A stretch of 64,000 bases of DNA from Massilia sp. 9I (GTDB lineage: Bacteria > Pseudomonadota > Gammaproteobacteria > Burkholderiales > Burkholderiaceae_D), in assembly GCF_902506415.1 (NCBI RefSeq), contig NZ_LR733275.1:3939856-4003855 (forward strand). Direction: 5' to 3'. Shown in pieces: positions 1 to 64,000 of the stretch. Every line of letters begins with the position of its first letter. Position 1 is the first letter of the stretch. A program made the translations under genes and the position numbers. Below the pieces are notes generated by a model. It saw nothing but the letters and a program-made list of their open reading frames with translations, did not search any database and was not told where the DNA came from.

Positions 1-105
1 CGCCAGCCGCAGCTGGCCGCGCGTCTGTGGGACGCGGTGGAGCAGGCGCGCATCAGTCCCGCCTACGGCAAGCACGAATTGCAGGCGGTGGGCAGTGCGC
101 CCTAA
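1..105 (+). CDS. C-terminal fragment of an unidentified protein
   Basis: An open frame enters from the left edge and ends at TAA 103-105, giving 34 residues that end in HELQAVGSAP. The RLWDAVEQ stretch resembles the tail of some short-chain dehydrogenases, which often end in a RLWE-type helix. That is only a hint, because no diagnostic motif lies inside the window. The gene starts before the window. Confidence 0.5.
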   Translation, partial: RQPQLAARLWDAVEQARISPAYGKHELQAVGSAP

Positions 106-151
106 TGAAGCGCAACAGGTAGAATCCGGTTCTTCAACATAGGGGAACACG

Positions 152-418
152 ATGAAACGAACTGACCTGGCAAAGAAGGACGCCGAAAGACTGAAGAACC
201 AGATGGGTGCGCAGAACGCGGGCTTCGGCGCGGCCGCCAAGGGCGCCACACTCGACCGGCGCGAGCAGCGCGAGCGTGACCGCGCGCTGGGACTGGTGCC
301 CTTCGCCGTCAAGCTCAACGGCGACCTGGTCAAGCAGCTGCAGGAATTGAGCAAGGAACGCGGCGTCGATCTGAACGAACTGGTCGCCGAGCTGCTGCAA
401 AAAGGCTTGTCCGCGTAA
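152..418 (+). CDS. Small charged conserved hypothetical protein
   Basis: This is an 88-residue protein without signal peptide or membrane segment. The N-terminal half is basic and alanine-rich (many K, R, Q). The C-terminal half (about residues 50-88) is FAVKLNGDLVKQL...LNELVAELLQKGL, a short strand followed by two helices that could be a ribbon-helix-helix or dimerisation fold. The start is supported by AGGGGA at 141-146, five bases before ATG. The next gene begins 23 bases downstream on the same strand. I do not recognise a named family, and any DNA-binding role is inference. Confidence 0.6.
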   Translation: MKRTDLAKKDAERLKNQMGAQNAGFGAAAKGATLDRREQRERDRALGLVPFAVKLNGDLVKQLQELSKERGVDLNELVAELLQKGLSA

Positions 419-441
419 GCGATCAACGGGGGAGCGAAGGC

Positions 442-972
442 ATGGCCAGACTTGTATTCGGAATGAACCAGTCCCTCGACGGCTACGTCGACCACATGTC
501 CTTCGGGCCCAGCCCCAGGCTGTTCCGCCATTTCATCGACGAGGCGGAGCAGCAGGCCGGCAGCATCTACGGCCGCAAGATTTACGAGATGATGCGTTAC
601 TGGGATGACGAGCATCCCGAATGGGACGCGGACCGGCAAGCGTTCGCGGCGGCCTGGCGCAGGCAATCGAAGTGGGTGGCGTCGCGCGGCATGCCGTCGC
701 TGGGCCCCAGGGCCACGCTCCTCGAAGGCGATCTCGGGGACGCGATTCGCCAAATAAAGCATGAGGTCGAAGGCGAGATCGAAGTGGCCGGCCCGGACCT
801 GGCGCGCAGCCTCACGGAACTCGGCCTGATCGACGAATACCGCATCTACCTGCACCCCGTGGTGCTTGGCAGCGGTACGCCGTATTTCGCCGGCCCGCGC
901 CCGCCCCTGCGCCTGCTGGCGCACGACCGGATCGACGATGACGTGATCAGGCTGCGCTACGTGCCGGTCTGA
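442..972 (+). CDS. Dihydrofolate reductase family protein (RibD C-terminal domain)
   Basis: The 176-residue cytosolic protein begins MARLVFGMNQSLDGYVD, the usual N-terminus of RibD_C-type reductases. It continues with a GRKIYEMM stretch, a central VAGPDLARSL segment that matches the family's nucleotide-binding G-x-x-L region, and a YLHPVVLGSGTPYF signature near residues 135-150. Members are NADPH-dependent reductases related to DHFR and riboflavin RibD, but the substrate of stand-alone copies is generally unknown. GGAG and GAAGG lie just before the ATG. It is probably co-transcribed with the preceding small gene and converges on thpR six bases away. Confidence 0.85.
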   Translation: MARLVFGMNQSLDGYVDHMSFGPSPRLFRHFIDEAEQQAGSIYGRKIYEMMRYWDDEHPEWDADRQAFAAAWRRQSKWVASRGMPSLGPRATLLEGDLGDAIRQIKHEVEGEIEVAGPDLARSLTELGLIDEYRIYLHPVVLGSGTPYFAGPRPPLRLLAHDRIDDDVIRLRYVPV

Positions 973-978
973 ATCGCC

Positions 979-1488
979 TCAAGCGTACTCGCGCAGGACG
1001 GCATAGACGCCGTTCTTCGACTCCACCAGCGCATAGCCGCGCACCTCCCACAGCACCGGCTTCCCGTCGACAGGAAGGGTGGAGCCGCCGGCGCGGCGCG
1101 CCATCGTCACGTGCGGACGGTAGCGGCGCGCTTCCGGCTGCAGGCCGAGCGCCAGCAGCGCATCCGACAGCCGTCCATGCAGGGCGGCGAGGGCAGGCGG
1201 GGTGGCGTCGGGTTCGAGCACCGCAATCCCGTTGTGCCACAGGGCTGCATGCGTGAGCTCGAGGTGGAAGAGTTCGAAGGGCACTGCGAAGCCGTCCAGC
1301 AGTTCGGGCAGGCGTTCGCTCGGCAGGGCGCCGAGGAAGTGCAGGGTGACGTGCAGCTTGTCCGTCTGGACCGGCGCGGCGCCTTTCGCCCAGCCCCAGG
1401 CGTCGCGCCACTCCTTTAACTGGTGGCGCAGCGCGGGATCGGGCCAGAGGGCCAGGAACAGGCGGGTTGTGTCGGCTTGCCCGTCCAT
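979..1488 (-). CDS. thpR: RNA 2',3'-cyclic phosphodiesterase (2'-5' RNA ligase family)
   Basis: The 169-residue protein starts MDGQADTTRLFLALWPD. It carries the two H-x-T-x motifs of the 2H phosphoesterase superfamily, KLHVTLHFLG near residues 45-54 and RPHVTMARR near 128-136. ThpR hydrolyses 2',3'-cyclic phosphates of RNA in the cytosol; its physiological role is not settled. The frame stays open far upstream inside panB, but the ATG at 1488 gives the normal family length and sits 11 bases after panB. It is therefore probably the last gene of the panB transcript. Confidence 0.87.
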   Translation of the reverse strand: MDGQADTTRLFLALWPDPALRHQLKEWRDAWGWAKGAAPVQTDKLHVTLHFLGALPSERLPELLDGFAVPFELFHLELTHAALWHNGIAVLEPDATPPALAALHGRLSDALLALGLQPEARRYRPHVTMARRAGGSTLPVDGKPVLWEVRGYALVESKNGVYAVLREYA

Positions 1489-1499
1489 GGCGGCGCCAA

Positions 1500-2348
1500 T
1501 CAGAAGCAGTGTTCCGGCGCCGGGAAGCTGCCGTCCTTCACCGCCGCCACGTAGCTGGTCACGGCGGCGTCGATGCTGGTCTGGCCTTCCATGAAGTTGC
1601 GCACGAAGCGCGCCTTGCGGCCCGGGAAGACGCCCAGCAGGTCGTGCATCACCAGTACCTGGCCGGAGCAGTCGGGACCCGCGCCGATGCCGATCGTGGG
1701 GATGGTCAGCAGCTCGGTGACTTCCTTGCCCAGTGCGGCGGGAATGGCTTCCAGCACCACCAGCGAGGCGCCGGCCGCCTGCAGGGCCAAAGCGTCGGCC
1801 TTGAGCTGTTCGGCCGCGGCGTCGGTCTTGCCCTGCACCTTGAAGCCGCCGAAGGCGTGCACGAACTGCGGGGTCAGGCCGATGTGGGCGCACACCGGGA
1901 TGCCGCGCTCGACCAGGAAGCGCACGGTTTCGGCAAGCCATGCGCCGCCTTCGATCTTGACCATCTGGGCGCCGGCGCGCATCAGGGTCACGGCATTGTT
2001 GTAAGCCTCGACCGGGGTCGTGTAGCTGCCGAAGGGCATGTCGGCCAGGACCAGCGCGAGCTTGTTGCCGCGCGCGACCGAGGCGGTGTGGTAGGCGACG
2101 TCCGCCACCGTCACCGGCAGGGTCGAATCGTAGCCGGCGCAGACCATGCCCAGCGAATCGCCGATCAGCAGCACTTCCACGCCGCAGCGGTCCATCAGCG
2201 AGGCGAAGCTGGCGTCGTAGGCGGTCAGCATGGTGATCTTGTCGCCTGCCGCGCGCATGGCCAGCAGCGAGGGCGCGGTCACGGCCTTGCGCACCGGTTT
2301 CGGTGCGTCGTTGGCGGCTGGGTCCTGGCCCTGCAGATAAGCGCTCAT
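1500..2348 (-). CDS. panB: 3-methyl-2-oxobutanoate hydroxymethyltransferase
   Basis: The 282-residue protein has the PanB signature: [17 protein letters not shown] near the N-terminus, [11 protein letters not shown] (metal and ketoacid site), [11 protein letters not shown], and [19 protein letters not shown] in the second half. It makes ketopantoate from alpha-ketoisovalerate and methylene-tetrahydrofolate, the first committed step of pantothenate synthesis, in the cytosol. panC is not adjacent here. Its folate cofactor gives a loose metabolic link to folK upstream in the same orientation. A 73-base gap separates it from the DUF486 gene, so it may have its own promoter. Confidence 0.96.
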
Positions 2349-2421
2349 GGGAATCCTTTAAAACGATCGTTCGGAAAACGCGTAGTGTAATCCGCCACGG
2401 GCAAACGCGCAGGGGAACGTC

Positions 2422-2769
2422 TTAAGATCGGAAGATAAAATACACCGCCCCGACCAGGCACAGCGCCGCCCAGACGTAATCGAGCTTGAAAGGCTGGTCC
2501 ATGTAGAGCATGGCGAAGGGCACGAAGACCGAGAGCGTGATCGCTTCCTGCATGATCTTCAGTTGCGCGAGGCTGAACTGGGTATGGCCGATGCGGTTGG
2601 CAGGCACCTGCAGCAGGTACTCGAACAGGGCGATGCCCCAGCTGATCAGGGCCGCGATGTACCAGGCGCGGTTGTTGAGGTTCTTCAGGTGGCCGTACCA
2701 CGCGAAGGTCATGAAAATGTTCGACAGCACCAGCAGGCCGGCGGTCTGGAACCAGATGGGCAGGCCCAT
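2422..2769 (-). CDS. Small membrane protein, DUF486 / DMT family
   Basis: A 115-residue protein with about four hydrophobic segments, beginning MGLPIWFQTAGLLVLSNIFM and containing FAWYGHL and a conserved SWGIALFEYLLQVPANRIG stretch typical of DUF486 proteins. These are small relatives of the drug/metabolite transporter superfamily in the inner membrane, with no established substrate. It follows folK by one base, so the two are very likely translationally linked. I cannot assign a substrate. Confidence 0.85.
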   Translation of the reverse strand: MGLPIWFQTAGLLVLSNIFMTFAWYGHLKNLNNRAWYIAALISWGIALFEYLLQVPANRIGHTQFSLAQLKIMQEAITLSVFVPFAMLYMDQPFKLDYVWAALCLVGAVYFIFRS

Positions 2770-2770
2770 A

Positions 2771-3244
2771 TCAGAAGACTTTCTCGACGGCCTGGCTGGC
2801 TACCAGCGGCAGGTAGTCGTGGATCGCGCCGAGGCCCGGGATCACGAGGTCGGGCGCAATCTCGGCCAGCGGCGCCAGCACGAAGCCGCGCTCGTGCATG
2901 CGCGGATGCGGCACCGTAAGCGTCTCGGTGTCGATGCGCTGGTCGCCGTACAGCAGCAGGTCGAGGTCGAGCGTGCGCGGCGCGTTGCGGTAGGGCCGCT
3001 CACGGCCGTGGGCCTGCTCGATGTCCTGCAGCGCCTGCAGCAGTTCATGCGGATCGAAGCTGGTGTCGATGCAGGCCACGGCATTGATGTAGTCGGGGCC
3101 GCTCGAGTCGACCGGCGCGGTGCGGTACAGGCCGGACGTTTCGATGATTGTCGAACCGTCGAGCAGGGCCAGCCGGCGCAGCGCATCGAGCACATTGGCT
3201 TGCGCGTCGCCGAGGTTGGCGCCGATGCCGACGTAGGCGATCAT
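2771..3244 (-). CDS. folK: 2-amino-4-hydroxy-6-hydroxymethyldihydropteridine diphosphokinase
   Basis: The 157-residue HPPK starts MIAYVGIGANLGD and carries the family signature RTLDLDLLLYGD near residues 92-103, followed by HPRMHERGFVLAPLAEIAPD. It transfers pyrophosphate from ATP to the pterin in folate synthesis, in the cytosol. The ATG at 3244 overlaps the TGA of pcnB in an ATGA (3241-3244), a coupling seen for pcnB-folK in many proteobacteria. The frame is open further upstream, but that stretch is antisense-like low-complexity sequence inside pcnB. Confidence 0.95.
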   Translation of the reverse strand: MIAYVGIGANLGDAQANVLDALRRLALLDGSTIIETSGLYRTAPVDSSGPDYINAVACIDTSFDPHELLQALQDIEQAHGRERPYRNAPRTLDLDLLLYGDQRIDTETLTVPHPRMHERGFVLAPLAEIAPDLVIPGLGAIHDYLPLVASQAVEKVF

Positions 3245-4632
3245 TCCTCGCCGCCGCCCTGGGCTTGCGGCGCTGCGCCTTCGCCGCCGGAGCGGCGCGG
3301 ACCGCGGCGCGGCGGACGCTTGCGCTTCTGCGAGGTGCCCGCTTCGCCGTTGCGCGGACGCGCATTGGCTGCGGCCAGCAGGGCTTCGCGTTCGCCGCCT
3401 TCGGCCGCATAGAACGCGGTCCACCATTCGCCGACCTCGCCCGGCAGCTCGCCCGATTCGCAGCGCAGCAGCAGGAAGTCGTAGCCGGCGCGGAAGCGCG
3501 GGTGTTCGAGCAGCTTGAACGGCGCCTTGCCGGTGCGGCGCTCAAAGCGGGGCTGCATGGCCCAGATGTCGCGCATGTCGGTGGCGATGCGGCGCTGCAG
3601 GGCCAGGTTCTCGGTCTGGGTCTCCAGCACGTCGTCGGCCGCCAGGTGCAGTGCCGGAATCGGCGCTTCGCCGGCGGCGCGGTAGGCGTTCCACTTTTCC
3701 AGCACCTGGTGCCACAGGAGCGAGGCGAACAGGAAGCCCGGCGAGACGCCCTTGCCGGCCTTGACGCGCCCGTCCGTCGATTCCAGCGCCAGGGTCACGA
3801 ACTTCATGCCGATCGGCTGTTCCAGTACCACGTCCAGCAGCGGCAGCAAACCGTGGTGCAGGCCGGCCGAGCGCAGCTCTTTCAAACAGGCCAGCGCGTG
3901 GCCGGACAGCAGGAGTTTCAGCATCTCGTCGAACACGCGCGCCGCCGGCACGTTGTCGATCAGCGGCGCCATCACGGGAATCGGCGCGCGCGTGGTCGGC
4001 TCGATGGTGAAGCCGAGTTTCGCCGCGAAGCGCACCACGCGCAGCATGCGCACCGGGTCTTCGCGGTAGCGCGCTTCCGGCACGCCGATGATGCGCAGTA
4101 ACTTGGCGCGGATGTCCTCGATGCCCCCGTGGTAGTCCAGCACGGTCTGGGTGGCCGGATCGTAGTACATCGCGTTGATGGTGAAGTCGCGCCGCGCCGC
4201 GTCCTCGTGCTGGGGACCGAAGTTATTGTCGCGCAGGACCCGGCCATGCTCGTCCTTGGGCGCGTTGTCGCTGCCGTTGCCGCGGAAGGTGGTCACCTCC
4301 AGCAGGTCCTGGCCGAACATCACGTGCACGATCTGGAAGCGGCGCCCGATGATGAAGGCGCGCCGGAACAGGCGCTTGACCTGCTCGGGCGTGGCGTCGG
4401 TGGCGATGTCGAAGTCCTTCGGCTTCACGCCCAGCAGCAGGTCGCGCACGGCGCCGCCGACGACAAAGGCCTGGAAGCCGGCTTCCTGCAGGGTTTGCGT
4501 CACCGTGATCGCGTTGCGCGACACGTTGCGCGGGTCGATCTTGTGCTCTTCCGGTCCGAGGATGACTGGTTGGGTCGGGTCGCGGCCGTCGTCTTTCACG
4601 CCGAGGATCTTGCGGATGAATTTCTTAATCAT
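3241..4632 (-). CDS. pcnB: Poly(A) polymerase I
   Basis: The 463-residue protein has the class II nucleotidyltransferase core: FVVGGAVRDLLLG followed by KDFDIATDATPEQV (the D-x-D metal ligands) near residues 55-80, then FRRAFIIGRRFQIVHV and RDFTINAMYYDP. The C-terminal tail (about 420-463) is rich in arginine and lysine, as in PcnB proteins that bind RNA. It adds 3' poly(A) tails that mark RNA for decay. A CCA-adding enzyme is the alternative, but the basic tail and the pcnB-folK order favour PcnB. It overlaps the HAD gene by eight bases at its start and folK by four at its end. Confidence 0.93.
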   Translation of the reverse strand: MIKKFIRKILGVKDDGRDPTQPVILGPEEHKIDPRNVSRNAITVTQTLQEAGFQAFVVGGAVRDLLLGVKPKDFDIATDATPEQVKRLFRRAFIIGRRFQIVHVMFGQDLLEVTTFRGNGSDNAPKDEHGRVLRDNNFGPQHEDAARRDFTINAMYYDPATQTVLDYHGGIEDIRAKLLRIIGVPEARYREDPVRMLRVVRFAAKLGFTIEPTTRAPIPVMAPLIDNVPAARVFDEMLKLLLSGHALACLKELRSAGLHHGLLPLLDVVLEQPIGMKFVTLALESTDGRVKAGKGVSPGFLFASLLWHQVLEKWNAYRAAGEAPIPALHLAADDVLETQTENLALQRRIATDMRDIWAMQPRFERRTGKAPFKLLEHPRFRAGYDFLLLRCESGELPGEVGEWWTAFYAAEGGEREALLAAANARPRNGEAGTSQKRKRPPRRGPRRSGGEGAAPQAQGGGEE

Positions 4633-5299
4633 TGAATAAATGAAGAGTTGGCCAACCCTGCGCCTGCGCGTGGGCGGCGAGCTTGGCGCTCGGGTTGGTG
4701 GCGACCGGGTGGCTGACGATCGACAGCAGCGGCAGGTCGTTGTGCGAGTCGCTGTAGAAGTGGCAGCGCTCGAACGCGTCGAAGCGGGTGCCGAGACGTT
4801 CCAGCCAGGCGTGCATGTGGGTGATCTTGCCCGGGCCCGAGGTCGGGGTGCCGAGCAGTTTGCCGGTCAGTTTCCCGTCCGCGTCGTACTCCGGCATGGC
4901 GCCGATGTGGTGCTCGACGCCGAAGCGGGCCGCGATCGGCGCCGTGATGTGGTAGTTGGTGGCAGTGATAATCGCCACCAGGTCGCCGGCTTCCTGGTGC
5001 TGGCGCACCAGCGCCAGCGCGCGCGGCCGGATCGCCGGTTCGATCACCTCGAGCATGTAGCGGGCGTAGATGGCATCCAGCTCGGCGCGCGGGAAGCGCG
5101 CCAGGGTGCCGAGGGCGAACTCGAGGTACTCGACCGGGTCGAGCACGCCCGCCTGGTACTGGGCGAAGAACTCGTCGTTGCGGCGGCGGAAGGAGGCTTC
5201 GTCCACCGCGCCTATGCGGACCAGGAACTCACCCCATTCGTAATCGGAATCGATCGGCAGCAGGGTGTGGTCGAGGTCGAACAGCGCAAGGTTTTTCAT
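4625..5299 (-). CDS. HAD family phosphatase, subfamily IB
   Basis: The 224-residue protein opens MKNLALFDLDHTLLPIDSDY, with the DxDxT nucleophile motif. It has VAIITATN (motif II) near residue 110, a lysine in GPGKITHMHAWLE (motif III) and HFYSDSHNDLPLL (motif IV acidic pair) near 185. This layout matches the IB hydrolases related to phosphoserine phosphatase, which dephosphorylate small metabolites in the cytosol. Similar genes beside hda and pcnB in other betaproteobacteria have been proposed as histidinol-phosphatases, but I cannot confirm that here. Stop and start overlap hda (4 bases) and pcnB (8 bases). Confidence 0.88.
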   Translation of the reverse strand: MKNLALFDLDHTLLPIDSDYEWGEFLVRIGAVDEASFRRRNDEFFAQYQAGVLDPVEYLEFALGTLARFPRAELDAIYARYMLEVIEPAIRPRALALVRQHQEAGDLVAIITATNYHITAPIAARFGVEHHIGAMPEYDADGKLTGKLLGTPTSGPGKITHMHAWLERLGTRFDAFERCHFYSDSHNDLPLLSIVSHPVATNPSAKLAAHAQAQGWPTLHLFND

Positions 5300-5979
5300 T
5301 CTTTGGTTTCCGACTGCTGGTTTTCTTGCAGCAACAAATCACGCAGCAGGGGCAGGGTGACGGGGCGCTGGGTCTCGAGCGAATACTGGTCGAGGGCGTC
5401 CAGCATGGTCGCCAGCGAGCGCATGTCGCGTTTGAAGTGAGACAACAAATAGGGTAACACGCTGGCCGACAGCGTCAAACCACGCGCTTCCGCGGCCTGG
5501 GTCAGCGCCGCGATCTTCTCGTCGTCGGACAGGCCCTTGATCTGGTAGACCAGGCCCCAGCCCATGCGCGTGCGCAGGTCTTCGCGCACCTGCAGCACGC
5601 CCGGCGGCACCGGGCCGGTGCTGACCATGTAGGCGCCGTGCTCGCGGATCTGGTTGAACAGGGCGAAGGCGTCGATCTGGCGCTGCGGCGACAGGCGGTC
5701 GCAGTCGTCCAGCAGGTACAGCGTCACGTCATCGGTGTGGATGAACTGATCTGCCGGTGCATCGAAGGGGATGTAGCGCGAGCCGGGGCTGGCGGCCAGG
5801 GCCTGCAGCAAATGGGTCTTGCCGGCGCCGGTGTCGCCCCACAGGTAGGCGTAATGCTCGCGCGAAGCACGCTGCGCGAACTGGTGCATCAGGTGCGCCA
5901 GTTCGGCATTCTCGCCCACCTGGAAGGTGTCGAGGCTGTGCGCCGGTTCGGCGCCTAAATCGAGCACCAGCTGTTTCAT
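5296..5979 (-). CDS. hda: DnaA regulatory inactivator Hda
   Basis: A 227-residue AAA+ protein beginning MKQLVLDLG, a clamp-binding type N-terminus. It has Walker A GDTGAGKTHLL near residues 49-59 and Walker B-like LYLLDDCDRL near 88-97, and a DnaA-like lid ending LSHFKRDMRSLATMLDALD. Hda with the loaded beta clamp stimulates ATP hydrolysis by DnaA and so prevents re-initiation of replication. It starts 31 bases after the AI-2E permease gene and overlaps the HAD gene, placing it at or near the head of the pcnB-folK transcript. Confidence 0.92.
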   Translation of the reverse strand: MKQLVLDLGAEPAHSLDTFQVGENAELAHLMHQFAQRASREHYAYLWGDTGAGKTHLLQALAASPGSRYIPFDAPADQFIHTDDVTLYLLDDCDRLSPQRQIDAFALFNQIREHGAYMVSTGPVPPGVLQVREDLRTRMGWGLVYQIKGLSDDEKIAALTQAAEARGLTLSASVLPYLLSHFKRDMRSLATMLDALDQYSLETQRPVTLPLLRDLLLQENQQSETKE

Positions 5980-6010
5980 GGCGTCGGGATCATGTCGGAA
6001 AAATCATACG

Positions 6011-7108
6011 TCAGGCATTATAAAAGCTGCTGCGCAGATAGTGGGCACGCACGTGGCGGAAGCCGACCATCAGCACGGCCGACGCGGGCAGGGCCAGCAG
6101 CACGCCGGCGAAGCCGAACAGTTCGCCGAAGGCCATCAGGGCGAAGATCACGGCCAGCGGATGCAGGCCGATGCGCTCGCCCACCAGGCGCGGCGTCAGG
6201 ATGAAGCTTTCGATCAGCTGGCCCACGGTGTAGATCGCCACCACCCAGGCCAGGCCCACCCAGCCGGGGAACTGCAGCAGGGCCGCGACCAGGGCCAGCA
6301 GCATGCCCAGGCCAAAGCCCAGGTAGGGCACGAAGCCGAGCAGGCCGGTCAGCACGCCCACCGGCAGCGCCACGTCCAGTCCGAGGATGGCCAGCGCCAC
6401 CGAGTAGTACACGGCCAGCGCGATCATCACCAAGAGCTGGCCGCGCAGGTACTGGGCCAGCAGCCCGTCCGCCTCGACCGCCATGTCGCCGACCTTGGCG
6501 ACGTAGCGGCGCGGGATGGCGCCGGCGATACGCGCCAGCAGGTGGTGCCAGTCGAGCAGCAGGTAGAACAGCACCACCGGCACCAGGGTCAGCGTCGCGA
6601 TCCAGCCCAGCACGGCGCTGCCGCCGACGCGCACCTTGGCCAGCACCGAAGTCCACAAATCGTCGCCGCTGGCCGCGACCTGCTGCTGCAGCAGCTCGCG
6701 CAGGCCGGCGCTGTCGAGTTTCACGTGGATGCCGTAGCCGGCCAGCCAGGGCGAGACATAGGTGTCGAGCCAGGTGAAGAAGGCGGGGATCTTGGCCTGC
6801 AGCAGGGGGATTTCGGCGCGCAGCACCGGCACCACGGTCAGGAACAGGGCCACCACGGCGGTGCAGAAGGCCGTCAGCACCAAGGAGACTGCAAGCACGC
6901 GCGGCATCCCGCCCCGGCGCTTGCCCTTCTTGTTCAGCCGCGGCCTGGCCAGCCAGTCGACCGCGCCATTGAGCATGTAAGCCAGGATGGCGGCCGCGAT
7001 GAAGGGGGAGAGGATCGGACCGAGGGTGTAGAGCAGCAGCGCCACTGCGAGCCAGAGTGCCAACCAGAATGCGGATTGTTTTTGCTCCGGGCTCAGGAAA
7101 AATGGCAT
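6011..7108 (-). CDS. AI-2E family transporter / UPF0118 permease
   Basis: The inner-membrane protein of 365 residues has about seven to eight hydrophobic segments, with the family signature in the second half: VGVLTGLLGFVPYLGFGLG and later GQLIESFILTPRLVGERIGLHPLAVIFALM. A large hydrophilic domain (about 110-200) separates the first and later membrane segments. Characterised relatives include the autoinducer-2 exporter TqsA and Na+/H+ antiporters, so the substrate is open. I chose ATG 7108 (MPFFLSPEQK) rather than an upstream TTG at 7141. It is divergent from purM and followed closely by hda. Confidence 0.87.
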   Translation of the reverse strand: MPFFLSPEQKQSAFWLALWLAVALLLYTLGPILSPFIAAAILAYMLNGAVDWLARPRLNKKGKRRGGMPRVLAVSLVLTAFCTAVVALFLTVVPVLRAEIPLLQAKIPAFFTWLDTYVSPWLAGYGIHVKLDSAGLRELLQQQVAASGDDLWTSVLAKVRVGGSAVLGWIATLTLVPVVLFYLLLDWHHLLARIAGAIPRRYVAKVGDMAVEADGLLAQYLRGQLLVMIALAVYYSVALAILGLDVALPVGVLTGLLGFVPYLGFGLGMLLALVAALLQFPGWVGLAWVVAIYTVGQLIESFILTPRLVGERIGLHPLAVIFALMAFGELFGFAGVLLALPASAVLMVGFRHVRAHYLRSSFYNA

Positions 7109-7187
7109 GAATATTCTTGTTAGTCTTGGCGGTTTTGCCAACGAATGCGGCCAATATGGCCTGAAATCGGGTTGGGCGGGGCTGTTT

Positions 7188-7196
7188 TGCTAAAAT
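7188..7196 (+). promoter_or_regulatory. Putative extended -10 promoter of purM
   Basis: TGCTAAAAT matches an extended -10 element (TG-n-TAnnnT), about 62 bases before the purM ATG. No good -35 hexamer stands at 17 bases, which is acceptable for an extended -10 promoter. This is the only strong candidate in the 149-base divergent gap between purM and the AI-2E permease. Confidence 0.4.
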
Positions 7197-7257
7197 AGCG
7201 GATTGACCAGGTTTGGGTCTGCCGCCTTCTATTTTACCGCCTCCGCTGCCAAATACC

Positions 7258-8301
7258 ATGAGCCAACCATCTAATGTTTCCCTCTCCTACCGCGACGCCG
7301 GTGTCGACATCGACGCAGGCGACGCCCTGGTCGAAGCGATCAAGCCCCTCGCCAAGCGCACCATGCGCGAAGGCGTCCTCGGCGGCATTGGCGGTTTCGG
7401 CGGGCTGTTCGAGATCAGCAAGAAGTTCAAGGAACCGGTCCTGGTGTCAGGCACCGACGGCGTCGGCACCAAGCTCAAGCTCGCTTTCGAGCTGAACCGT
7501 CACGACACGGTCGGCATCGACCTGGTCGCCATGAGCGTCAACGACATCCTGGTGCAGGGCGCCGAGCCGCTGTTCTTCCTCGATTACTTCGCCTGCGGCA
7601 AGCTGGACGTGGCCACCGCGACCAGCGTCGTGGCCGGCATCGCCCAAGGCTGCGAACAGTCGGGCTGCGCCCTGCTGGGCGGCGAAACCGCCGAGATGCC
7701 GGGCATGTACCCGGACGGCGAATACGACCTGGCCGGCTTCGCCGTCGGCGCGGTGGAAAAATCGCAGATCATCGACGGCAGCAAGATCGTGCCGGGCGAC
7801 GTGGTGCTGGGCCTGGCATCGTCGGGCATCCACTCGAACGGCTACTCGCTGGTGCGCAAGATCATCTCGGTCGCCAAGCCGGACCTGGAAGCCGACTTCC
7901 ACGGCCGCAAGCTGGCGGACGTCCTGATGGCGCCGACCCGCATCTACGTCAAGCCGCTGCTGGCCCTGATGCAGTCGATGGAAGTGAAGGGCATGGTGCA
8001 CATCACCGGCGGTGGCCTGGTCGAGAACATCCCGCGCGTGCTGGCCGACAATCTCACCGCCGTCCTCGACGCCAAGTCCTGGACCCTGCCGCCGCTGTTC
8101 CAGTGGCTGCAGCAGCATGGCGGCGTCGCCGACGCCGAAATGCACCGTGTGTTCAACTGCGGCATCGGCATGACCGTGATCGTGGCAAAGGAAAACGCGG
8201 ACGCCGCGATGGCGCAGCTGCAGGCGGCCGGCGAGACCGTGTACCGCATCGGCGAGATCCGCGCGCGCGAAGAAGGCCAAGCGCAGACCGTCGTGCAGTA
8301 A
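7258..8301 (+). CDS. purM: Phosphoribosylformylglycinamidine cyclo-ligase
   Basis: The 347-residue AIR synthetase starts [22 protein letters not shown]. It shows [14 protein letters not shown], the [18 protein letters not shown]-binding segment near residues 62-78, [10 protein letters not shown], and [17 protein letters not shown] near 140. It forms aminoimidazole ribotide, the fifth step of purine synthesis. The frame is open for 15 codons upstream, but ATG 7258 gives the usual start. The gene stands alone here; purC, purE and purK lie at 42-45 kb. A terminator follows immediately. Confidence 0.96.
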
Positions 8302-8318
8302 TCTCGGCTGCCAATACG

Positions 8319-8346
8319 AAAACGGGCGCTCTGGCGCCCGTTTTGT
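8319..8346. terminator. Rho-independent terminator after purM
   Basis: The stem AACGGGCGC / GCGCCCGTT with a short TCTG-type loop is followed by TTTTGTTTT on the plus strand. A run of A precedes it, so it may also stop transcripts of the minus-strand S9 gene that ends at 8352. Confidence 0.85.
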
Positions 8347-8351
8347 TTTGC

Positions 8352-10367
8352 CTAGGGCGTCGACGCGCCGCCCAGCTGCTTCGCCAGGAACTTCTCCACC
8401 CGGCCCCAGAAATCGATCTTGGTCTTCGGCTGCGACCAGCCGTGTTCCTCGTCCTGGTACACCACCCATTCGAGTCCCTTGTTGTGGCCCGCCACCGCAT
8501 CGCGCAAGCTCCGTCCGTGCACCAGCGGCACCCGGCGGTCGGCCGCGCCATAGGCCATCAGGAGCGGCTGGGTGATTTTGGCGGCGTGGGTGATGGGCGA
8601 ATTCGCCTTCAGCTGGTCGGCATCCTTGACCGGGTCGCCGATCAGGTCCGGCATGCCGTAGGCCTTGTAGTCTTCCGACAGGTCGCTGAAGGCCCACTGG
8701 CCGTTGTACAGCAGGTTCAGGTCGGTGAGGCCGGCCCAGCTCACGCCGCAGCGGAACAGCTCGGGATCCTTGGCCAGGCCCATCAGCGCGGCATAGCCGC
8801 CGTAGCTGGCGCCCGCGATGCAGATGCGCTTCGGGTCGGCGATGCCCTGGGCGATGGCCCAGCGCGCGCCGTCCGCGATATCGTCCTGCATCGCGCGGCC
8901 CCACTGTTTGAGGCCGGCCGCGAAGTGCGCATGGCCGAAGCCGGTGCTGCCGCGGAATTCCGGCTCCAGCACGACGTAGCCGCGCGAGGCCAGGAACTGG
9001 TTGTCCGGATCCCAGCCCCAGCGGTTGCCACGCACGTAGGGACCGCCATGCACCAGCACCACCAGCGGCAGGTTCTTGCCGGCGCCCGCCGGGGTGGTGA
9101 GCAGGGCCGGGATTTCGCGCCCGTCGCGCGCCTTGTAGCGCACCGGTTCCTGGCGCGCCATGCGCTTGGGGTCGATGCCCGGGCGCCGTTCCATTAGGCG
9201 TTTCAAGGTGCCGTCGCGTAGGCTGTAGACGTTGTAGCTGACCGGATGGGTGTCGGAATAAGAGCTCACCAGGACCCAGGGCCCGTCCGCGCCGGCGGCG
9301 ACCGAGACCAGGTTGACCGTGCCCGGCGCGAGTGCGTCGATCTTCTTCTGCAGCGCCGCCATCTCCGGGTCGAACCAGACGTTGGCGAGGGCGTCGGTGG
9401 TCAGGGTAGCGCCCAGCAGCTTGCCGCGCCGGCTCAGCAGGCTGCCGTCGAAGTCGTAGCCCGGGGTCTCGATGACGGGTTCGGCGCTGATCTTCCCGGT
9501 GCGCAGGTCGAAGGTGTGCAGCGAGGTGGTGTCCTTGCCGCCGGCCGCGCTGACGTACAGGGTGCCGTCCGGCCCGAAACCGACCGGTTCGATGGCCTCG
9601 CGCCCGCCCTTGAAGCGGTGGTAGGAGGCGATCGGACGCCAACTGGAGGTGACCGGGTCGAGGTAGTGCACCGTGCTGGTGTCCTTCTCGTAGGTGAGCG
9701 CCACCCGCGGCGCGCCCGCGTTGTCGAGCAGCCAGGCCGTCACGTTGCCGGGGCGCTGGACGCTGCTGGCCTGGCCGGTCAGGGTGTTCAGGCGCAGCAG
9801 CTCGACCGACTTGAACTTGTCCTTCAGGTCCCAGGTGATGCTCTCGACGTAGACGTACTCGGAATCCTGGGCGCCGCGCTGCGACATGATGAAGGTGTGC
9901 CAGGGAAGGGTGCGGCTCTTGATGTGCGATTCGATCCCGATCGCTTCGCCGCGGCGCTCGGCCAGCTGGCGCATCTCGCTGCCGTCGCGGTTGACCGCAT
10001 ACAGGCCGTAGGCGGCATCCTGTTTGGCCGGCCCCACGCTCTTGTCGGTGACGTTGAACAGCAGCCGCTCTTCGTTCACCCAGGCGAAGTCGAGGATATC
10101 GGCGTCCTTGTAGGATGCGGCGCGGCTGACCGCGTTGGTCTGCAGGTCGATCACCGCCAGCATGTCGCGCTGGCCGGGCGTGCTGAAGATCGCCGCCACG
10201 TAGCGTCCCTTGGGCGACAGGCGGGCGCGGTCGAGCGCCGGCGCCGAGAAGAAGTGCTCGATCGGCACCAGCGGCGCCGGCGCTGCCTGGGCGGCGGCGT
10301 CCAGGCATACGGAAGCGAGGGCGGCGCAGGCTAGCAGCGCGCGTGCGCAGAAAAAAGGAATGCTCAT
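8352..10367 (-). CDS. Secreted S9 family prolyl oligopeptidase-like peptidase (array member 1)
   Basis: A 671-residue protein with an N-terminal signal peptide (MSIPFFCARALLACAALA...AAAQA). A seven-bladed propeller region (about 40-410) is followed by an alpha/beta hydrolase domain. The triad is visible: Ser in IAGASYGGYA near 521, Asp in GAADRRVP near 610, His in DEEHGW near 642. HGGPYVRGN forms the oxyanion region. It should cleave peptides or acyl-peptides in the periplasm or outside; the substrate is unknown. It lies 36 bases after the next paralogue and is last of five in line. ATG 10367 was preferred over an in-frame TTG 15 bases upstream. It is the most divergent copy at the active-site Trp-Ala-Gly-Leu stretch (SWAGLTDLN). 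Confidence 0.9.
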   Translation of the reverse strand: MSIPFFCARALLACAALASVCLDAAAQAAPAPLVPIEHFFSAPALDRARLSPKGRYVAAIFSTPGQRDMLAVIDLQTNAVSRAASYKDADILDFAWVNEERLLFNVTDKSVGPAKQDAAYGLYAVNRDGSEMRQLAERRGEAIGIESHIKSRTLPWHTFIMSQRGAQDSEYVYVESITWDLKDKFKSVELLRLNTLTGQASSVQRPGNVTAWLLDNAGAPRVALTYEKDTSTVHYLDPVTSSWRPIASYHRFKGGREAIEPVGFGPDGTLYVSAAGGKDTTSLHTFDLRTGKISAEPVIETPGYDFDGSLLSRRGKLLGATLTTDALANVWFDPEMAALQKKIDALAPGTVNLVSVAAGADGPWVLVSSYSDTHPVSYNVYSLRDGTLKRLMERRPGIDPKRMARQEPVRYKARDGREIPALLTTPAGAGKNLPLVVLVHGGPYVRGNRWGWDPDNQFLASRGYVVLEPEFRGSTGFGHAHFAAGLKQWGRAMQDDIADGARWAIAQGIADPKRICIAGASYGGYAALMGLAKDPELFRCGVSWAGLTDLNLLYNGQWAFSDLSEDYKAYGMPDLIGDPVKDADQLKANSPITHAAKITQPLLMAYGAADRRVPLVHGRSLRDAVAGHNKGLEWVVYQDEEHGWSQPKTKIDFWGRVEKFLAKQLGGASTP

Positions 10368-10403
10368 GGTCTCAGGTAGCAAATTGGTCGGGGAAGGCAG
10401 TCG

Positions 10404-12443
10404 TCATGGGGCGGCCCGGCTTGGGGCGGCGCTGCCGATATGCTTGTCCAGGAATTTCTCGACGCGGGTCCAGAAGTCGTAGCGCGTCGCCGGCTGGCTC
10501 CAGCCATGGCCTTCTTCCGGATACACCACCCATTCCACCTGCTGGTTGTGCTTCTTCACCGCATCGCGGAACAGCTCGCCGTGGAAGAGCGGCACGCGGC
10601 GGTCGGCGCCGCCATAGGCCAGCAGCAGCGGCTTGTCGATCCGCGCCGCCTGATAGATCGGCGAGGTGGCCTTGAGCTGGGCCGCATCCTTGACCTGGTC
10701 GCCGATCAGGACCGGCATCCCGTAGGCCTTGAAATCGTCGCCCGTGCCGGAATCGAAATTCCAGCGCCCGTTGTAGAGCAGGTTGATGTCGGTGACGCCG
10801 ACCCAGCTCACCGCGCACCGGTACAGCCTGCCGTCGTTCACCAGTCCCATCAGGGCCGCATAGCCGCCGTAGCTGGCGCCCGCGATGCAGACGCGCTCGG
10901 GCGCGGCGATGCCTTGCGCGACCGCCCATTGCACGCCGTCGGCGATGTCGTCCTGCATGGCCAGGCCCCACTGCTTCCAGCCGGCCTCGAAATGCGCCGA
11001 GCCATAGCCGGTGGTGCCGCGAAATTCCGGTTCCAGCACCGCGTAGCCGCGCGAGGCGAGGAACTGGGTCTCGGGATCGAAGCCCCAGGTGCTGCCGCGC
11101 ATGTAAGGGCCGCCATGCACGAGCACCACCAGCGGCAGGTTCCTGGTGGCGCCGCCGGCCGGCATGGTCAGGAGGCCCGGGATCTCGCGCCCGTCGCGCG
11201 CCTTGTAGCGCACCGGGCGCTGGCGCCCCATGCGCGCGGGATCGATCGCCGGGTGGGTGTTGCCGACCCGGTTGAGCGCCCCGGTCTGCTTGTTGTACAG
11301 GATGAAGCTGGTCGGCGCCGCGTCCGAGAACGAGCGGACCAGCACCCAGGGCGAATCCGCCTGGGACGGTACCGACAGCATGTTGACCTTGCCCGGCAGG
11401 AGCTGGTCGATCTTCTTCTGTAGCGCCGCCATCGCCGGGTCGAGCCAGACATTGCCGTTGGCGTCGGTGCGCAGGGTGGCGCCGAGCAGCTTGCCGCGAT
11501 GGCTTACCAGAGCGCCGTCGAAATCGTAGCCGCGCGCCTCGATGATCGATTGCTTGCCGGGCTTGCCGGTGGCGAAGTCGAACGGGTACAGGGCGGTGGT
11601 GTCCTTGCCGGCCGAGGCTTCGACGTACAGGGTGCCGTCGCTGCCAAAGCCGACCGGCCAGAAGGTGTCGCCGTCGGCGACGTAGCGCGTGTGGGTGGCG
11701 ATCTTGCGCCATTCGCCGCTGGCGGGATCGCGGTAGTGCAGGGTGCGCTGGTTGCCGTCGGCGGCCACGGCCAGGCGCGGTTCGCCGGCGTTATCGAGCA
11801 GCCAGTGCTTGACCAGCGCCGGACGCGGCACGGTCTTGAACTGTCCGGTGGCGGTGTTCAGGAGCAGCAGGTCGATGGACTGCACTTCGCCGCGCGCATA
11901 CTCGACGCTGGCGACATAGGCATGGTCCGAATTCTCGGCGCCGCGCTGGCCGAGCATGAAGGTATTCCAGGGCAGCAGCTTGGCTTCCAGGCGGCTTCCG
12001 GTGGTGGCGACGATGCCCTCGTCGGCATGGCGCGCCGCCAGCTGGCGCCCCTTCGAACCGTCGCGGTTGACCGCGAACAGGCCGCTGGCCTCGTACTGGC
12101 CGCCGGGGCCGACGCGGGTGTCGCCGACGCTGTACATCAGGCGCTCGTCGTTCACCCACTGGAACTGCACGACGTCGAAGCCGGCATAGCCGGCCACGAT
12201 CTTGATGCTGTCGGTCGCCAGGTCGACCACGGCCAGCACGTCGCGCCGTCCCGGCGCCGCCGACAGCGCCGCCAGGTAGCGCCCCGAGGGCGACAGGCGC
12301 ACCTGCTCCAGCGGCGGATTGGCGAAGAAGGCTTCGACCGGCAGCGGCGGCGGCGGCGATTGCGCGGCGGCCGGGGCCAGGGGCAGCAGGAGGGGAGCGA
12401 GCACCAGCAGCGCGCAGCGCGCGAACGACGGCAGGGCGGGCAT
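10404..12443 (-). CDS. Secreted S9 family prolyl oligopeptidase-like peptidase (array member 2)
   Basis: The 679-residue protein has a hydrophobic signal peptide (MPALPSFARCALLVLAPLLL...AAAQS) and a PPPPLP linker before VEAFFANPPLEQ. The propeller region is followed by the hydrolase domain with HGGPYMRGS, the nucleophile IAGASYGGYA, the Asp in GGADRRVP and the His in EEGHGW. The triad is intact. The tail ends APSRAAP, slightly longer than its neighbours. It shares KATSPIYQAARI and the SWVGVTDINLLYNG segment with the other copies, so it arose by duplication. A 107-base gap separates it from member 3; member 1 follows after 36 bases. Confidence 0.9.
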   Translation of the reverse strand: MPALPSFARCALLVLAPLLLPLAPAAAQSPPPPLPVEAFFANPPLEQVRLSPSGRYLAALSAAPGRRDVLAVVDLATDSIKIVAGYAGFDVVQFQWVNDERLMYSVGDTRVGPGGQYEASGLFAVNRDGSKGRQLAARHADEGIVATTGSRLEAKLLPWNTFMLGQRGAENSDHAYVASVEYARGEVQSIDLLLLNTATGQFKTVPRPALVKHWLLDNAGEPRLAVAADGNQRTLHYRDPASGEWRKIATHTRYVADGDTFWPVGFGSDGTLYVEASAGKDTTALYPFDFATGKPGKQSIIEARGYDFDGALVSHRGKLLGATLRTDANGNVWLDPAMAALQKKIDQLLPGKVNMLSVPSQADSPWVLVRSFSDAAPTSFILYNKQTGALNRVGNTHPAIDPARMGRQRPVRYKARDGREIPGLLTMPAGGATRNLPLVVLVHGGPYMRGSTWGFDPETQFLASRGYAVLEPEFRGTTGYGSAHFEAGWKQWGLAMQDDIADGVQWAVAQGIAAPERVCIAGASYGGYAALMGLVNDGRLYRCAVSWVGVTDINLLYNGRWNFDSGTGDDFKAYGMPVLIGDQVKDAAQLKATSPIYQAARIDKPLLLAYGGADRRVPLFHGELFRDAVKKHNQQVEWVVYPEEGHGWSQPATRYDFWTRVEKFLDKHIGSAAPSRAAP

Positions 12444-12550
12444 GAAGCGCTTCCTGGACGAGTTGGGGACTTGCCAGAATAGCAGTATTTACATGCCATT
12501 TATACATACATTGCCCCCGGCGGAAGCGATTATGCCGGCGGCATCGCGCC

Positions 12551-14575
12551 CTACTTCTGCACCGCGCCGCTGCCGATGTGCTTTGCCAGGAAGCGCTCGA
12601 CGCGCGTCCAGAAATCGAAGCGCGTTTGCGGCTGGGTCCAGCCGTGACCCTCGTCCTGGTATACCACCCACTCGACCTGCTTGTTGTGGGCCGCCACCGC
12701 GTCGCGGAACTTGTTGCCGTGGTAGAGCGGCACGCGGCGGTCGACCGCGCCGTAGGCCAGCAGCAGCGGCTGGGTGATCTTCGCGGCCTGTTCGATCGGG
12801 GACGTGGCCTTGAGCTGGGCCGCGTCCTTGACCTGGTCCCCGATCAGCACCGGCATGCCGTACAGTTTGTAGTCCTCATCCAGGTCGTTGTTGAAGCTCC
12901 AGTGGCCGTCGTACAGCAGGTTGATGTCGGTGACGCCGACCCAGTTGATGCCGCACTTGTACAGGCCGGGATCCTTGACGAGGCCCATCAGCGCAGCGTA
13001 GCCGCCATAGCTGGCGCCGGCGATGCAGATACGCTTCGCATCGGCGATGCCCTGGGCAACAGCCCAGCGCGCACCGTCGGCGAGGTCGTCCTGCATGGCC
13101 AGGCCCCACTGCTTCCAGCCGGCCCGGTAGTGCGCGGTGCCGTAGCCGCGGCTGCCGCGGTAGTCCGGCTCCAGCACCGCGTAGCCGCGCGAGGCCAGGA
13201 ACTGGCTTTCGCCGTCCCAGCCCCAGTGGTTGCCGCGCACATACGGACCGCCGTGCACCAGCACCACCAGCGGCAGGTTCTTGCCGGCGCCGCCCGCCGG
13301 GAGCGTCAGCAGGGCCGGGATCTCGCGCCCGTCGCGCGCCTTGAAGCGCACCGGGTCCTGGCGTCCCATCTTGCCCGGGTCGATGCCTTCGCGGCTGCTG
13401 CCGATCGGGTTCAGCTTTCCAGTGCTCGGGTTATACAGGTTGTAGGCAAGCGGGCGCGTGTCGGAGAAGGAGCGCACCAGAACCCAGGGCGCGTCGGCGC
13501 GCGCCGCCACCGAGATCAGGTTGACCGTGCCCGGCAGCAGCTTGTCGACGGCGGCCTGGGTGGCCTGCATCTCCTTGTCGAACCAGACGCTGCCCGGCGC
13601 ATCGGTCTCCAGGATCACGCCGAGCAGCTTGCCCGGGCGCGTGACCAGGCCGCCGGTGAAGTCGTAGCCCTCGGTGACCACCACCGGGTCGGTATCGAGC
13701 TGGCCGGTGGCGAGGTTGAAGCTGTAAAGCGACGTGGTGTCCTTGCCGGCGTTGGTGCGCACGAACAGCTTGCCGTCATTGCCGAAGCCGACCGGCGAGA
13801 ACGCGCCCCGGCTGCCGGTGTAGGTAGCGAATTCGGCGATCTGGCGCCACTTGCCGGTGGTCGGGTCGCGGTAGTGCATGCGCGTCTTGCCGCCTTCGGA
13901 GCGCAGGGTGAGGCGCGGTTCGCCGGCGTTGTCGAGCAGCCAGCTGTCCACCGGTCCAGGGCGCTGGACGGTCTGGGCCTGTCCGGTAACGGTGTCCAGG
14001 CGCAGCAGGTTGACGGTGCGGACCACGCCGTAGTCGTCGAGGTCGAGGCTGCGCACGTACACCGCATTCGAATTCTGGGCGCCGGGCTGGTCGAGCATGA
14101 AGGTGTGCCAGGGCTGGATCCGGCGGTCGAGCCGCGAGCCGCCCTCGCTGACGAATTCGACGCCGCGGCGGCTGGCCAGCTGGCGCAGGTTGCCGCCGTC
14201 GCGGTCGACGGCGTAGAGACCGCTGGCCAGCTGGTCGCCGCCCGGGCCGACCTGCTTGTCGCTGACGTTGAACATCAGGCGATTGTCGTTCACCCACTGG
14301 AACTCGAGCACGTCGACTTCCGCGTAGCCGGCCACCGCCTTCGCCTTGTTCTCCACCAGGTCGACCACGACCAGCGCGTCGCGCCGGCCGGGCGCGCCCG
14401 AGATGGCCGCCAGGTAGCGTCCGCTGGGCGAAAGCGCGGCGTCGTCCAGCAGCGGGTTGGAGAAGAACAGCTCGACCGGCGGCAGGGTGGCCTGGCCGGC
14501 GGCCGGCAGGATGGCGGCGAGTCCGAGGAGCACGGCGAGGACGCTGCGCAGGCACAGGCGGGAGAAGGCGGTCAT
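12551..14575 (-). CDS. Secreted S9 family prolyl oligopeptidase-like peptidase (array member 3)
   Basis: The 674-residue protein starts MTAFSRLCLRSVLAVLLG with a signal peptide ending near AAGQA, then LPPVELFFSNPLLDDAALS. Ser in GASYGGYA (about 522), Asp in GAVDRRVP (about 612) and His in DEGHGW (about 644) form the triad. ATG 14575 was chosen because AAAGGA sits seven bases before it, whereas an ATG two codons earlier (14581) almost touches that ribosome-binding site. It is closest to member 4, sharing QPLLLAYGA, KCGINWVGVTDI and VEWVVYQDEGHGW. The frame stays open far upstream through member 4, which is a GC-rich artefact. Confidence 0.9.
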   Translation of the reverse strand: MTAFSRLCLRSVLAVLLGLAAILPAAGQATLPPVELFFSNPLLDDAALSPSGRYLAAISGAPGRRDALVVVDLVENKAKAVAGYAEVDVLEFQWVNDNRLMFNVSDKQVGPGGDQLASGLYAVDRDGGNLRQLASRRGVEFVSEGGSRLDRRIQPWHTFMLDQPGAQNSNAVYVRSLDLDDYGVVRTVNLLRLDTVTGQAQTVQRPGPVDSWLLDNAGEPRLTLRSEGGKTRMHYRDPTTGKWRQIAEFATYTGSRGAFSPVGFGNDGKLFVRTNAGKDTTSLYSFNLATGQLDTDPVVVTEGYDFTGGLVTRPGKLLGVILETDAPGSVWFDKEMQATQAAVDKLLPGTVNLISVAARADAPWVLVRSFSDTRPLAYNLYNPSTGKLNPIGSSREGIDPGKMGRQDPVRFKARDGREIPALLTLPAGGAGKNLPLVVLVHGGPYVRGNHWGWDGESQFLASRGYAVLEPDYRGSRGYGTAHYRAGWKQWGLAMQDDLADGARWAVAQGIADAKRICIAGASYGGYAALMGLVKDPGLYKCGINWVGVTDINLLYDGHWSFNNDLDEDYKLYGMPVLIGDQVKDAAQLKATSPIEQAAKITQPLLLAYGAVDRRVPLYHGNKFRDAVAAHNKQVEWVVYQDEGHGWTQPQTRFDFWTRVERFLAKHIGSGAVQK

Positions 14576-14685
14576 GGGCATCCTTTCAACGAAGCGGCTT
14601 CCTGCCGAGCGTAGCAAACCGGACGCCGCTTTCGTATGGTCGCCTCCTACCGTGCGCACGATTATGCGCCATGCATGGCGCTCCC

Positions 14686-16713
14686 TTAGCGCGGTGCGGC
14701 GCCCGCTCCGATATGCCGCCCCAGGAAGGCTTCCACCCGCTTCCAGAAGTCGAAGCGGTTCTGCGGCTTTCTCCAGCCATGGCCCTCGTCCTGGTACACC
14801 ACCCACTCGACCTGCTTGTTGTGGGCCGCCACCGCGTCGCGGAACTTGTTGCCGTGGTAGAGCGGTACGCGGCGGTCGATGGCGCCGTAGGCCAGCAGCA
14901 GCGGCTGGGTGATCTTCGCGGCCTGCTCGATCGGGGAGGTGGCCTTGAACTGCTCGGCATCCTTTACCGGGTCGCCGATCATCAGGGGCATGCCGTGGAT
15001 CTTCCAGTCTTCGGTCATGTCGGACTCGAAGCTCCAGTGGCCGTTGAACAGGAGGCTGATGTCGGTGACGCCGACCCAGTTGATGCCGCACTTGTACAGG
15101 CCGGGATCCTTCACGAGGCCCATCAGGGCGGCGTAGCCGCCGTAGCTGGCGCCGGCGATGCAGATGCGCTTCGGATCGGCGATGCCCTGGGCGATGGCCC
15201 AGCGCGCGCCGTCGGCGATATCGTCCTGCATGGCCAGGCCCCACTGCTTCCAGCCGGCCTGGTAGTGCGCGCTGCCGTAGCCGCGGCTGCCGCGGAAGTC
15301 CGGCTCCAGCACGGCGTAGCCGCGCGAAGCCAGGAACTGGGTATCGCTGCTCCAGCCCCAGTGGTTGCCGCGCACATAGGGACCGCCGTGCACCAGCACC
15401 ACCAGCGGCAGGTTCTTGCCGCCGCCGGCCGGCACCGTGAGCAGGGCCGGGATGTCGCGTCCGTCGCGCGCCTTGTAGCGCACCGGGTCCTGGCGTCCCA
15501 TCCTGGCTGGATCGATGCCTTCGCGGCTGCTGCCGACCGGGTTCAGCTTGCCGCTGGCAGGGCTGTACAGGTAGTAGGCCAGCGGGCGCACGTCGGACAG
15601 CGAGCGCACCAGCACCCAGGGCGCCTCGGGGTTCGCGGCCACCGAGATCAGGTTGGCGGCATTCGGCAGCAGCTTGTCGACCGCCTGCTGGATCGCCGCC
15701 ATGTCCTTGTCGAACCAGACGCTGCCCGGGGCGTCGGTCTCGATCGACGCGCCCAGCAGCTTGCCGCGCCGGCTGATCAAGCCGCCATCGAAGTCGTAGC
15801 CCGGCATCACCACCACACCCTCCGGGCTGATCTTGCCGGTGGCCAGGTCGAGGGTGTGCAGGGCCGCCGCGTCCCTGCCGGCATGGGTGCGCACGAAGAG
15901 CTTGCCGTCGGCGCCGAAGCCGAGCGGGGTGAAGCCCTCCTTGCTGCCGGCGTAGGTCGAGAATTGCGCGACCTGGCGCCAGGCGCCGCTGGCCGGGTCG
16001 CGGTAATGAATGGTGCTCTTGCCGCCGGCCGCGTTCAGCGCCAGGCGCGGCTCGCCGGCATTGTCCAGCAGCCAGCTGTCGACCGGGCCGGGGCGCGCGA
16101 CGGTCTGGGTCCGTCCGGTCACGGTGTTCAGACGCAGCAGGTTGGTGGTGAAGAGCTTCTCGTCCTGGCGCGGATCGCTGCTCACCACGTAGACCTCGTC
16201 GGAATTCTGGGCGCCGCGCTGGCTCAGCATGAAGGTATGCCAGGGCAGCATGGTCTGCACGACCTGCGATCCGGCCTCGGCCACGAAGTTGCCGCGGCGC
16301 AGGGCCAGCTGGCGCAGGCCGCCGCCGTCGCGGTTCACTGCGTACAGGCCGCTCGCCAGGTAGTTCCCGCCCGGGCCGACCTGCTTGTCGGCGACGCTGA
16401 ACAGCAGGCGCCCATCGTTCACCCACTGGAACTGGAGGACGTCGGCGTCGTTGTAGCCGGCTACCGGGGTGGCCTTGTTTTCCTGCAGGTCGATCACGAT
16501 CAGCATGTCGCGCCGGCCGGGTGCGCCCGACAGGGCGGCCAGGTAGCGCCCGCTGGGCGAGAGTTCGGCGCCGGCCAGCACGGGGTTCGAGAAGAACAGC
16601 TCGACCGGCGGCAGCGCCGCTTCGGCCATGGCGGCGCCGGCATGAAGGGCGAGGGTGCTGCCCAGGGTGCACGCGAGCAGGGCGCGCGCGCAGAAGGAAG
16701 AGAGTGCAGTCAT
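14686..16713 (-). CDS. Secreted S9 family prolyl oligopeptidase-like peptidase (array member 4)
   Basis: The 675-residue protein starts MTALSSFCARALLACTLGS with a signal peptide ending near AMAEA, followed by LPPVELFFSNPVLAGAELS. The propeller is followed by HGGPYVRGNHWGW, the nucleophile GASYGGYA, GAIDRRVP and DEGHGWRKP, so the triad is complete. It differs from member 3 mainly in the propeller and in the substrate-facing SLLFNGHWSFESDMTEDW segment. Member 5 lies 12 bases upstream on the same strand, so these two are probably one transcript. A 110-base gap separates it from member 3, in which I see no clear terminator. Confidence 0.9.
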   Translation of the reverse strand: MTALSSFCARALLACTLGSTLALHAGAAMAEAALPPVELFFSNPVLAGAELSPSGRYLAALSGAPGRRDMLIVIDLQENKATPVAGYNDADVLQFQWVNDGRLLFSVADKQVGPGGNYLASGLYAVNRDGGGLRQLALRRGNFVAEAGSQVVQTMLPWHTFMLSQRGAQNSDEVYVVSSDPRQDEKLFTTNLLRLNTVTGRTQTVARPGPVDSWLLDNAGEPRLALNAAGGKSTIHYRDPASGAWRQVAQFSTYAGSKEGFTPLGFGADGKLFVRTHAGRDAAALHTLDLATGKISPEGVVVMPGYDFDGGLISRRGKLLGASIETDAPGSVWFDKDMAAIQQAVDKLLPNAANLISVAANPEAPWVLVRSLSDVRPLAYYLYSPASGKLNPVGSSREGIDPARMGRQDPVRYKARDGRDIPALLTVPAGGGKNLPLVVLVHGGPYVRGNHWGWSSDTQFLASRGYAVLEPDFRGSRGYGSAHYQAGWKQWGLAMQDDIADGARWAIAQGIADPKRICIAGASYGGYAALMGLVKDPGLYKCGINWVGVTDISLLFNGHWSFESDMTEDWKIHGMPLMIGDPVKDAEQFKATSPIEQAAKITQPLLLAYGAIDRRVPLYHGNKFRDAVAAHNKQVEWVVYQDEGHGWRKPQNRFDFWKRVEAFLGRHIGAGAAPR

Positions 16714-16725
16714 GTTCGTGGCGTC

Positions 16726-18750
16726 CTATGGTTGCGTCGCGCCGGCGCCGATGTGGCGGTCGAGGAAGCGTTCGACCCGGCTCCAGAAGTCGATGTTGTT
16801 CTTCTCCAGCGACCAGCCATGGCCTTCTTCCGGATACTCGACCCACTCGACGTTGCGGTTGGTCTTCTGCAGCGCGTCGCGGAATTTGGTGCCGTGGTTG
16901 ACCGGCACACGGCGGTCGGCGCCGCCGTAGGCCAGCAGCACCGGCTGGGTGATGCGCGCGGCCTGCTCGATCGGCGAGGTGGCCTTGAACTGGGCCGCGT
17001 CCTTGACGGGGTCGCCGATCATCTCCGGCATGCCGTAGGCCTTGTACTCGTCCGAGGTGTCGTTGGTGAAGCTCCAGCCGCCGTTGTAGAGCAGGTTGAT
17101 GTCGGTGACGCCGACCCAGTTGATGCCGCACTTGTACAGGTCCGGGTGCTTCACGAGGCCCATCAGGGTGGCGTAGCCGCCGTAGCTGGCGCCCGCGATG
17201 CACACGCGCGCGCCGTCGGCGATGCCCTTGTCGACTGCCCAGCGCACGCCGTCCGCGAGGTCGTCCTGCATGGCCAGGCCCCACTGCTTGAAGCCGGCCT
17301 TGAAGTGTTTGGTGCCGAAGCCGGTGCTGCCGCGGAATTCCGGCTCCAGCACGGCGTAGCCGCGCGAAGCCAGGAACTGCGTGTCGCGGCTCCAGCCCCA
17401 GGACCCGCCGCGCACGAAGGGACCGCCATGGACCAGCACCACCATCGGCAGCTTCTGTTTGGCGCCGCCCGCCGGCAGGGTCAGGAGGGCCGGGATCTCG
17501 AGGCCGTCGCGCGCCTTGTAGCGCACGAACTGCTGGCGCCCCATCTGCGCCGGGTTGATGTTCGGACGCACGTCGGCGATCTTGTTGATCGCCTTGCTCT
17601 GGATGTTGTACAGCGACCAGGTGCCGGGAATGGTGTCCGAATAGGACCTGACCAGCACCCAGGGCGAATCGCTTTGCGCCGGCACCGTGATCAGGTTGAT
17701 GGTGGCCGGCAGCAGCTTGTCGATCGACGCCTGCACCGCCTTCATGCCCGGGTCGAACCATTCGTTCGACTCGGCATCGGTGGTGAAGCGGATGCCCAGC
17801 ACCTTGTCGCGGTTGGTCACCAGGCTGCCGTCGAAGTCGAAGCCGGCGGTCAGCACCAGCGGCTGCGGATCGATCTTTCCGCTGGCGACGTCGAACACGT
17901 GCAGGGCGGTGGTATCGCGCCCGCTGCTCCTCGCCAGCACATACAGCTTGCCATCCGGCGCGAAGCCAAGCGGTTCGAGCGCCTTGCTGCCGTCACCGTA
18001 GGCGGGGTAACTGGCCAGAACGCGCCAGGCGCCGCTAGCCGGATCGCGGTAGTGCAGCGTGACCGTGTCCTTGTCGAAGCTCGATGCCAGGCGCGGTTCG
18101 CCCTGGTGGTCGAGCATCCAGCTGGTGACGTTGCCGGGACGCGGCACCGACTGGGTGAAGCCGGTCAGGGTATTCAGGCGCAGCAGGTCGACGCTGCGCA
18201 CTTCGCCGGCGGTGTCGAAGTTGTAGCTCTGGACGTAGATGGTGTCGGAGTTGCGCGGCCCCGCCTGGCCCAGCAGGTAGGTATGCCAGGGCAGGATCTT
18301 GCGCACCACGCGCGTGCCGGTGGTATGAACGGCGCCGACACGGTCGGCCAGCTCCACGAACTTTTCGCCGTCGCGGTTGACGGCGTACAGGCCCGGCGCA
18401 TAGCGCATATTGCCGACGCCGACGCCCTTTTCGCGGGTGTTGAAGACCAGGCGCTCGTTGCTGATCCAGCGGAAGTCGCCGATGTCGGCGTCGTCATAGG
18501 AGGCGACTACCTTGGCGCTGTTGTCCGCCAGGTTGACGACCGCCAGGAAGTCGCGCTTGCCAGGTGCGCCGGAGCGCACGGCCAGGAAGCGGGCGTCCGG
18601 CGACAGGCTAGCGCCGCCGAAGGCGGAGTTGGCGAAGAAGCTGGCGATCGGCGGGCGTGCGGCCTGGGTGGCCGCAGGCGCCTGGGCGTGGACGGGCAGG
18701 GCGCAGGCGAGTGCGGCGGCGAAGGCCGCGCGTAAAAAGACGGTATTCAT
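16726..18750 (-). CDS. Secreted S9 family prolyl oligopeptidase-like peptidase (array member 5)
   Basis: The 674-residue protein begins MNTVFLRAAFAAALACALPVHAQA, a signal peptide, followed by PPIASFFANSAFGG. The hydrolase domain has HGGPFVRGGSWGW, IAGASYGGYATLMG, GGADRRVPVNHG and EEGHGWSLE. The triad is intact. It is the first gene of the array in transcription order. ATG 18750 is preferred over an in-frame start 27 codons upstream because the extra sequence would mask the signal peptide. It is separated by 132 bases from the stop of the symporter operon. Confidence 0.9.
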   Translation of the reverse strand: MNTVFLRAAFAAALACALPVHAQAPAATQAARPPIASFFANSAFGGASLSPDARFLAVRSGAPGKRDFLAVVNLADNSAKVVASYDDADIGDFRWISNERLVFNTREKGVGVGNMRYAPGLYAVNRDGEKFVELADRVGAVHTTGTRVVRKILPWHTYLLGQAGPRNSDTIYVQSYNFDTAGEVRSVDLLRLNTLTGFTQSVPRPGNVTSWMLDHQGEPRLASSFDKDTVTLHYRDPASGAWRVLASYPAYGDGSKALEPLGFAPDGKLYVLARSSGRDTTALHVFDVASGKIDPQPLVLTAGFDFDGSLVTNRDKVLGIRFTTDAESNEWFDPGMKAVQASIDKLLPATINLITVPAQSDSPWVLVRSYSDTIPGTWSLYNIQSKAINKIADVRPNINPAQMGRQQFVRYKARDGLEIPALLTLPAGGAKQKLPMVVLVHGGPFVRGGSWGWSRDTQFLASRGYAVLEPEFRGSTGFGTKHFKAGFKQWGLAMQDDLADGVRWAVDKGIADGARVCIAGASYGGYATLMGLVKHPDLYKCGINWVGVTDINLLYNGGWSFTNDTSDEYKAYGMPEMIGDPVKDAAQFKATSPIEQAARITQPVLLAYGGADRRVPVNHGTKFRDALQKTNRNVEWVEYPEEGHGWSLEKNNIDFWSRVERFLDRHIGAGATQP

Positions 18751-18882
18751 GGGTCTCGGCTCAGGTTGTATTTTGTGTCGCGGGCTGGGCCCGGCAGCGC
18801 AACAATAACAGCCCGATCCAGGGAAGGACACCCTCCCATGCCGATGTCATGCAGCCGGCATAAGCCTTGTAGCGCGCCCGCC

Positions 18883-20943
18883 TCAGGCCTCGTCTTCCGG
18901 CGCGCGGATGTAGTCGGCCATGCCCAGGCTGGCGCGGCTCGGCGGGCTGCTTGCCAGGCTCCCCAGCACTGTCGCCAGCAGCCCGGCAGGCACCCCGAAC
19001 ACGCCGGCGGCGAGCGGCTGGATGCCGAGCCATGACTGGTCCAGGCTGCCGCCCAGGGTCGGGCTGGCGCGCAGCATGTACCACAGGCAGACCAGGAAGC
19101 CGGCCACCATGCCGGTGATCGCTCCCGTATGGTTGGCGCGCTTCCAGAACACGCCCAGCACCAGCACCGGAAAGAGAGTAGAACCAGCGAGAGAAAACGC
19201 CGCGCCGACCAGCGACAGGATGTCGGCCGGTTTCTGCGAGGCGGCATAGGCCGCGATGAAGGCCACCGCCAGCAGCAGGAGCTTGGAGATCGTCACCCGC
19301 TTCTGGGTCGAGGCGCCGGGGTCGACCATCTTGTAGTAGACGTCGTGCGACAGCGCATTCGAGATCGCCAGCAGCAGGCCGTCGGCGGTGGACAGGGCCG
19401 CCGCCAGGCCGCCGGCCGCCACCAGGCCCGAGATCACGTAGGGCAGGCCGGCGATCTCCGGCGTGGCCAGCACCAGCACGTCGGCGTCGATCGCGATCTC
19501 GGCCAGCTGCACCACGCCGTCGCCGTTGATGTCGGCGATGCTGAGCAGGGGATTGACCTTGTCGACATTGGCCCAGTACGAGATCCAGGTCGGCAGCGAA
19601 GAAAAATCGCTGCCCACCAGCGAGGTATAGATGTCGTACTTGGCCAGCACCGCCAGCGCCGGAATGGTCAGGTAGATCAGGAGGATGAAGAACAGGGTCC
19701 AGAACACCGACACCCGGGTTTCGCCCACCGAAGGCGTGGTGTAGGCGCGCATCAGGATGTGGGGCAGGGCGGCGGTGCCGAACATCAGGCAGAACACCAC
19801 GGCCAGGAAGTTGTTGCGGCGCTTGTCCGATTCCGCTTCGGTGGCGCCGGGGAAGGGCACCGTGTGCGGCACCGGCGGCCGGGCGCGTGCCAGGTTGGCG
19901 TCGCGCTTTTCCAGCCATAGCGCACGCGCCTCGTCCGGCGAGCCGGGATAGGTGGCGAGCGCGCGCTCGGCCTGGCGCACCTCGACCAGCGAGGCATTGC
20001 GCGAGCGTACCGCCGCCAGCTGGCGCTGGGCCTCCAGCTTGCCCGCTTCCCAGGACGCCGGCAGGGCCGCCAGGCGCACGCTGTATTGCTCGGCGCGGCG
20101 GCGGAACTCGGCCCGCACCTGCTCCTCGCGCGGGTCGTTCTGGAGCTGGTGCTCACGCGCGGCCAGCTTGGGCAGCAGCGAACCGTAGGCCACCTGCGGC
20201 ACCGGGTTGTCGGCATGCTTGGCCGCCAGCCAGATGGTTGGAATCAGGAAGGCGACCAGCAGGATGATGTACTGCGCCACCTGGGTCCAGGTAATGCCGC
20301 GCATCCCGCCCAGGAACGAGCAAACGAGAATGGACGCCAGGCCGAGGAAGATCCCGACCGAGAAGTCGACCCCGGTGAAGCGCGAGGCGATCAGGCCGAC
20401 GGCGTAGATCTGCGCCACCACGTAGGTGAAGGAGACCAGGATGGTGGCGGCCACGGCGAGGGCGCGCACCGGGCCGCCGCGCCCGCCCGCGCCGCCGCCG
20501 TAGCGCGCCGCCAGGAAGTCGGGAATGGTGTACTGGCCGAACTTGCGCAGGTAGGGCGCAATCAGCAGGGCCACCAGCACGAAGCCGCCGGTCCAGCCCA
20601 TGATGTAGGCCAGACCGTCGAAACCATACAGGTACAGGCCGCCGGCCAGGCTGATGAAGCTGGCCGCCGAGATCCAGTCGGCGGCGGTGGCCATGCCGTT
20701 GAACAGGGCCGGCACGCGCCGCCCGGCCACGTAGTATTCGGTGACGTTCGAGGTGCGCGCCACCACGCCGATGGTGGCGTACAGCGCGATGGTCGCGAAC
20801 ATGAAGATGTAGCCGATCCACAGGCGCGGCATGCCTTCCTGCTCGAGCAGGGCGAGCGACACCAGGAACAGGGCGAAGCAGCCGGTGTACCAGAGGTAGT
20901 AGCGCGACAGCTTGCGGAAGTAGGGCTGTTTTTTCGCGCTCAT
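18883..20943 (-). CDS. Sodium:solute symporter, VC_2705 subfamily
   Basis: The 686-residue inner-membrane protein of the solute:sodium symporter family starts MSAKKQPYFRKLSRYYLWYT. It contains the conserved YYVAGRRVPALFNGMATAADWISAASFISLAG stretch near residues 70-100 and about twelve or thirteen membrane segments. Family members of this type, always paired with a DUF4212 protein, are thought to take up acetate or other short organic acids. A hydrophilic, charged insertion of about 120 residues lies near 256-377 between membrane segments. The start overlaps the DUF4212 stop in ATGA 20940-20943. It is the last gene of a four-gene operon headed by a two-component system. Confidence 0.9.
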   Translation of the reverse strand: MSAKKQPYFRKLSRYYLWYTGCFALFLVSLALLEQEGMPRLWIGYIFMFATIALYATIGVVARTSNVTEYYVAGRRVPALFNGMATAADWISAASFISLAGGLYLYGFDGLAYIMGWTGGFVLVALLIAPYLRKFGQYTIPDFLAARYGGGAGGRGGPVRALAVAATILVSFTYVVAQIYAVGLIASRFTGVDFSVGIFLGLASILVCSFLGGMRGITWTQVAQYIILLVAFLIPTIWLAAKHADNPVPQVAYGSLLPKLAAREHQLQNDPREEQVRAEFRRRAEQYSVRLAALPASWEAGKLEAQRQLAAVRSRNASLVEVRQAERALATYPGSPDEARALWLEKRDANLARARPPVPHTVPFPGATEAESDKRRNNFLAVVFCLMFGTAALPHILMRAYTTPSVGETRVSVFWTLFFILLIYLTIPALAVLAKYDIYTSLVGSDFSSLPTWISYWANVDKVNPLLSIADINGDGVVQLAEIAIDADVLVLATPEIAGLPYVISGLVAAGGLAAALSTADGLLLAISNALSHDVYYKMVDPGASTQKRVTISKLLLLAVAFIAAYAASQKPADILSLVGAAFSLAGSTLFPVLVLGVFWKRANHTGAITGMVAGFLVCLWYMLRASPTLGGSLDQSWLGIQPLAAGVFGVPAGLLATVLGSLASSPPSRASLGMADYIRAPEDEA

Positions 20944-21230
20944 GCCTTTTCTCCAGTGGCGCCGTACCGCCGGTCGATGCGCCGCATGCGCCAGGCGTAG
21001 AAGGCGATGATCGCGAGCGATACCAGCGAGGCGCCCTGGGCCGCCATGTAGAAGGAGAGCGGCCAGCCGAACACGGTGAAGTGCGACAGCTCGCGCGCGA
21101 AGTACACGGTGCCGAAGCCGGTGCACAGCCACAGCACCATCAGGACCGCGGTCAGGCGGCGGGTGGCCCGCCAGTGGGCCTGGCACGCGGCCTCTAGGCC
21201 GGGGACGATCGGCTGGGATTCATTCTGCAT
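20940..21230 (-). CDS. DUF4212 small membrane subunit
   Basis: A 96-residue protein with two membrane segments (about 27-47 and 60-82), beginning MQNESQPIVPGLEAACQAHWRATRR and containing FAREL and FGWPLSFYMAAQG, which are characteristic of DUF4212. It always accompanies VC_2705-type symporters and is probably an accessory subunit in the inner membrane. It overlaps the histidine kinase gene by 11 bases at its start and the symporter by four at its end, so all three are translationally coupled. Confidence 0.9.
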   Translation of the reverse strand: MQNESQPIVPGLEAACQAHWRATRRLTAVLMVLWLCTGFGTVYFARELSHFTVFGWPLSFYMAAQGASLVSLAIIAFYAWRMRRIDRRYGATGEKA

Positions 21231-22782
21231 CGTCGGACTCGCGAAGGGGAGGCGGGAAGGTCAGGCGGAACAGGCTGCCCGGATACTTGTTCGAGTGGCT
21301 GCGCGGGTTGTTGAAGATGTCGATTTCGGCGCCGTGCTGCTGCGCGATCTCGCGCACGATCGCCAGCCCCAGGCCGCTGCCCTGCACGTTGCTGCCGAGG
21401 ATGCGGTAGAAGCGCTCGAACACGTGGGCGCGCTCGCTCGGGGCGATGCCGGGACCGGTGTCCTCGACTTCCAGCAGGGCGTGCTCGCCGTCGCGCCGCA
21501 CCCGCACCGTGACGCTGCCGCCCTGCGGCGTGTAGCGCAGCGCGTTGTCGATCAGGTTCGACAGCAGTTCGCGCAGCATCAGGGCGTTGCCGGCAATGAG
21601 CAGCAGATCTTCGGGCGGCTCGAAACCGAGGTCGATCTGGTGCGCGAACGACGCCTGCACCCAGTCCTGCACGGTGCTGCGCGCCAGCTGGGCCAGGTCA
21701 ATCTCCTCGAAAGCGAGGCCGGTGTGCGGCTGGTTCTCGGCGCGCGCCAGGGCCAGCAGCTGGTTGACCAGGCGCGTGGCCGATTCCGAACTCTTGGCCA
21801 GCTGCTCGAGCGAGCGGTGGATCTCGTCCGGATCGACCTGGCGCAGCGCCAGCTCGGACTGCATGCGCATGCCGGCCAGCGGCGTCTTCATCTGGTGCGC
21901 GGCGTCGGCGATGAAGCGCTTCTGCATCTCGACGGTTTGCGCCAGGCGCTCGAGCATGTCGTTGAAGGAGCCGACCAGCGGCGAGATCTCTTCCGGCACC
22001 TGGCGCGGATCGATCGGCGACAGGTCGTCCTGGGGACGGGCGCGGATGCGCTCCTGCAGCTCGGCCAGCGGCGACAGGCCGCGCGACAGGGCGAACCAGA
22101 CCAGGGCCAGGATCACCGGCAGGATGATGAACTGGGGCAGGATCACGCCCTTGATGATCTCGTTGGCCAGGTGGGCGCGCTTGTCCAGGGTCTCGGCCAC
22201 CTGCACCAGGGCCAGGCCGGCGGGCGGACCGCCGTCGCGCGCGCGCAGCGGATCCAGGCTGACCCAGGAATAGGCGACCCGCACCGGGGTGCCGTGGATG
22301 CTGTCGTTGCGGAACACCACCGCGCCGCTGCGGGCGCGCTCGTCGGCGTTGTTGTTCTTCGGGCGCGGCAGGTCGCGGTCGCCGTCGAGGTGGGCGCCGT
22401 CCGGGCCGCTGATCTGGAAGTAGACGCTGTCGACGTCGTCGGCGCGCAGCACGTCGCGCGCGCTGCCCGGCAGCTGCACCGCGGGCTGGCCGGCGACCGT
22501 GCGGATCTGCTGCGACAGCACGGTCACGCGGTCTTCCAGCGCGTCGTCGAAGGGCTGGTTGGCGATCGACTTCGCGACCAGGTAGGTGATCGCGATGCTC
22601 ATCGGCCACAGCAGCAGCAGCGGGGCCAGCATCCAGTCGAGGATCTCGCCGAACAGCGAGTGCCGGATGTTCTCGTCGGGCTCGGGGTTGGGCGGCACGT
22701 AGGGCGCCGGCCCCACGGGCTGGAAGGGCCCGTCCGCCGCGGATGGCGGCGGATCCGCGCGCCCGGCTTCGCGCTCGTTCAC
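21220..22782 (-). CDS. Sensor histidine kinase (TctE-like)
   Basis: The 520-residue protein has a proline-rich cytoplasmic N-terminus (about 1-40), a membrane segment (MLAPLLLLWPMSIAITYLV), a periplasmic sensor region of about 150 residues, a second membrane segment (IILPVILALVWFALS) and a HAMP-like linker. The phosphoacceptor H-box is FIADAAHQMKTPLAG, the N-box NLIDNALRYTP, and the G-boxes DTGPGIAP and GSGLGLAIV. Layout resembles TctE-type kinases for organic acids. It begins at a GTG (22782) overlapping the regulator's TGA in GTGA. Context suggests that it senses the substrate of the symporter it is coupled to; that is inference. Confidence 0.9.
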   Translation of the reverse strand: MNEREAGRADPPPSAADGPFQPVGPAPYVPPNPEPDENIRHSLFGEILDWMLAPLLLLWPMSIAITYLVAKSIANQPFDDALEDRVTVLSQQIRTVAGQPAVQLPGSARDVLRADDVDSVYFQISGPDGAHLDGDRDLPRPKNNNADERARSGAVVFRNDSIHGTPVRVAYSWVSLDPLRARDGGPPAGLALVQVAETLDKRAHLANEIIKGVILPQFIILPVILALVWFALSRGLSPLAELQERIRARPQDDLSPIDPRQVPEEISPLVGSFNDMLERLAQTVEMQKRFIADAAHQMKTPLAGMRMQSELALRQVDPDEIHRSLEQLAKSSESATRLVNQLLALARAENQPHTGLAFEEIDLAQLARSTVQDWVQASFAHQIDLGFEPPEDLLLIAGNALMLRELLSNLIDNALRYTPQGGSVTVRVRRDGEHALLEVEDTGPGIAPSERAHVFERFYRILGSNVQGSGLGLAIVREIAQQHGAEIDIFNNPRSHSNKYPGSLFRLTFPPPLRESDDAE

Positions 22783-23480
22783 TTGTTCTCGGGGGCGGGG
22801 GCGCGCGGGGCGTCCGAGAATTTCTCGAGGCAGTAGCCGAGGCCGCGCACGGTGGCAATGCGCACGCCGCCGACTTCGATCTTCTTGCGCAGCCGGTGCA
22901 CGTAGACCTCGATGGCGTTGTTCGAGACTTCCTCGCCCCATTCGCACAGGTGGTCGACCAGCTGTTCCTTCGAAACCAGGCGCCCGGTGCGCGCCAGCAG
23001 CACCTCCAGCAGGCCCAGCTCGCGCGCCGACAGGTCGAGCATCTGGTCGTTGATGTAGGCGCTGCGGCCGACCTGGTCGTACACCAGCGGGCCGTGGCGC
23101 ACCACGGCCGGGCCGCCGCCCGCGCCGCGGCGGGTGAGGGCGCGCACGCGCGCTTCCAGCTCGGACAGCGCGAAGGGCTTGGCCATGTAATCGTCGGCGC
23201 CGAGGTCGAGGCCCTCGACGCGCTGCTCGACCGAATCGGCGGCGGTCAGGATCAGCACCGGCAGCAGCGAGGAGCGGGCGCGCAGGCGGCGCAGCACTTC
23301 CAGCCCGGACAGCTTGGGCAGGCCGAGGTCGAGGATCAGAAGGTCGAACTCCTGGGTGGACAGGGCCGTATCGGCGTCCTGGCCGTTCTTGACGCAATCG
23401 ATGGCATAGCCGGACTGGCGCAGGGAACGCGTTAGGCCATCGGCAAGTACGCTATCATCTTCGGCGAGCAGAATTCGCAT
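22779..23480 (-). CDS. OmpR/PhoB-type response regulator (TctD-like)
   Basis: The 233-residue regulator has a receiver domain with the acidic pair in MRILLAEDDS, phospho-Asp51 in LLILDLGLP and the conserved lysine in DDYMAKPF. A winged-helix DNA-binding domain (about 125-225) ends RLRKKIEVGGVRIATVRGLGYCLE. It likely controls its own operon, including the symporter, in response to the adjacent kinase. It is the first gene of the operon; its start lies 247 bases from recA, which is divergent. Confidence 0.93.
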   Translation of the reverse strand: MRILLAEDDSVLADGLTRSLRQSGYAIDCVKNGQDADTALSTQEFDLLILDLGLPKLSGLEVLRRLRARSSLLPVLILTAADSVEQRVEGLDLGADDYMAKPFALSELEARVRALTRRGAGGGPAVVRHGPLVYDQVGRSAYINDQMLDLSARELGLLEVLLARTGRLVSKEQLVDHLCEWGEEVSNNAIEVYVHRLRKKIEVGGVRIATVRGLGYCLEKFSDAPRAPAPENK

Positions 23481-23592
23481 GGGACCACCTTGGTATTTCG
23501 TTAAACCCTAAACAGGCCTCATTGTGTTTGATTTACCGCAACAAAGCGAGTCTTGCAGCATACAACACCGCGATTTTTTCGCTTGCACAAAC

Positions 23593-23612
23593 TACTGGAG
23601 TTATATACAGTA
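23593..23612 (+). promoter_or_regulatory. LexA (SOS) box 1 upstream of recA
   Basis: TACTG-N10-CAGTA: the site reads TACTGGAGTTATATACAGTA, with the canonical CTG-N10-CAG core and symmetric flanks. It lies 115 bases before the recA ATG. Confidence 0.85.
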
Positions 23613-23636
23613 GTGCCTTGATTTCGCTGATTAAAC

Positions 23637-23656
23637 AACTGGATGTCTGTACAGTA
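23637..23656 (+). promoter_or_regulatory. LexA (SOS) box 2 upstream of recA
   Basis: AACTG-N10-CAGTA: a second CTG-N10-CAG site, 44 bases centre to centre from box 1 and 71 bases before the recA ATG. It matches the consensus slightly less well (AACTG in place of TACTG, GC-richer spacer). Confidence 0.72.
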
Positions 23657-23727
23657 TTTTTTCGACGAAGACCTTGATTTGCGCGGTAGCGACCCTACCT
23701 TGCCTACTCCACAGCTGAAAGTACACC

Positions 23728-24807
23728 ATGGACGACAAAAAAACCGCAGTAAACGCCGCTGAAAAGGGCAAGGCGCTGGCAGCCGCCCTGGCGCAAATTG
23801 AGAAGCAGTTCGGCAAGGGCTCGGTCATGCGCATGGATGCCAACATGCCGGTCGAGGAAGTGCAGACTGTTTCCACTGGCTCGCTGGGCCTGGACATCGC
23901 GCTGGGCGTCGGTGGCCTGCCGCGCGGCCGTATCGTCGAGATCTACGGTCCGGAATCGTCGGGTAAAACCACCCTGACGCTGCAGACCATCGCCCAGATG
24001 CAGAAGCTGGGCGGCACTTGCGCCTTCATCGACGCCGAGCACGCGCTCGACGTGACCTATGCGCAGAAGCTGGGCATCAAGCTGGACGAGCTGCTGATCT
24101 CGCAGCCGGACACCGGCGAGCAGGCCCTGGAAATCACCGACGCCCTGGTGCGTTCGGGTTCGGTCGACCTCGTGGTCATCGACTCGGTGGCGGCACTGAC
24201 CCCGCGCGCCGAGATCGAAGGCGACATGGGCGACTCGCTGCCGGGCCTGCAGGCACGCCTGATGTCCCAGGCGCTGCGCAAGCTGACCGGCTCGATCAAC
24301 CGCACCAACACCCTGGTCATCTTCATCAACCAGATCCGTATGAAGATCGGTGTCATGTTCGGCAGCCCGGAAACCACCACCGGCGGTAACGCGCTGAAGT
24401 TCTACGCTTCCGTGCGCCTGGACATCCGCCGTACCGGCTCGATCAAGTCGGGTGACGAAGTGATCGGTAACGAAACCAAGGTCAAGGTCGTCAAGAACAA
24501 GATTGCGCCGCCGTTCAAGGAAGCCCACTTCGACATCCTGTACGGAGAAGGCACCTCGCGCGAAGGCGAAATCCTGGACCTGGGCGCCGACAACAAGGTC
24601 GTCGAGAAGTCGGGCTCCTGGTATAGCTACAACGGTGAGCGTATCGGCCAGGGTAAGGACAACGCCCGTCAGTTCCTGAAAGACCGTCCGGCACTGGCAC
24701 GCGAAATCGAGAACAAGGTCCGTGTGGCCCTGGGCGTGCGCGAACTGCCGCCGGTGCTGGCGGCTGTCGAAGACAGCGGCAAGGCGCTGAAAGCAGTTGG
24801 CGAGTAA
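23728..24807 (+). CDS. recA: Recombinase RecA
   Basis: The 359-residue protein has the N-terminal [19 protein letters not shown] helix, Walker [11 protein letters not shown] (about 74-83), [20 protein letters not shown] (Walker B) and the L2 region [30 protein letters not shown]. It forms the ATP-dependent filament for homologous recombination and triggers LexA self-cleavage. Two LexA boxes precede it, so it is very probably SOS-induced and itself part of the loop. recX follows after seven bases. The C-terminus ends KALKAVGE, shorter in acidic residues than E. coli RecA. Confidence 0.98.
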
Positions 24808-24814
24808 GTAGCAC

Positions 24815-25273
24815 ATGCCCGCACCCCAGCTCAGCCTGAAAGGACGCGCGCTTCGATTCCTGTCGATGCGCGAACACAGCCGGCTCGAGCTGGGCCGCAA
24901 GCTGGCCCGTTATGCCGAGGAGGGCGATGACGTGGAAGCCCTCCTGGATTTCCTTGAAAAGAACAACTGGCTGTCGCAGGAACGGTTTGCCGAATCCCTG
25001 ATCAACAGGAAGGCGGGCCGTTTCGGTAATAGCCGCGTGATGGCCGAGCTGCAAAGCCACGGCATCAAAGGCGAAGCGTTGGACGACATCAAAGCCTCGC
25101 TTGCCGACAGCGAAATGGCGCGTGCCTCCGAAGTGTGGCAACGCAAGTTCGGTACCGTCGCCGCCGATGCGGCCGAGCGTGCCAAGCAGATGCGCTTCCT
25201 GCTGCAGCGTGGTTTCTCCCAACGCGCTGCGCGGATCGCCATGCAGGGCGCTCCCGACGACGACGAGCTGTAG
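24815..25273 (+). CDS. recX: Regulatory protein RecX
   Basis: The 152-residue protein consists of three-helix repeats typical of Rec[24 protein letters not shown] at the N-terminus, [35 protein letters not shown] in the middle (about 50-85), and [20 protein letters not shown] at the end. RecX binds RecA filaments and limits their growth and ATPase. It starts seven bases after recA and is almost certainly on the recA transcript. Confidence 0.93.
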
Positions 25274-25374
25274 CAGGCCACGCCTGCTGCATCGACGAGC
25301 CGGCCTGGCCCCAGGCTGCTCCGACGATATGCCAGGCTTGGCCGCAGGCCTGCTATATCACCCCAATATTCCCT

Positions 25375-25390
25375 GCTTCTATATAGAAGC
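25375..25390. repeat. Perfect 16-base palindrome
   Basis: The site reads GCTTCTATATAGAAGC and is fully symmetric. It could be a protein-binding site or the tip of a hairpin. It is about 100 bases after recX and has no U-tract, so it is not a terminator. Confidence 0.7.
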
Positions 25391-25399
25391 ATCGCTCCG

Positions 25400-25474
25400 G
25401 CGCCAGCGTGGAGCGTCATCTCCGATATGCCTCCGGCATATTCCTCAACGGACGATGGCGCTGCACGCTGGCGC
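25400..25474. repeat. Long imperfect inverted repeat
   Basis: The outer arms GCGCCAGCGTG (25400-25410) and CACGCTGGCGC (25464-25474) are exact complements. Inner arms continue with AGCG-CATC matches. A central hairpin ATATGCC-TCC-GGCATAT lies at 25425-25441. The whole could form a stem of about 75 bases. It resembles a REP-like element or a degenerate miniature transposon more than a gene part. Confidence 0.65.
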
Positions 25475-25750
25475 TTGTCCGTTTACCCCTCCAACAAAGC
25501 CGCTGCTGCTCGTAGGGTGGCCTGGGCGGCCCCGGGCTTATCCCAAAACGTCGATCACCCAACAAGATCTGCGCCGCCCACGCGACGACCCCTTGCACCT
25601 GCACCCGAAAATAGCTCATCAATTGGTCCGGCCGCCACCGAAACCCGTCCAGCCACCTGCAACATTGTTCACTCGGCAAAAAAATTTACTAATGTAGTTT
25701 CCGTAAGGCAAAAACCTCTCTGTTGCAGTGCAACCCAGAACTCCCTGTGC

Positions 25751-25756
25751 TAAACT
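25751..25756 (+). promoter_or_regulatory. Putative extended -10 promoter of the RNA element
   Basis: TG-C-TAAACT (25748-25756) fits an extended -10 box. Transcription would begin near 25763, just before the first stem of the RNA element below. No clear -35 is seen at the standard distance. Confidence 0.4.
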
Positions 25757-25763
25757 TTCACGG

Positions 25764-25867
25764 TTTAAGCAGCGCCGCATGAGCGGTTGTTGTCGTAGAA
25801 GCTACGTCAACGTGCATGAAGCACACTGGCTGCACCACTAACCGCCGCGCAAGCGGCATTGGTTTTT
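25764..25867 (+). ncRNA. Candidate small structured RNA or cis-leader upstream of DUF2889 gene
   Basis: About 100 bases can fold into a compact three-way junction. Stem P1 is GCGGTT (25783-25788) with AACCGC (25840-25845). Arm A is GTTG-t-CGTAG-AAG-CTACG-t-CAAC (25789-25811). Arm B is GTGC-ATGAA-GCAC (25812-25824). A third hairpin, GCCGC-GCAA-GCGGC (25844-25857), shares two bases with P1 and is followed by TTTTT (25863-25867), like an intrinsic terminator. The T-run directly touches the ATG of the DUF2889 gene. It could be a free small RNA with its own terminator, or an attenuator that couples P1 to termination. I do not recognise it as a known riboswitch. Confidence 0.5.
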
Positions 25868-26437
25868 ATGCCCCTGTCTCCTCCCGTATCGCGCTCGCTC
25901 CGGCATACGCGCGCCATCACCGTCGAAGCCTATGCGCGCGACGATGGCCTGTGGGATCTGGACGCCAGTATCCGCGACGTCAAAACCCGTGATATCGAGC
26001 TCGGCTCCGGCATTCGCCCGGGCGGCCAGCCGGTGCACGACCTCAAACTGCGTGTCACCATCGACCGCAACCTGACCATCGTGGATGCGGAAGCTGCGTC
26101 CGATGCCGTTCCGTATCCCGGTTTCTGCGAGACGATAGTCCCAGCCTACAAAAAGCTGGTCGGCCTCTCGCTCATGAACCATTTCCGGCTGCACCTGAAA
26201 GACCGCCTCACCGGCGTGCTCGGCTGCACCCACTTGACCGAATTGGCCCAGGTGCTGCCCACCGCAGCGCTGCAGGCCTTTGCCGACGACGTCTTCGACG
26301 AACGTGGCGACGCCGACGCTAACAAAGGCGCGGCCGAACGGCCCTTCGAGCTCGACCGTTGCCATGCGCTGCGCAGCGACGGACCGGCCGTGGCCACCTA
26401 CTATCCCCGCTGGTCCATCAAAGCCGTGTCGGGTTAG
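25868..26437 (+). CDS. DUF2889 family protein
   Basis: The 189-residue protein starts MPLSPPVSRSLRHTRAITVEAYARDDGLWDLDASIRDVK, the typical DUF2889 N-terminus. It continues with GQPVHDLKLRVTIDRNLTIVDAEAASDAVPYPGFC and HLTELAQVLPTAALQAFAD. The function is not established. No signal peptide or membrane segment is seen. There is no Shine-Dalgarno sequence: the five bases before ATG are TTTTT, preceded by a GC-rich hairpin, so expression may depend on the RNA element. sucC follows 71 bases later. Confidence 0.85.
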   Translation: MPLSPPVSRSLRHTRAITVEAYARDDGLWDLDASIRDVKTRDIELGSGIRPGGQPVHDLKLRVTIDRNLTIVDAEAASDAVPYPGFCETIVPAYKKLVGLSLMNHFRLHLKDRLTGVLGCTHLTELAQVLPTAALQAFADDVFDERGDADANKGAAERPFELDRCHALRSDGPAVATYYPRWSIKAVSG

Positions 26438-26508
26438 GATTCGATGTTTGTCATTTTTTGTAATTTCAACCGTATTTCTAATTCAGTAATAGAAGAAGGG
26501 AAGCCAGC

Positions 26509-27678
26509 ATGAAAATCCATGAGTATCAAGGCAAAGAGATCCTCCGAAAGTTCGGAGTGACCGTTCCGCGCGGCATTCCGTGCATGAACGTGGAAGAGGC
26601 GGTCAAGGCCGCTGAAGAGCTGGGCGGCCCGGTCTGGGTCGTCAAGGCGCAGATCCACGCCGGTGGCCGTGGTAAAGGCGGCGGCGTCAAGGTTGCCAAG
26701 TCGCTGGAACAGGTCAAGGAATACGCCGACCAGATCATGGGCATGCAGCTGATCACCCACCAGACCAGCCCGGAAGGCCAGAAAGTCCGCCGCCTGCTGA
26801 TCGAAGAAGGCGCCGACATCAAGCAAGAACTGTACGTTTCGCTGGTCACCGACCGCGTCACCCAGAAGATCGTGCTGATGGCCTCGTCGGAAGGCGGCAT
26901 GGACATCGAAGAAGTCGCGCACAGCAACCCGGAAAAGATCCACAACGTCGTGATCGAACCGTCGATCGGCCTGACCAATGAGCAAGCCGACGACGTCGCC
27001 CGCAAGATCGGCGTGCCGGAAGGCTCGATCGCCGCAGCCCGCGCCAACCTGCAAGGCCTGTACAAAGCCTACTGGGAAACCGACTGCTCGCTGGCCGAAA
27101 TCAATCCGCTGATCGTGACTGGCGACGGCAAGGTCATCGCCCTGGACGCCAAGTTCAACTTCGACCCGAACGCCCTGTTCCGTCACCCGGAAATCGTCGC
27201 CTACCGCGACCTGGACGAAGAAGATCCGGCTGAAGTCGAAGCCTCGAAATTCGATCTGGCCTACATCTCGCTCGACGGCAACATCGGCTGCCTGGTGAAC
27301 GGCGCCGGCCTGGCCATGGCCACCATGGACACCATCAAGCTGTTCGGCGGCGAGCCGGCCAACTTCCTGGACGTGGGCGGCGGCGCAACTGCCGAGAAGG
27401 TCACCGAAGCATTCAAGATCATGCTGAAGAACCCTGGCCTGAAAGCCATCCTGGTCAACATCTTCGGCGGCATCATGCGCTGCGACGTGATCGCCGAAGG
27501 CGTGATCACCGCATCCAAGGCCGTCTCGCTGAAGGTGCCGCTGGTCGTCCGCATGAAGGGCACCAACGAAGACCTGGGCAAGAAGATGCTGGCCGATTCG
27601 GGCCTGCCAATCATCGCCGCAGACACGATGGAAGACGCAGCGAAGTCGGTCGTCGCCGCTGCTGCTGGCCAAGCCTAA
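26509..27678 (+). CDS. sucC: Succinate-CoA ligase (ADP-forming), beta subunit
   Basis: The 389-residue protein starts [17 protein letters not shown]. It contains the ATP-grasp region ([20 protein letters not shown], about 44-63), the metal site in [18 protein letters not shown], and the CoA-ligase part ending [17 protein letters not shown] near 320. With SucD it converts succinyl-CoA to succinate with formation of ATP in the TCA cycle. AAGGGAAG precedes the ATG. sucD follows after 17 bases. Confidence 0.98.
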
Positions 27679-27695
27679 TTCGCAAAGGAAATAAC

Positions 27696-28577
27696 ATGTC
27701 GATTCTGATTAACAAAGACACCAAAGTCATCACCCAAGGTATCACCGGCAAGACCGGCCAGTTCCACACCCGCATGTGCCGCGACTACGCGAACGGCCGT
27801 GAAGCCTTCGTGGCAGGTGTGAACCCGAAGAAAGCTGGTGAAGATTTCGAAGGCATCCCGATCTACGCATCCGTCAAGGAAGCCAAGTCGGAAACCGGCG
27901 CCACCGTCTCGGTGATCTACGTTCCGCCGGCAGGCGCTGCCGCCGCGATCTGGGAAGCCGTCGAAGCCGAGCTCGACCTGGCAATCTGCATCACCGAAGG
28001 CATCCCGGTCCGTGACATGATGGAAGTCAAGGACCGCATGGCGAAGGCCGGTTCGAAGACCCTGCTGCTGGGCCCGAACTGCCCAGGTCTGATCACCCCG
28101 GACGAAATCAAGATCGGCATCATGCCGGGTCACATCCACCGCAAGGGCCGTATTGGCGTCGTGTCGCGTTCGGGCACCCTGACCTATGAAGCAGTCGGCC
28201 AGCTGACCGCCCTGGGCCTGGGCCAGTCGTCGGCAGTCGGTATCGGCGGCGACCCGATCAACGGTCTGAAGCACATCGACGTGATGCGCATGTTCAACGA
28301 CGATCCTGACACCGACGCGGTCATCATGATCGGCGAGATCGGCGGCCCGGACGAGGCGAACGCTGCTCAGTGGATCAAGGACAACATGAAGAAGCCGGTC
28401 GTCGGCTTCATCGCTGGCGTCACCGCGCCTCCGGGCAAGCGCATGGGCCACGCCGGCGCGCTGATCTCGGGCGGCGCCGACACCGCGCAAGCCAAGCTGG
28501 AAATCATGGAAGCCTGCGGTATCAAAGTCACCAAGAACCCGTCGGAAATGGCTCGCCTGCTGAAAGCGATGCTGTAA
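27696..28577 (+). CDS. sucD: Succinate-CoA ligase (ADP-forming), alpha subunit
   Basis: The 293-residue protein starts [26 protein letters not shown]. It carries the CoA-binding Rossmann domain, [22 protein letters not shown] near 122-145, and the phosphohistidine motif [17 protein letters not shown] near residue 247. It is the partner of SucC. AAAGGAAATAAC precedes the ATG. A strong terminator follows at 28602. Confidence 0.98.
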
Positions 28578-28601
28578 TCCACGGACTTCACGGTCAGTGA
28601 A

Positions 28602-28632
28602 AGCGGGGAGCTCAGGCTCCCCGCTTTTTTTT
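28602..28632 (+). terminator. Rho-independent terminator after sucD
   Basis: The ten-base stem AGCGGGGAGC / GCTCCCCGCT has a TCAG loop and is followed by eight T. It lies 25 bases after the sucD stop. Confidence 0.93.
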
Positions 28633-28685
28633 CGTCCGTGCCAGGTGCCACGCATGGGCTGGCACGACAGTATTTCTCCAAGACA

Positions 28686-28754
28686 TGACAAATTGCGTTA
28701 CGCAAACTGTCCAAGTGACAAAAATTGCTGGGCTCAGGTGACAAATTTTGTCAC
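28686..28754 (+). promoter_or_regulatory. TGACA repeat array, possible upstream activator sites of the pilin promoter
   Basis: TGACA occurs at 28686, 28716 and 28739, and the last is part of a perfect 17-base palindrome GTGACAAATTTTGTCAC (28738-28754). The spacing is roughly 23-30 bases. The array lies 70-140 bases before a sigma-54 promoter, the usual place for enhancer binding. PilR of Pseudomonas is known to bind TGTC-containing sites upstream of pilA, so PilR is the likely partner here. Confidence 0.55.
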
Positions 28755-28826
28755 TCATCAAGCCAAAACTTGCGTTGGCACGCCGTTTTGTTAGCTCGGC
28801 ACTAATAAAATCAGTATTTTTCGGGC

Positions 28827-28842
28827 TGGCACACCGCTTGCA
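28827..28842 (+). promoter_or_regulatory. Sigma-54 promoter of the pilin gene
   Basis: The site TGGCACACCGCTTGCA matches the sigma-54 consensus TGGCAC-N5-TTGCA, with GG and GC separated by ten bases (28828-28829 and 28840-28841). Transcription would start near 28853, giving a leader of about 55 bases. Confidence 0.88.
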
Positions 28843-28907
28843 TATAAGAAAGCGTGGCAAGAAGCAGTAACCCAACAACCCCTGAATCACACCCTGGAGA
28901 GATGAAA

Positions 28908-29369
28908 ATGAACTTCAAACAAATGCAAACCAAAAAAGCTGAAGGCGGCTTCACCCTGATCGAACTGATGATCGTCGTCGCCATTATCGGTATCCTGGCA
29001 GCTGTCGCAATCCCGGCTTACCAGAACTACACCGTGAAAGCCAAGATCGGCGCCGCCCTGGGTTCGGTTGCTTCGCTCAAGACCGCAGTCGGCGTCTGCG
29101 CTCAAGAAAACGGCGGCGTGCTGACCAACTGCACCACCGGCACCGATGGTTCCGGTATCCCTGCCTTCACCGCAACCAAAGAGATCTCGGAAGCAGCAGT
29201 CGATGCTGGCGTGATCACCATTACCTTGGCTAGCGGCATCGGTACCGACGTCGACGGCGAAACCATCACCATGACCCCGACTGTCAACGAGTCTACCGTG
29301 GCCTGGGCTAACACCACCACCGTCGGCCACGCTGCAGCATCGGAACTGATCCTCAAGAACAACCCGTAA
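28908..29369 (+). CDS. pilA: Type IV pilin major subunit (PilA-like)
   Basis: The 153-residue prepilin starts [14 protein letters not shown] and is cleaved and methylated before [27 protein letters not shown]. The conserved glutamate at mature position 5 is present. A C-terminal pair of cysteines (Cys in VGVCAQ and in LTNCTTG) forms a small loop; the remainder is threonine- and valine-rich. It assembles into pili for twitching and attachment. ATG 28908 is preferred to ATG 28902 because GGAGAG (28896-28901) is six bases before it. Strong sigma-54 control and a terminator flank it. Confidence 0.92.
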
Positions 29370-29386
29370 TTCTTGATGCAGTAACA

Positions 29387-29413
29387 AGAAAGCCGCCCTC
29401 GGGCGGCTTTCTT
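29387..29413. terminator. Bidirectional rho-independent terminator
   Basis: AAGAAAGCCGCCC-TC-GGGCGGCTTTCTT is a long, nearly perfect stem. A-rich on the left and T-rich on the right, it serves the pilin gene (plus) and the S9 peptidase gene (minus), which converge here. Confidence 0.9.
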
Positions 29414-29424
29414 CGTTTACGTCC

Positions 29425-31497
29425 TTACTTCTGCTTCAGGTGGCGATCCAGCCAGTTCATCACCGTGTGGTGCCACTGCACCGAGTTCGCCGGCTTGAGC
29501 ACCCAGTGGTTCTCGTCCGGGAACACGAGTAGCTGGCTGTCGATGCCCTTGCGCTGCAGCGCGGTAAAGGTCGACAGGGCCTGCGCCGTCGGGATGCGGA
29601 AGTCGAGGTCGCCCTGGACCACCAGCATCGGCGTCTTCCACTTGTTCACGTGGTGGACCGGATTGAAGCGCTCGTGGTTGTTCGGCACCGCGAAATAGGC
29701 GCCACCGTTTTCCCAGTCCGTGAACCACTGCTCCTCGGTCGAGTAGGCCATGCCGCGGCTGTCGAACACGCCGTCGTGGTTCACCAGGCAGCGGAAGCCG
29801 TCGTTCCAGTTCCCCGCGATCCAGTTCATCATGTAGCCGCCGTAGGACGCGCCCAGCGCGCAGCTGCGCTCGCGGTCCAGCCATGGGTACTTCTTCACCG
29901 CCGCATCCAGGCCCTTCTTGAGGTCCTCGAGCGGCTTGCCGCCCCAGTCGCCGCTGATCGAATCGGTAAACTTCTGTCCGTAGCCGGTCGAGCCGTGGAA
30001 GTCGATGAACACGGTGGCGTAGCCGGAGCCCGCGTACACCTGCGGATTCCAGCGGTAGCTCCAGCCATTACCGAAGCTGCCTTGCGGGCCCCCGTGCACC
30101 AGGAAGGCGATCGGGTACTTCTTGCCCGGCTCGGCATTCCAGGGCTTCATCACGTGGCCATAGACGGTGTCGCCATTCGCGCCCTTGAAGCTGAACTGCT
30201 CGTACTCGCCCCAGCGCACGTCGGCCAGGCGTTCGGCGTTCAGGTTCGTCAGCTGGGCAGCTTGGGCTCCCAGCTTCATGGCGAACAGCTGCGCGCCGGA
30301 CGCCAGGTTTGCCTGGGTATAGGCGACCGTATCGCCGCGCACATCGAAAGCGCCGATCGCGCCCTTGTCAGTCAGCGCTGTAATCTTTCCGCTGCCCGTA
30401 TCAATGGAGAACAGGCGATGCTGGCCCACGTCCTCGGCATCGACGATCAAGGCCTTGCCGTCGGCGCGCCACTGCAGGCTGCCCACCGAGCGGTCCCAGT
30501 CGGCCGCCAGCTTGCGCTTCTGGCCGCTGGCCACGTCCATCAGCATCACCTGGTAGCGGTCGGCCTCGAAGCCCGGACGCGCCATCGCCAGGTAGGCGAG
30601 GGTGCGGCCATCCGGCGAGTACACACCCTTGGTGTCCCAGGCCGGATTGTCGGCCGTCAGGTTGCGCGGTGCGCCGCCGGCGGCCGGGACGGTGTACAGG
30701 TCGAAGTTGGTCGACCAGGCTTCGGTCTTGCCGGCGATGCGGGCCGCAAACACGATGCTCTTGCCGTCCGGGCTGAAGCGGAATTCCTCGCGGTCTCCGA
30801 AGGGCTTCGACGGCACGTCGCCGTCCAGCGTGCCAGACAGGCTGACCGGCGGGCTGCTTGTCTTGCCGCTCGCGTCGAGCGGCGCCGAGAACAGCACGTT
30901 GTTGCGGCCGTCGTTCCAGGTATCCCAGTGGCGCACGAACAGGCGGTTGTACAGCTTGCCACTGGCCTTGTCCTTTTCCTTGGCATCAAGGCGCTGCTTG
31001 GTGCAGGCGAGGTCGGCGCAGTCGCGGAACACCGACACGCTCATCGCCACGCGGTCGCCCAGCGGCGAGACGCGGAAGCTCTCGACGTCCAGCGGCAGGT
31101 CGGTGACCTTGACCGGCTCGCCTGCCTTGCCGCCGGCAAGCGGCAAACGCCACACCTGCGACGAGCCCGAGCGGGTCGATAGGAAATACACGGCGTCGCC
31201 GGAGGCCGACCATTCCGGTTCGGTGCTGCTCGAAGCGTGCTCGGTCAGGCGCTGCGGCACCGGCTTGGCGGCGCGCAGGTCGACCATCCAGAGTTCGGTG
31301 TGGCCGCGGTTCTTACTCAAATCCGTGCTGCGCACGGTGTAGACGACGCGGCTCGTGTCAGGCGACACGGCCGGGCTGCCCACCCGTTCCATGTTCACCA
31401 GGTCTTCGACGGTAAAGCCGCGCGGCGCGGCCATGGCGCCGGTGGCGGCCAGGGCGGCCGCAGCGATCGGCGCCAGGGTCAGCAAACGAAAATTCAT
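29425..31497 (-). CDS. Secreted S9 peptidase, acyl-aminoacyl/dipeptidyl peptidase type
   Basis: The 690-residue protein starts MNFRLLTLAPIAAAALAATGAMAAPRGFTVEDLV, with a signal peptide ending near AMAA. WD40-like propeller repeats (SPDGRTLAYLAMARPG, SPDGKSIVFAARI) fill about 40-430. The hydrolase domain has HGGPQGSFGNGWSYRWNPQ, the nucleophile ALGASYGGYMMNW near 546, Asp in QGDLDFRIP and His in ENHWVLKP. This is the DPP5/AAP-like subfamily, clearly different from the five-gene array (SYGGYMMNW versus SYGGYAALMG). It is expected to be periplasmic or exported and act on peptides. No adjacent partner gene. Confidence 0.92.
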   Translation of the reverse strand: MNFRLLTLAPIAAAALAATGAMAAPRGFTVEDLVNMERVGSPAVSPDTSRVVYTVRSTDLSKNRGHTELWMVDLRAAKPVPQRLTEHASSSTEPEWSASGDAVYFLSTRSGSSQVWRLPLAGGKAGEPVKVTDLPLDVESFRVSPLGDRVAMSVSVFRDCADLACTKQRLDAKEKDKASGKLYNRLFVRHWDTWNDGRNNVLFSAPLDASGKTSSPPVSLSGTLDGDVPSKPFGDREEFRFSPDGKSIVFAARIAGKTEAWSTNFDLYTVPAAGGAPRNLTADNPAWDTKGVYSPDGRTLAYLAMARPGFEADRYQVMLMDVASGQKRKLAADWDRSVGSLQWRADGKALIVDAEDVGQHRLFSIDTGSGKITALTDKGAIGAFDVRGDTVAYTQANLASGAQLFAMKLGAQAAQLTNLNAERLADVRWGEYEQFSFKGANGDTVYGHVMKPWNAEPGKKYPIAFLVHGGPQGSFGNGWSYRWNPQVYAGSGYATVFIDFHGSTGYGQKFTDSISGDWGGKPLEDLKKGLDAAVKKYPWLDRERSCALGASYGGYMMNWIAGNWNDGFRCLVNHDGVFDSRGMAYSTEEQWFTDWENGGAYFAVPNNHERFNPVHHVNKWKTPMLVVQGDLDFRIPTAQALSTFTALQRKGIDSQLLVFPDENHWVLKPANSVQWHHTVMNWLDRHLKQK

Positions 31498-31704
31498 GCT
31501 CCATCCTTGTTGTCATCACGGCAGGCGGCAGGGCGCCGTCTACGCAGGCCAGCAATTTACCACGCGCAAAAACAATGGGCAGGACGGTGAGTATTGGCGA
31601 GACTTCGCCATTGTGAATCTGACCGCTTATGGAAGTAGCCGGTCGAACCGCGCTTCTACCGGATTACCTACACGCCCCGGGGCGGCTAAGGCAATGGGAC
31701 AGGC
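31498..31704. other. Intergenic region upstream of the S9 peptidase gene
   Basis: 207 bases without a supported gene. It must carry the peptidase promoter, but I see no confident -10/-35 pair. Near 31660-31690 short inverted CG-rich sequences (CCCCGGGG) follow the flagellar-brake stop and may act as a weak terminator. Confidence 0.4.
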
Positions 31705-32418
31705 CTAGACGATCTTGAGCCGGTCCGCCAGGAGTGCCTCGTAAGTCATGTTCTGTAGTAGCGTGTAATGCACGGGATCCAGGTCGACGAACTGGACGCC
31801 ATAGCTGTACACGTCCGGCTTGTCCGGCGCTGGCCGCGCTACCGTCATGTTGCGCACCGCGGCCAGGGTCTCCACCGGCAATTCCTCATTGGTGGGCGGC
31901 GTCGCCAGCGTAAACGCCAGCGTCACGACTTCGCTGTCGGCCGGCAGCGGATACTGGGTTTCGATGCGCGCACCTGTCACCGAGACGTTGGTCAACTTAC
32001 AGGCGACCTGCGCGCCATTGCCGCCCACCTTGGAAGCCTGCGCTGGGATCTCGGCCTTGACCCGCATCGCACCGCGCAGGCTGGTGCCCTGGATCGCAGT
32101 GGGGAAGGACAGGTGCACGTAATTGAGCGGACGCGCGAACACGCGCTCGACCGAACACGCGAACGAGCACACGTTCACTCCCGAGAACACCCGAATCGTC
32201 AGCGGATCGCCCTCCGTCATCGCGATCGGCGCACCGTTCTCGGTCGGGATCTTGATGATGAGGTACTCGTCCTTCACGAAGCCGATCAGGGTCGAGAAAT
32301 ACTGGGCGGGTTTCAGGTGGCGATGGGTCATCACCTGCAGGCGTACGCCCACCTGCAAGTTCATGGTCTCGAACTCGAATTCCTGGGGTTTGAGTTCGCG
32401 CGCTTGTTCGGTAGTCAT
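31705..32418 (-). CDS. Flagellar brake protein with PilZ domain (YcgR-like)
   Basis: The protein of about 237 residues has a YcgR N-terminal domain (MNLQVGVRLQVMTHRH...YFSTLIGFVKDEYLIIKIP) and a PilZ domain beginning near residue 110. It has the c-di-GMP motif SLRGAMRVKAEI (R-x3-R) and NVSVTGARIE (D/N-x-S-x-x-G). On binding c-di-GMP such proteins slow the flagellar motor, cytosolic face. The start is uncertain: ATG 32418 is chosen, but an ATG at 32472 would add 18 residues; neither has a clear ribosome-binding site. Its position near the pilin gene is not evidence of shared regulation. Confidence 0.8.
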   Translation of the reverse strand: MTTEQARELKPQEFEFETMNLQVGVRLQVMTHRHLKPAQYFSTLIGFVKDEYLIIKIPTENGAPIAMTEGDPLTIRVFSGVNVCSFACSVERVFARPLNYVHLSFPTAIQGTSLRGAMRVKAEIPAQASKVGGNGAQVACKLTNVSVTGARIETQYPLPADSEVVTLAFTLATPPTNEELPVETLAAVRNMTVARPAPDKPDVYSYGVQFVDLDPVHYTLLQNMTYEALLADRLKIV

Positions 32419-32619
32419 GTGATGTGGTGCTGGGCCTGGCGGGTCGGTGGCGACATGCGGAGGCGGCATCATATCAGCTTACAAGGTGCGCGGCTTCACC
32501 TGATTATTGCGGTGAATATTGGGGAGATTTGGTCTAGTGAAAACGCTCAAAGACTATCGCATGCAGGGTTCACGCGACCTACGTGCCGCATATCTAAAAT
32601 GTCAGCACCTGCGGCCTGA

Positions 32620-33153
32620 CTATCCATTTTTGCGTGAGTCGTCGTACGCAACGTCGATGTCGGCCGTCCAATCCCCGCTCTTGCCGCCGTGCTTCTCCAG
32701 CACCCGCACATTGGTCATCACCATCCCGCGATCGACCGCCTTGCACATGTCGTAGATGGTCAGCAGGCCCACCTGCACGCTGGTGAGCGCTTCCATCTCG
32801 ACCCCGGTCTTGCCGATGGTCTCGACCTGTGCCCGGCAATGCACGCTGCTGGCCGCTGCATCCACCTCGAAATCCACCGCCACGCGCGTGATCGGCAGCG
32901 GGTGGCACAGCGGCACCAGGTCGCTGGTGCGCTTCGAGGCCATGATGGCGGCGATGCGGGCGATCCCGATTACATCCCCCTTCTTGGCATTACCCGACTG
33001 GATCAGCGCCAGCGTCTCCGGCTTCATCCGGATGGTGCCGGCTGCGACGGCGATGCGGTGGGTGTCCTGCTTGGCGCCGACGTCGACCATGTGGGCCTGG
33101 CCGGTGGCGTCGAAGTGGGTCAGGTGCTCGGGGTTCGGATTCGATGGGCTCAT
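32620..33153 (-). CDS. moaC: Cyclic pyranopterin monophosphate synthase
   Basis: The 177-residue protein has the MoaC core: [58 protein letters not shown] (about 60-90) and [29 protein letters not shown] (about 120-150). It converts the MoaA product to cyclic pyranopterin monophosphate in molybdenum-cofactor synthesis. ATG 33153 gives the expected family length. It is divergent from the M48 peptidase gene with 77 bases between starts. Confidence 0.95.
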
Positions 33154-33230
33154 TGCAAGGTCTACAAGCTTGTGGAACAAAGTGTTTCGCTGGGCAGCAA
33201 GATGGCTGCGGATGGGGTTATCATAGCATT

Positions 33231-34895
33231 GTGAAATCCGCTCACCGCCCAGCATCGGCGCGCCGCTGGCGCCCTGCGTTGTCCGCCATTGCCCTGTGCA
33301 CGGCGGCCGCTTTCGCCATTGCCGCTCCCGCCGAGCCACTCCAGAAGCCCGACAATACGCGCCTGCCGACCCTCGGCGACACGGCGCGGCAGGACTTGTC
33401 GCCCATCGTCGAACGCAAGCTCGGCGAGGAGATCATGCGCGACGTCCGGCGCGATCCGGCCTACCTCGACGACGAACCGATCATCGAGTACCTGAACAAC
33501 CTCGGCAACGCCCTGGTGGCGGCCGTCCCGGGCACGCGTGGCGAGACCAATACCGATTTCTCCTTCTTCGCGATGCGCGACCCGAACCTGAACGCGTTCG
33601 CGCTGCCGGGCGGCTTCATCGCGGCGCACACGGGCCTGATCGTCGCGGCGCAGAACGAATCGGAACTGGCGGGCGTGATGGCGCACGAGATCGGCCACGT
33701 GTCGCAGCGCCACATCGCGCGCGCGCTGGGGCAGCAGAAGCAGGACGTGCTGCTGCCTCTGGCCGCGATGATCCTGGCGGCGCTGGCGTCCAAGGCCAGT
33801 CCCGATGCCGCGATGGGCGTGCTGATGGGCGGCCAAGGCCTGGCCGTGCAGCGCCAGCTCGACTTCAGCCGCGACGCCGAGCGCGAGGCCGATCGCGTCG
33901 GCTTCCAGATCATGGGCGCCGGCGGCTACGACGTCACCGGCATGGCGGGCTTCTTCAAGCGCCTGCAGACCGCGACCAAGCTGTCGGGCGACATCCCGGC
34001 CCAGCTGGCCCACCTGAGCAGCCACCCGCTGACGGCCGAGCGCCTGGTCGACATGCAGGCGCGCATCCGCGAGATCCCGAAGAAGTCGCGGGTCGACAAC
34101 CTCGACTTCCAGCTGGTGCGTGCGCGCGCCCGCGTGCTGCAGGACGAGAGCGTCACCGGCCGCCGCGACATCAAGAATGCGCTGGAAACCCAGCTGAAGG
34201 ATCCGCACCGCCAGCTGCAGGCCGGCGCGCAGTACGGCCTGGCCGTGCTGGCGCTGCGCCAGGGGAACGTGGCGGAGGCGCAGAGCTGGCTCGACAAAGC
34301 GCGCGCCACTGTCAAGCCGAAGGAAGGCGTGCTGTCTGCGGAATCGCATGCGGGAGACGGCGCGACCATGTTCGCCGGGCTGTCCATCGAGATCAAGCTG
34401 GCGCCGGGACAATCGGCGGCGGTGGCCGAACAGGCGGTCAAAGAGGCGGATGCGGCGCGCCAGCGCTTCCCGCTGTCGCGCGCGATCGCGCACCAGTACG
34501 GCGAGGCGCTGCTGGCGGCCGGCAAGCACGACGACGCGACCCGCTACCTGCGCGAGCAGACCCAGATGTACCGCGACGACGCCAAGCTGCACGACATGCT
34601 GGCGCGCGCGTATTCGAAGCAGGGCAAGATCGCGCTGCAGCACATGGCGCTGGCCGAATCCTACGTGGTGGCGGGTGCGCTGCCGGCGGCGGTGGCCCAG
34701 CTCGACCTGGCGCGCAAGGCGGGGGATGTGTCCTTCTACGACCAGGCCGTCATCGATGCGCGCGAGCGCGAGCTGCGGGCGCGCCAGAAGGCCGAGCGGG
34801 AAGAGCGCGGCGAGAAGGGCGACGAGAAGGACAAGGACCGGTTAGCGCCGCGGGCACGCCCCGGCCGATGTCAGGTGCCCGGCGTCTGCACGTAG
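33231..34895 (+). CDS. M48 family zinc metalloprotease with C-terminal TPR-like repeats (BepA-like)
   Basis: The 554-residue protein has a cleavable N-terminus ([24 protein letters not shown]), the HEIGH zinc motif at about residues 152-156 and the third ligand in [15 protein letters not shown] near 217. The second half (about 340-530) has helical repeats rich in A, L and Y such as [25 protein letters not shown]-like. BepA-type proteases work in the periplasm on outer-membrane protein and LPS assembly. The GTG start at 33231 is my choice; an in-frame ATG at 33144 overlaps moaC. The tail is highly charged and overlaps the converging gene by 25 bases. Confidence 0.87.
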
Positions 34896-35458
34896 CCGAA
34901 GCGGCGCGTCAGCGCCTCCGCCGACAGCCGTTCCACGTTCACGCGGCGCTCGCCGATCACCAGCGCCAGCTCCTCGGTATCGTCTTCCAGCCAGGCCATG
35001 ATCGCTTCGACCGAAGCAGGCCGGCCCTCGAGTTCCATGCGCGCCAGCACCTGCGCCACGTCGCGGTCGTCGAGCTGGGCCACGATGTCGCCCGCCTGCA
35101 GGATCAGCGCGCCGGCGTCGGTCATGAACACCCCTTCCACCTGGTCCAGCGCCTGCCCGGTCTGCAGCACGAAGCCCTGCGCCGGATCGGTGCGGGCGAT
35201 GTAGGGCGTCGCTTCCAGGTTCACGTACACGCGCTGCGGACCGTTCTGGAAGAACCAGCGGCCCTTGTCGTCCTGCGCGTAATTGCGGTTGATGAAGCCG
35301 ACCAGCGCTGCATTCGCGAGCTTGTCGCCGGGGGCGTTGGCGCGCTGGGCCGCCTCGTCGCGCATGCGCCAGTTGCCGCGTGCATCCAGGGCCAGCCAGC
35401 CGTAGCAGTGCGGTACGTTCGGCCACTTGGCCATTGCCTGTTTTACGATGTCGTCCAT
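34871..35458 (-). CDS. Conserved betaproteobacterial protein of unknown function
   Basis: The 195-residue protein starts MDDIVKQAMAKWPNVPHCYGWLALDARGNWRMRDE. It contains FINRNYAQDDKGRWFFQNGPQRVYVNLEATPYI, a stretch I associate with a conserved betaproteobacterial family (sometimes labelled DUF2946 in annotations, a label I cannot verify). No signal peptide, membrane segment or catalytic motif is evident. It lies four bases from the YheT-type hydrolase gene on the same strand and is likely co-transcribed. Its last 25 bases overlap the end of the M48 gene on the other strand. Confidence 0.75.
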   Translation of the reverse strand: MDDIVKQAMAKWPNVPHCYGWLALDARGNWRMRDEAAQRANAPGDKLANAALVGFINRNYAQDDKGRWFFQNGPQRVYVNLEATPYIARTDPAQGFVLQTGQALDQVEGVFMTDAGALILQAGDIVAQLDDRDVAQVLARMELEGRPASVEAIMAWLEDDTEELALVIGERRVNVERLSAEALTRRFGYVQTPGT

Positions 35459-35462
35459 AGTC

Positions 35463-36449
35463 TCAAGCTTCGCATGGTTGGTGCGCGCCGGGCGCGCGGC
35501 TTGCGGAAGAAAGCGCACCGTCGAAGAAGTGCAGGATGCGCCGCGGCAGCCAGTCAATGCGCCCGGGGAAGGGCCCCACGGCGAAGCCGACGTGGCCACC
35601 TTCCTCAGGATACTCCAGCGTCACCGCCTGCGAGGCGGACTGGGGCAAATGCTGCCCCGGCAGGAAGGGATCGTTGCGGGCATTCAGGACCAGGGTCGGC
35701 ACCGTGATCTCGTGCAGCACGTGGCGGGCGCTGGCGCGGTGCCAGTAGTCGTCGGTGTCCTTGTAGCCGTGCAGCGGCGCGGTCACCACGTTGTCGAACG
35801 CGTAGAGGTCGCGTGCGCGGAGCAAAGTGGCGCGGTCGAACAGGCCGGGATAGCGTTCCAGCTTGGCCAGCGCCTTGGGCTTCAGGGTCTGCAGGAACAT
35901 GCGGGTGTACAGCAGGTTCAGGCCGGAGGAGAGCGCTTCGCCGCCGCGCGCCAGGTCGAGCGGGGCGGAGATCGCGCAGGCGGCCTGCACGAACTCGGCG
36001 CCGTGGCCCGATTCTCCCAGCCAGCGCAGCAGCGCATTTCCACCCAGCGAGACGCCCGCCACTAGCAGGGCACCAGGCGCACGCGCATGCAGCTTGCGCA
36101 CGATCCAGTCGACTTCCCCCGCATCGCCGGAGTGATAAAAGCGCGGCATCAAGTTGGCTTCGCCGGAACAGCCGCGGAAATGCGGCACCGCGCCGGACCA
36201 GCCGCGCTCGCGCAGCGCCGCCATCAGCGAGCGCGCGTAATGGCTGTCGGAGGAGCCTTCCAGGCCGTGGAACAGCACGACCAGCGGCTTGCCCGGCTGG
36301 CCGTCGACGAAATCGACATCGATGAAGTCGCCATCCTCGCTGGTCCAGCGCTCGCGCCGGTAGGCGACGGGCGGCTTAGGGATGCAGATCGCCGGATAGA
36401 TGGTCTGGAGGTGGCCGCCAGGCAGCCACGCGGGCGCACGGTAGTGCAT
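35463..36449 (-). CDS. Alpha/beta hydrolase, YheT family
   Basis: The 328-residue protein starts MHYRAPAWLPGGHLQTIYPA, the YheT signature N-terminus. HGLEGSSDSHYARSL follows near 60, the nucleophile elbow is VAGVSLGGNALLRW near 135, Asp is in NARNDPFLPG and His in EEGGHVGFA. Members act on esters or lipids; the natural substrate is unknown. It sits in a minus-strand run with the zinc protein upstream (33 bases) and the preceding conserved gene downstream (four bases). Confidence 0.87.
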   Translation of the reverse strand: MHYRAPAWLPGGHLQTIYPAICIPKPPVAYRRERWTSEDGDFIDVDFVDGQPGKPLVVLFHGLEGSSDSHYARSLMAALRERGWSGAVPHFRGCSGEANLMPRFYHSGDAGEVDWIVRKLHARAPGALLVAGVSLGGNALLRWLGESGHGAEFVQAACAISAPLDLARGGEALSSGLNLLYTRMFLQTLKPKALAKLERYPGLFDRATLLRARDLYAFDNVVTAPLHGYKDTDDYWHRASARHVLHEITVPTLVLNARNDPFLPGQHLPQSASQAVTLEYPEEGGHVGFAVGPFPGRIDWLPRRILHFFDGALSSASRAPGAHQPCEA

Positions 36450-36482
36450 CTGGATGGGTGCGGCGGGTGCCGCACCGGAAAA

Positions 36483-36677
36483 TCAGTGGTGCTTGAGCTC
36501 GACGCCAGGGGCCAGGCGGTACTGGGTGCCGCAGTACGGGCATTTGGCATCGCCGTGGTGGTCGAAATCGAGGAAGACGCGCGGGTGCGAGGACCACAGC
36601 GGCATTGCCGGATTCGGGCAGTGCGCCGGCAGGTCTTTGGCCTCGAGTTCCACCACGGGCATCGTGTTTTGAGTCAT
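36483..36677 (-). CDS. Small zinc-finger domain protein (zf-CHCC type)
   Basis: The 64-residue protein contains HCPNP...SSHPRVFLDFDHHGDAKCPYCGTQYRLAPG, with Cys, His and the C-x-x-C pair of the CHCC zinc domain found in NDUFS6-like proteins. It ends in ELKHH. Bacterial members are conserved but poorly characterised; an electron-transport link is family inference. It is the first gene of the minus-strand run that includes the YheT hydrolase. Confidence 0.82.
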   Translation of the reverse strand: MTQNTMPVVELEAKDLPAHCPNPAMPLWSSHPRVFLDFDHHGDAKCPYCGTQYRLAPGVELKHH

Positions 36678-36911
36678 TTAATTTTCTCCGTCAAGGACAA
36701 TTTTGGCAAAAACACGATTCTACCGGATTCACCCGGCATACCGAAATGATCGGTAGAATGCAAGCTGAGTAATAAATTGACCATAATCGAGCCCGGGACG
36801 CCCTGCAGTACCTCACTGCCAGCCCGGCGCCGCACTGTAGATGCGCTTCATGTCCGACTGTTTCGATCCCTTTGCCGCACCCGCCCAGCATGGCCGTTGC
36901 AGGATAACCAC

Positions 36912-37679
36912 ATGAACCCGGCCGCGCCGCCGGGCCAGAAATACGCTAGCGCTACCCCGATGGAATCTGCCGAAGCCCACGACCCCGCTGCCTGGCGCGA
37001 AGGCTTCAAGACCGGCCTGCCGACCCTGTTCGGTATCGGCGCCTGGGGACTGGTGGTCGGCATCGCCATGGTCAAGACGGGCCTCACGGTATGGCAGGCG
37101 GTCGGCATGACCCTGCTGGTCTTCGCCGGCTCCGCCCAACTCGCTTCGCTTCCCCTGATCGCCGCGGCCGCGCCGATCTGGGTCATCTTCGCCACCGCAC
37201 TGGTCGTCAACCTGCGCTTCGTGATCTTCTCGGCACTGCTGGGGCCGCACTTCGCCCACCTGCCCTGGAAGCAGCGCTTCCTGCTCGGCTATATTTCCGG
37301 CGACTTGACCGTCGCCATGTTCCTGCAGCGTTATCCAAGCGCCGAGCGCGTCGCCGGCAAGCTGTCCTACCTGAAGGGCCTGATGTACCCGAACTGGTTT
37401 GCCTGGCAGATCGGTTCGCTCGTCGGCATCTTCCTGGGCAGCGCGATCCCGACCGAATGGGGACTGGGTTTCGCCGGCACCCTGGCCATCCTGTGCATCA
37501 CCGTCCCGCTGATCATCAACAATGCCGCCCTGTGCGGCGTGGTGGTCGCGGGCGCGATTTCCGTGCTGGCTTACGGGCTGCCGTACAAGCTCGGTCTGCT
37601 GCTTGCCGTCGTGGTGGGTATGGTCACTTCGATGTTTGTCGAAGAGTCCCTGGCAAAACGAAAGGCGAACAATGTCTGA
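36912..37679 (+). CDS. azlC: AzlC family branched-chain amino acid exporter, large subunit
   Basis: The 255-residue inner-membrane protein has about five to seven hydrophobic segments. Family motifs include REGFKTGLPTLFGIGAWGLVVGIAM near 30-50 and VVNLRFVIFSALLGPHF near 100. With AzlD it exports branched-chain amino acids. ATG 36912 follows AGGA by seven bases; the frame is open further upstream without a better start. Stop overlaps azlD by eight bases (ATGTCTGA). Upstream TAGAAT (36754-36759) could be the -10. Confidence 0.9.
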   Translation: MNPAAPPGQKYASATPMESAEAHDPAAWREGFKTGLPTLFGIGAWGLVVGIAMVKTGLTVWQAVGMTLLVFAGSAQLASLPLIAAAAPIWVIFATALVVNLRFVIFSALLGPHFAHLPWKQRFLLGYISGDLTVAMFLQRYPSAERVAGKLSYLKGLMYPNWFAWQIGSLVGIFLGSAIPTEWGLGFAGTLAILCITVPLIINNAALCGVVVAGAISVLAYGLPYKLGLLLAVVVGMVTSMFVEESLAKRKANNV

Positions 37680-38007
37680 CTGGGAAATCTGGGCGGTCAT
37701 CGCCGTGCTGTGCGTGGCCACCGCCGCCACCCGCAGCTCCTTCTGGCTGATCGGCCACCGCGTCAGCATTCCGCCGCGCGTGCAGGAAATGCTGCGCTAC
37801 GCGCCGGCCTGCGCGCTGGCGGCCATCATCGGGCCGGATTTGCTGGTCGGTTCGGAAGGTCAGGTGCAACTGACCATCGCCAATCCGAAGCTCCTGGCGG
37901 GCATCGCCGCGCTGGCGTTTTACCTGTGGCGCCGCAGCATGCTGATGACCATTATTTTCGGCATGGTGGTATTCACACTGTTGCGCGTGTTACACGTTTT
38001 TCCATAA
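37672..38007 (+). CDS. azlD: AzlD family branched-chain amino acid transport protein, small subunit
   Basis: The 111-residue protein starts MSDWEIWAVIAVLCVATAATRSSFWLIG, and has three to four membrane segments (among them ACALAAIIGPDLLV and LAGIAALAFYLWRRSMLMTIIFGMVVF). AzlD pairs with AzlC for export of branched-chain amino acids. Overlap with azlC ensures coupling. It is followed 51 bases later by pgk. Confidence 0.88.
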   Translation: MSDWEIWAVIAVLCVATAATRSSFWLIGHRVSIPPRVQEMLRYAPACALAAIIGPDLLVGSEGQVQLTIANPKLLAGIAALAFYLWRRSMLMTIIFGMVVFTLLRVLHVFP

Positions 38008-38058
38008 GCGCCCTAATGTACAATGACGTTTTTTCACTATTTCATTGTTGACTAGCCA

Positions 38059-39264
<1,206 letters not shown>

Positions 39265-39275
39265 ATGACAGTACC

Positions 39276-39306
39276 AGCGCAGCCCCGGGGCTGCGCTTCT
39301 CTTTTC
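39276..39306 (+). terminator. Hairpin between pgk and pyk
   Basis: AGCGCAGCCCC / GGGGCTGCGCT is an eleven-base perfect inverted repeat followed by TCTCTTTTC. It could be an intrinsic terminator with partial read-through or an mRNA processing barrier, allowing different levels of Pgk and Pyk. Confidence 0.65.
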
Positions 39307-39327
39307 AGAATCTAGGAAAGCCAACCC

Positions 39328-40806
39328 ATGCAAGCTGCGCGCCCTCTGTACAACGCCACCAAGATCGTTGCCACCATCGGTCCGGCATCGACCGACTTCG
39401 ACATCCTCGTCAAAATGATCAAGGCCGGCGTCGACGTCGTGCGCCTGAACTTCTCGCACGGTAAGGCACAGGATCACATCGACCGCGCCACCCTGGTGCG
39501 CCGCGCCGCCGCCGAATGCGGCGTCGAAGTGGCGATCATGGCCGACATGCAGGGTCCGAAGATCCGCGTCGGCAAGTTCGAAGAGGGCAAGATTTTTCTG
39601 AACAACGGCGACAAGTTCATCCTGGACGCGCGCTGGGGCGAGAACGGCGAGCTGGGCAACCAGGAACGCGTCGGCCTCGACTACAAGGCACTGCCGCGCG
39701 ACGTCAGGCCGGGCGACAAGCTGCTGCTGAACGACGGCCTGATCGTGCTGATCGTCGACAAGGTCGTGGGCCAGGAAATCTGCACCACCGTCAAGGTCGG
39801 CGGCGAGCTGTCGAACAACAAGGGCATCAACCGCCAGGGCGGCGGCCTGACCGCGCCGGCCCTGACCTCGAAGGACATGGAAGACATCAAGACCGCGATG
39901 AGCTTCCAGGCCGACTACCTGGCGATCTCCTTCCCGAAAAATGCCACCGACATGGAAATGGCGCGCCAGCTGGCCAACATCGCCGGCGAAGCCTACGGCC
40001 ACAAGCCGATGATGATCGCCAAGATCGAGCGCGCCGAAGCCATCCCCGTGCTGCAGGAAATCCTCGATGCGTCGGACGGCATCATGGTCGCCCGCGGCGA
40101 CCTGGCGGTCGAGGTGGGCAACGCGGCGGTGCCGGCGCTGCAGAAGCGCATGATCAAGATGGCGCGTGCCTCGAACAAGCTGGCGATCACCGCAACCCAG
40201 ATGATGGAGTCGATGATCGTCAACGCCGTGCCGACCCGCGCTGAAGTGTCGGACGTGGCGAACGCCGTGTTGGACGGTACCGACGCCGTGATGACCTCAG
40301 CCGAAACCGCATCGGGCAAGTACCCGGTCGAAACCGTCGAGATGATGGCCGCGATCTGCCTCGAGGCAGAACAATCCGAATACAACAAGCAGGACGCAGA
40401 TTTCCTGAATGTCCAGTTCACCCGCATCGACCAGTCGATTGCCTACGGCACCCTGTTCACGGCGCACCACCTGAAGGTGAAGGCGATCGTGGCGCTGACC
40501 GAATCGGGCTCGACCGCACTGTGGATGAGCCGCCACTCGATCGACACCCCGATCTTCGCCCTGACCCCGCTGCAGACGACGCAGCGCAAGGCGTCGCTGT
40601 ACCGGAACGTGCGAGCATTCCACCTCCTGCAGGAAGGTGGCAGCCACGCGGTGCTGCGCCGGGCCGAAGAAGTCCTGATCAACGAAGGCATGGTGCGCAA
40701 GGGCGACATGATCGTGGTCACCTGGGGCTCGCCGATGGGCCAGGCCGGCGGCACCAATGCGCTCAAGATCGTGCGCGTGGGCGAGCTGGACGAAATAGTT
40801 TCTTAA
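39328..40806 (+). CDS. pyk: Pyruvate kinase
   Basis: The 492-residue enzyme starts MQAARPLYNATKIVATIGPASTD. It shows VVRLNFSHGKAQDH near 38, the IAKIERAEAIPVLQEILDASDGIMVARGDLAVEVG signature near 230-265 with the catalytic lysine, TQMMESMI and a C-terminal allosteric-type domain (about 355-490). It makes pyruvate and ATP from phosphoenolpyruvate. AGGAAAGCCAACCC precedes the ATG. fba follows after 19 bases. Confidence 0.97.
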   Translation: MQAARPLYNATKIVATIGPASTDFDILVKMIKAGVDVVRLNFSHGKAQDHIDRATLVRRAAAECGVEVAIMADMQGPKIRVGKFEEGKIFLNNGDKFILDARWGENGELGNQERVGLDYKALPRDVRPGDKLLLNDGLIVLIVDKVVGQEICTTVKVGGELSNNKGINRQGGGLTAPALTSKDMEDIKTAMSFQADYLAISFPKNATDMEMARQLANIAGEAYGHKPMMIAKIERAEAIPVLQEILDASDGIMVARGDLAVEVGNAAVPALQKRMIKMARASNKLAITATQMMESMIVNAVPTRAEVSDVANAVLDGTDAVMTSAETASGKYPVETVEMMAAICLEAEQSEYNKQDADFLNVQFTRIDQSIAYGTLFTAHHLKVKAIVALTESGSTALWMSRHSIDTPIFALTPLQTTQRKASLYRNVRAFHLLQEGGSHAVLRRAEEVLINEGMVRKGDMIVVTWGSPMGQAGGTNALKIVRVGELDEIVS

Positions 40807-40825
40807 TTGTTTGGAGTAATCAACC

Positions 40826-41890
40826 ATGGCACTCGTATCGCTGCGCCAACTGCTGGACCATGCCGCCGAAAACGGCTACGGCTTGCCGGCATTTAACGTC
40901 AACAACCTGGAACAGGTGCAGGCCATCATGGCCGCCGCCGACGCGGTCAACGCGCCGGTGATCATGCAAGCCTCGGCCGGCGCCCGCAAGTACGCAGGCG
41001 AAGCTTTCCTGCGTCACCTGATCGACGCCGCCGTCGAAGCCTACCCGCACATCCCGGTCGTCATGCACCAGGACCACGGCCAGTCGCCGGCGGTCTGCAT
41101 GGCCGCGATCCGTTCGGGCTTCAGCTCGGTGATGATGGACGGTTCGCTGGAAGCCGACGGCAAGTCGGTCGCTTCGTATGAATACAACGTCGAAGTGTCG
41201 CGCGAAGTCGTCAAGTTCGCGCACTCGATCGGCGTGACGGTGGAAGCCGAACTGGGCGTGCTCGGTTCGCTGGAAACCATGAAGGGCGACAAGGAAGACG
41301 GCCACGGCGCCGACGGCACCATGACCCGCGAGCAGCTGCTGACCGACGTCGCGCAAGCCGCCGACTTCGTCGCCAAAACCCAGTGCGACGCGCTGGCGAT
41401 CGCGATCGGCACCTCGCACGGCGCCTACAAGTTCACCCGCAAGCCGACCGGCGACATCCTGGCGATCGACCGCATCAAGGAAATCCACGCCCGCATCCCG
41501 AACACCCACCTGGTGATGCACGGCTCCTCGTCGGTGCCGCAGGAACTGCTGGCCATCATCCGCGAATTCGGCGGCGACATGAAAGAGACTTACGGCGTGC
41601 CGGTCGAAGAGATCCAGGAAGGCATCAAGCACGGCGTCCGCAAGATCAACATCGACACCGACATCCGTCTGGCCATGACCGCTGCGATCCGCAAGTACAT
41701 GTTCCAGAACCCGTCGAAGTTCGACCCGCGCGACTACCTGAAGCCGGCCCGCGAAGCCGCGATGGAAGTCTGCAAGGCGCGCTTCCTGTCCTTCGGCTGC
41801 GAAGGGCAGGCCGCCAAGATCAAGCCGGTGCCGCTGGAGAAGATGGCCGAGCGCTACAAGGCGGGTGAGCTGGCGCAGATCGTGCAGTAA
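40826..41890 (+). CDS. fba: Class II fructose-bisphosphate aldolase
   Basis: The 354-residue class II (zinc) aldolase starts [27 protein letters not shown]. The zinc motif [13 protein letters not shown] is near residues 76-88, further ligands in VEAELGVLG and GTSHGAYKF, and the catalytic loop at [14 protein letters not shown] near 230. It cleaves fructose-1,6-bisphosphate in glycolysis and works in reverse for gluconeogenesis. TTGGAGTAATCAACC precedes the ATG. A non-coding repeat module follows the gene. Confidence 0.97.
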
Positions 41891-41954
41891 TGAAGTCTTG
41901 ATGCATGGCTGCGCAGCAGGATTCGCGCAGCCGGCATTACCTCAGCTTTTACCA

Positions 41955-42135
41955 AGGTCATCCCGGCGTAGGCCGGGATCCAATTTTGCCCGCACACCAC
42001 TACGTTTGAACTCGCCATAACGCAGCGAAACTTGGCACCGGCCTGCGCCAGTGCGACGGTTCTGGGTGTCGTAGCAAGTGCATTCGAAGTCGGTGGTCAC
42101 ACTAAATTGGGCTCCCGCCTTCGCGGGAGCGACGG
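41955..42135. repeat. Non-coding repeat module with hairpin ends after fba
   Basis: The left hairpin is ATCCCGGC-GTAG-GCCGGGAT (41960-41979). The right hairpin is GCTCCCGC-CTTC-GCGGGAGC (42111-42130). Between them lie short inverted CCAATTT / AAATTGG sequences, and about 120 bases with no gene. This kind of GTCATCCCGGC.../...GCGGGAGCGAC module is a familiar dispersed repeat in proteobacterial genomes, which I recall rather than have checked. The first hairpin could also terminate the fba transcript. Confidence 0.65.
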
Positions 42136-42255
42136 AGCTTACTGCGGTGGTCTTCGCGGAATTGACGTAAAATTACGCACCGGCCCAGGCCACCCCCCAG
42201 CCCTGATCCACTCGACCGGCCCCGAATCCGGTCCCGTTTCCCTGATATCCCATCT

Positions 42256-43152
42256 ATGAACAGCCTCTACAAATCCACCATCAAGTCCCTGCCATTGCTC
42301 GGTCACGGCAAGGTGCGCGACAACTACGCTGTCGGCGACGACAAGATCCTGATCGTCACCACCGACCGCCTGTCGGCCTTCGACGTGGTCATGAACGAAC
42401 CGATCCCCGGCAAGGGCATGGTGCTGAACCAGATGAGCGACTTCTGGTTCGAGAAGCTCGGCCACATCGTGCCGAACCACCTGACCGGCGTGGCGCCGGA
42501 ATCGGTCGTTGCGCCGGATGAAGTAGAGCAGGTGCGCGGCCGCGCCGTCGTCGCCAAGCGCCTGAAGCCGATCCTGGTCGAAGCCGTCGTGCGCGGCTAC
42601 ATCATCGGTTCGGGCTGGAAGGATTATCAGGAAGGCGGCGCCATCTGCGGCATCCAACTGCCGGCAGGCCTGCGCCAGGCGGACAAGCTGCCGCAGCCGC
42701 TGTTCACCCCGGCCGCGAAAGCCGACATCGGCGAACACGACGAGAACATCTCGTTCGAAGAGATGGAGCAGCGCATCGGCAAGGAACTCGCCGCCAAGAT
42801 GCGCGACATCAGCATCCAGCTCTACACCGCCGCCGCTGAATACGCCGCGACGCGCGGCATCATCATCGCCGACACCAAGTTCGAGTTCGGCCTGGACGAC
42901 AATGGCGTGCTGCACCTGATGGACGAAGTACTCACCGCCGATTCCTCGCGCTTCTGGCCGGCCGATTCGTACGCGCCGGGCATGTCGCCGCCTTCTTTTG
43001 ATAAGCAGTTCGTGCGCGACTACCTCGAAACCCTGACCGACTGGGGCAAGACCGCTCCAGCCCCGGCCCTGCCGCAGGAAGTGATCGAGAAAACCCAGGC
43101 CAAGTATTTCGAAGCCATCGAACGCCTCACCGGCGAAAAGCTGAAGGCCTAA
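42256..43152 (+). CDS. purC: Phosphoribosylaminoimidazole-succinocarboxamide synthase
   Basis: The 298-residue SAICAR synthetase starts [43 protein letters not shown]. It has [22 protein letters not shown] near 96 and [33 protein letters not shown] near 197-230, the ATP and substrate loops. It adds aspartate in purine synthesis. It is longer than the enterobacterial type, as usual for betaproteobacteria. It is followed by purE after four bases. Confidence 0.97.
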
Positions 43153-43156
43153 GCAG

Positions 43157-43654
43157 ATGACCGAGCAAGCAAAACCTCTGGTTGGCGTCATCATGGGCTC
43201 GTCCTCGGACTGGGACGTGATGAAAAATGCCGTGGACATCCTCAAGCAGTTCGGCGTGCCTTTCGAAGCGCAGGTGATTTCGGCGCACCGCATGCCGGAC
43301 GAGATGTTCACTTACGCCGAAACCGCCCGTAGCCGCGGCCTGCGCGCGATCATTGCCGGGGCAGGGGGCGCCGCCCACCTGCCGGGCATGGTGGCCGCCA
43401 AGACCATCGTGCCGGTGCTGGGCGTGCCGGTGCCGTCGAAGTACCTGCGCGGCGAAGACTCGCTGCTGTCGATCGTGCAGATGCCGAAGGGCGTGCCGGT
43501 GTCGACCTTCGCCATCGGCGAAGCCGGCGCCGCCAACGCGGCCCTGACCGCCGTGGCGATCCTGGCTGCCACGGACGATGCGCTGGCCGAGAAGCTGCAA
43601 GCCTTCCGCCTCGAGCAGACCGCGGCCGCCCAGGCCATGACCCTTCCAGTTTGA
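43157..43654 (+). CDS. purE: N5-carboxyaminoimidazole ribonucleotide mutase
   Basis: The 165-residue protein has [23 protein letters not shown] at the N-terminus, [17 protein letters not shown] near 40-56, and [19 protein letters not shown] near 70, all class I PurE motifs with the active-site histidine. It converts N5-CAIR to CAIR. It works with PurK encoded five bases downstream. Confidence 0.96.
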
Positions 43655-43659
43655 TCGAA

Positions 43660-44844
43660 ATGAGTGAATCGTTTCTTCCTACCGCCACTCCTTCCGCCGT
43701 ACTCGGCGTGATGGGCGGCGGTCAGCTCGGCCGCATGTTCGCGCATGCCGCCCAGGCCATGGGCTACCAGGTGGCCGTGCTCGAGCCGAGCAAGGTCAGT
43801 CCAGCGGGCCAGGTCGCCGAGCGCCTGATTTCGAAGGCCTATACCGATCCCGAAGGCCTGGCCGAACTGGCGCAGCAATGCGTCGCCATCACCACCGAAT
43901 TCGAGAACGTCCCCGCCGACAGCATGGCCTGGCTCGGCGAGCGTACGTTTGTCGCACCAAGCGCTTCCTGCGTGTCGATCGCCCAGGATCGCATCGCGGA
44001 GAAACGCTTCTTCGTTGAATGCGCGCCGACGTCCGGCGTGATGCCGGCGCCGCACAAGACCATCGCTTCGCACGCCGACATCGACGCCATCGATGACGAC
44101 CTGCTACCGGGCATCCTGAAGACCGTGCGCATGGGTTACGACGGCAAGGGCCAGGTGCGCGTGCGCACCCGCGAGGACGTGCGCGCCGCCTTCGACGCCA
44201 TGAACGGCGTGACCTGCCTGCTCGAGAAGATGCTGCCGCTGGCCTACGAGGTGTCGGTCCTGACTGCGCGTGGCCATGACGGTGCATCCGTGGTCTACCC
44301 GATCGCCGAGAACGTGCACCGCGACGGCATCCTGTTCACCACCACCGTGCCGGGACCGAACGTGTCCGCCGCCTGCGCCAAACAGGCCCAGGATGCGGCG
44401 CGCGCGATCGTCGCCCAGCTGGGCTACGTGGGCGTGCTGTGCATCGAGTTCTTCGTGCTTGCTGACGGCACCCTGGTGGTCAACGAGATGGCGCCGCGTC
44501 CGCACAACAGCGGCCACTACACCATCGACGCCTGCATCACCAGCCAGTTCGCGCAGCAGGTGCGCGCGATGGCGCGCCTGCCGCTGGGCGAGGTGCGCCA
44601 GCATTCGCCGGCCGTCATGCTCAACATCCTGGGCGATGTCTGGTTCGAGGGCGACAGCGACAACCCCCGCGAACCCGCCTGGGACCGTGTGCTGGCGCTA
44701 CCCGGCGCCAACCTGCACCTGTACGGCAAGGACGATCCGCGCCGTGCGCGCAAGATGGGCCACGTGACCTTCGTTGCGCCGACCCTGGCCGAAGCACAGC
44801 AAAGCCTGCGCGAGGCCTGCGCCATCCTCGGGATTCCGGAGTAA
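43660..44844 (+). CDS. purK: 5-(carboxyamino)imidazole ribonucleotide synthase
   Basis: The 394-residue ATP-grasp protein contains [26 protein letters not shown] at the N-terminus, [15 protein letters not shown] near 152, [20 protein letters not shown], and [24 protein letters not shown] near 280. It carboxylates AIR using bicarbonate and ATP. ATG 43660 was selected; a TTG at 43651 overlaps the purE stop. The Sua5-type gene follows after two bases. Confidence 0.95.
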
Positions 44845-44846
44845 GG

Positions 44847-45878
44847 ATGGAACAGCAGAACTTCGACCAGGCCGCGATTGATGCTGCCGCACGCGCGCTG
44901 GAAACCGGCGCGCTGGTCGCCTTCCCGACCGAGACGGTGTACGGCCTCGGCGCGGATGCCGAGAACCCGGCCGCCGTCGCGGCCATCTACGCCGCCAAGG
45001 GCCGCCCGCAGGACCATCCGGTGATCGTGCACCTGGCGCCGGATGCGCCGCTCGACTACTGGGCCGCCGAGATCCCGGCTGAGGCGCATGCGCTGGCCGA
45101 CGCCTTCTGGCCCGGCCCACTGACGATGATCCTCAAGCGCGCAGCGAACATTCCGGATGCCGTCAGCGGCGGCCAGGACACGGTCGGCCTGCGCTGCCCT
45201 TCGCACCCGGTGGCGATCGCGCTGCTGCGCGCTTTTAAAGGTGGCAAGGGCGGCGTCGCGGCGCCGTCGGCCAACAAGTTCGGCGCGGTCAGCCCGACCC
45301 TGGCCCAGCACGTGCGCGACGAGTTCGGGCAGGACGGCGCGGTTGCCATGGTGCTGGACGGCGGGGCCTCCCAGGTCGGCATCGAATCGACCATCGTCGA
45401 CCTGTCGCGCCTGGCCACGCACGGTCCGGTGCTGCTGCGCCCCGGTCACATCAGTGCCGATGCGATCGCCGCGGTGATCGACCGGGTGCCCAGCGCGCCG
45501 GACGCTGCCGCGCCGCGCGCCTCCGGCACGCTCGAGTCGCATTACGCACCCCATACCCCGGTAGCGATGCAGGACAGCGCCCAGCTGCGCCAAACCCTGT
45601 CCGAACTGGCAGCCGCCGGTCGCAAGGTCGCGCTCATCCATTACTCCGACATGCCGCAGACCCACGCGGCCCTGCGCCTGCCGGCCACCCCGGATGGCTT
45701 CGCCCACGCCCTGTACGCGGCGCTGCGCGCGATGGACGGCCACGGCGCCGACGTGATCCTGGTCGAGGCGCCGCCGCAGGGCGGGGACTGGCTGGGCGTC
45801 AACGACCGCCTGCGCCGCGCCGCCCACGGCTCCACCGGCATCGTCCACGGACTGCTGAACCAGACCCCGCAGGCCTGA
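44847..45878 (+). CDS. L-threonylcarbamoyladenylate synthase (Sua5 type)
   Basis: The 343-residue protein has the YrdC domain: GALVAFPTETVYGLGADA (about 22-39), YAAKGRPQDHPVIVHLA (about 48-64), FWPGPLTMILKR (about 88-99), VGLRCPSHPVA and APSANKFGAVSPT. A C-terminal Sua5 domain follows SHYAPHTPVAM (about 230-343). It forms threonylcarbamoyl-AMP for the t6A modification of tRNAs. The length and SHYAPHTP linker favour Sua5 over TsaC. It is probably transcribed with purK. Confidence 0.92.
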   Translation: MEQQNFDQAAIDAAARALETGALVAFPTETVYGLGADAENPAAVAAIYAAKGRPQDHPVIVHLAPDAPLDYWAAEIPAEAHALADAFWPGPLTMILKRAANIPDAVSGGQDTVGLRCPSHPVAIALLRAFKGGKGGVAAPSANKFGAVSPTLAQHVRDEFGQDGAVAMVLDGGASQVGIESTIVDLSRLATHGPVLLRPGHISADAIAAVIDRVPSAPDAAAPRASGTLESHYAPHTPVAMQDSAQLRQTLSELAAAGRKVALIHYSDMPQTHAALRLPATPDGFAHALYAALRAMDGHGADVILVEAPPQGGDWLGVNDRLRRAAHGSTGIVHGLLNQTPQA

Positions 45879-45891
45879 TGGCCTCGTCAGA

Positions 45892-45920
45892 AAGAACGCC
45901 CGTACGTACGGGCGCTCTTC
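45892..45920 (+). terminator. Possible terminator after the Sua5-type gene
   Basis: GCCCGTAC-GTACGGGC (45898-45913) is a perfect 16-base palindrome, extended to AGAACGCCC...GGGCGCTCT. It is followed by CTTC and then A-rich sequence, so the U-tract is poor and function as a terminator is uncertain. Confidence 0.5.
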
Positions 45921-45968
45921 AAAACCACACCCTTCAAAAAGCGCTTCGTGCTCATCCGCGGGCGGGGC

Positions 45969-45974
45969 TATAAT
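45969..45974 (+). promoter_or_regulatory. Putative -10 box upstream of the GDSL lipoprotein gene
   Basis: A perfect TATAAT lies in GGGGCTATAATCGCCC. No good -35 is at the standard distance. If used, the GDSL gene would have a leader of about 140 bases, unusually long here. No second promoter was clear between 45980 and 46119. Confidence 0.4.
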
Positions 45975-46119
45975 CGCCCTCCCGTGATGTTTGCCACTTG
46001 TCACCAAAAACTGACGTATCGGCAAGCATTTCCCTATACAAGCAAGTTGAACACTGGCATATTATTGAGAAGCGAATAGCACGCCCGTTCGTTTCAAAAA
46101 AACCATCTTAGGAGACACA

Positions 46120-47487
46120 ATGCGTCAAACCAAACTCGCGTTTGCCCTGCTGACGGCAGCGGTGCTGACGGCATGCGGCGGCACCAGCCCGGCCGGCGGC
46201 GATCAAACGCAAAAACTCACGTTCACCCAGCAAGTCTCCTTCGGCGACAGCCTGTCCGACGTCGGCACCTATGCCGTCGGCGCGGTCAAGCAGGCTGGCG
46301 GCGGCAAGTTCACCATCAACGGTGATGCCACTTCCAAGAATCCCGAGCTGAACGGCAAGATCTGGGTCGATTTCCTGGCCGCCGAACTGAAGCTGCCGGC
46401 GCCGTGCGCCGCCCAGACCGGCCTGCAGGGCAATGCCGCCCAGGGCTTCTCGGTTCCCGTCGTGAACAACCTGAACTGCTTCAACTACGCCCAGGGCGGT
46501 TCGCGCGTGACCAACCCGATCGGCCCGGGCAATGCCGCCACCGGCTCGCCGATCGGCGAAATGACGGTGCCGCTGGTGACGCAGGTCGCCAACCATCTGT
46601 CGCGCACTGGTAACAAGTTCAGCGGCACCGAACTGGTCACCGTCCTGTCGGGCGGTAACGACGTCCTGATGTCGCTGACCATCCTGCAGACCTCGGCAAC
46701 CGCCGCCGGCACTGCCGCTGGCAATCAGGCCTTCGCCACTTCGTTGACCACCCAGCTGGCCGCCGGCGCCACCAACCCGCAGACCGCCGCACAGGCGATC
46801 GGCGCGGCCATCGCTGCTGAAAGCGCACGTCCGGGCAATACTTCGCAAACCATCGTCGCCGCAGCAGTCGGCGCCGCCGCGCGCCAGCCGGGTAACGCCG
46901 CCGTGGCCCAGGCAAGCGTGTACGGCCCGATGGTCACCAAGGCCCAGACCGACGCTACCGCCGCCGGCAACAAGGCTGGTGCGGACTACCTGACCGCCAA
47001 CGGTCCGAAGCTGGTCCAGGACCTGGGCACCGCGGGCGCGCAGATGGCGACCCTGGTGAAGAACGAAATCGTCGGCAAGGGCGCCAAGTACGTCGTCGTC
47101 GCCAACCTGCCGGACGTGGCCAGCACCCCGGCCGCCAAGTCGAAGACCGCCGAAGTCCAGCAGCTGACCGCCGCCATGGTCAATGCCTTCAACACCCAGC
47201 TGAAGGCCGGCCTCGGCACCGACGACCGCATCCTGTACGTCGACCTTTACACCGTCAGCAATGACCAGGTGAAGAACCCGGCGCCGTACGGCCTGACCAA
47301 CACCAGCACCCCAGCCTGCGGCCCGAACGCACTGGGCACCACTTCCCTGATCTGCACCAACAACAACACGGTGGCCGGTGACGTCAGCCATTACATGTTC
47401 GCCGACGAGATCCACCCGACCCCGTTCGAGAACAACCTGGTGGCGCGCTACGTGCTCAAGGAAATGGCTGTCAAAGGCTGGCTGTAA
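46120..47487 (+). CDS. SGNH/GDSL hydrolase lipoprotein
   Basis: The 455-residue protein has a lipoprotein signal (MRQTKLAFALLTAAVLTAC, lipid on Cys19), the GDSL block VSFGDSLSDVG with Ser near 44, block III VLSGGNDVLM near 182 and the block V Asp/His in FADEIHPTPFENN near 430. It should be a lipid-anchored esterase or lipase in the outer envelope. Residues about 190-300 are a low-complexity, Ala/Thr/Gly-rich helical insertion (TAAGTAAGNQ, AAQAIGAAIAAESARPG). TTAGGAGACACA precedes the ATG. It is followed after 58 bases by an OmpW-type gene. Confidence 0.88.
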   Translation: MRQTKLAFALLTAAVLTACGGTSPAGGDQTQKLTFTQQVSFGDSLSDVGTYAVGAVKQAGGGKFTINGDATSKNPELNGKIWVDFLAAELKLPAPCAAQTGLQGNAAQGFSVPVVNNLNCFNYAQGGSRVTNPIGPGNAATGSPIGEMTVPLVTQVANHLSRTGNKFSGTELVTVLSGGNDVLMSLTILQTSATAAGTAAGNQAFATSLTTQLAAGATNPQTAAQAIGAAIAAESARPGNTSQTIVAAAVGAAARQPGNAAVAQASVYGPMVTKAQTDATAAGNKAGADYLTANGPKLVQDLGTAGAQMATLVKNEIVGKGAKYVVVANLPDVASTPAAKSKTAEVQQLTAAMVNAFNTQLKAGLGTDDRILYVDLYTVSNDQVKNPAPYGLTNTSTPACGPNALGTTSLICTNNNTVAGDVSHYMFADEIHPTPFENNLVARYVLKEMAVKGWL

Positions 47488-47545
47488 GCATGCGGCGGAC
47501 CTGTCCTGAAGAGGGCAGGTCCTCATAAAAAAATCAGGAGAAAAA

Positions 47546-48229
47546 ATGAAAGTACGATTCAATAGCGTCGTCAAAGTGCTGGGTGTGGCTGCCGCACTGG
47601 CATGCGCATCGACCGCATCGGCCCAGTCGGCCGGCCAGTTCACCGCCGCGCTCGGCGTCAACCAGCTGACCCCGAAAGTCGAGAGTGGCGACATCAGCGC
47701 GCCGGCCCTGCCGGGCACCAAGGCGGACGTCGGCCGTGACACCCAGCCGGTGCTGATCCTCAACTACGGTCTGACCGACAACATCACGCTGGAAACCGCC
47801 CTGGGTACGCCGTACAAGCACAAGCTCTACGGCGCTGGCGCCATCGCCGGCACCGGCCAGCTGGGCACCGTGGAAGCCTTGCCGGCAACGCTGTTTGCGC
47901 AATACCGCTTCGGCGCGCCGAACGCGACCTTCCGCCCATTCGTCGGCATCGGTGCAACCTATGCCTACTTCATGAAGGAACGTGGATCGGCCCGCATGAC
48001 CGCCGTCACCAACCCGGGCCGCGGCGTGCCGACCACCTTCAGCATCGACAACAAGTTCACCTACACCGTCCAGCTCGGCACGATCGTGAACTTCAACGAG
48101 AAGTGGTTCGCCGACGTGACCGTCAACAAGGCCCGCCTGCGCACCGACGTGCAATTCTCGACCGGCCAGACGCAGCACATGAAGCTGGATCCGGTGGCCG
48201 TGATCCTGGCAGTTGGCTACAAGTTCTAA
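47546..48229 (+). CDS. OmpW family outer-membrane protein
   Basis: The 227-residue protein has a signal peptide (MKVRFNSVVKVLGVAAALACASTASAQS), an OmpW-type opening with VNQLTPKVESGD, and ends in VAVILAVGYKF with the terminal aromatic needed for barrel insertion. PFVGIGATYAYF and ELS-type alternating strands fit an eight-stranded barrel. OmpW proteins form narrow hydrophobic channels; the cargo is unknown. AGGAG precedes ATG by seven bases. A strong terminator follows. Confidence 0.9.
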   Translation: MKVRFNSVVKVLGVAAALACASTASAQSAGQFTAALGVNQLTPKVESGDISAPALPGTKADVGRDTQPVLILNYGLTDNITLETALGTPYKHKLYGAGAIAGTGQLGTVEALPATLFAQYRFGAPNATFRPFVGIGATYAYFMKERGSARMTAVTNPGRGVPTTFSIDNKFTYTVQLGTIVNFNEKWFADVTVNKARLRTDVQFSTGQTQHMKLDPVAVILAVGYKF

Positions 48230-48247
48230 GCAGCGAATCACGCTGTC

Positions 48248-48275
48248 AAAAGGCCCGCCTAGTGCGGGCCTTTTT
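48248..48275 (+). terminator. Rho-independent terminator after the OmpW gene
   Basis: AAAAGGCCCGC-CTAGT-GCGGGCCTTTTT: a clean stem with five T, starting 19 bases after the stop. Confidence 0.93.
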
Positions 48276-48292
48276 CATGGCCGGCGGATTGT

Positions 48293-48433
48293 CGTAGGGT
48301 GGCTTGTCCGCCCACCCGGTGACAGGTATCGGCTCCGATCTCGGGCCGGATGATCCCGTAGCCAACTATCGCCGCGTGGGCGGCGTTTGGTAACGCGCCC
48401 CTCAAGCACCAGGGTGTAGCCGCCCACCCTACG
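48293..48433. repeat. Dispersed-type repeat with 10-base inverted termini
   Basis: It begins CGTAGGGTGG (48293-48302) and ends CCACCCTACG (48424-48433), exact complements. Inside are further inverted GTCCGCCCACCC / GTGGGCGG pieces. It fills the gap between two terminators and encodes no protein. The same 10-mer occurs at 25511-25520. It could be a miniature transposon-like (MITE) or REP-type element; no target-site duplication is obvious. Confidence 0.7.
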
Positions 48434-48447
48434 AATCCTGGCGCCAT

Positions 48448-48473
48448 GAAAAAAGCCCGCGCAAGCGCGGGCT
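48448..48473 (-). terminator. Rho-independent terminator of the TonB-dependent receptor gene
   Basis: Read on the minus strand, AGCCCGCG-CTTG-CGCGGGCT is followed by TTTTTT. It lies 25 bases beyond the receptor stop codon. Confidence 0.9.
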
Positions 48474-48497
48474 GAAAACCACTGCAGGAGATACGGA

Positions 48498-51419
48498 TCA
48501 GAACTTGTAGCGCAGGCCCGCCAAGAACTCGCGGCCGGTGACGTTGTTCACCACCACGCTGTTGCGTGCGCGGCTGATGAACTGGTCGTTCGGCTCGTTG
48601 GTCAGGTTGACGCCTTCCAGGGTGAACTCGAGCTTGTCGTTCCACTTGTACGAGATCGACACGTCCACGTTGAAGGTTTCGTTCTTGCCTTCGACGTCGT
48701 TGTTGTTCTGGCCCGGCACGCGGGTGATGAACGAGGAACGCTTGGCGCCCGAGACGCGTGCGCTGAACTTGCCGTCGTCGTAGTACACGGTGGCGTTCCA
48801 CGACTTCGGCGACAGGTTCAGCAGGTCGTCGACGATGCGCTCGTTGCTGGTCGGCGAAACCGCGTACTCGATCTTCGAGCTGACCTTGGTGTAGTTCAGC
48901 AGGGTGCCGAAGTTCTTGCCCCAGCCCGGCAGGAAGGTGAACGGCTGCTGGTAGTTCAGCTCGAAGCCTTTCAGCTTGCCGCCATCGGTGTTGATCGGCG
49001 CGGTCACCTGGAACACCTCTTCGCCATTGAAGTTCGACGGCAGCAGCGACAGCGGCAGGCCGGTCTCGCGGAAGGGCACGTTGGTGCGCAGCGACTGGAT
49101 GTAGGTGTCGATGTTCTTCTGGAACAGGCCCAGGCCCACGAAGGCGTTCTTGCCGAAGTAGTACTCGAAGCTCGAGTCGAAGGTCTTGGCGCGGAACGGC
49201 TTCAGGAGCGGGTTGCCGGTGGTGATGGTCAGGGTGCCGGTGGTGGCGATGGTGCCGCCCGGCGACAGGAAGCCCAGCTGCGGACGGGTCATCACCTTGG
49301 CTGCGCCGAAGCGGACAATGAAGTCGCGCGTCAGGTTGGCCGCGATGTTAAACGAGGGCAGGGTGTCCTTGTACTCGTGGTTGACCTTCACCGCGGTGCC
49401 GCCGCCGGCCGCCTGGTAACCGATCGCTTCCAGTTCGGTTTTCACGTAACGCGCGCCGAAGTTGCCGCGCACCGGGATGTTCCACAGGTCGTACTTGAAC
49501 TCGCCCATCAGGTAGAAGCCGTCGTCGCGTTCGGTGACGGTGCGGTTGTTGCCGCGCGCGTTGCCGTTGGTGATCGAGGACAGGGTGAAGTCGCCGGGAC
49601 CGCCGGCCGGACCGGCCTTGATGCAGTTGCAGTAGATGTCGTAGGCCGCGGCGATGGCGCTCAGGTTCGGGATCAGCCAGCCGCTCACGTTGCCCTGGCC
49701 GAAGCCGGTCAGGGTCGTGGTCAGGCCCGCGCTGCCGGAAGGCGGCGCGAAGATCGTGTCGTTCTGGTTCACGCGGCGGAATTCATACGTGTCCGACTCG
49801 TACTTCTTCTTGTTGACGCCACCCTTGAAAGTCAGGTTGTCGGTGGCTTCCCAGGCCAGGTCGAACTGGGCCACGTCGTTGACGTTGGTCGCGCCCTGCG
49901 GACGGATGCGGATCTCGCTGGTGGTGGTGTTGGCCACCGTGGTCGGCTGGGTGCCGCTGGTCACCTGCGGGACGCCGATGATGCCGAGCGGCCCGTTGGC
50001 CGCCATCGGATCGAAGGGGTAGCCGATGATCGCGGAGCGCGCGTCCTGGCGGAAGTCGAGCGTGTAGCCGTTGACGTTCAGCGCGTCGAGCGTGACCGTG
50101 GTCTGCACCGGGTTGCGGAACTTCGAGTTGGCGCGGCCGACCTTGGCGCTCATGCTCCAGCTGTCGTTGAACTTGTGCTCCAGGGTCAGGGTCGGCTGGG
50201 TGAAGGTGGTGGTCAGTTCGTCGAAACGCGATTCCGAGCGGATGTCGACGCCGTTGTACTTGCCGTACAGGAGGGCGCCGTTTGGTGCGTACTGGGCTTC
50301 CACCACGCTGATCTGCGGCTTGCCGCCCTGGGTCGCGCTGCGGCTGAAGGAGATCGCTTCCAGGAAGTCCTCCTGGCGCGTCGCATCCAGCTTCGAGTAC
50401 AGCATGTCGAAGGTCAAGAGGGTGCCGCGTTGCGGGCGCCATTGCACCGATGCGGTCAGGCCGAGGCGGTCCTGGTCGTGGGTCAGGCGGCCGTAGCGCG
50501 GCAGGCGCGGGTGAAAGTTGGCCGGATTGCTGGCCAGGTTGTAGGCCTCGGTGGCCGCTGCCGATGCGGGCAGGCGCGGCACGCCCTGGGCCGCCGGGCC
50601 GCAGGTGGTGGCGGTCGAATTCGAGGGGTTGGCGGTCACACCCTGCGGCGCGCACCAGCCGCCCGAGGAGGGGCCGTTATCCCAGCGCACGGTGCTGAAA
50701 CCGTCTTCCAACACGCGGCGTTTCGAGAACGCGCCCGAGATCAGCACGCCCAGGGTGCGGTCCATGAAGGTATTCGACAGCATGAAGGCGACGCGCGGGT
50801 CGACCTTCTCGGAACCGTCGTTGTACTTGGCCTTGGCCGCGATGGTGGCGTTGAAGCCTTTCAGGTCGAAGGGACGCAGGGTCTGCAGGTCGACGGTGGC
50901 GCCGAGCGAGCCTTCGTCGACGTCGGCCGAGGAGCTCTTGCGCACCGTGAGGGAGCTGAACAGCTCGGAAGCGAACACGTTGAAGTCGAAGCCACGGCCG
51001 CGGTTGGTGCCGCCCGAGCTGTCGGTGCCGCCGGTGGTGGCGAGGCCTTCGATGCCGTTGATGCGCACGCGGGTGAAGTCCTGGCCCAGGCCGCGCACCG
51101 TGATGTTGCGGCCCTCGCCGGCGTCGCGATCGATCACCACGCCCGGCACGCGCTGCAGCGATTCGGCCAGGTTCGTGTCCGGGAACTTGCCCATGTCTTC
51201 GGACTTGATGACGTCGACGATGCCGTTGTCCTGGCGCTTGGCGTTCAGCGCGCTTTCGAGCGAGGCGCGCAGGCCGGTCACCTGGACCGTCTGGATCGGT
51301 TGGGAAGCGTCGGTGCTCTGCGCGAATGCGGCGCCGATCGACAGCGTCGATACGGTAGCGGTGCCGAGCAGGCACAGGGTGAGTTGACGTAAGGCTGCAC
51401 GTTGCGTGTGTTGTTTCAT
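48498..51419 (-). CDS. TonB-dependent outer-membrane receptor
   Basis: The 973-residue protein has a signal peptide (MKQHTQRAALRQLTLCLLGT...AFAQS), a plug domain with VTGLRASLESALNAKRQDNGIVDVIKSEDMGKFPDTNLAESLQRVPGV split over about 48-95, and a 22-strand barrel ending in RYKF. The plug matches the large receptor group found in Caulobacter and Xanthomonas for plant oligosaccharides. From its place and shared operators, its cargo is probably pectic oligouronides; that is inference. GGAGAC lies four bases before ATG 51419. The barrel contains two cysteine pairs that may stabilise loops. Confidence 0.93.
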   Translation of the reverse strand: MKQHTQRAALRQLTLCLLGTATVSTLSIGAAFAQSTDASQPIQTVQVTGLRASLESALNAKRQDNGIVDVIKSEDMGKFPDTNLAESLQRVPGVVIDRDAGEGRNITVRGLGQDFTRVRINGIEGLATTGGTDSSGGTNRGRGFDFNVFASELFSSLTVRKSSSADVDEGSLGATVDLQTLRPFDLKGFNATIAAKAKYNDGSEKVDPRVAFMLSNTFMDRTLGVLISGAFSKRRVLEDGFSTVRWDNGPSSGGWCAPQGVTANPSNSTATTCGPAAQGVPRLPASAAATEAYNLASNPANFHPRLPRYGRLTHDQDRLGLTASVQWRPQRGTLLTFDMLYSKLDATRQEDFLEAISFSRSATQGGKPQISVVEAQYAPNGALLYGKYNGVDIRSESRFDELTTTFTQPTLTLEHKFNDSWSMSAKVGRANSKFRNPVQTTVTLDALNVNGYTLDFRQDARSAIIGYPFDPMAANGPLGIIGVPQVTSGTQPTTVANTTTSEIRIRPQGATNVNDVAQFDLAWEATDNLTFKGGVNKKKYESDTYEFRRVNQNDTIFAPPSGSAGLTTTLTGFGQGNVSGWLIPNLSAIAAAYDIYCNCIKAGPAGGPGDFTLSSITNGNARGNNRTVTERDDGFYLMGEFKYDLWNIPVRGNFGARYVKTELEAIGYQAAGGGTAVKVNHEYKDTLPSFNIAANLTRDFIVRFGAAKVMTRPQLGFLSPGGTIATTGTLTITTGNPLLKPFRAKTFDSSFEYYFGKNAFVGLGLFQKNIDTYIQSLRTNVPFRETGLPLSLLPSNFNGEEVFQVTAPINTDGGKLKGFELNYQQPFTFLPGWGKNFGTLLNYTKVSSKIEYAVSPTSNERIVDDLLNLSPKSWNATVYYDDGKFSARVSGAKRSSFITRVPGQNNNDVEGKNETFNVDVSISYKWNDKLEFTLEGVNLTNEPNDQFISRARNSVVVNNVTGREFLAGLRYKF

Positions 51420-51525
51420 GCTGTCTCCATGCGTTTTATCCTGGCGTGCGCGTCTAGGCGCCCACCGCATCGGCGTATTTATCTGGTCAGGCCGGTTTCC
51501 GGATTTTATGACAACTTTTGGCGTT

Positions 51526-51538
51526 TTGGTCAGTCCAA
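51526..51538. promoter_or_regulatory. GntR-type operator candidate upstream of the receptor gene
   Basis: TTGGTCAGTCCAA: a near-symmetric 13-base site related to TTTGGTC-G-GACCAAA at 54360. It lies 107 bases before the receptor ATG. Confidence 0.55.
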
Positions 51539-51557
51539 TTCAAATAAATACAGAAAG

Positions 51558-51568
51558 TGGTCCGACCT
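51558..51568. promoter_or_regulatory. Second GntR-type operator candidate upstream of the receptor gene
   Basis: TGGTCCGACCT with the exact core GGTC-C-GACC, 32 bases centre to centre from the previous site, about three helical turns. Confidence 0.5.
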
Positions 51569-51617
51569 CACCCAAAGGGGATATTGCAAGGGGAGTGCGC
51601 GTGCTGTAGAGCGCATG

Positions 51618-51654
51618 AAAAAGCCGCGGGGCCCCGTGAAGAGCGCCGCGGCTT
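51618..51654 (-). terminator. Rho-independent terminator after the DUF4861 gene
   Basis: On the minus strand AAGCCGCGG pairs with CCGCGGCTT across a 16-base loop and is followed by TTTTT-type sequence. It separates the DUF4861-GH88 transcript from the receptor promoter. Confidence 0.8.
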
Positions 51655-51669
51655 GCAGCCAGGGCTGGC

Positions 51670-52872
51670 TTACTGCTGGCGGGCGAGCGTCACGCGCACC
51701 GGATTGCCGGCGCGGGCAGCAACGTCCTGCGTGTACTTCTGCCACTGCGCGAGCGAGGTGATCTCGCCGGCGCGGCTCCAGGCGCCGCCGGCGTAGTAGC
51801 GCAGCGGTTTGCCGGAGCTGGCCTTGGCCAGGATCAGCTCATTGAGCTGGTCCTGGGTGAAGCCTTCCGCGCCTGGAACCACGACCGCGGTGCCGAAGGC
51901 GTCGTTGCTCTTCTGCTCGACCCATTGCAGCAGCACCGGACCTTCGCGCTTGACCGTGATCGACGGCTCCTGGTTCTTGTCGCTCGGGTTCTTGTTCAGG
52001 CCAAGCGCCACGGTAATCGGCTCGGCGCCTTCGTACTGGAAGGTGGAGTCGATGCGGTCCAGCTGCTGGCCGGCGTCCACGGTGAAGCGCTTGATCTCGC
52101 TGACCTGTTTTCCGGCGGCGTCCCAGGCGGCGTAATGCAGCTCGAAGATCGCGCGCACCGGGCCGTTGGCCAGTACCTTCCACGAGGCGTAGTTCACGCC
52201 GGTGTAGAGCTGCTTGCCGTCCCAGACGCCGGTGCCGCCGGCGCCGCGCGACTTGCCGACGTTGTACATGTCCATGCCCTCACCCTCGTCCTTGTGGTAA
52301 TGGTCATGGCCCTTGTTGTACCAGCGGTCGACGATCGGATAGGGCACGCGCTTGAACCACAGGTCCAGGCCACTGGTGACCAGCACTTCCTTGTTCGCGC
52401 CGGCCGGCGACGGCGCTGCCAGCGCCGGGCCGTAGGTACGGTGGGCGATCTTGTCGTTCTCCCAGCCGAAGTCGTCGAGCCGCTCAGGCACGTAGCGGGC
52501 AAAGGCCTTGGTCGGGAACACCGGCGCCACGGTGTCGATCTTCTCGACCGTGAAGCTGGCGCTCTTTTCGCCCGGGGCGAAGCTGTGCTGGAACAGCAGT
52601 TCGCCGTAGGCGACGCCGACGCCCTTCGGGTCCTTGGACAGGGGCGCGACGTTGGTCACCTGGTAGGGCAGCACATTGCCCTTGCCATCCTTGACCGCGA
52701 TCTTCTGGATCAGGGCGCCCGGCAGGGCGGCATTGACGTCGCTCCAGGGGATCGTGATCGTCTCGGAAGGACGGGCGATGGACAGGTCGTGCTGGACGGT
52801 GATGGCCAGCTTCTCTGCGGCCCAAGCGTTCAGCGATGCAGTCAGAGCTGCAGCTAAGATCAATCGTTTCAT
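51670..52872 (-). CDS. Secreted DUF4861 family protein
   Basis: The 400-residue protein starts MKRLILAAALTASLNAWA with a signal peptide, then AEKLAITVQHDLSIARPSETITIPWSDV. Regions such as FGWENDKIAHRTYGPALAAP (about 135-155), KGHDHYHKDEGEGMDMYNVGKSRGAGGTGVW and LHYAAWD are typical of DUF4861. The family is common in pectin loci next to unsaturated uronyl hydrolases; a lyase or auxiliary role in rhamnogalacturonan breakdown has been suggested but is not proven. It lies ten bases after the GH88/105 gene and is on the same transcript. Histidine-rich HDHYHKDEGEG could bind metal. Confidence 0.83.
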   Translation of the reverse strand: MKRLILAAALTASLNAWAAEKLAITVQHDLSIARPSETITIPWSDVNAALPGALIQKIAVKDGKGNVLPYQVTNVAPLSKDPKGVGVAYGELLFQHSFAPGEKSASFTVEKIDTVAPVFPTKAFARYVPERLDDFGWENDKIAHRTYGPALAAPSPAGANKEVLVTSGLDLWFKRVPYPIVDRWYNKGHDHYHKDEGEGMDMYNVGKSRGAGGTGVWDGKQLYTGVNYASWKVLANGPVRAIFELHYAAWDAAGKQVSEIKRFTVDAGQQLDRIDSTFQYEGAEPITVALGLNKNPSDKNQEPSITVKREGPVLLQWVEQKSNDAFGTAVVVPGAEGFTQDQLNELILAKASSGKPLRYYAGGAWSRAGEITSLAQWQKYTQDVAARAGNPVRVTLARQQ

Positions 52873-52882
52873 GTAAGTCGCC

Positions 52883-54295
52883 TCAGTGATGTTCGCGGTA
52901 GTCGGTCTTGCCGCCCTTGGGCATGAAGTGATACGTGCGGACCTTGTACTGTACCTCGAACGCCGGATTCTTGATCAGCTTGATGATCTCGGCGCCGGCC
53001 AGCAGCATCGGACCGTAGCCGTGCAGCGCGTGCACGCTGGTCGGGCGGTTGTAGTAATAGACCATGTCGCCGGCCAGGGTGGTGCCGACGCAGGTGCCCT
53101 CGACTTCACCCTTGGCGGTGATGCGGGTCGACAGGCCCGCCCAGCCGGCCTGCGCGATCGAGCCGTAGGTGGTCGGGCTGACCCAGCCCTGGTTCACGGC
53201 GTGCGCGATCACATAGGTGAAGATGGCGCTGGCAGAGGTCTCGAGATAGGAGTCGTTCCGGTCCAGCATCTGGTGCCACAGGCCGGTGCCCGACTGCAGT
53301 TCGGCGATGCCCTTGATCGAGGCGCGCAGCTGGTTCAGCACCTTCGGGTAACCCGGATGGTCCTTCGGCAGCACGTCGAGCAGGTCCGACATCGCCAGCA
53401 CCGCCCAGCCGTTGGCGCGCGCCCAGTAGAAGCGCGGTGCGTCCGGGTGATTGGCGTGCCAGCCGTGGGTGTACAGGCCCAGGTCCTTGTTGAACATGCG
53501 GGTGGTCATGCCCATCACATTGTTGACCGCGTCGTCGAAGTACTTGCGCTCGCCCGTCAGGCGGCCCATCTCGGCCAGCGCCGGGATGCTCATGTACATG
53601 TCGTCGGCCCACAGCGAGACTTCCTGCGGACGCTTGCGCGCCATGGTGCCGTCCTCTAAACGGAACTGCTTGTTGACGACCCAGTCGCTGCAGGTGTCGA
53701 TCATGGGCTTCAGGTCCGGGCCGACCTTGGCCAGGCGCGCGCGGATCAGGGCGGCGCACATCGAGCCGGAATCATCCAGCGAGCGCGGATCCAGGAAGCG
53801 CGAGAAGCTGTTGTTGCGCTCCAGTTTGAACTTCTGTTCCTGGGCGCGGAAGTAGGGGAGGGTCTGGTTGAAGAAGTTGAAGTGGCGCTGGGTCATCGCC
53901 GTGAAGCCCTGGTCGCCGGTGGCTTCCGCCGCTTTCAGGAGGCCCGAATGGACCACGCCCATTTCATAGACCTGGATGCCGTAGTCGCCGGCACTGGGTT
54001 CGAAGATCGCGTCGGCATTCGGCGTCTTGAGGTCGGTGATCTGGTCGCCGGTCTTCTTGCTGATGATCCGGGTCGGCGTCGCTTCGTCCATATAGGCGCG
54101 GATCGACTTCAGCTGGGCATTCACCTCGGCTGCTACCGGCATCTTGTAAGGCACCGGGTAGGTGCCTTCCGCCGCATCCTTGAGGTTCTTGTTGTCGGTA
54201 TTGCGGTATTGGCCACCCTGGGCGAGGGCGGGACCGCAGGCGAGGGCGCAGCCCAAAAGGGTGGCAACGGTGGCTGCCAGCAAGGTCGTCTTCAT
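52883..54295 (-). CDS. Unsaturated glucuronyl/rhamnogalacturonyl hydrolase (GH88/GH105 family)
   Basis: The 470-residue protein has a signal peptide (MKTTLLAATVATLLGCALACGPALAQ) and an (alpha/alpha)6-barrel catalytic region. SLWADDMYMSIPALAEMGRLTG near residues 227-248 holds the catalytic acidic residues, and RFYWARANGWAVLAMSDLLD and GLWHQMLD follow. It removes the unsaturated uronic acid that pectate or rhamnogalacturonan lyases leave on oligosaccharides, in the periplasm. CTGGAGACAC precedes the ATG. GntR-type palindromes lie 46 and 65 bases upstream, shared with the divergent garD. Confidence 0.9.
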   Translation of the reverse strand: MKTTLLAATVATLLGCALACGPALAQGGQYRNTDNKNLKDAAEGTYPVPYKMPVAAEVNAQLKSIRAYMDEATPTRIISKKTGDQITDLKTPNADAIFEPSAGDYGIQVYEMGVVHSGLLKAAEATGDQGFTAMTQRHFNFFNQTLPYFRAQEQKFKLERNNSFSRFLDPRSLDDSGSMCAALIRARLAKVGPDLKPMIDTCSDWVVNKQFRLEDGTMARKRPQEVSLWADDMYMSIPALAEMGRLTGERKYFDDAVNNVMGMTTRMFNKDLGLYTHGWHANHPDAPRFYWARANGWAVLAMSDLLDVLPKDHPGYPKVLNQLRASIKGIAELQSGTGLWHQMLDRNDSYLETSASAIFTYVIAHAVNQGWVSPTTYGSIAQAGWAGLSTRITAKGEVEGTCVGTTLAGDMVYYYNRPTSVHALHGYGPMLLAGAEIIKLIKNPAFEVQYKVRTYHFMPKGGKTDYREHH

Positions 54296-54340
54296 GTGTC
54301 TCCAGTCGGCGTTGTGTGTTTACTACTACATGATCACTTT

Positions 54341-54353
54341 TTTGGTCAGGCCA
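54341..54353. promoter_or_regulatory. GntR-type operator candidate 1 between GH88 and garD
   Basis: TTTGGTCAGGCCA: imperfect palindrome of the TTTGGTC-N-GACCAAA type, 46 bases from the GH88 start. Confidence 0.55.
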
Positions 54354-54359
54354 TTCTAA

Positions 54360-54374
54360 TTTGGTCGGACCAAA
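54360..54374. promoter_or_regulatory. GntR-type operator candidate 2 between GH88 and garD
   Basis: TTTGGTCGGACCAAA is a perfect 15-base palindrome, 19 bases from candidate 1 and 76 bases before the garD ATG. Its shape, TGGTC-N-GACCA, resembles operators of FadR/UxuR-type GntR regulators. A weaker TGGACTAGCCA lies at 54384-54394. Confidence 0.7.
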
Positions 54375-54449
54375 ACTACAAGGTGGACTAGCCACTGCTT
54401 GAATTTGTATGGCATACTGAAAAAGAACCTACCGACAAGGCACCACACC

Positions 54450-55991
54450 ATGAGCACCCAAGTTCCGCGCACCATCCGCATGCAGGCCAGCGACAACGTC
54501 GCGATCGTCGTCAACGACGGCGGACTGCCTGCGGGGACCGTCTTTCCGGACGGTCTGACCCTGCTCGAAGGCGTCCCGCAGGGCCACAAGGTGAACCTGG
54601 TCGACCTCGCCGACGGTGACCCCGTGATCCGCTACGGCGTGACGATCGGCTATGCCAACGGCGCGATCCCGCGCGGCAGCTGGGTCTCGGAGCGCGTGCT
54701 GCGCATGCCCGCCGCGCGCTCGCTGGAAGACCTGCCGATCGGTACCCACGCAGTGCAGGCCGGCCCTCTGCTTGAAGGCTATACCTTCGAAGGTTACCGC
54801 AACAAGGACGGCTCGGTCGGCACCCGCAACATCATGGCGATCACCAGCACCGTGCAGTGCGTCTCGGGCGTGATCGACTATGCGGTCAAGCGCATCAAGG
54901 AAGAGCTGCTGCCGCGCTACCCGAACGTCGAAGACGTGGTGGCGCTGGAACACGTGTACGGCTGCGGCGTCGCGATCGACGCGCCGGGCGCCGACATCCC
55001 GATCAAGACCATCCGCAACCTCTCGCGCAACCCGAACTTCGGCGACAGCGTGATGGTGGTGAGCCTGGGCTGCGAGAAGCTGCCGCCGGCGCGCCTGTTC
55101 CCGGCCGGGGCGATCCCGATCGGTAACGGCGAGCCTTCGGTCGTGACCCTGCAGGACCAGCAGCACGTCGGCTTCATGTCGATGATCGACAACCTGATGC
55201 AGACCGCCGAAAGGCATCTGCAGGAACTGAACGCGCGCCAGCGCGTCACCTGCCCGGCCTCCGACCTGGTGGTCGGCGTGCAGTGCGGCGGCAGCGACGC
55301 CTTCTCGGGCGTGACCGCCAATCCGGCGGTCGGCTTCGCCACCGACCTGATCGTGCGTGCCGGCGGCGCCGTGATGTTCTCCGAGATTACCGAAGTGCGC
55401 GACGGTATCGACCAGCTGACCGCGCGCGCCGCGACGCCGGAAGTGGCGGCGGCGATGGTGCGCGAGATGCAGTGGTACGACGATTACCTGGTGCGCGGCG
55501 GCGTCGACCGCAGCGCCAACACCACGCCCGGCAACAAGAAGGGCGGCCTGTCGAACATCGTGGAAAAGGCCATGGGTTCGATCGTCAAGTCGGGCACCAC
55601 GGCGATTACCGGCGTGCTGTCGCCGGGCGAGAAGCTGCAGCAGAAAGGCCTGATCTACGCCGCCACCCCGGCCAGCGATTTCATCTGCGGCACCCTGCAG
55701 ATGGCCGCCGGGATGAACGTGCACATCTTCACCACCGGCCGCGGCACCCCCTACGGCCTGGCCGCGGTCCCGGTCATCAAGGTTGCTACCCGCACCGAAC
55801 TGGCGAACCGCTGGCACGACCTGATGGACGTGAATGCCGGGCGCATCGCCAGCGGAGAGGCTACTATTGAGGATGTGGGCTGGGAGCTGTTCCGCCTGAT
55901 CCTCGACGTGGCCAGCGGGCGCAAGACCTGGGCCGAACACTGGAAACTGCATAATGCGCTGGCGCTGTTCAATCCTGCGCCGGTGACCTGA
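54450..55991 (+). CDS. garD: Galactarate dehydratase
   Basis: The 513-residue protein shows an N-terminal SAF-like domain ([34 protein letters not shown]) and the UxaA/GarD core with [40 protein letters not shown] and [18 protein letters not shown]. The ending, [27 protein letters not shown], matches GarD rather than the shorter altronate dehydratase UxaA. It dehydrates galactarate, the product of uronate dehydrogenase encoded next. ATG 54450 is preferred over an in-frame start 17 codons upstream. udh follows after 18 bases. Confidence 0.92.
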
Positions 55992-56009
55992 CGAATTAGG
56001 AGTGTTGTA

Positions 56010-56843
56010 ATGACCGAAGCCGGTAGTAAAGCTGTACCTCAGGGCAAACCCTTCAAACGCATCCTGCTGACCGGCGCCGCCGGCGGCCTCGGCAAGGTGC
56101 TGCGTGACCGTATCAAGCCCTGGGCCGAGGTCGTGCGCCTGTCCGACGTGGCCGACATGGGCGAAGCGCGCGAGGGCGAGGAAATCGTCCAGTGCGACCT
56201 GGCCGACAAGGAAGCCGTCCTGAAACTGTTGGAAGGCGTGGACGCGGTGCTGCACTTCGGCGGCATCTCGACCGAGAAGCCGTTCGAGCCGATCATGCAG
56301 GCCAACATCCTCGGCGTGGCCAACCTGTACGAGGCGCTGCACAAAGCCGGCACCAAGCGCGTGATCTTCGCCAGCTCGAACCATGCCATCGGCTACCACC
56401 ACGTCAACACGGTGCTGGATGCGAACTCGCCGACCCGCCCGGACAGCTACTACGGCCTGTCGAAGGTCTTCGGCGAGCAGATCGCGCGCTACTACTACGA
56501 CCGCTTCGGCATCGAGACCGTCTGCATTCGCATCGGTTCGAGCTTCCCGGAGCCGGCCAACAAGCGCATGATGAGCACCTATTTCTCGTACGACGACCTG
56601 ACCGAGATGCTGCGCTGTTCGCTGTTCGCCCCACGCGTCGGCCACACCATCGTCTACGGCGTGTCGGACAACGACAGCGTCTGGTGGGACAACCGCCTGG
56701 CCTCGCACCTGGGCTACAAGCCGAAGGACAGCTCGTCCAAGTTCGCGCACCTGTTCCCGGACTCCGCCGAGTTCCCGGACAAGGACGACGTCACCACGAC
56801 CTACCAGGGCGGCAAGTTCCTGCTCGACGGCCCGCAATACTGA
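56010..56843 (+). CDS. udh: Uronate dehydrogenase (NAD-dependent SDR)
   Basis: The 277-residue extended SDR has the NAD motif TGAAGGLGKVL at about 21-31, the catalytic Y-x3-K in SYYGLSKVFGEQ near 148-152 and FASSNHAIGYH near 120. It oxidises galacturonate (or glucuronate) to the aldaro-lactone, which opens to galactarate. AGGAG precedes ATG by seven bases, and it sits between garD and an aldose epimerase. A plain NDP-sugar epimerase is the alternative, but the pairing with garD argues for udh. Confidence 0.9.
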   Translation: MTEAGSKAVPQGKPFKRILLTGAAGGLGKVLRDRIKPWAEVVRLSDVADMGEAREGEEIVQCDLADKEAVLKLLEGVDAVLHFGGISTEKPFEPIMQANILGVANLYEALHKAGTKRVIFASSNHAIGYHHVNTVLDANSPTRPDSYYGLSKVFGEQIARYYYDRFGIETVCIRIGSSFPEPANKRMMSTYFSYDDLTEMLRCSLFAPRVGHTIVYGVSDNDSVWWDNRLASHLGYKPKDSSSKFAHLFPDSAEFPDKDDVTTTYQGGKFLLDGPQY

Positions 56844-56847
56844 GCAC

Positions 56848-57735
56848 ATGCCGGTGCTGGAACGTCTTACCCTGCGTAACGAGCGCCTGCTGGCGGAAAT
56901 CGTTCCACAGATCGGAGGCGGACTGGCACGGCTCGACTGGCTGGGCAGCGGCGACGCTCAGCCCCAGCAGCTCCTGCGCGGCCTGCCGCCTGAGTTCGAC
57001 GGCACGCCGCTTCCCGGCCAACTGGCCTGCTTCCCCCTGCTGCCCTGGTCGAACCGGATGGCGCCTTCGGGCTTTGCCTTCGAGGGCGTGCGCCACGTGC
57101 CGCACCCGAACCGCGCGGGCGAGCCTTGCCCGATCCACGGCGACGCCTGGCAGCAGCCCTGGCGCGTGGCGGCCCATTACGACACCTCGCTGATCCTGAG
57201 CCTGGACCGCTGGGACGCCGAACCCTTCTCCTACACCGCGGAACTGCACTACACCCTGAGCGGCGATGCGCTGGTGGTGGAAATCAGCGTGCGCAACGCC
57301 GGCCGCAGCGCGCTGCCCTTCGGGATCGGCCTGCATCCGTGGATGCCGGATCCAGACGGCGCGCGCCTGGAAGCCCGCGCCAACAGCGTGTGGATGGCCG
57401 GCCCGGACAAGCTCCCGCTCATGCGCCAGGACATTCCCGCCCACTGGAGCTTCGACAATCCCGCAGCCCTGCCGCAGGACGGGGTCGACAACGTATTCGA
57501 GGGCTGGCATGGGGCCGCCCGTATCGCCTGGCCGGCACGCGGCCTGGCCCTGGAAGTGCAGGCCGACATGGACTACTTCATTCTCTACGCACCGCCCGGA
57601 CGCGACTTCTTCTGCTTCGAGCCGGTGGATCACCCGATCAATGCGCACAACCTGCCGGGGCACCCGGGACTGACGGTGCTGGCGCCTGGCGCCACCTTGC
57701 GCCGCCGCTGCGTGTTCCGCGGAGCCGCGCTGTGA
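56848..57735 (+). CDS. Aldose 1-epimerase family protein
   Basis: The 295-residue protein has the galactose mutarotase fold: GGGLARLDW near 22, FPLLPWSNRMAPSGFAFEG near 63, PIHGDAWQQPWRV near 95 with the catalytic histidine, GIGLHPWMPDPD near 160 and the glutamate in CFEPVDHPINAHN near 260. It probably interconverts anomers of a sugar or uronate for the adjacent dehydrogenase. No signal peptide, so it is cytosolic. Its TGA overlaps the next ATG by one base (TGATG at 57733-57737), ensuring coupling. Confidence 0.85.
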   Translation: MPVLERLTLRNERLLAEIVPQIGGGLARLDWLGSGDAQPQQLLRGLPPEFDGTPLPGQLACFPLLPWSNRMAPSGFAFEGVRHVPHPNRAGEPCPIHGDAWQQPWRVAAHYDTSLILSLDRWDAEPFSYTAELHYTLSGDALVVEISVRNAGRSALPFGIGLHPWMPDPDGARLEARANSVWMAGPDKLPLMRQDIPAHWSFDNPAALPQDGVDNVFEGWHGAARIAWPARGLALEVQADMDYFILYAPPGRDFFCFEPVDHPINAHNLPGHPGLTVLAPGATLRRRCVFRGAAL

Positions 57736-60167
57736 TGCGCCTTGCGGCAGGCCTGCTGCTGGCGCTGGCGGCAAGCGCAGCGAGCGCACAGGCGCCGTAC
57801 AATGCCGAGACCACCTACCGCAAGCTGGTGCGCGACTACCCTTATATCCGCATCGCCAGCGTTGAGGCGCCGGCCCCGGTCCAGGTGCGCAAGAACCTGG
57901 TCTACGCGCAGCGCGGCGAGCTGGCGCTGGGACTCGACCTCTATTTGCCGGGACCGGCCGGCAAGCCGGCGCCGCTGGTCGTACTGGTTCACGGCGGCGG
58001 CTGGGCCAGCGGGGAGCGCGCCAACATGGCGCCGCTGGCGGCACGGCTCGCGGCGCGCGGCATTGCCGCCGCCACCGTCAGCTACCGCCTGTCCGGTCAG
58101 GCGCGCTATCCGGCCGCGATCGATGACGTCAAGGAAGCGGTGCGTTGGCTGCGCAAGGGCGCGGGCGGCTTCAATGTCGATCCGGACCGCGTCGCCATCG
58201 CGGGCGGTTCCGCCGGCGGCCAGATCGCCTCGCTGGTCGGCATGCTCGAGCCGAAGGCGATCCGCGCCGTGGTCAGCATCGACGGCCTGTCCGACTTCAC
58301 TTCCGAGGAAGCGCGCAAGTACGAGGACGACCCGGCCAAGAAACCGTCGGCTGCCGGCGCCTGGTTCGGCGGCCGCTATAGCGAGAAGGAAGCGCTGTGG
58401 CGCGATGCTTCTCCGATCACCCATGCCGGCAAGGATAGTCCGCCGGTGCTGTTCATCGTCAGCGGCGTGCCGCGCTTCTCGGTGGGCAAGGAAGCGATGG
58501 CCGCGAAGTTGGCCGAGCACGGCGTCTATAGCGATACTGTGGCGCTGCCGGGCACCCCGCACTCGTTCTGGTTGTTCGACCCCTGGGTGTCGCCGACCGT
58601 GGATGCCATGACGGCCTTCTTCGATCGCGTGCTCGGACCGGTAGCGCCGCGCGCCGCATGGTCGCCCGACCTCGGCGATGGCCGCTACCGCAACCCGATC
58701 CTGCACGCCGACTATTCCGACCCGGACGCGATCCGCGTCGGCGACACCTACTACATCGTGTCGTCGAGCTTCGCCAACGCGCCGGGCCTGCCGCTGCTCG
58801 TCTCGAAAGACATGGTCAACTGGGAGCTGAAGGGCAATGCGTTGCCGCAGCTGGTCCCCGGCGCGCAGTTCCAGTCCCCGCAGCACGGAAAGGGCGTGTG
58901 GGCGCCCTGTCTGCGCTACCACGCCGGCAAGTTCTGGATTTTCTATCCCGACCCAGACCAGGGCGTGTACGTCACCACCGCCACCAGTTTTGAGGGACCG
59001 TGGAGCGCGCCGCACCTGCTGCTGGCGGGGAAGGGCATCATCGATCCGGCGCCGCTGTGGGACGACGATGGCAAGGCTTACCTGATCCACGCCTGGGCCA
59101 AGAGCCGCGCCGGCTTCAACAACGTGCTCACCCTGCGCAGGATGGACCCGAGTGGCCGCAGCCTGCTCGACAGCGAAGGCAAGGTGGTCATCGACGGCGA
59201 CAAGCTGCCCGGCTACCGCACGCTGGAAGGCCCGAAGCTCTACAAGAAGAACGGCTGGTACTACGTGTTCGCTCCGGCGGGCGGCGTCGAGCAGGGCTGG
59301 CAGTCGGTATTCCGCTCGCGCAGCATCGACGGACCCTATGAGGCGCGCATCGTGATGAACCAGGGATCGACCCCGGTCAACGGCCCGCACCAGGGCGCCT
59401 GGGTCACGACGCCGCAGGGCGCCGACTGGTTCTTCCACTTCCAGGACCGCCGCGCCTATGGCCGCGTGGTGCACCTGCAGCCGATGCGCTGGGAAGACGG
59501 CTGGCCGCTGATCGGCGAGCCCTCCAGCACGCCCGGCATCGGCCAGCCGGTGCTCGAATACGCCAAGCCGGTAGCCGGCAGCTTCCCGCAGCGCGTGCCG
59601 GCCACGAGCGACGAATTCGATGGCAAGGCCTTGGGCCCGCAATGGCAATGGGCGGCCAATCCGGCGCGCGGCTGGTATGCGCTCGATGCGCGTCCGGGCC
59701 AGCTGCGTCTGTTCGCGCAGCCCGATGCGCCGGTACGCAGCCTGGCGTCGGTGCTGACCCAGAAATTCCCGGCGCCCGTGTTCGGCGTCACGGCCAAGGT
59801 CGAGCTGCACGCGCAGCGCGACGGCGACCAGGTGGGCCTGGGCAGCATGGGCCTGGCCAGCAAGTGGTTCGGCCTGCGCCGCGTCGACGGCAAGGCGCGC
59901 GTGGTGATGGTCAGCTGCGCGCAGGACGGCAAGTGTACCGAGGAGCTGGGCGAGGCGCTGCCCGGCTTCGCGGCGCACCTGCGCATGCACGTCACGGCCG
60001 GCGCCTACGTCGCGTTCTCGTACAGCGTGGACGGCGTGCGCTACACCCAGCTCGGGCTGCCGTTCGAGGCCAGTATGGGGCGCTGGGTCGGCGCACAAAT
60101 CGGCCTGTTCGCAACCGGCGCTGCCGGCGCCTACGCCGATATCGACCACGTACGCATCACCCCTTGA
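57735..60167 (+). CDS. Secreted esterase-GH43 glycosidase fusion
   Basis: The 810-residue protein has a signal peptide (MRLAAGLLLALAASAASAQA), an alpha/beta-hydrolase domain (about 25-305) and a GH43 five-bladed propeller (about 310-600), with a concanavalin-like C-terminal domain (about 610-810). The esterase shows HGGGW at 86-90, Ser159 in GGSAGG and His275. GH43 has the base Asp in HADYSDPDAI (about 328), Asp in IIDPAPLW (about 436) and the acid Glu in TLEGPKLY (about 497). It would remove acyl groups and alpha-arabinose or beta-xylose units from pectic side chains. It is coupled to the epimerase gene. The frame is intact, so it is a true fusion. Confidence 0.87.
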   Translation: MRLAAGLLLALAASAASAQAPYNAETTYRKLVRDYPYIRIASVEAPAPVQVRKNLVYAQRGELALGLDLYLPGPAGKPAPLVVLVHGGGWASGERANMAPLAARLAARGIAAATVSYRLSGQARYPAAIDDVKEAVRWLRKGAGGFNVDPDRVAIAGGSAGGQIASLVGMLEPKAIRAVVSIDGLSDFTSEEARKYEDDPAKKPSAAGAWFGGRYSEKEALWRDASPITHAGKDSPPVLFIVSGVPRFSVGKEAMAAKLAEHGVYSDTVALPGTPHSFWLFDPWVSPTVDAMTAFFDRVLGPVAPRAAWSPDLGDGRYRNPILHADYSDPDAIRVGDTYYIVSSSFANAPGLPLLVSKDMVNWELKGNALPQLVPGAQFQSPQHGKGVWAPCLRYHAGKFWIFYPDPDQGVYVTTATSFEGPWSAPHLLLAGKGIIDPAPLWDDDGKAYLIHAWAKSRAGFNNVLTLRRMDPSGRSLLDSEGKVVIDGDKLPGYRTLEGPKLYKKNGWYYVFAPAGGVEQGWQSVFRSRSIDGPYEARIVMNQGSTPVNGPHQGAWVTTPQGADWFFHFQDRRAYGRVVHLQPMRWEDGWPLIGEPSSTPGIGQPVLEYAKPVAGSFPQRVPATSDEFDGKALGPQWQWAANPARGWYALDARPGQLRLFAQPDAPVRSLASVLTQKFPAPVFGVTAKVELHAQRDGDQVGLGSMGLASKWFGLRRVDGKARVVMVSCAQDGKCTEELGEALPGFAAHLRMHVTAGAYVAFSYSVDGVRYTQLGLPFEASMGRWVGAQIGLFATGAAGAYADIDHVRITP

Positions 60168-60239
60168 GCTTCCGGCGGCAATCTCTGTCAGCAATGATAG
60201 TATTGCCGCACCTCGTTTCCGACGACTGGAGCTACCAGC

Positions 60240-60617
60240 ATGGTCATCAATCCGCAGCACACCTACGTGCATCTTGCAGATGACGGCAAGGCGCAAGAGG
60301 TTTCAGGCGACAGCTTCTGGCAATTGCCGCCCGAAGAGTTCGAGCGTTTCGGCAAGGGCTGGCTGGTGTCCGAATTCGCGTTCACCGAGGATTGGCCGAC
60401 CTGGGAGATGCATCCGGAAGGGGATGAGATCGTCTACCTGCTGTCCGGCTCCGTCGAACTGCTGCTCGATCGGGGCGGCGAGATTCAGACGATTGCGATG
60501 GAGGGCAGCGGCGCCGTCGTGGTGCCACGCGGCGTGTGGCATACCGCCAAGCTGCGTCTACCCTCCCGCATGCTGCATGTGACGCGTGGTGAAGGCACGC
60601 AGAACCGGCCGGCCTAA
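60240..60617 (+). CDS. Cupin domain protein
   Basis: The 125-residue protein has a single cupin: FTEDWPTWEMHPEGDEIVYLLSGSVELLLD (about 48-77) and GAVVVPRGVWHTAKL (about 93-107), with the His/Glu metal ligands visible. Single cupins near uronate genes can act as isomerases (KdgF-like) or sensors; I cannot choose. GGAG precedes the ATG at 60240. It follows the fusion gene by 72 bases, which contain a hairpin-like CGGCAAT...ATTGCCG. It converges on the receiver gene with a four-base overlap. Confidence 0.8.
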   Translation: MVINPQHTYVHLADDGKAQEVSGDSFWQLPPEEFERFGKGWLVSEFAFTEDWPTWEMHPEGDEIVYLLSGSVELLLDRGGEIQTIAMEGSGAVVVPRGVWHTAKLRLPSRMLHVTRGEGTQNRPA

Positions 60618-60997
60618 GCGAGCGCGAAGTGGCATTGCAGCGCGCCGGCGACCACGCGGTAGGCGGCAGGCGTCACCAGGTGGACGTCGACCGGGCCCCG
60701 GTCCATGAACGCTGACATCGGCGCGCTTCCATCGGCCATCGTGACGAGAAAGGTCTTCGACAGTTCGGGCGCGTCCCGGAACGCCCTCGCCACTGCATAG
60801 GTCTCCCTGCCGTCGTCGCCGAGATCGATCAGTGCCGCATCGGGCCGGAACGCCTTGGCCGCCCGCAGCGCCGTCGACGCGCAAGGCGCTGCCTGGACGA
60901 CGTGGCCGTGTGCGCTCAACAGCGCGGCGAGATTGTCCGCCACTTCCGGACGGCGATCGACCACAAGGATACGCAGCGGGCAAGCTGCCCTGTCCAT
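60614..60997 (-). CDS. Degenerate stand-alone receiver domain protein
   Basis: The 127-residue protein has a receiver fold: LRILVVDRRPEVADNL at the start, Asp58 in DAALIDLGDDG as the phosphorylation site, Thr86 in FLVTMADG, but the second N-terminal acid is Arg15 and the conserved Lys near 109 is Thr (HLVTP). It lacks any output domain. ATG 60997 overlaps the permease stop in TGATG and has GGGAGGG upstream. It is co-transcribed with an SbtA-like permease, so it may regulate it; inference only. Confidence 0.75.
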   Translation of the reverse strand: MDRAACPLRILVVDRRPEVADNLAALLSAHGHVVQAAPCASTALRAAKAFRPDAALIDLGDDGRETYAVARAFRDAPELSKTFLVTMADGSAPMSAFMDRGPVDVHLVTPAAYRVVAGALQCHFALA

Positions 60998-62010
60998 CAC
61001 ATCCCTCCCAGCACCGTGGTCGCGATCCAGGCATAGGCCGGGATGCCGACCAGGATATTCAGCGGGAAGGTAATACCGAGCGACATACTGAAGTACACGG
61101 ACGGATTCGCTTCCGGAATCGAGTACCGCAGCACCGCCGGGACCGCGATATAGGAGGCGCTGCCCGCCAGGACCATCAGCAAGGTGGCATTCCCGGCCGA
61201 GAAACCAAACAGCATCGACAGGCCCAGCGCCAGGCTCGCATGGACCACCGGCGCGCAGGCCGCGTAGGCCAGCAGCCAGGCCGACTGGCCGCGCAGCTTG
61301 CCGAGGTTACGGGCGGTGAGCAGGCCCATGTCGAGCAGGAAGAAGGCGAGCATGCCCTTGAACAGGTCGATGGAGAAGGGCGCCATGGCGGCCTTGCCCG
61401 CTTCGCCCGTCAGCAGGCCTACCGCCATCGCGCCGAGCAGCAGGAGCTGGGTGCCGTCGGTGAAGGACTCGTGCAGGATCTTGCCGAGGCCGACAGGCGG
61501 GCCTCCCGCATTCCCCAGTTGCGCCGTACCGTTTGCCGAAGCGAGGACGCTGGCGCCGGCCGCCTGGCGCCGCAGCGTGTTGGCCAGCACCACCGCGATC
61601 ACGATCGCCGGCGACTCCATCAGGGCCATCGCCGCCGCCATGTGGCCGCCGTAGGCAATGCCGTGGGTGTCCAGGTATTGGGAAGCGGTGATGAAGGTGA
61701 CCGCGCTGACCGAGCCGTAGGTGGCCGCCACCGCGGCGGCGTCGAAAGCGGGCACGCGGCGCTTGAGTAGCTGGTAAGCAAGCATGGGAATCAGGACGGC
61801 CAGCAGGATGGCGCAGGCAAGGCTGGCCGCGATCTCCGTCGTCAAGCCCGACTTTGCCAGGGCAAAGCCGCCTTTCAGGCCAAGCGCCATCAGGAGGTAG
61901 AGGGACAGGAAGCGCGAGATCGGCTGGGGAATCTCGAGATTGGACTTGATGCAGCCGGCGAGGATGCCGAACGCGAAAAACAGGATGGCGGGGTCAAGGA
62001 AGTTGTGCAT
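60997..62010 (-). CDS. SbtA-like sodium-dependent bicarbonate transport family permease
   Basis: The 337-residue inner-membrane protein has about ten hydrophobic segments, the SbtA/DUF897-type PISRFLSLYLLMALGLKGGFAL near 30-51, VPAFDAAAVAATYGSVSAVTFITA near 85 and GSASYIAVPAVLRYSIPEANPS near 282. In cyanobacteria SbtA imports bicarbonate with sodium, controlled by the small protein SbtB. In heterotrophs the cargo is less certain. It starts next to a LysR gene across a 92-base region with two palindromes. Confidence 0.88.
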   Translation of the reverse strand: MHNFLDPAILFFAFGILAGCIKSNLEIPQPISRFLSLYLLMALGLKGGFALAKSGLTTEIAASLACAILLAVLIPMLAYQLLKRRVPAFDAAAVAATYGSVSAVTFITASQYLDTHGIAYGGHMAAAMALMESPAIVIAVVLANTLRRQAAGASVLASANGTAQLGNAGGPPVGLGKILHESFTDGTQLLLLGAMAVGLLTGEAGKAAMAPFSIDLFKGMLAFFLLDMGLLTARNLGKLRGQSAWLLAYAACAPVVHASLALGLSMLFGFSAGNATLLMVLAGSASYIAVPAVLRYSIPEANPSVYFSMSLGITFPLNILVGIPAYAWIATTVLGGM

Positions 62011-62056
62011 GATCTCGTCTTTACTGAAAGGTCCTGCATCCTAAGCGTTTTCAATG

Positions 62057-62072
62057 ATCGAGAAAAATCGAT
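62057..62072. promoter_or_regulatory. Palindromic operator 1 between sbtA-like gene and LysR gene
   Basis: ATCGAGAAAAATCGAT: ATCGA / TCGAT arms around AAAAA-type spacer. It lies 47 bases before the permease ATG and 46 before the LysR ATG. Confidence 0.65.
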
Positions 62073-62088
62073 TATTATGATGGCTACT

Positions 62089-62104
62089 ATAGAGAAAAAT
62101 CTAT
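62089..62104. promoter_or_regulatory. Palindromic operator 2 overlapping the LysR start codon
   Basis: ATAGAGAAAAATCTAT: same AGAAAAATC core as operator 1, offset by exactly 32 bases (three helical turns). Its last two bases are the first two of the LysR ATG, which suggests autorepression. Confidence 0.65.
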
Positions 62105-62993
62105 GAACGCGACCTTCCGCCAGCTGCGTCTTTTCCTGTCCTTTGCCGAACACCTCAGCGTAACGGCGGCGGCCCGTGCCTGCCATGTCACGCAACCGAC
62201 GGCCTCCATGCAGCTGCGGGAGTTGGCCGACGGCGTCGGCATGCCCCTGTACGAACAGGTGGGCAAGCGGCTGTACCTCACCGCGGCCGGCGAAGCGCTT
62301 GCGCGCACCGCGCGCGCCATGCTGGACGAATGGACCGCGTTCGAGCAGCACATCGATGCGGTCAAGGGCGTGACACGGGGACGCCTGCGGGTATCCGTGG
62401 TGAGCACCGCAAAATACTTCGTACCGCGCCTGCTCGGCAGCTTCTGCGCCGCCTTCCCGGAAGTGGACATTGCGCTGGAGGTGCTGAACCGGGACGGCGT
62501 CGTCAGGCGCCTGCGCGACAACCTGGACGACCTGTACATCATGTCGATGCCGCCCGAGGACATGGAGCTGGAACGCCATGCCTTCCTGGCCAACCCGCTC
62601 GACGTGATCGCAGCCGCCTCGCATCCGCTTGCCGGCCGCCGGCAGATTCCCCTGGACGAACTGGCTTCGATGCGTTTCATCCTGCGCGAGAAAGGCTCGG
62701 GCACACGGCTCGCCTGCGATCGCCACTTCAAGGCCTTGAAATTCCGGCCGGACGTGCGCATGGAATTGGGCAGCAACGAGGCGATCAAGCAGGCGGTTGC
62801 CGCCAGCCTCGGGCTGGCGGTGATTTCACGTCATGCGCTGGGCGAGCGGAGCGACGCCGAACAGATCGCGGTGCTCGATGTCGACGGCTTCCCGGTCCAG
62901 TCGAACTGGTCGACTCTGTACCGCAAAGGGAAGAAGCTGTCTCCCGTCGCGGTGGCCTTCCTGGACCATATCGAGCAGTTCAACCGGCAGTGA
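62103..62993 (+). CDS. LysR family transcriptional regulator
   Basis: The 296-residue protein has a winged helix at the N-terminus (TFRQLRLFLSFAEHLSVTAAARACHVTQPTASMQLRELADGVG) and an effector-binding domain (about 90-296) with GRLRVSVVSTAKYFVPRLLG and LGLAVISRHAL. It resembles CbbR-type regulators in the STAKYF segment. It probably regulates the divergent permease operon and itself through the two palindromes. The effector is unknown; a link to bicarbonate or a CO2-responsive metabolite is inference from neighbourhood. It ends three bases before the converging YdcF gene. Confidence 0.9.
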   Translation: MNATFRQLRLFLSFAEHLSVTAAARACHVTQPTASMQLRELADGVGMPLYEQVGKRLYLTAAGEALARTARAMLDEWTAFEQHIDAVKGVTRGRLRVSVVSTAKYFVPRLLGSFCAAFPEVDIALEVLNRDGVVRRLRDNLDDLYIMSMPPEDMELERHAFLANPLDVIAAASHPLAGRRQIPLDELASMRFILREKGSGTRLACDRHFKALKFRPDVRMELGSNEAIKQAVAASLGLAVISRHALGERSDAEQIAVLDVDGFPVQSNWSTLYRKGKKLSPVAVAFLDHIEQFNRQ

Positions 62994-62996
62994 GGC

Positions 62997-63776
62997 TCAG
63001 CTGCCGCCGGAACGCACGCGATACCACACCAGCCCGATCAGTTCGTAAATCGCATACCAGGAGCGGCGCATGCCCTCCGCGCTGGGCACCCAGGCATGGA
63101 TGCTGCGCGCCTGCCCGCTGAAGAAAATGGTCGGCGCATCGACCACCTCCAGCCCGGCCCGTTCGAACGCGGCGTGAGAACGGGCCATGTGCATCGCATC
63201 GGTCACGAGCAGCACGCGCCGCACGCCGCCCGCCTTGAGCAGCGCCGCGCTGAACGCCGCGTTCTCCGCCGTATCGCGCGACTTGTCTTCGACCCACTGG
63301 ACCGGCACCCCGAAATCCTCGCGCAGCGCCACGGCCATCGCAGCGCCCAGCGAGTAGGGAGGCTCGTCACGCGAAGGCGTACCGCCGGTGCCGCCGCTGA
63401 CCAGGATCGGCAAGCCGGTGCGGCGCTGCAGGTGCGCCGCGTAGCGCAGGCGCGCCAGCGCCGTGTAATCGGGGATGTCGCGGCCGCCGTATTCCGGCGC
63501 ATCACGCATTCGTCCTGCGGCTAGCACCACGATCGCCTGGGCGCCTGCGCCTTCGGGCGCGCGCAGCGGGCTGGTCATCCGTTCCACCGGTGTGACGAAC
63601 AGGTCCGCCACTGCGGTGGTCGACAGCAGGGCCAGCAGCGCCAATCCAGTGCCGGCGACGATGCGTCCGGCGCGCGGCCAGCGGCGCCAGACCAGCAGGC
63701 CGATCAGGATCAGCAGGAACAGGTTGGCGGGCGGCAGGATCAGGCTGCGCGGTATGGCGTTGATCAGGTCAAGCAC
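62997..63776 (-). CDS. YdcF/ElyC/SanA family membrane protein (DUF218)
   Basis: The 259-residue protein has two membrane segments at the N-terminus (ILPPANLFLLILIGLLVW and VAGTGLALLALLSTTAVAD) and a DUF218 domain with AIVVLAAGRMRDAPEYGG near 81, LPILVSGGTGG near 122 and DKSRDTAENAAFSAALL near 163. ElyC-type proteins act in peptidoglycan or envelope lipid carrier homeostasis. The start is a GTG at 63776. It converges on the LysR gene. Confidence 0.87.
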   Translation of the reverse strand: MLDLINAIPRSLILPPANLFLLILIGLLVWRRWPRAGRIVAGTGLALLALLSTTAVADLFVTPVERMTSPLRAPEGAGAQAIVVLAAGRMRDAPEYGGRDIPDYTALARLRYAAHLQRRTGLPILVSGGTGGTPSRDEPPYSLGAAMAVALREDFGVPVQWVEDKSRDTAENAAFSAALLKAGGVRRVLLVTDAMHMARSHAAFERAGLEVVDAPTIFFSGQARSIHAWVPSAEGMRRSWYAIYELIGLVWYRVRSGGS

Positions 63777-63894
63777 GGGGTGGTATTCCTCGGTCAGTCG
63801 TCAATTGGCAACATTGTAGTCATACCTTGCATGGTTGATACGCGTCAACTCCATTTAGAATACAAGTCCCCCTTCGCCAAATGAAAAGGCAGCC
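63777..63894. other. Divergent intergenic region at the right end
   Basis: 118 bases between the GTG start of the YdcF gene and the last ATG. TTGATA (63835-63840) and TAGAAT (63856-63861) could be -35 and -10 with a tight 15-base spacer for the plus-strand gene. AAAAGGC lies before that ATG. Confidence 0.4.
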
Positions 63895-64000
63895 ATGACG
63901 CAGTCGCACATGATTTTGCTCGCAGCCTCGCCACTCATCATGTGGCGCGTGTACAAGCGCATCCAGCGCCTGACCGTGCGCCAGAAGTCGCGCCTGTGGC
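63895..64000 (+). CDS. Start of an unidentified membrane-type protein
   Basis: An ATG with AAAAGG about six bases upstream opens a frame that leaves the window after 35 codons. It begins MTQSHMILLAASPLIMWRVY and continues KRIQRLTVRQKSRLW, a hydrophobic segment followed by a basic stretch, as in small inner-membrane proteins. I do not recognise the family from this part. Confidence 0.6.
   Translation, partial: MTQSHMILLAASPLIMWRVYKRIQRLTVRQKSRLW

Follow-up and report, generated by a model that had tools for sequence, protein, structure and literature searches.

Small RNAs that derive from 5' untranslated regions or from attenuation are a known general kind, and in other bacteria the sucA and sucC RNA motifs stand upstream of TCA-cycle genes. 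The RNA described here shares with the former a presumed promoter of its own, a structured RNA and a terminator-like hairpin before a start codon, but it outlives the gene downstream, and its terminator is not conserved family-wide. The Rfam families sucA (RF01070), entered in a table for Herbaspirillum seropedicae (PMC7011215), and sucC (RF01759), listed for gamma-Proteobacteria (PMC2864571), are comparable as RNA motifs named after TCA-cycle genes; in the present case, however, a DUF2889 gene intervenes, and neither family is matched at the gathering score. The Betaproteobacteria toxic small RNA (RF02278) is likewise a small RNA of beta-proteobacteria, but it has four entries in the portion of the H. 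seropedicae table considered here (PMC7011215), as against one copy with weak further matches only, and no Rfam match, for our RNA. The Burkholderiales-1 motif, a candidate RNA from the same order, is listed without an Rfam accession in the part of PMC2864571 consulted and is known to us by that listing, not by sequence.

The RNA lies in a 64,000-nucleotide stretch of DNA from Massilia sp. 9I (the window), between recX and a DUF2889 gene, with sucC and sucD farther downstream. The host genome is 5.5 Mb and contains the RNA once. Massilia alkalitolerans supplies the closest named relative of the DUF2889 protein (93% identity); in the window, 71 nt separate the DUF2889 gene from sucC. The features of the locus are as follows.

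24815–25273: recX, upstream of the RNA, named from its translation
25722–25734 (+): palindrome GTTGCAGTGCAAC, a possible −35 region or operator, 13 nt upstream of the extended −10
25748–25756 (+): extended −10 TGCTAAACT, the presumed promoter of the RNA, matching the conserved TGnTAnAmT
25763–25768 (+): unpaired 5' end, with the predicted start of the transcript at about 25763, placed by distance from the −10 and by the sequences
25769–25833 (+): four-way junction, from minimum free energy (MFE), covariation and invariant pairing
25769–25773/25829–25833: P1 (GCAGC/GCUGC), which closes the junction, with pair probabilities of about 0.99
25774–25778/25783–25787: P2, forming the hairpin 25774–25787, which was not in the original prediction
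25789–25798/25802–25811: P3
25812–25815/25821–25824: P4
25837–25867 (+): terminator-like 3' region, with a GC hairpin (25844–25857), an optional lower stem (25837–25841/25859–25863) and a T-run (25863–25867)
25868–26437 (+): DUF2889 gene (PF11136; 189 amino acids; Pfam E 3.3e-40; taken from the ORF listing), directly after the T-run
behind the DUF2889 gene: sucC and sucD, named from their translations

Folding of 25763–25867 gives an energy of −43.4 kcal/mol (z −3.26), equalled by none of 200 shuffles; the wider stretch 25751–25880 is less striking (z −1.96; 7/200 shuffles as good). The original prediction had drawn a three-way junction with two arms, closed by a GCGGTT/AACCGC stem. Both arms were recovered, at 25789–25811 and 25812–25824, but a four-way junction, closed by P1 and including the extra hairpin, is favoured. 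This junction is the MFE structure in nine of the 12 leaders folded (the exceptions being L034, L038, and L039), and it appears ahead of the 3' hairpin when prefixes of the growing strand are folded. The GCGGTT/AACCGC stem (25783–25788/25840–25845) has a pair probability of about 0, and forcing it costs 6.6 kcal/mol. Its conservation was assessed in an alignment of 33 sequences, comprising the window and the leaders L002–L047 minus the rod-type L034 and L037–L039 and minus rows identical from the junction onward. There the stem forms in 84.3% of cells, as against 86.4% when slid by +3 columns, and one of its pairs changes on both sides; 3/500 shuffles attain its covariation score (0.176), which exceeds that of every slid version and leaves the stem as at most a minor or alternative pairing. 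On energy and pair probability, the three-way junction was rejected as the main fold, despite the weak covariation of its closing stem.

In the same 33 sequences the junction and 3' hairpin are formed in 97.3% of cells. Seven pairs (P3, five; 3' hairpin, two) change on both sides, as many as in none of 500 shuffles, which here as elsewhere take no account of relatedness; slid controls have far fewer paired cells. No shuffle of 500 reaches the covariation score of the junction and hairpin, and 31/500 reach the weaker measure of further pair types. P1, P2, and P4 lack two-sided changes in this alignment. A second, hand-picked junction set has 30 rows, 27 of them distinct, from ten of the earlier loci and twenty from other genomes; in it, P1, P2, and P4 are paired in all 377 cells. 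P4 there has two-sided changes at two pairs (4 cells among the 27 distinct sequences), with a covariation score matched by 0/500 shuffles and a count of further pair types, the weaker measure, matched by 158/500. P1 and P2 show one-sided variation at most, so that junction closure by P1 is argued for by invariance and energy. Base changes that compensate beyond chance support the identification of the element as a putative structured noncoding RNA. Compensatory change had been proposed as a check on the original prediction; it is present in P3, P4, the 3' hairpin, and the rod described below, and weak in the closing stem as first drawn.

The changes in P3 preserve pairing, which counts against a small protein or leader peptide translated from a 20-codon frame whose start lies in the P2 loop (25779). 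This frame is open in the window and in close relatives, but in many of the 46 relatives it is lost to a frameshift, a stop or a missing ATG, and no ribosome-binding site was seen by eye; we regard its translation as very improbable. A leader-peptide attenuator was rejected because the short frame, broken in so many relatives, is not conserved.

Thirty leaders, mostly from other genera, retain a similar −10, the 5' end, P2 and P3, and can instead be closed as a rod in which GCCGCAU pairs with AUGCGGC, often with U after it. The rod is formed in 97.3% of cells of a 30-row alignment, which omits L115 (missed by the pattern) and, by choice, L151, L154–L156, and L158. Two-sided changes occur in 49 cells, most of them in P3; the covariation is equalled by 0/500 shuffles and the weaker measure of further pair types by 15/500. 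In the rod closure itself, one pair shows two-sided changes in 12 cells. P2 is kept in 100% of cells of the rod-type leaders. Because P2 and the rod closure share a 5' strand and are both kept, two states are possible in these leaders. L155, L156, and L152 (Massilia-like G113) are further reduced: by eye, L155 and L156 consist of P2, P3, and a short tail before the ATG, and a terminator-like 3' end was not seen by eye in any of the three.

The extended −10 that had been noted ahead of the fold proved to be conserved, TGnTAnAmT occurring 100–135 nt upstream of the ATG in 47/47 leaders (the window and L002–L047). A palindrome of the form GTTGC-n1-2-YGCAAC, spaced 13–14 nt from it, is present in 19 of these 47. 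A strict sigma-70 scan of 25250–26600 returned no promoter. In many other genera the unpaired 5' end is a U run; T runs directly after +1 are known from UTP-sensitive slippage promoters. Five or six T residues stand directly 3' of the predicted +1 in many leaders from other genera (L107, L108, L113, and L156), compared with TTT only in the window. Of the 34 loci L048–L081 (the RNA-bearing L053 included), 24 have a TGnTAnnnT −10 no farther than 170 nt ahead of DUF2889, so the promoter may predate the RNA.

Scanning named genomes for the DUF2889 protein gave 117 loci, of which the best 80 were kept. The RNA stands ahead of the DUF2889 ATG in all 46 of the loci L002–L047 and also in L053; a complete RNA was not seen by eye in the other 33 of the best 80 of 117. 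Among the carriers are Massilia, Telluria, Janthinobacterium, Duganella, Rugamonas, and Noviherbaspirillum. In an even draw of 294 genomes across the family, covariance model R1 matched 203 genomes and 22/44 genera, and model R2 matched 189 of the same 294; together they matched 209, a total that falls to 208 if G142, with its off-locus fetched match, is dropped. Order-wide, R2 alone matched 9/300 genomes, seven of them in the family. By eye, one of the two matches outside it resembles coding sequence and the other a palindromic repeat; recA, recX, DUF2889, and sucC are all absent nearby, and both matches appear to be chance. R2 thus gave no convincing match elsewhere in the order, and the RNA is, as far as these searches indicate, family-specific.

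Extra copies were sought in 30 genomes at E up to 1. Secondary matches score far below a strong main match but little below a weak one (G004, G142, G022, and others). The extra loci fetched (L168, L169, L159, which is the match of G142, L157, and L160–L167) are without recA, recX, DUF2889, and sucC, and are therefore taken as chance. A search of plasmids for mobile copies gave no match, and viral contigs gave a single exact 18-base match.

No known motif had been recognised originally, and Rfam 15 agrees, with no match at the gathering score in the window and six relatives. Two sub-threshold Rfam matches near the RNA fall outside it, inside the DUF2889 gene, and sucA and sucC are not among the Rfam matches up to E 10 in 25650–25950. 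The RNA was not met in the portions of the literature covered, including PMC4520260, PMC7253759, PMC7011215, PMC4603805, PMC2864571, PMC6337395, PMC3521395, PMC11109978, and PMC8632094; the supplementary list of small RNAs of PMC7011215 may hold it. It looks like an undescribed structured regulatory RNA, absent from Rfam and with an unusual evolutionary record, although the Burkholderiales-1 motif may be identical to it.

At the 3' end, a GC hairpin followed by TTTTT is present as first described, with five bases between the hairpin and the T-run; TTTTT ends at 25867 and thus touches the ATG at 25868, and no Shine-Dalgarno site was seen by eye before this ATG. The terminator pattern, which picks up this hairpin and T-run, was found twice in 25250–26600, not above the 1.4 expected by chance. 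Among 48 leaders, the T-run before the ATG has at least five T in 19 and at most three in 29, so that a terminator set against the ATG, as originally proposed, describes the window but not the leaders generally. The U-run at the 3' end of the RNA is, to judge from these leaders, lineage-specific.

One possible reading is that the RNA controls DUF2889 in cis, as a riboswitch-like or protein-bound leader in which the junction and hairpin would set read-through or translation from the ATG; we hold it to be plausible and less probable than not. Its invariable position before the ATG in L002–L047 fits, as do the wide retention of the hairpin there (91.5% of cells in the 33 sequences) and the shortened, terminator-less leaders of L155, L156, and L152, judged by eye. 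The shared 5' strand of P2 and the rod closure, and the weak covariation of GCGGTT/AACCGC, are what a two-state switch would display. The differences in the T-run among genera count against such a leader, as does the distribution of the RNA relative to the gene.

DUF2889 was matched in 220 of the 294 genomes (E up to 1e-5). Both RNA and gene are present in 182, the RNA alone in 27, the gene alone in 38, and, by subtraction, neither in 47. Because the sole fetched match of G142 lies off-locus, the RNA-only count is taken as 26 and that for neither becomes 48. Fifteen of the 26 RNA-only loci were read: all have sucC downstream of the RNA, at a distance of 182–462 nt, with DUF2889 absent or fragmentary. 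In nine genomes of one genus (L116 and L122–L129), the interval from the RNA to sucC has no DUF2889 or only remnants of its N and/or C terminus. Mean identities within groups of loci (promoter plus RNA; RNA to sucC; upstream; sucC) are as follows.

g40, RNA only (nine): 88.6%; 64.4%; 43.5%; 94.2%
g32, RNA only (four): 85.7%; 30.6%; 42.1%; 89.4%
g26, RNA only (two): 100%; 88.4%; 56.5%; 98.3%
g32, with DUF2889 (five): 89.7%; 72.1%; 39.6%; 88.4%
g40, with DUF2889 (five): 75.1%; 71.4%; 32.7%; 90.8%

Two of the groups without the gene thus keep the RNA strongly conserved; in g40 with DUF2889, the promoter and RNA are barely above the gene-holding DNA behind them. On a sucC tree of 32 hand-picked loci the label "no DUF2889" needs four changes, at least three of them forced by well-supported branches; such a count alone cannot separate loss from gain, and it is the leftover gene fragments that indicate loss of DUF2889 in g40. 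Conversely, of the 38 DUF2889-only genomes, 18 leaders were read, and several have a similar −10 but not the RNA. The figure of 38 is an upper bound, since the models miss diverged leaders such as L190, by eye a diverged relative of the RNA. The RNA thus appears to be maintained independently of the neighbouring gene and, being retained after its loss, probably serves a function in its own right. A pure DUF2889 leader would account for the close abutment and for the terminator-less leaders, but not for this retention.

Retention would be accounted for if the RNA were the leader of the entire DUF2889-sucC-sucD operon and tuned sucCD. It is not always upstream of DUF2889, and it is upstream of sucC in 15/15 of the RNA-only loci read; its distance from sucC in these loci and the short gap between DUF2889 and sucC in the window are compatible with an operon leader, and the RNA–sucC interval of L139 and L151, which are without DUF2889, showed no terminator-like site. 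In L137 and L138, however, a hairpin and T7 lie between the RNA and sucC, so that the RNA is probably not a sucCD leader there. The terminator-pattern scan found further sense-strand sites in these two loci and one in L107; counted on both strands, L137, L138, and L107 have 3, 4, and 2 terminator-like sites, versus 0.5, 0.6, and 1.0 expected. Conservation between the RNA and sucC is, moreover, poor in the g40 and g32 loci without DUF2889, and the Rfam sucA and sucC families are unmatched. Fitting badly with L137, L138, and this poor conservation, a sucCD leader seems unlikely to us.

We therefore prefer, at a probability of roughly one half (0.52), an independent regulatory RNA that shares the DUF2889 promoter and would serve as a leader and probably also as a small RNA. 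Retention implies that the RNA itself, beyond any effect on DUF2889, is under selection, which makes action in trans as a small RNA most likely. The RNA would be transcribed from its own conserved promoter, beginning near +1. In this species transcription would probably stop, at least partly, at the hairpin and T-run before the DUF2889 ATG; the transcript may be terminated or processed within or behind the leader, freeing a small RNA some 105 nt long, and read-through would yield DUF2889 mRNA. Counting against the small RNA are the poor T-run in 29/48 leaders, the terminator-less leaders of L155, L156, and L152, the lack of a hairpin and T-run 3' of the RNA in DUF2889-free loci such as L122, L139, L150, and L151, the absence of a strict sigma-70 site, P1 without two-sided change, and the barely raised conservation of promoter and RNA in g40 with DUF2889; moreover, in the intact-DUF2889 loci read, the RNA lies leader-like at, or a few tens of bases from, the ATG. 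Of the original alternatives, small RNA or attenuator, a structured RNA acting as leader or small RNA stands, but retention speaks against a purely DUF2889-specific switch.

A more speculative reading, which we consider improbable, places the functional core at the 5' end of the transcript, where, often behind a short U tract, P2 and P3 lie at a near-fixed distance from the promoter, the remainder having been repeatedly rebuilt as a four-way junction, a rod, or almost nothing. The put RNA of phage HK022 acts on transcribing RNA polymerase, and such a core could do so too, or could bind a family-specific protein. If this were true, a 5'-core element would serve as leader, as small RNA or in both roles, irrespective of the downstream gene.

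Roughly half of the sampled genera of the family (by R1) have this structured RNA, which is missing from Rfam. At a single locus it has changed form, being either a cloverleaf-like junction or a rod, with the −10, the 5' end, and two hairpins retained. Loci in which the RNA persists while the neighbouring gene decays offer natural experiments.
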